This document shows, in pieces, positions 1 through 11,126 of a stretch of DNA of 11,126 nucleotides. Made by a program: the position numbers and the translations under genes. Location of the stretch: NCBI GenBank assembly GCA_009779045.1, contig WREZ01000026.1, positions 1 through 11,126 on the forward strand, in the 5' to 3' direction. Every line of letters begins with the position of its first letter. The stretch's first letter is position 1. This stretch comes from Candidatus Bathycorpusculum sp. GTDB lineage: Archaea; Thermoproteota; Bathyarchaeia; Bathyarchaeales; Bathycorpusculaceae. The notes beneath the pieces are model-generated. The model had not been told where the DNA came from. It searched no databases and saw only the letters and a list, made by a program, of their open reading frames with translations.

Positions 1-1
1 G

Positions 2-109
2 CAAATTACCCTTGTTGTTCAAACTTTAAGACACCGTCTGTCAGTATTGTTACCTAAAAATACTAAGGGTATATTATCAAGTGATGCGTTTATTCCATAT
101 CTGAATTGA
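2..109 (+). CDS. possible 3' end of an upstream gene (partial)
   Basis: A frame open from the left edge gives 35 residues ending in SSDAFIPYLN before TGA at 107-109. It has no start inside the window, so it can only be the C-terminal end of a gene beginning upstream. The other two forward frames close earlier; frame 1, for example, stops at 55-57. The composition is plausible for coding sequence but shows no recognisable motif. The following 140 bp contain no other gene. An open frame this short can easily arise by chance, so this is a weak call. Confidence 0.25.
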   Translation, partial: QITLVVQTLRHRLSVLLPKNTKGILSSDAFIPYLN

Positions 110-160
110 GTCAAGTTTTATAGTTGACCATAAAGGGCAGTAGCTCGTTATCAAGTCGTC

Positions 161-168
161 TATATATG
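161..168 (+). promoter_or_regulatory. candidate TATA box for the dehydrogenase-glycosyltransferase unit
   Basis: TATATATG lies in the gene-free stretch before the dehydrogenase. An archaeal start site about 25 nt downstream would give a leader of roughly 60 nt containing the GGGAG ribosome binding site at 235-239. A second TATA-like word, TTTATAAAG at 211-219, would give an almost leaderless transcript and so fits the ribosome binding site less well. AT-rich DNA yields such words by chance. Confidence 0.3.
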
Positions 169-250
169 AAAATAGAAATACCATAGACTTTTATAACAGC
201 TTTTTGAATATTTATAAAGATACGGCAATAAGAAGGGAGCTAAGTTGAAC

Positions 251-1096
251 ATGAAGGTATGTATTATGGGTTTAGGTAATATTGGGTTACCTGTAGTTCA
301 ACATGTTTCTAAAATATATAGACAAACCCAAGGGTATGATATATCTCAAGAAGCAGTAAATGTTGTTAAAAAATTAGGCATTAATGCGTCTACTGAACTC
401 TCTTGTGCAGACATTTATGTAATTGCAGTTAATACTTGGCACCGTAATGGTTATCCTGATATGAGTGCTATTGAGGATTGTGTAAAACGGGTGTCTATAC
501 TCAACCCTGGTGCACTTATATGTTTTGAGTCAACGCTTGTTAAGGGTGCTGCACGCGAGTTTGCTAAAAAATATAATTTAGCTAACATTGCTGTTTGTCC
601 TCATAGATGGTGGAAACAAGAAGAAGACAAATATGGTGTAGTTCAACTTAGAGTTTTAGGTGCACTAAATCCAGAAAGCCAAACAAAAGCCCTTGACTTC
701 TACAACACTCTTAACATACCTATCCACACGGTTAATTCAATAGAACTTGCTGAATTATCCAAGTTAGTTGAAAACACTTACTATTATCTGCGTATTGCCT
801 ATGCTGAAGAACTCAAAATGCTTTGTGATGAGAACCATTTGGATTTTGATGAATTACGTAAGGCTGTTAATACAAAATGGAATGTTGACATGGCAGAAGC
901 ACGTGATGGCATCGGTGGAGAATGTTTACCCAAAGACATCCAACTGCTCATAAATGCATATTCTAATAATATGCCTCTACTACAAGGGGCAATATCTACA
1001 GACAGTAATTATCGAGCAAATTTATCTCACAGAAAACTTTGCTCTACCTCAGAAACTCAACACATTGAAGAGGGATCCAAAACCCACAATACTTAG
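251..1096 (+). CDS. short UDP-sugar (UDP-glucose/GDP-mannose family) 6-dehydrogenase lacking the C-terminal domain
   Basis: The family oxidises the C6 hydroxyl of a nucleotide sugar to a carboxylate with two NAD+, making UDP-glucuronate or a relative. From ATG 251 the protein has 281 residues. Numbered two higher, from the alternative TTG at 245, it shows a Rossmann motif GLGNIG (9-14), the oxidation-site Glu in FEST (E95), the central-domain pair SKLVEN (K173, N177) and the nucleophile motif GIGGECLPKD with Cys227. The usual PER..PG segment is replaced by CPHRWW. The usual C-terminal UDP-sugar-binding domain (families run about 400-450 residues) is missing. The reading frame ends 23 residues after the helix following the central domain, and no other frame downstream resembles that domain. 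The GGGAG at 235-239 is 5 nt from TTG 245 and 11 nt from ATG 251, so the start is undecided. The stop overlaps the ribosome binding site of the glycosyltransferase, so the two are probably cotranscribed. The exact sugar cannot be read from the sequence. Confidence 0.85.
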   Translation: MKVCIMGLGNIGLPVVQHVSKIYRQTQGYDISQEAVNVVKKLGINASTELSCADIYVIAVNTWHRNGYPDMSAIEDCVKRVSILNPGALICFESTLVKGAAREFAKKYNLANIAVCPHRWWKQEEDKYGVVQLRVLGALNPESQTKALDFYNTLNIPIHTVNSIELAELSKLVENTYYYLRIAYAEELKMLCDENHLDFDELRKAVNTKWNVDMAEARDGIGGECLPKDIQLLINAYSNNMPLLQGAISTDSNYRANLSHRKLCSTSETQHIEEGSKTHNT

Positions 1097-1106
1097 GAGC
1101 CATGCA

Positions 1107-2387
1107 ATGTATCGCCCTGGTAAAATTGCGCTCTTATGCTGTGTAAATGTTTGTTTCACAGTTGCTGTTTTAGTTTGTTTGTATTTATATAGGGTAAGCA
1201 TGTTTGAGTGGCAGTGGACGTATTGGGTGGTTGCAATTTATGGTTTGGTTGTAACGTCATTTATGGTTTTTCGTTTAATAAGTGCTTACTTATACAAACC
1301 TGTACCTGATCGAGGTTATAGACCTAATGTAAGCATTATTATTCCTGTTTATAATGAAGAAAGTGCTATAGGCAATACTATTGATGCGATTCTAAACTCA
1401 AATTATCCAAAAGATAAAATGGAATTGGTTGTTGTTGATGATAAAAGTAGAGACAATTCTTTAGAGATTATTAATAAGAAAAGTCTTGAATATGGTTTTA
1501 AAGTGGTTGCACACACTGAAAATATGGGTAAACGTCATGCAATGGCATCAGGTGTTAAACAATGTAATGGCGATATTTTGGTTTGTTTAGATAGTGATAC
1601 GCTTGTGGAGCCTGATTCTATAAAAATGTTGGTACAACCCTTCACAGATGATGAAGTTTACTGTGTTTGTGGTAATGCTAGTGTTATCAATAAAAATAGT
1701 TCTAAAACTAATACATGGTTGACTCGGTTTCAAAAAGTTTGGTATGCTGAAGCATTTAGGGTACGTAAAGGTGTTGAGAGTCTTTTTGGTATGGTTCTTT
1801 GTTGTTCTGGGGTGTTCTCTGCGTATCGTCGGGAAAAGTTTGAAAGAGTCACTAATGAATGGTTAAATGAAAAGTTTCTAGGTCGGCAGGTTGTAGCAGG
1901 TGATGATAGGCAGATGACGAATTTAATGATGCGTATGGGTGGAAAATCTGTTTTTCAATCTACTGCGTTAACTTATACTGTTGTACCGCATAATATCAAA
2001 AAATTTGTTAATCAACAGGTGCGTTGGGCACGGGGATCTGTGAGAGGTACTTCGCTTGCTCTTACTTTTTTTAACCGGAAAAATTTGTCACAGAAAATTC
2101 TTTTTTATTTGATTACTTTTTCTACGTTTGTAACGCCTTTTGTTTTAGTGGCTAGTATTATTGGTTTAGCTCTGTTTGGTGGCACTGCAGGGTTTATTAG
2201 CTATTTTTTGGGTTTGGTGTTGGTGGCTTTGCTATATGCAATAACTGACAAGTTATTGATGAATTATTTTACTGTTAAAGATGCACTGTATCGGATTGCC
2301 CTGTTTGCTTTAATGTGGCCTGTGACTTTTGTTTACTTATATGGATGGGTCACACCTTGGAAGGGAACGGTTTGGGGAACTCGTTAA
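1107..2387 (+). CDS. processive family-2 membrane glycosyltransferase, hyaluronan-synthase-like
   Basis: This is a 426-residue polytopic GT2 enzyme expected to polymerise sugars from UDP donors at the cytoplasmic face and extrude the chain. Two N-terminal membrane helices (about 7-29 and 40-63) precede the GT-A domain: IIIPVYNEE (78-86), VVVDD (108-112), metal-binding DSD (162-164), acceptor region CCSGVFSAYRRE (232-243), catalytic GDD (265-267) and QQVRW (303-307). Three or so further helices follow (about 330-357, 362-386, 393-414), and the protein ends in WGTR. From memory, streptococcal HasA shares NxGKRHA, LxTR, CSGxxSxYRRE, FLGxxVxxGDDRxxTN, QSTA, QQxRW and WGTR in the same order, closer than generic cellulose or chitin synthases. 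The frame is open back to ATG 954 inside the dehydrogenase, but ATG 1107 has GGAG (1096-1099) 7 nt upstream and leads straight into the first membrane helix. Product identity (hyaluronan, chitin oligomer or another polymer) is inference. Confidence 0.88.
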   Translation: MYRPGKIALLCCVNVCFTVAVLVCLYLYRVSMFEWQWTYWVVAIYGLVVTSFMVFRLISAYLYKPVPDRGYRPNVSIIIPVYNEESAIGNTIDAILNSNYPKDKMELVVVDDKSRDNSLEIINKKSLEYGFKVVAHTENMGKRHAMASGVKQCNGDILVCLDSDTLVEPDSIKMLVQPFTDDEVYCVCGNASVINKNSSKTNTWLTRFQKVWYAEAFRVRKGVESLFGMVLCCSGVFSAYRREKFERVTNEWLNEKFLGRQVVAGDDRQMTNLMMRMGGKSVFQSTALTYTVVPHNIKKFVNQQVRWARGSVRGTSLALTFFNRKNLSQKILFYLITFSTFVTPFVLVASIIGLALFGGTAGFISYFLGLVLVALLYAITDKLLMNYFTVKDALYRIALFALMWPVTFVYLYGWVTPWKGTVWGTR

Positions 2388-2427
2388 ATAGCAACAGACA
2401 CAATTAATATCGTTTATATCCTAATTT

Positions 2428-3426
2428 TTATATTGTTACACTAAAATCAGTAAAAATTTTTGCGCAACAATAAGGTGAAATTGAGATGTCCCAATTCTGT
2501 GTTTTTGCAAAATTGATGGCTTGTTGACTGGGAAAAGCAATAGCGTCAACACCAGATTTTAACGCTAACACATCTGTAGCTATACGTATTGTACCTTTTG
2601 GGCGCATGCAACCTAAAACTAGGGGTGTTTGAGGAAACATTACACGCGCAGAGGCTACAACACGAGCGATATCATGTGGTTGAGGCGGGTTAATATGAGC
2701 CATTTCAGTTCCACGCAGAGGCATAAATGCTATAATAACAACAGCAGAGGGCTTTGTTTTGGAAATCATTTGCAAAGCGGCATATTCCCCCTCTAAGTTA
2801 CTAAACTCATTTAATCCAACAAGTACATGAGGCACAAAATTTAATCCAGCCGTTTGCAATGCATCAAGAGATTTAGCAGAATCATTAACAGTAATATTTA
2901 ATCTGTAAACTTTGTTAATTATTTCTTGAGAACCAATAACATCAATTAAGACGGCATCAACCTCAGATTGCTTAAGCAAAACAGCTGTTTCCAAATCAAC
3001 TATACCCGTGTGAACAAAAACAGTTAACCCCAACTCACGCTTAATCCGCGCAATCACCGCAATAAACGGTTTAAGAGGAACAGCCCCGTTAGACAAACAA
3101 CCACCACTAATAAGGCACCCCACCGCACCAGACTGCTGGAACTCAGAACACACACCAAACAAATCATCAGGCGTAATAGCAGATTGCATAGTAGATAACA
3201 CTTTACCACCACAATGTTTACAGTTCAAAGCACAACCGGTACCAGTTACGGAAACCGTTGGAAAAAAATTTTGTGAGGAACAAAAAATACTACTTTTATA
3301 GTATGTAAAACTTGGAGCATAGAAGTGTATCTTGTGGTTTTTTTGCATAAACACTTTTGAGTCTAAGAGGTTAACTATTTCTTGTGGATTTAAACGCCAA
3401 ATGGACTCAACAGAAGGCTGCGACAT
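2428..3426 (-). CDS. radical SAM protein, biotin-synthase-homologue type (COG1856-like)
   Basis: Radical SAM enzymes use a [4Fe-4S] cluster to cleave S-adenosylmethionine to a 5'-deoxyadenosyl radical. Here the cluster motif is GCALNCKHC near residues 64-72, counted from ATG 3426 (332 residues), giving Cys-x3-Cys-x2-Cys. It is followed by GG and a TIM-barrel-like series: CLISGG, VFVHTG, VDAVLIDVIG, FVPHVLVGL, VVIIAFMP and PLVLGCMRPKG. A late Cys pair (PYCCAK) close to the C-terminus could bind a second cluster. The wording resembles my memory of archaeal 'uncharacterised homologues of biotin synthase' (COG1856). The archaeal two-protein lipoyl synthases LipS1/LipS2 are annotated in a similar way, but I cannot assign this gene to either. 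TTG 3435 would add three residues. Neither start has a well-spaced ribosome binding site (a GAGG at 3452-3455 is too far), so translation may be leaderless. It converges on the glycosyltransferase gene. Confidence 0.82.
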   Translation of the reverse strand: MSQPSVESIWRLNPQEIVNLLDSKVFMQKNHKIHFYAPSFTYYKSSIFCSSQNFFPTVSVTGTGCALNCKHCGGKVLSTMQSAITPDDLFGVCSEFQQSGAVGCLISGGCLSNGAVPLKPFIAVIARIKRELGLTVFVHTGIVDLETAVLLKQSEVDAVLIDVIGSQEIINKVYRLNITVNDSAKSLDALQTAGLNFVPHVLVGLNEFSNLEGEYAALQMISKTKPSAVVIIAFMPLRGTEMAHINPPQPHDIARVVASARVMFPQTPLVLGCMRPKGTIRIATDVLALKSGVDAIAFPSQQAINFAKTQNWDISISPYCCAKIFTDFSVTI

Positions 3427-3561
3427 ACGTGTCAATATATTTTAAACATAGCCTCTTAAGAAGATGCCTATTTTCTTTTTACCTTACCAACACTATGATA
3501 AGACTAAAACGAAAACAGGAATAGACAATACCATATGTGTACTACATTGTTAGAGTGGATT

Positions 3562-3597
3562 AAAAAGAAGGAGGGTGTTAGACGTTGATTACTCAAC
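3562..3597 (-). terminator. small hairpin plus U-tract at the end of mscL
   Basis: On the minus strand GTTGA-GTAA-TCAAC (plus-strand 3584-3597) can fold into a 5-bp stem straddling the mscL stop codon. About 18 nt later comes a pyrimidine run ending in five T (complement of 3562-3566). Archaeal termination mainly needs the U-tract, so the hairpin may be incidental. Confidence 0.3.
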
Positions 3598-3975
3598 GCC
3601 CCAACGTTTTGCAACTTTGACTGCGATAAATACCAGTAAAGCTACTAATGCGAAGGTAAACAAAGCAACCAAAAAGTCTCCATACGCAAATATCTGAGAT
3701 CCAACTTTAACTGTTCCCTCAGCTAAGTTGTCTAAACCAGGAATAAGCAAACCAATAGCTGGCAACATTAAATCTTTGACTAACGCCTGAATCAAAATAC
3801 CCAAGTACATACCGATAATGAACGCAATAGCAAGACCAAATATTTTATATTTAGATAAAAAGTCTTTGAACTCAGTCCACAGAGTTTGTTTTGGCGGAGG
3901 TGACGGTGGAGGTGCTTTTTCTACGGATTCTCTAATTTTTCGCAATTCAGCTAATATTTCTTCATCGTTTGTCAA
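3589..3975 (-). CDS. mscL: large-conductance mechanosensitive channel MscL with N-terminal extension
   Basis: MscL is a homopentameric pore in the cytoplasmic membrane that opens under tension to release solutes on osmotic downshock. From TTG 3975 the protein is 128 residues. A charged helix (DEEILAELRKIRESVEK, about 4-20) is followed by a proline linker (APPPSPPP, 21-28), the family's N-terminal amphipathic segment TEFKDFL (34-40), TM1 (about 45-67), ALVKDLMLPAIGLL (64-77, matching SLVADIIMPPLGLL of E. coli MscL), a short periplasmic loop and TM2 (about 98-121). The end, KVAKRWGVE, lacks the cytoplasmic helix bundle of the E. coli protein. Aligned by eye, the E. coli gate residues L19, G22 and V23 correspond to Leu, Ala and Phe. 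TTG 3975 has GAGG at 3985-3988, 9 nt upstream. The farther ATG 4032 sits only about 10 nt from the likely TATA box, so it should lie outside the transcript. Confidence 0.88.
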   Translation of the reverse strand: MTNDEEILAELRKIRESVEKAPPPSPPPKQTLWTEFKDFLSKYKIFGLAIAFIIGMYLGILIQALVKDLMLPAIGLLIPGLDNLAEGTVKVGSQIFAYGDFLVALFTFALVALLVFIAVKVAKRWGVE

Positions 3976-4041
3976 TAATAATAACCTCAAATATTCTGCA
4001 ACAAAATAGCTAATAAAAATATCCGTCAACATTGACGACGT

Positions 4042-4051
4042 CTATAAATAA
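4042..4051 (-). promoter_or_regulatory. TATA box of mscL (minus strand)
   Basis: On the minus strand this reads TATTTATAGA, preceded by ATTATT. A start site about 25 nt downstream falls near 4020, giving a leader of roughly 45 nt that includes the GAGG ribosome binding site before TTG 3975. This placement argues against ATG 4032 as the mscL start. Confidence 0.4.
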
Positions 4052-4163
4052 ATAATCAGAAAACGGAAAAATGAGAAAACCTTTAGACACACCAAACAAT
4101 ATTCATCTAAAAAGTATGATTTATCCGTAAAGGACTTATCTTAATTTTATACATTTAATAATA

Positions 4164-4230
4164 GTGGATGATGAGCCTAGAGTCGCAAGAGCCAAAAGCA
4201 ATGATATTGACTCGACGGGCGGACTGACAC
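4164..4230 (+). ncRNA. candidate C/D box sRNA guiding 2'-O-methylation of 16S C1402
   Basis: C box ATGATGA (4168-4174) and D box CTGA (4224-4227) enclose about 50 nt. GTG (4164-4166) before the C box can pair with CAC (4228-4230) after the D box, as in the terminal stem of a K-turn. Directly before the D box, CGACGGGCGG (4213-4222) is the reverse complement of CCGCCCGUCG. CCGCCCGUC is the near-universal 16S sequence at E. coli positions 1399-1407. The nucleotide five positions upstream of the D box is G4219, and by the 'D box plus five' rule it selects C1402. The internal C'/D' pair is degenerate: ATGATAT (4201-4207) or ATATTGA (4204-4210) for C', with no clean CUGA for D'. I could not assign a target to the first guide. 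C/D sRNPs act with fibrillarin, Nop5 and L7Ae, none of which is in this window. Confidence 0.5.
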
Positions 4231-4628
4231 AGCAATATTAGGTAGAGTCACATATGTCACGTATTCACAGAAGAAAACGGCACACATAAACAAAGAAATC
4301 AAATACAAGTACAGAGTAACACAAAAAAATCTACCAATACCCACAATATCCCTGCATACAAGAATACTTCAACCAATTCGAAAAAGGAAACAGAATCTAA
4401 AGAAAAGAGCGCTTAATACACTTTTTTAACTGTCTAAGAATAGTAAAAAAACATGAACAGCACTCACCCCATCCACCCCTTACCAGCGAATTTTTAAACA
4501 AACACATTACACAACCTAACCCCTAACGATATATAAAACCGAAAAATGTGTAGGAAATATTTTGTTATGTCCCAGAAACATGTTTAAAAACGGCGGTATT
4601 GTCTGCGTGTACTGGCTGGCAATGTTTG

Positions 4629-5879
4629 TTAGTATATTATGCCCAGAAGAGTTGTGTAGTCCACAATGTAGCCTAATACGCCTACTAAATATGATAGGCC
4701 CCACATAATCAGCAACAGTTTCACTATCCGCCTGCTTCGAACAGGAAAAGTAGTAGAGTTGGGACGCCAAAGTGCGACAAACCAGACTCCGAAGGCGAGG
4801 GCTGGAATTGAAAATATGCCATGGGCGATAAATTCGGCAAGTTTAGTGGTTGAACTGAAATATACTGCTACGGTATTTGCGCTATCTGAGGGAGTCCACA
4901 TAAAGAGAACTGAGGCAAAACTAATTAGAGTTGCGATAACCACCGCAGTCATTAAAAATCCATGGATAAAATTATTTCCGCTTTTTCTAAAGCTTATACT
5001 TGCCAAAATCAGACTCATCCAAACACTTTGCATAATCATATTAACTTCTGCGTCACTTAAACCCCTGTTCATCCAAAACGCAGGTATAACTATATAGGCA
5101 AATACTACAACACCTATAATTATAACAGCAGGAATTGATTTTTTTGTCAGTATGGGATAACGTAAGCTAAGGTTTATCAACTTTTTCTTTTGCCAAATAC
5201 ACAGAGCTGAAACAGATAGTACAACTACAAACACTAAACTTGAGATAACTAAAGCAAAAACAGATTGTTCAAAACCAAGAATTTGCCGGTTCCACATGTT
5301 AGTACCCGTAGCTCTAATGGTCATTGTCAAATTATCGAAGTACCATCCATCTTTGTTTGTGAAGGCTTGTTTAGTTTCTACAGAACCAATAAAGACCCCA
5401 GTGGCTTTATCCCATTCTTTAATTTGCCGTAATTCATCACTTCCACTTGTTACAACTCGTGTCGCACCCAAAACTGTTCGCTGCTCTTCACAATGGACAG
5501 TTACAGTAGCAAATGGAGAGCAGTCAAAAAATGTGTCACCAGGATCAAGGTTAGCTGGGATAATTGTCCAACCACCAGTAAGTCCTTCAGTAAAGTTATA
5601 TGTCCAAATCGCACTACCCAATGTTCCATTAGCGTATCTAACAGTAACATTCACAGGAAACATTACGCCATCAACAGATAAAATCTCTATACGCATCCAC
5701 CGTACATCATGAGACGGCGGCAAACTACCAGCACCAGTTACTGTAATATCATATTCCATCCAGTCACCTTCTTTAACACCTACAATTTGCTCTGCATAAA
5801 CAGGTGTAAATAAGGCAAAAAATGAAAGCCCAAATAGTAGACTTACCAAAGCTAAAACGGCTACTTTCTTCATCTTCAT
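4629..5879 (-). CDS. exported, six-helix membrane protein of unknown function
   Basis: I do not recognise this 416-residue protein. It starts with a clear signal peptide (MKMKKVAVLALVSLLFG..., likely cleaved after VYA at about residue 29). An outward-facing, beta-rich region of about 175 residues follows, beginning with VGVKEGDWMEYDITV. This region has four N-glycosylation sequons (NVT, NGT, NFT, NLT) and two Cys about a dozen residues apart that could form a disulfide. Six hydrophobic segments make up the rest: ALVISSLVFVVVLS; AVIIIGVVVFAYIVI; MIMQSVWMSLILA; LMTAVVIATLISFA; IPALAFGVWFVALW; LLLIMWGLSYLVGVLG. The layout is a secreted sensing or binding domain on a membrane anchor, similar in style to many uncharacterised archaeal surface proteins. 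No ribosome binding site precedes ATG 5879 or the in-frame ATG 5873, so initiation may be leaderless. It is transcribed divergently from eL22 and has no cotranscribed neighbour. Confidence 0.7.
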   Translation of the reverse strand: MKMKKVAVLALVSLLFGLSFFALFTPVYAEQIVGVKEGDWMEYDITVTGAGSLPPSHDVRWMRIEILSVDGVMFPVNVTVRYANGTLGSAIWTYNFTEGLTGGWTIIPANLDPGDTFFDCSPFATVTVHCEEQRTVLGATRVVTSGSDELRQIKEWDKATGVFIGSVETKQAFTNKDGWYFDNLTMTIRATGTNMWNRQILGFEQSVFALVISSLVFVVVLSVSALCIWQKKKLINLSLRYPILTKKSIPAVIIIGVVVFAYIVIPAFWMNRGLSDAEVNMIMQSVWMSLILASISFRKSGNNFIHGFLMTAVVIATLISFASVLFMWTPSDSANTVAVYFSSTTKLAEFIAHGIFSIPALAFGVWFVALWRPNSTTFPVRSRRIVKLLLIMWGLSYLVGVLGYIVDYTTLLGIIY

Positions 5880-6201
5880 ATTAAAATAGTGGAATAAAGC
5901 GAGTTAAAAAACATTTGCATAAAAAGGTGATTTCGAGTTGAAAGTTGCTAAAAGCTGAAGTTGAAAAGAGGCAGATTATTGTTTATTGGAAATAAATTGT
6001 ATGTTCACAACTTAGATGACTTGACAGACTAAACACTATAAAGCACGCGTCTATACAATATGTACATTCTATGGGCGGTTTGTTTAACCATTTCTGAGCC
6101 AAATTTGAAAGTAACTAGCGGAAAACTTATCAGTACAATAAACATAAACAAAGGAAAAATAAAGACGTAAAAATTGATGCTCAACAATAGAGGTGAAAAA
6201 T
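5880..6201. promoter_or_regulatory. divergent intergenic region between membrane protein and eL22
   Basis: The 322 bp must carry promoters for both flanking genes. For eL22 the best TATA-like stretch is GAAAAATAAAG (about 6154-6164), with the ribosome binding site GAGG at 6190-6193, 8 nt before ATG 6202. For the minus-strand gene, the T-rich word in the complement of about 5920-5927 is a weak candidate. I find no RNA gene or repeat. A 65-codon minus-strand frame (6029-6226) overlaps the eL22 start and looks like a chance frame. Confidence 0.35.
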
Positions 6202-6486
6202 ATGGTTGAAATGAAAATTGATGCAAAGGAAATAAAAAGTAAAAATGGCATGGTTCAAAAATATGCTGATTTCATTAAAGAAAAGACAAACGCTGATGTG
6301 TCTAATGATGCTAACACTATAACAGTAAAAGGTGAAGGCCCTGCAGTAGCTAAAAAATACTTACGTATATTAACCAAAAAATTCCTACATAAATATGAAT
6401 TAATCGACACTTACCGCGTAATTGCTGACGAAGGCGAAAATACACTGCAAATCAAAGAACGTAAACTAAACGAGGAAGAAGATTAA
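6202..6486 (+). CDS. rpl22e: ribosomal protein eL22 (L22e)
   Basis: This is a 94-residue basic protein with an acidic tail (NEEED). Its second half, AVAKKYLRILTKKFLHKYEL followed by IDTYRVIADEGENTLQI, lines up by eye with the eukaryotic eL22 core (from memory [20 protein letters not shown], then RDWLRVVA), and the tail matches the acidic C-terminus of eukaryotic eL22. The N-terminal half has the expected strand-helix-strand pattern: MKIDAKE, MVQKYADFIKEKT, NTITVKG. In eukaryotes eL22 binds 28S rRNA on the large subunit near the exit side. ATG 6202 is chosen because GAGGTG (6190-6195) is its ribosome binding site; the upstream GTG 6193 is part of that site. The next gene, after 156 bp, encodes eL14, another large-subunit protein. 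As I recall, eL22 is absent from the classical archaeal ribosome set and was noted in Lokiarchaeum, so its presence here is notable. Confidence 0.82.
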   Translation: MVEMKIDAKEIKSKNGMVQKYADFIKEKTNADVSNDANTITVKGEGPAVAKKYLRILTKKFLHKYELIDTYRVIADEGENTLQIKERKLNEEED

Positions 6487-6642
6487 ACACTTCTTTTCCA
6501 TTTAACAAAAATTATTTTATAAATTCAAGTAAATAGGTAACTGCTTAGAAGAGAGAACATTGTTTGTGTTTTGTTTAGCAACATTTTTATGTCAAACTTA
6601 AATAGCCTGTATTGTTATGTGTAAATTGGAGGCTAAATAAGA

Positions 6643-6906
6643 GTGCCTGCTATAGAAATTGGAAGAATATGTGTTAAACAAGCTGGTCGAGAACAGGGTA
6701 AAAAATGTGTCATTGTTGATGTGATGGATAAGAGTTTTGTTCTTGTTACTGGGCCAAAAAATCTTACTGGAGTTAAACGTCGAAAAGTGAATTTGGAGCA
6801 TATTTCGGTTCTTGAAGATAAAGTTGAAGTTAGGCGTGGAGCTTCAGATGAGGAAGTAGTTCAAGTTTTAGAGTCTGCTGGTAAAGCAGAGTTAATGAAA
6901 GCCTAG
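6643..6906 (+). CDS. rpl14e: ribosomal protein eL14 (L14e)
   Basis: This is an 87-residue large-subunit protein with the KOW-type SH3 barrel of eL14: IEIGRICVKQAGREQGKKCVIVD, then DKSFVLVTGPKNLTGVKRRKVN and LEHI at the end of the barrel. A short acidic-basic helix follows (DEEVVQVLESAGKAELMKA). The length is normal for archaeal L14e and much shorter than the eukaryotic form. It starts at GTG 6643 with GGAGG at 6628-6632, 10 nt upstream. It lies 62 bp before cbf5, the conserved archaeal rpl14e-cbf5 order. In many archaea rpl34e and cmk precede it; here eL22 is the nearest upstream gene instead. Confidence 0.93.
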   Translation: MPAIEIGRICVKQAGREQGKKCVIVDVMDKSFVLVTGPKNLTGVKRRKVNLEHISVLEDKVEVRRGASDEEVVQVLESAGKAELMKA

Positions 6907-6968
6907 TTTTTGGATTCAAACTTTAATTACCTCAACTATATCTTTTTCTTTTATTAGGAGATTTACTG

Positions 6969-7988
6969 TTGCCAAGAACTAGTCCGCCATGGGATGTTAA
7001 ACGTGAAGTCTTGATAAAGTCAGATGATAGGACTAATCCCAAGTTTGGTCATAAGCCTTCTGAGCGACCAGCAGAAGAGTACATAAAATATGGTGTTATA
7101 AACCTTGATAAACCGGCTGGACCTACGAGTCATGAGGTGGCTGCGTGGACAAAAAAGATTCTAAAATTATCATCTATTGGTCATGGTGGGACATTGGATC
7201 CTCAGGTGACGGGTGTGTTACCGGTTACTTTGGAGGAATCTACAAAGATTGTACAGGCTCTTCTTCACACAGGTAAGGAGTATATCTGTGTTATGAAGTT
7301 ACATGGTGATGTACCGGAGGGTCAGGTTCGTAGTGTTTTGGTTGAGTTTGAGGATTTAATTTATCAGCGTCCTCCTTTGCGTTCGTCTGTTAAACGTCAG
7401 GTTCGTACAAGACGTATTTACTATAATGAGTTTATTGAGATGGATGGGCGTAATGTTCTTTTTAGGGTGGGTTGTGAGGGGGGTACGTATATTCGTAAGC
7501 TTTGTTATGATATAGGGGAAATTTTGGGTGTTGGTGCTCATATGCAGGAGCTGCGGCGTTCTCGTGCGGGACCATTTACGGAAGATAGCGTAAAGCATGT
7601 TACTTTGCATGATATTGCTTACTGGTTTGGGGAGTATCAAGTAAAGAAGGATCCGGAGTTATTGCACAAGTTTATTGAGCCTATGGAGTCGGCTCTTGAG
7701 TTAATTCCGAAAATTGTGGTGCGTGATTCAGCTGTTGATGCGTTGTGTCATGGTGCTAGTCTTACGGCTCCAGGAGTTGTGACAGTTGACTCTGGTATTC
7801 AAAAAGATACCTTAGTTGCAGCTATGACTCTAAAGGGGGAAGTTATTACGCTTTCGAAAGCTGTTGAGCCTACGGAGCGAATTTTAGATCTTGAACATGG
7901 TATTGTTGCAGCTCCTGAGCGTGTGTTAATGCCAAGGGGTACTTACCCGAAGGTTTGGAAAACCGGTAAAGAAAATGGTCAAGAATAA
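6969..7988 (+). CDS. cbf5: Cbf5, catalytic subunit of H/ACA RNP pseudouridine synthase (TruB/dyskerin family)
   Basis: Cbf5 converts uridine to pseudouridine in rRNA under H/ACA guide RNAs, together with Nop10, Gar1 and L7Ae, and can modify tRNA U55 on its own in some archaea. The 339-residue protein has the TruB opening YGVINLDKPAGPTSHEV, the catalytic loop GHGGTLDPQVTGVLPV with catalytic Asp77, KEYICVMKLHG, YQRPPLRSSVKR, the GGTYIRKL motif, and a C-terminal PUA domain (about 250-325) ending in the MPRGTYPKVWKTG signature. Length and motifs match full-length archaeal Cbf5. It starts at TTG 6969 with AGGAG (6956-6960) 8 nt upstream. The 3' end overlaps the following methyltransferase by 14 nt, so translation is probably coupled. 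Confidence 0.96.
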   Translation: MPRTSPPWDVKREVLIKSDDRTNPKFGHKPSERPAEEYIKYGVINLDKPAGPTSHEVAAWTKKILKLSSIGHGGTLDPQVTGVLPVTLEESTKIVQALLHTGKEYICVMKLHGDVPEGQVRSVLVEFEDLIYQRPPLRSSVKRQVRTRRIYYNEFIEMDGRNVLFRVGCEGGTYIRKLCYDIGEILGVGAHMQELRRSRAGPFTEDSVKHVTLHDIAYWFGEYQVKKDPELLHKFIEPMESALELIPKIVVRDSAVDALCHGASLTAPGVVTVDSGIQKDTLVAAMTLKGEVITLSKAVEPTERILDLEHGIVAAPERVLMPRGTYPKVWKTGKENGQE

Positions 7989-8613
7989 AAAAGAGCCTGC
8001 TATTGCCGGCGATCATTATTTTTCTTCTTTACCTCAATCTGAAGCTAAATATGGTTTAGTACGAGCTAAATTTTTTGGTAAAAATTTTGAATTTATAACG
8101 GCGTCTAGTGTTTTTTCTAAGCGTCGTATAGATACAGGTACGCGGTTGCTTATTGAATCTATGGTTCTTCCTGTAACAGGTGTAGTGTTAGATATTGGCT
8201 GTGGCTATGGAGCAGTAGGTATTACTGCGGCAGCGCTTAATTCTAAATTACAAGTTTATTTATCAGATGTTAACGCTAGAGCGGTTAGTTTATCAAAAAA
8301 GAATGCTGAGCGTAATAGAGTTTTTAATGCGCAAGTGCGTTGTGGCTATTTGTATGAGTCCGTAGAAGACTTAAAATTTGATTGTATACTGTCAAACCCG
8401 CCGGTAAGTGCGGGTATGGAAATAGTAAAAGCAATTATTACAGGAGCCCCAAAAGTTATGTGTTCAGAAGCGGTTTTTGAGATGGTTATCCGCTCCAAAA
8501 TTGGTGTAAAACTATTTCCAGCTTTATTTATTGAAACATTTGGTAACTGTACTATTGTCTCAAGAGAGAGCGGGTTTAGAGTACTATTAGGCAAATATTG
8601 TGGTGGCAATTAG
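7975..8613 (+). CDS. class I SAM-dependent methyltransferase, MTS/RsmC-like (MJ0882 type)
   Basis: This 212-residue protein has a short N-terminal segment with the family phrase VFSKRRIDTGTRLLIESM and a Rossmann methyltransferase fold: motif I LDIGCGYGAVG (72-82), acidic loop SDVNARA (97-103) and motif IV SNPPVSAG (140-147). (N/D)PP(Y/F/I/V) motifs are typical of enzymes methylating exocyclic nitrogens of bases. The tail FGNCTIVSRESGFRVL resembles the C-terminal strand pair of the MTS family, whose bacterial members RsmC/RlmG make m2G in rRNA. From memory, M. jannaschii MJ0882 is the nearest characterised structure. Its ATG lies inside the end of cbf5 (14-nt overlap), so both are likely read from one mRNA, pointing to an RNA substrate. 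The exact target is unknown. Confidence 0.83.
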   Translation: MVKNKKEPAIAGDHYFSSLPQSEAKYGLVRAKFFGKNFEFITASSVFSKRRIDTGTRLLIESMVLPVTGVVLDIGCGYGAVGITAAALNSKLQVYLSDVNARAVSLSKKNAERNRVFNAQVRCGYLYESVEDLKFDCILSNPPVSAGMEIVKAIITGAPKVMCSEAVFEMVIRSKIGVKLFPALFIETFGNCTIVSRESGFRVLLGKYCGGN

Positions 8614-8733
8614 ACAAAAAAATAAGTTGACGTGTTTTTCTGTTAGAACGGTTATGTTGTTGTATAATCAATATGTTATTAAATGTTCGTGGCCAATTGC
8701 GTTGTATAAAAAGAAGAGTATGTTAGGTTTTTG
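8614..8733. terminator. convergent intergenic region with U-tract
   Basis: The region separates the methyltransferase from the convergent ESCRT-III gene. GTGTTTTTCTG, containing T5 (8636-8640), follows the methyltransferase stop by about 25 nt and is a plausible archaeal terminator for the plus-strand unit. No strong hairpin is visible. Confidence 0.3.
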
Positions 8734-9387
8734 TTAGGTTTGTGTTTTGTCTGTTGTGCTACCTGTGGGCATGCCGGGTGGTAGATCTGGGAAGTTTGCG
8801 TTGATTTTTTGTTCTGCGACTATGGCGGCTTCTGAGAGTATTTTTGTTGCGTCTTCGCTAACTGAGTTGAAGTTAAGTGACATTCCGCTTCCTTGTCCTG
8901 CTTCTAGCATTACGCCGCTTAGCATGTCGCCGATTTCGCTTAGCTCGTTTTCTGCGGCTGGTAGGATTCCGCCCATTCCAGAGTTTACGCTTCGAAGTAC
9001 GCCGATGCATGGGCCTAGCATGGATACTACGTCGCCTAGTTCTGTTACGGTTTTTATTCTAAGGTTTATTTGGTCAAGGGCGAGTCTGGCGTTCATGATA
9101 ATTTTGGACATTTTGCGGATTTCAGCTAGTTCGGTTGCGTAAATGTTTGCGTGTGCCATGTCGTGTTGTTGGTATGAGTCTACGAGTTTTGTAAATAGGG
9201 TTTTGTCTTTTTGTGTGAAGCGGTCGCTTGTTTGGTCTAAGCGTTGTATTTGTGCGTCAAGTTTTCGGGTGGCTATATCTAAGCGGGGTTTTAGGGGTTG
9301 TTGGGGTTTAATGGTTTGGTTAAGTGAGTTTAGAAGTGAGTTTTCGTCTTTTTTTTGTTCCCATTTTTTTGTGAAATTTTCAGACAT
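8734..9387 (-). CDS. ESCRT-III (Snf7 family) CdvB-like membrane-remodelling protein
   Basis: Archaeal ESCRT-III proteins polymerise on membranes and drive cell division and vesicle scission, being remodelled by the AAA ATPase Vps4/CdvC. This 217-residue protein has a polar N-terminus (1-30), then a long helical core typical of archaeal CdvB paralogues: LKPRLDIATRKLDAQIQRLD (32-51), helix 2 ending in HDMAHANIYATELAEIRKM (75-93), IIMNARLALDQINLRIKTVTELGD, and VLRSVNSG.....AAENELSEIGDMLSGVM. After a Gly/Ser-rich linker and a short helix (SEDATKILSEAAIVAEQKI), the tail FPDLPPGMP (199-207) resembles a proline-rich MIM2-type Vps4-binding motif. No winged-helix domain follows. ATG 9387 has GAGG at 9397-9400 (minus strand), 9 nt upstream. 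Which CdvB paralogue it is cannot be decided here. Neither CdvA nor CdvC lies in the window. Confidence 0.87.
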   Translation of the reverse strand: MSENFTKKWEQKKDENSLLNSLNQTIKPQQPLKPRLDIATRKLDAQIQRLDQTSDRFTQKDKTLFTKLVDSYQQHDMAHANIYATELAEIRKMSKIIMNARLALDQINLRIKTVTELGDVVSMLGPCIGVLRSVNSGMGGILPAAENELSEIGDMLSGVMLEAGQGSGMSLNFNSVSEDATKILSEAAIVAEQKINANFPDLPPGMPTGSTTDKTQT

Positions 9388-9499
9388 TAATAACTTCCTC
9401 TAAAGGGGTAATGCATAAGGGGGGTACTTAATGCTTGCTAATATGTAGAGATATACATCAAAAAGTTTGAGCGGTTTCTGGTGTATTTGAAAGGAAAAA
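9388..9499. promoter_or_regulatory. divergent promoter region, ESCRT-III gene and interrupted gene
   Basis: AATATGTAGAGATATACATC (about 9439-9458) holds TATA-like words readable on both strands. Start sites about 25 nt away would suit the minus-strand ESCRT-III gene (leader with GAGGAAG) and the plus-strand gene starting at ATG 9500 (AAGGA at 9491-9495). A run of six G at 9420-9425 stands out in this AT-rich DNA. I infer the promoters only from position and composition. Confidence 0.3.
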
Positions 9500-10249
9500 A
9501 TGTTAAGCTCTAAGGAAAGAGAAGAAATAAATTACATCTAAGCTAATACTTCTATAAGGTGTAGAGCAATAAACGATTTTCCATCATTAACGTTTAAACT
9601 TGGAACAGGACAAACTAAAAATGATCGTCTCTGGCTTACCAAGAAAAAAGAAGTTTATGAGAAAAATTGGAAAAGCAGTGGTCTAAAAATACTGCAAAAA
9701 ATTGAAGATTTATGCGGTGATACCTTTCCGGATGTTTCTAAAGAAAAAGGTATCCAAATTTTGCTTTATAAAAAAACACTTCAAACGCCGCAATATGGGC
9801 ATTTAAAAGAGGCTAATCCTTTAGAAATTAGTCTTTACCTGTCAAAAACAGATAATGCTGCTACAGCAAAAGAAGTATTAATACGCATGTTAGTACACTC
9901 ATTTATATGGCAACAATATGAATATCGTTTTCGTAATCGTGAGCAAACACTTTTTGAAGATATCTTATCAGATGAATATGTAACATCAGCTATTACCTTC
10001 ATGATTCTAGGGCGAAAAATGGGGCGAGCTAACTGTGTAAAAGCGTTAGAGCAGGCTGTTAAAGAAACCGTTTATAGGTTATCTCAAAAACAAACACAAA
10101 CTAAACTAGTAGATTTAATATACAATTTTTTCCAAGAAGAAAAAACCAAAAACAAAAAAAGCTCAAACATCATAGAGCACCGTGAAGAACTTGTATTAAA
10201 ACTATTAGAGTTTTTACCAGAAAACATTAACACTCTACAACAAGAATAA
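9500..10249 (+). pseudogene. unrecognised gene interrupted by an in-frame TAA after codon 13
   Basis: ATG 9500, just after AAGGA (9491-9495) and an in-frame stop (9488-9490), starts MLSSKEREEINYI and then meets TAA at 9539-9541. The same frame is then open from 9542 to the TAA ending at 10249, about 235 codons. Codons 9542-9760 contain no ATG, GTG or TTG yet read like protein (for example INDFPSLTFKLG, NDRLWLTKKKEVYEKNW, ILQKIEDLCGD). This points to a gene of about 249 codons with one nonsense codon, either a real mutation, a sequencing or assembly error, or rarely read-through. TAA is not the pyrrolysine (TAG) or selenocysteine (TGA) codon. If it is real, only the part from TTG 9761 could be made by ordinary initiation. 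Confidence 0.5.
9761..10249 (+). CDS. hypothetical protein, longest intact reading frame of the interrupted gene
   Basis: I do not recognise this 162-residue frame from TTG 9761. There is no ribosome binding site before that TTG, and the frame continues upstream without another start, so it is more likely the C-terminal two-thirds of a longer protein. It opens with a predicted strand pair (ILLYKKTLQT.., LEISLYLSK), then a helix with EVLIRMLVHSFIWQQYEYRF, then EDILSDEYVTSAITFMI. The remainder is helical and Lys/Gln/Glu-rich (VKETVYRLSQKQTQ, EEKTKNKKSS, EELVLKLLEFLPE). The order of LVHSFIWQQ followed about 20 residues later by LSDEYVTS recalls the HExxH...E layout of small zincin metalloproteases, but the Glu and the second His are missing. 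That is a shape resemblance only. The protein has no membrane segment or signal peptide. Confidence 0.5.
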   Translation: MLYKKTLQTPQYGHLKEANPLEISLYLSKTDNAATAKEVLIRMLVHSFIWQQYEYRFRNREQTLFEDILSDEYVTSAITFMILGRKMGRANCVKALEQAVKETVYRLSQKQTQTKLVDLIYNFFQEEKTKNKKSSNIIEHREELVLKLLEFLPENINTLQQE

Positions 10250-10316
10250 TAACAGATATACAACGTGTAGGTTAAAGTTTCAATAAGGGGTTATAAATTT
10301 TCTAGTTTATTTTGGT

Positions 10317-10580
10317 CTAAGAAGGATTTTTGTGGTTTTTAGGCAACACCAGTTTTATTATGGTATGAGCAGGTAAGGAAGCAAAAAGTGTAGACAAGAT
10401 AAGACGGAGTATTAAAACGCTAAACATTTCTGTTAATGCTATATCAGGTGTAAGAATTAAATCAATTATTTGATGACGCGCCATAAGAAAATATGCAATT
10501 GAAAAAACAGCATAAAAAACAAAACCACCAAGAAAACAAGCAAGAACTATGCGTAAACTTTTACGATCAGTAAATTTCAT
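10317..10580 (-). CDS. small two-helix membrane protein, unknown function
   Basis: This is an 87-residue protein with two hydrophobic helices, about 9-33 (LRIVLACFLGGFVFYAVFSI) and 54-78 (SVLILRLILSTLFASLPAHT). A short polar N-terminus (MKFTDRKS) and a basic tail (LPKNHKNPS) place both ends on the same, probably cytoplasmic, side. No family is recognised. The frame extends upstream to TTG 10592, but ATG 10580 gives the cleaner start. No ribosome binding site is present; a TATA-like CATATAG on the minus strand about 20-25 nt upstream suggests a leaderless transcript. It converges with the interrupted gene and lies about 200 bp downstream of the thioredoxin-fold gene on the same strand. Confidence 0.55.
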   Translation of the reverse strand: MKFTDRKSLRIVLACFLGGFVFYAVFSIAYFLMARHQIIDLILTPDIALTEMFSVLILRLILSTLFASLPAHTIIKLVLPKNHKNPS

Positions 10581-10746
10581 ACTAATTACCAATACACTAT
10601 ATGGATACCAGATTTAAAACTTATTTTATCCACCGTAAAGACACAATAACACTATATTATGCTACTAAACCTTACAAGCATTTTTTACTATAGAGCATTT
10701 AGTTACAAAAATAATTTTAAACCTTTAGCCTCTTAAAGAAGGGAAA

Positions 10747-10760
10747 ATAAAAAAGGGTTT
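10747..10760 (-). terminator. U-rich terminator after the thioredoxin-fold gene
   Basis: On the minus strand CCCTTTTTTATTTT follows the stop codon of the thioredoxin-fold gene by about 19 nt. A T6 run then T4 is typical of archaeal intrinsic termination. No strong stem precedes it. Confidence 0.35.
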
Positions 10761-10778
10761 ACAGCAGAGAAGAAGTGC

Positions 10779-11108
10779 TTATAGGGTTTTTATCCATTTG
10801 GTAAATTGGTTTTCAGTTATTCCTACATGTGAACTAGCGTTAAGGCGACTTTTAATTGTGCTGTTTTCGAAAAATATCAATGTTGGCACTGCATTAACGC
10901 TGTATTCATCCCAAAGGGGGCCGTTAAAATCATCCATGATAACACGCACTACCAAATCAACCCTACAATTAGCAACATGTGTATCAAAAATTTTAGCAAA
11001 CCTCTGACAGAAAGGACACTGAGAAGCAGCAAACAAAGCCAAAACACGCCCATACTGACAGATCTGCTGGTCTAACTCAGCTTTACTACCTACTTCTAAC
11101 ATAAACAT
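10779..11108 (-). CDS. thioredoxin-fold protein with CPFC active site
   Basis: This 109-residue protein of normal thioredoxin length probably catalyses thiol-disulfide exchange in the cytoplasm; it has no signal peptide or membrane helix. The fold shows LALFAASQCPFCQRF with the redox pair C31/C34 in CPFC, a beta-strand DLVVRVIMDDF, the conserved YSVNAVPTLIFF with the cis-proline (P75), and a C-terminal helix. CPFC differs from the thioredoxin CGPC and is closer to glutaredoxin-like or PDO-type active sites, so redox potential and partner are uncertain. A third Cys (C48) lies outside the motif. ATG 11108 is preceded in frame by TGG and a run of TAG stops, so the gene cannot extend upstream; ATG 11102 is an alternative. 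No canonical ribosome binding site is seen. Confidence 0.78.
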   Translation of the reverse strand: MFMLEVGSKAELDQQICQYGRVLALFAASQCPFCQRFAKIFDTHVANCRVDLVVRVIMDDFNGPLWDEYSVNAVPTLIFFENSTIKSRLNASSHVGITENQFTKWIKTL

Positions 11109-11110
11109 CC

Positions 11111-11126
11111 ACTACTACTACTACTA
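11111..11126. repeat. ACT trinucleotide run at the right edge
   Basis: Five and a third copies of ACT (TAG on the minus strand) end the window and may continue beyond it. On the minus strand the run lies immediately before the thioredoxin-fold gene, in its leader or promoter. Confidence 0.6.

Follow-up and report, generated by a model that had tools for sequence, protein, structure and literature searches.

A candidate C/D box guide RNA for C1402 of 16S rRNA in Bathyarchaeia, with a covarying stem between its two guide regions

The window (the whole stretch of DNA analyzed, 11,126 nucleotides from Candidatus Bathycorpusculum sp.) contains a C/D box guide RNA gene at positions 4164–4230 of the plus strand, as defined by its boxes and by an alignment with its relatives. 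The conservation of boxes and guide, the match of the guide to the rRNA of relatives, and the presence of genes for the partner proteins strongly support the view that the RNA is aimed at C1402 of 16S rRNA. From comparative sequence analysis, we consider it highly probable (roughly 0.88) that the RNA is a C/D guide for this residue and that a short internal stem, which joins its two guide regions, is part of the working fold. The Cm1402 mark and the guide-RNA type of machinery are already known; as far as our searches of the literature went, this RNA family, its internal stem, and its combination of a predicted helix 44 target with a predicted helix 69 target are new.

Results

Layout of the RNA Gene

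The window has a single RTGATGA-N38-56-CTGA frame, counting both strands. Such a frame, together with a complement of at least 9 nt to 16S or 23S rRNA before box D, occurred in 3 of 600 shuffled strands (mononucleotide shuffling in 200 nt blocks, with the complement judged against a relative's 16S or 23S). The gene and the promoter-like element upstream of it have the following features.

4126–4144, plus strand: promoter-like element CGTAAAGGACTTATCTTAA, BRE/TATA-like, lying some 30 nt before the C box
4164–4166, plus strand: 5' strand of the terminal stem, GUG, pairing with CAC at 4228–4230
4168–4174, plus strand: C box, AUGAUGA, invariant or nearly so in 30 copies
4175–4186, plus strand: D' guide region, 12 nt, holding AGAGUC (4179–4184), a 6 nt match to 23S helix 69
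4180–4184, plus strand: 5' strand of the internal stem, GAGUC, all cells paired, with compensatory changes
4187–4190, plus strand: D' box, degenerate AAGA; CUGA, CAGA, or TAGA in relatives
4191–4199, plus strand: K-turn stem I and loop of the C'/D' motif, GC-CAAAA-GC, with GC/GC pairs
4201–4207, plus strand: C' box, AUGAUAU, its TGA invariant in 30 copies
4209–4213, plus strand: 3' strand of the internal stem, GACUC, from RNAalifold and covariation
4213–4222, plus strand: D guide, CGACGGGCGG, complementary to 16S 1399–1408
4224–4227, plus strand: D box, CUGA, invariant in 30 copies
4228–4230, plus strand: 3' strand of the terminal stem, CAC, pairing with GUG at 4164–4166

A single unpaired nucleotide (A4223) lies between the D guide and box D, and C4213 is common to the internal stem and the D guide, its partner being either G4180 or G1408 of 16S rRNA. 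The terminal stem is short (2–3 bp); its cells are paired in 81% of cases in the 30-copy alignment and in 76% among 55 further sequences, and about half of the sequences lack its outermost pair. The GC/GC pairs of the C'/D' K-turn are present in 98–100% of cells in both alignments, and the GAGC...GC-NRU-GA pattern of this motif, from which we infer a sheared G-A geometry with a 3 nt bulge, is invariant or nearly so in the 30 copies.

An earlier sequence-only reading of this DNA had pointed to the coincidence of a C box, a D box, a terminal stem, and a 10 nt guide, and this coincidence was found again both in the window and in the alignment. The same reading had described the D' box as unclear. 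The box is indeed degenerate in the window, but the alignment places both C' and D'. The loose spacing that it had remarked upon between guide and C' is real: C' and D are 16 nt apart, and C and D' are 12 nt apart, the latter within the 10–12 nt usual for archaeal spacers. The window gave no Rfam match at E ≤ 5; Rfam membership does not define the C/D class.

Conservation and Distribution

A 141 nt query around the gene matched 29 of 61 genomes, its own included. The distant matches contract to approximately query positions 46–111 (window 4165–4230), and their sharp edges fall at the ends of the RNA, which is what an RNA gene should show. Alignment with relatives, which had been proposed as a check on the initial assignment, yielded 30 copies (genome G027 contributes two) in which the C, D, and guide blocks are conserved: the C box, the GACGGGC core of the guide, and the D box with the C that follows it are invariant or nearly so, and the guide of L012 carries one mismatch, an A for a G. 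A chance C/D-like sequence with no function would suit the shortness of the motifs and the ordinary folding energy reported below, but the sharp-edged conservation in dozens of genomes, the covariation of the internal stem, and the rarity of comparable frames in shuffled strands (3 of 600) leave this explanation next to no probability.

A covariance model (R1) found matches in 109 of the 256 genomes of the class, and in 69 of the 120 that are at least 90% complete and at most 5% contaminated. Within the window's family, 78 genomes match and 12 listed ones do not (a hand count of R1 rows); two of these 12 are given as 100% complete, the nearly complete family members G157, G159, and G125 have no R1 match, and the match in G010 is marginal. 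Most genomes of the other families in the class gave no R1 match. Two RNA-gene matches were seen in some genomes, namely G027 (C80, C99), CP070730 (L144, L159), G122, and G192.

A pattern scan of named genomes gave 88 stretches, of which 80 were listed, 70 of them archaeal and 10 bacterial by title. Among these 80 listed matches, 59 bear Bathyarchaeota or Bathycorpusculum titles (a hand count), and the other 11 archaeal ones include Heimdallarchaeota (L109, L116), Hecatellales (L111, L164), an "archaeon" record (L162) with the same RNA as L109 and L116, and further archaeal titles. The 10 bacterial-titled matches (L095, L102, L104, L117, L128, L130, L134, L145, L151, and L168) are chance matches and were dropped before the counts, and eight further loci, L172–L179, apparently from the same scan, entered them. 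By sequence resemblance among the matches listed, the window RNA is closest to the RNAs of Bathycorpusculum records.

A strict pattern matched 31 of 398 genomes of the phylum, with none in a reversed control. Four of its hits lie outside the class. One (L207) is ambiguous, and three (L208, L209, and G538) are compact C/D-like matches that carry the same D guide, with GACGGGCG placed 2 nt before CUGA and 48 nt from TGATGA to CTGA; their C'-to-D distance is short by eye, and their likeness to the window RNA is judged by pattern and by eye. Matches occur in 7 of 227 genomes of the phylum to which the Heimdallarchaeota record belongs: three have the AGAGAGUCA form, three have another D' side, and one is ambiguous. 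The sharing with the Heimdallarchaeota-type group is thus narrow, and the RNA may have been transferred between lineages.

The D Guide and Its 16S Target

G4219, the fifth nucleotide before box D, faces C1402 of 16S rRNA under the D+5 rule. We found no 16S match in the window's own metagenome-assembled genome, and the target was therefore read from relatives. Of 30 relatives' 16S loci fetched, 28 were used (L054 and L055 were left out), and all 28 read CGCCCGTCG, with ACCGCCCGUCG at the target site. The complementarity of the guide to decoding-site 16S rRNA, with C1402 in the D+5 register, was thus borne out in relatives, and the G at position 1408, which the guide needs and which had been named as a point to look up, is present in every one of these loci. 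The window guide pairs with 16S 1399–1408 over 10 bp, and most relatives' guides pair with 1400–1408 over 9 bp. In each of the seven 16S loci that we scanned for guide matches, the 1402 site was the best one. Duplexes of 8–10 bp lead to high methylation in vitro (PMC7089733). Family searches showed that the genome encodes fibrillarin, a Nop-domain (Nop5) protein, and two L7Ae-family genes.

A role as a chaperone or processing guide, in which the RNA would bind its targets but leave them unmethylated, would explain the noncanonical C'-to-D spacing, as archaeal C/D spacers are 10–12 nt long and this length is essential for methylation (PMC3608112). We regard such a role as improbable: the RNA keeps box D and the D+5 register to C1402, fibrillarin is kept as well, and Pyrococcus abyssi, yeast, human, and bacteria all carry a 2'-O-methyl group on C1402 (PMC7005279).

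A Covarying Stem between the Two Guide Regions

RNAalifold predicted a helix that joins the guide regions, pairing GAGUC (4180–4184) with GACUC (4209–4213). A second predicted helix, of 3 bp inside the guide and box D, would block the guide and was disregarded. In the 30 copies, all cells of the internal stem are paired and two columns are compensatory, with a change of UA to CG in 6 sequences and of CG to UA in 5. For the whole structure, the number of doubly changed cells and the covariation score exceeded those of all 500 shuffles, and the measure of further pair types, reached by 478 of 500 shuffles, showed no excess. We also examined 55 further distinct sequences, hand-picked from rows outside the 30-copy model alignment and aligned by fitting to the structure. 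In this set, 90% of the cells of the internal stem pair, and there are 33 doubly changed cells, compared with a shuffled mean of 8.6 and a value as high in 0 of 500 shuffles, with the caveat that changes within one clade may be one event. Pairing dropped clearly when the stem partner was slid along the sequence.

Variant stems include GAGCUA/UAGCUC, GAGAG/CUCUC, and GGGCG/CGCCC. When G-U pairs are allowed, 74 of 88 distinct rows have a helix of 5 bp or more, compared with 3,119 of 17,600 shuffled segments. Where such a helix occurs together with a clear D'/C' (71 rows), the stem ends directly before GACGGGC in 61 cases, and this flush end leaves 10 nt before box D. The C'-to-D distance is 15–17 nt in 70 of 82 rows (12 rows were excluded). 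The looser than usual C'-to-D distance of 16 nt in the window RNA would be accounted for by the internal stem, which may restore a working guide length, as the 10 nucleotides that it would leave unpaired fit the 10–12 nt rule. The stem is not unusually stable: the folding-energy z scores of the window RNA (−0.35) and of two relatives (+0.68 and −0.52) are not significant, and that of a Heimdallarchaeota RNA is −1.92. In the minimum-energy fold of the window RNA, some guide nucleotides are paired with the 5' spacer as well.

The GAGCU forms keep the stem by compensatory change although they retain only 4 nt of match to helix 69, and the 16S rRNA of G012 and G015 is unchanged alongside the GAGCU change in their RNAs, which suggests that in these forms the stem is selected for itself. 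The same comparison bears on the idea of a D' target in 16S helix 44 itself, where GACUCU (the form in the genus) lies about 19 nt downstream of C1402. The window's AGAGUCGC can indeed pair over 8 bp with GCGACUCU of relatives' 16S rRNA, and GACTC stands at that place in 16 of 28 16S loci. However, the 16S of G012 and G015 keeps GACTCT while their RNAs have GAGCT, and the other 12 loci lack GACTC, including that of G005, whose RNA keeps AGAGTCAC. A helix 44 target for the D' guide is highly improbable, and we rejected it, as the 16S rRNA does not change with the RNA and the motif is absent from those 12 loci. We also set aside other D' matches in 16S loci, such as that to TTCTAGTGC, which are short, rely in part on wobble pairs, and occur only with the GCACTAGAG form.

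The D' Side and 23S Helix 69

The first four 23S sequences that we fetched all read CUCUGACUCUCU at helix 69, and this stretch is complementary to GAGAGUCA, the D' segment of many relatives that belong to other genera than the window. A helix 69 complement of at least 8 nt occurs in 35 of 88 rows, compared with 75 of 17,600 shuffled segments. Since related rows are dependent, these figures should not be read as probabilities; they derive from 89 distinct rows (88 scored; L111 was counted twice, with overlapping C boxes), among which some members are unsure (e.g., L174, L180, L181, L208, and L209).

For the register, the D' box was set by the conserved GAGC core and rows without a clear D' were left out; the looser split behind the 88-row counts places the D' GA too late in some rows, namely L092, L118, L122, L164, L169, and L175. 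Of 34 strong rows, D'+5 falls on C1920 in 29, on A1919 in 3 (the Heimdallarchaeota-type RNAs), and on U1923 in 2, where the longest match sits in another register. Rows with 7 nt matches point to U1921 in 14 of 17 cases, and those with 6 nt matches are divided among C1922 (4), C1920 (2), and U1921 (2), so a consistent register is confined to the strong matches. In yeast snoRNAs, the position of the methylated nucleotide is shifted by an unusual C'/D' stem II (PMC5389607), and the D' register here is uncertain for that reason. The helix 69 match is 4–7 nt long in the window's genus and 6 nt in the window's own RNA, which keeps the C1920 register; L114 keeps a 5 bp stem with a helix 69 run of only 3 nt.

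The three Heimdallarchaeota-type RNAs match helix 69 over 11 nt if the two sides of a 23S insertion are joined, as we assumed; 8 nt (UGACUCUC) match directly before the insertion. These RNAs have about 12 nt from C' to D by eye and an internal stem of at most 3 bp. The insertion itself, seen in L217, L218, and L219, is large, lies at the 3' side of helix 69, and is probably an intron; it adjoins or splits the D'-guide match, and full pairing of the D' guide would need its removal.

These matches raise the alternative that the RNA is an active dual guide in the window's genus too, directed at 16S C1402 and at 23S C1920/U1921, with the stem being incidental. The internal pairing would then be explained by the resemblance of the segment before the D guide to the helix 69 target. 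The excess of long complements over shuffled segments, the C1920 register of most strong rows and of the window's own match, and the 11 nt match of Heimdallarchaeota-type RNAs that have almost no internal stem all fit this alternative. The shortness of the window's match, the shift to U1921 in 7 nt rows and the mixture in 6 nt rows, the GAGCU variants with their compensated stem, and the case of L114 count against it, and we consider it possible but doubtful.

In the Hecatellales-type and distant forms (L111, L147, L164, and L175), the C1402 guide is kept next to a different D' guide, UUCAGCCUU. A small set of 16S and 23S loci from other genomes yielded no trusted target for this guide, and the two Hecatellales records yielded no 23S match.

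Discussion

Under the reading that we prefer, in which the RNA guides the modification of C1402 and the internal stem belongs to its working fold, the stand-alone gene would be transcribed in the Bathyarchaeia archaeon, and L7Ae, Nop5, and fibrillarin would assemble on both kink-turn motifs of the RNA. Nucleotides 4213–4222 would pair with 16S 1399–1408 and place C1402, in the D+5 register, in the active site of fibrillarin, and the RNP would 2'-O-methylate this residue. Within the RNP, the GAGUC/GACUC stem would extend the C'/D' kink-turn and end at the guide; with the stem standing, 4214–4223 (10 nt) would be unpaired, and 9 bp with 16S 1399–1407 would be possible. The D' side, which fits helix 69 at C1920 in many relatives, has probably largely decayed in the window's genus.

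The helix 69 complementarity in relatives suggests that one RNA could serve both sides of a main intersubunit bridge, and an RNA with targets on either side of bridge B2a may have been the ancestral state. We tentatively extend this idea, at less than even odds, to a history in which the family (Bathyarchaeia and a few Heimdallarchaeota-type members) served both B2a faces and then acquired a self-pairing switch, whereby the D' guide pairs either with 23S rRNA or with the RNA itself. UGACUC, a copy-like piece of the helix 69 target, would have been gained before the 16S guide in Bathyarchaeia; self-pairing would set the 16S guide to 10 nt and might order or couple both methylations; and in the window's genus the 23S job would have faded while the stem remained.

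The window RNA shares with archaeal C/D box sRNAs the C, D, C', and D' boxes, a short terminal stem, the D+5 register, a guide right before D, a size of 60–70 nt, and the genes for the partner proteins. Its family differs from them in the C'-to-D spacer, which is 15–17 nt long in 70 of 82 rows instead of 10–12 nt, with a covarying stem between the two guide regions. The internal stem represents a testable departure from the fixed spacer rule for archaeal guides. Human and yeast guides for the 1402 site are SNORD43 and snR70.

The significance that the sequence-only reading had attached to an archaeal RNA-guided route to Cm1402, as the same mark made by another machinery, does not hold: the mark has been mapped in an archaeon, and it is RNA guided in Arabidopsis. 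Cm1376 of P. abyssi is the equivalent of m4Cm1402 in E. coli, Cm1639 in yeast, and Cm1703 in human, and all modified nucleotides in the corresponding table except hm5C were observed by LC-HRMS; the accessible text of this source names no guide RNA for the site (PMC7005279). At the equivalent site of Arabidopsis, Cm1645 is made by a C/D snoRNP with U43 (PMC11542601), and the likeness between U43 and the window RNA lies in the target site only, the descent of the guides aside. Few sites have been predicted in helix 44 (at E. coli 1408 and 1494), and helices 68, 69, and 71 are hotspots (PMC4644070).

In bacteria, m4Cm1402 is made by RsmH and RsmI, which (in the case of RsmI) act on the same residue but are stand-alone protein enzymes rather than an RNA guide. 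The 16S site of another bacterial enzyme, TlyA, is C1409 in E. coli numbering, not C1402. In Bacillus, TlyA modifies helix 69 as well as helix 44, like the candidate target pair of this RNA family, and is again a stand-alone protein enzyme (PMC12805891). Our search of the literature, which covered mostly open-access papers without their supplements, found no report of a C/D RNA from Bathyarchaeia and no single sRNA with a helix 44/helix 69 target pair. With the window RNA, a large and mostly uncultured archaeal class gains a concrete candidate for the guide of the widely shared Cm1402. The RNA fits a division in which archaea and eukaryotes make Cm1402 with RNA and bacteria make it with a protein enzyme.

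Genomic Surroundings

The RNA gene is flanked by an MscL-family gene (3589–4032, minus strand) and by an open reading frame (4629–5879, minus strand) that gave no Pfam family, and none of the listed open reading frames of at least 60 amino acids overlaps it. A conserved block resembling CGTAA..GACTTAT lies upstream of the gene in the 30-copy alignment, and its CTTA starts 29–32 nt upstream of the C box in 27 of the 30 copies, the window's own included. The position and sequence of this block are consistent with an archaeal promoter belonging to the RNA gene itself.

Farther along the window, a cluster at 6193–8613 encodes an L22e-family ribosomal protein (Pfam E 6.3e-8), which we take to be of eukaryote type, a small KOW-like protein that falls below the Pfam cut-off and is L14e-like by eye, a Cbf5/TruB-type pseudouridine synthase, and a small-domain methyltransferase. 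A Snf7-family (ESCRT-III, CdvB-like) protein is encoded at 8734–9387 on the minus strand, with a Pfam E value of 1.3e-6, just over the cut-off.
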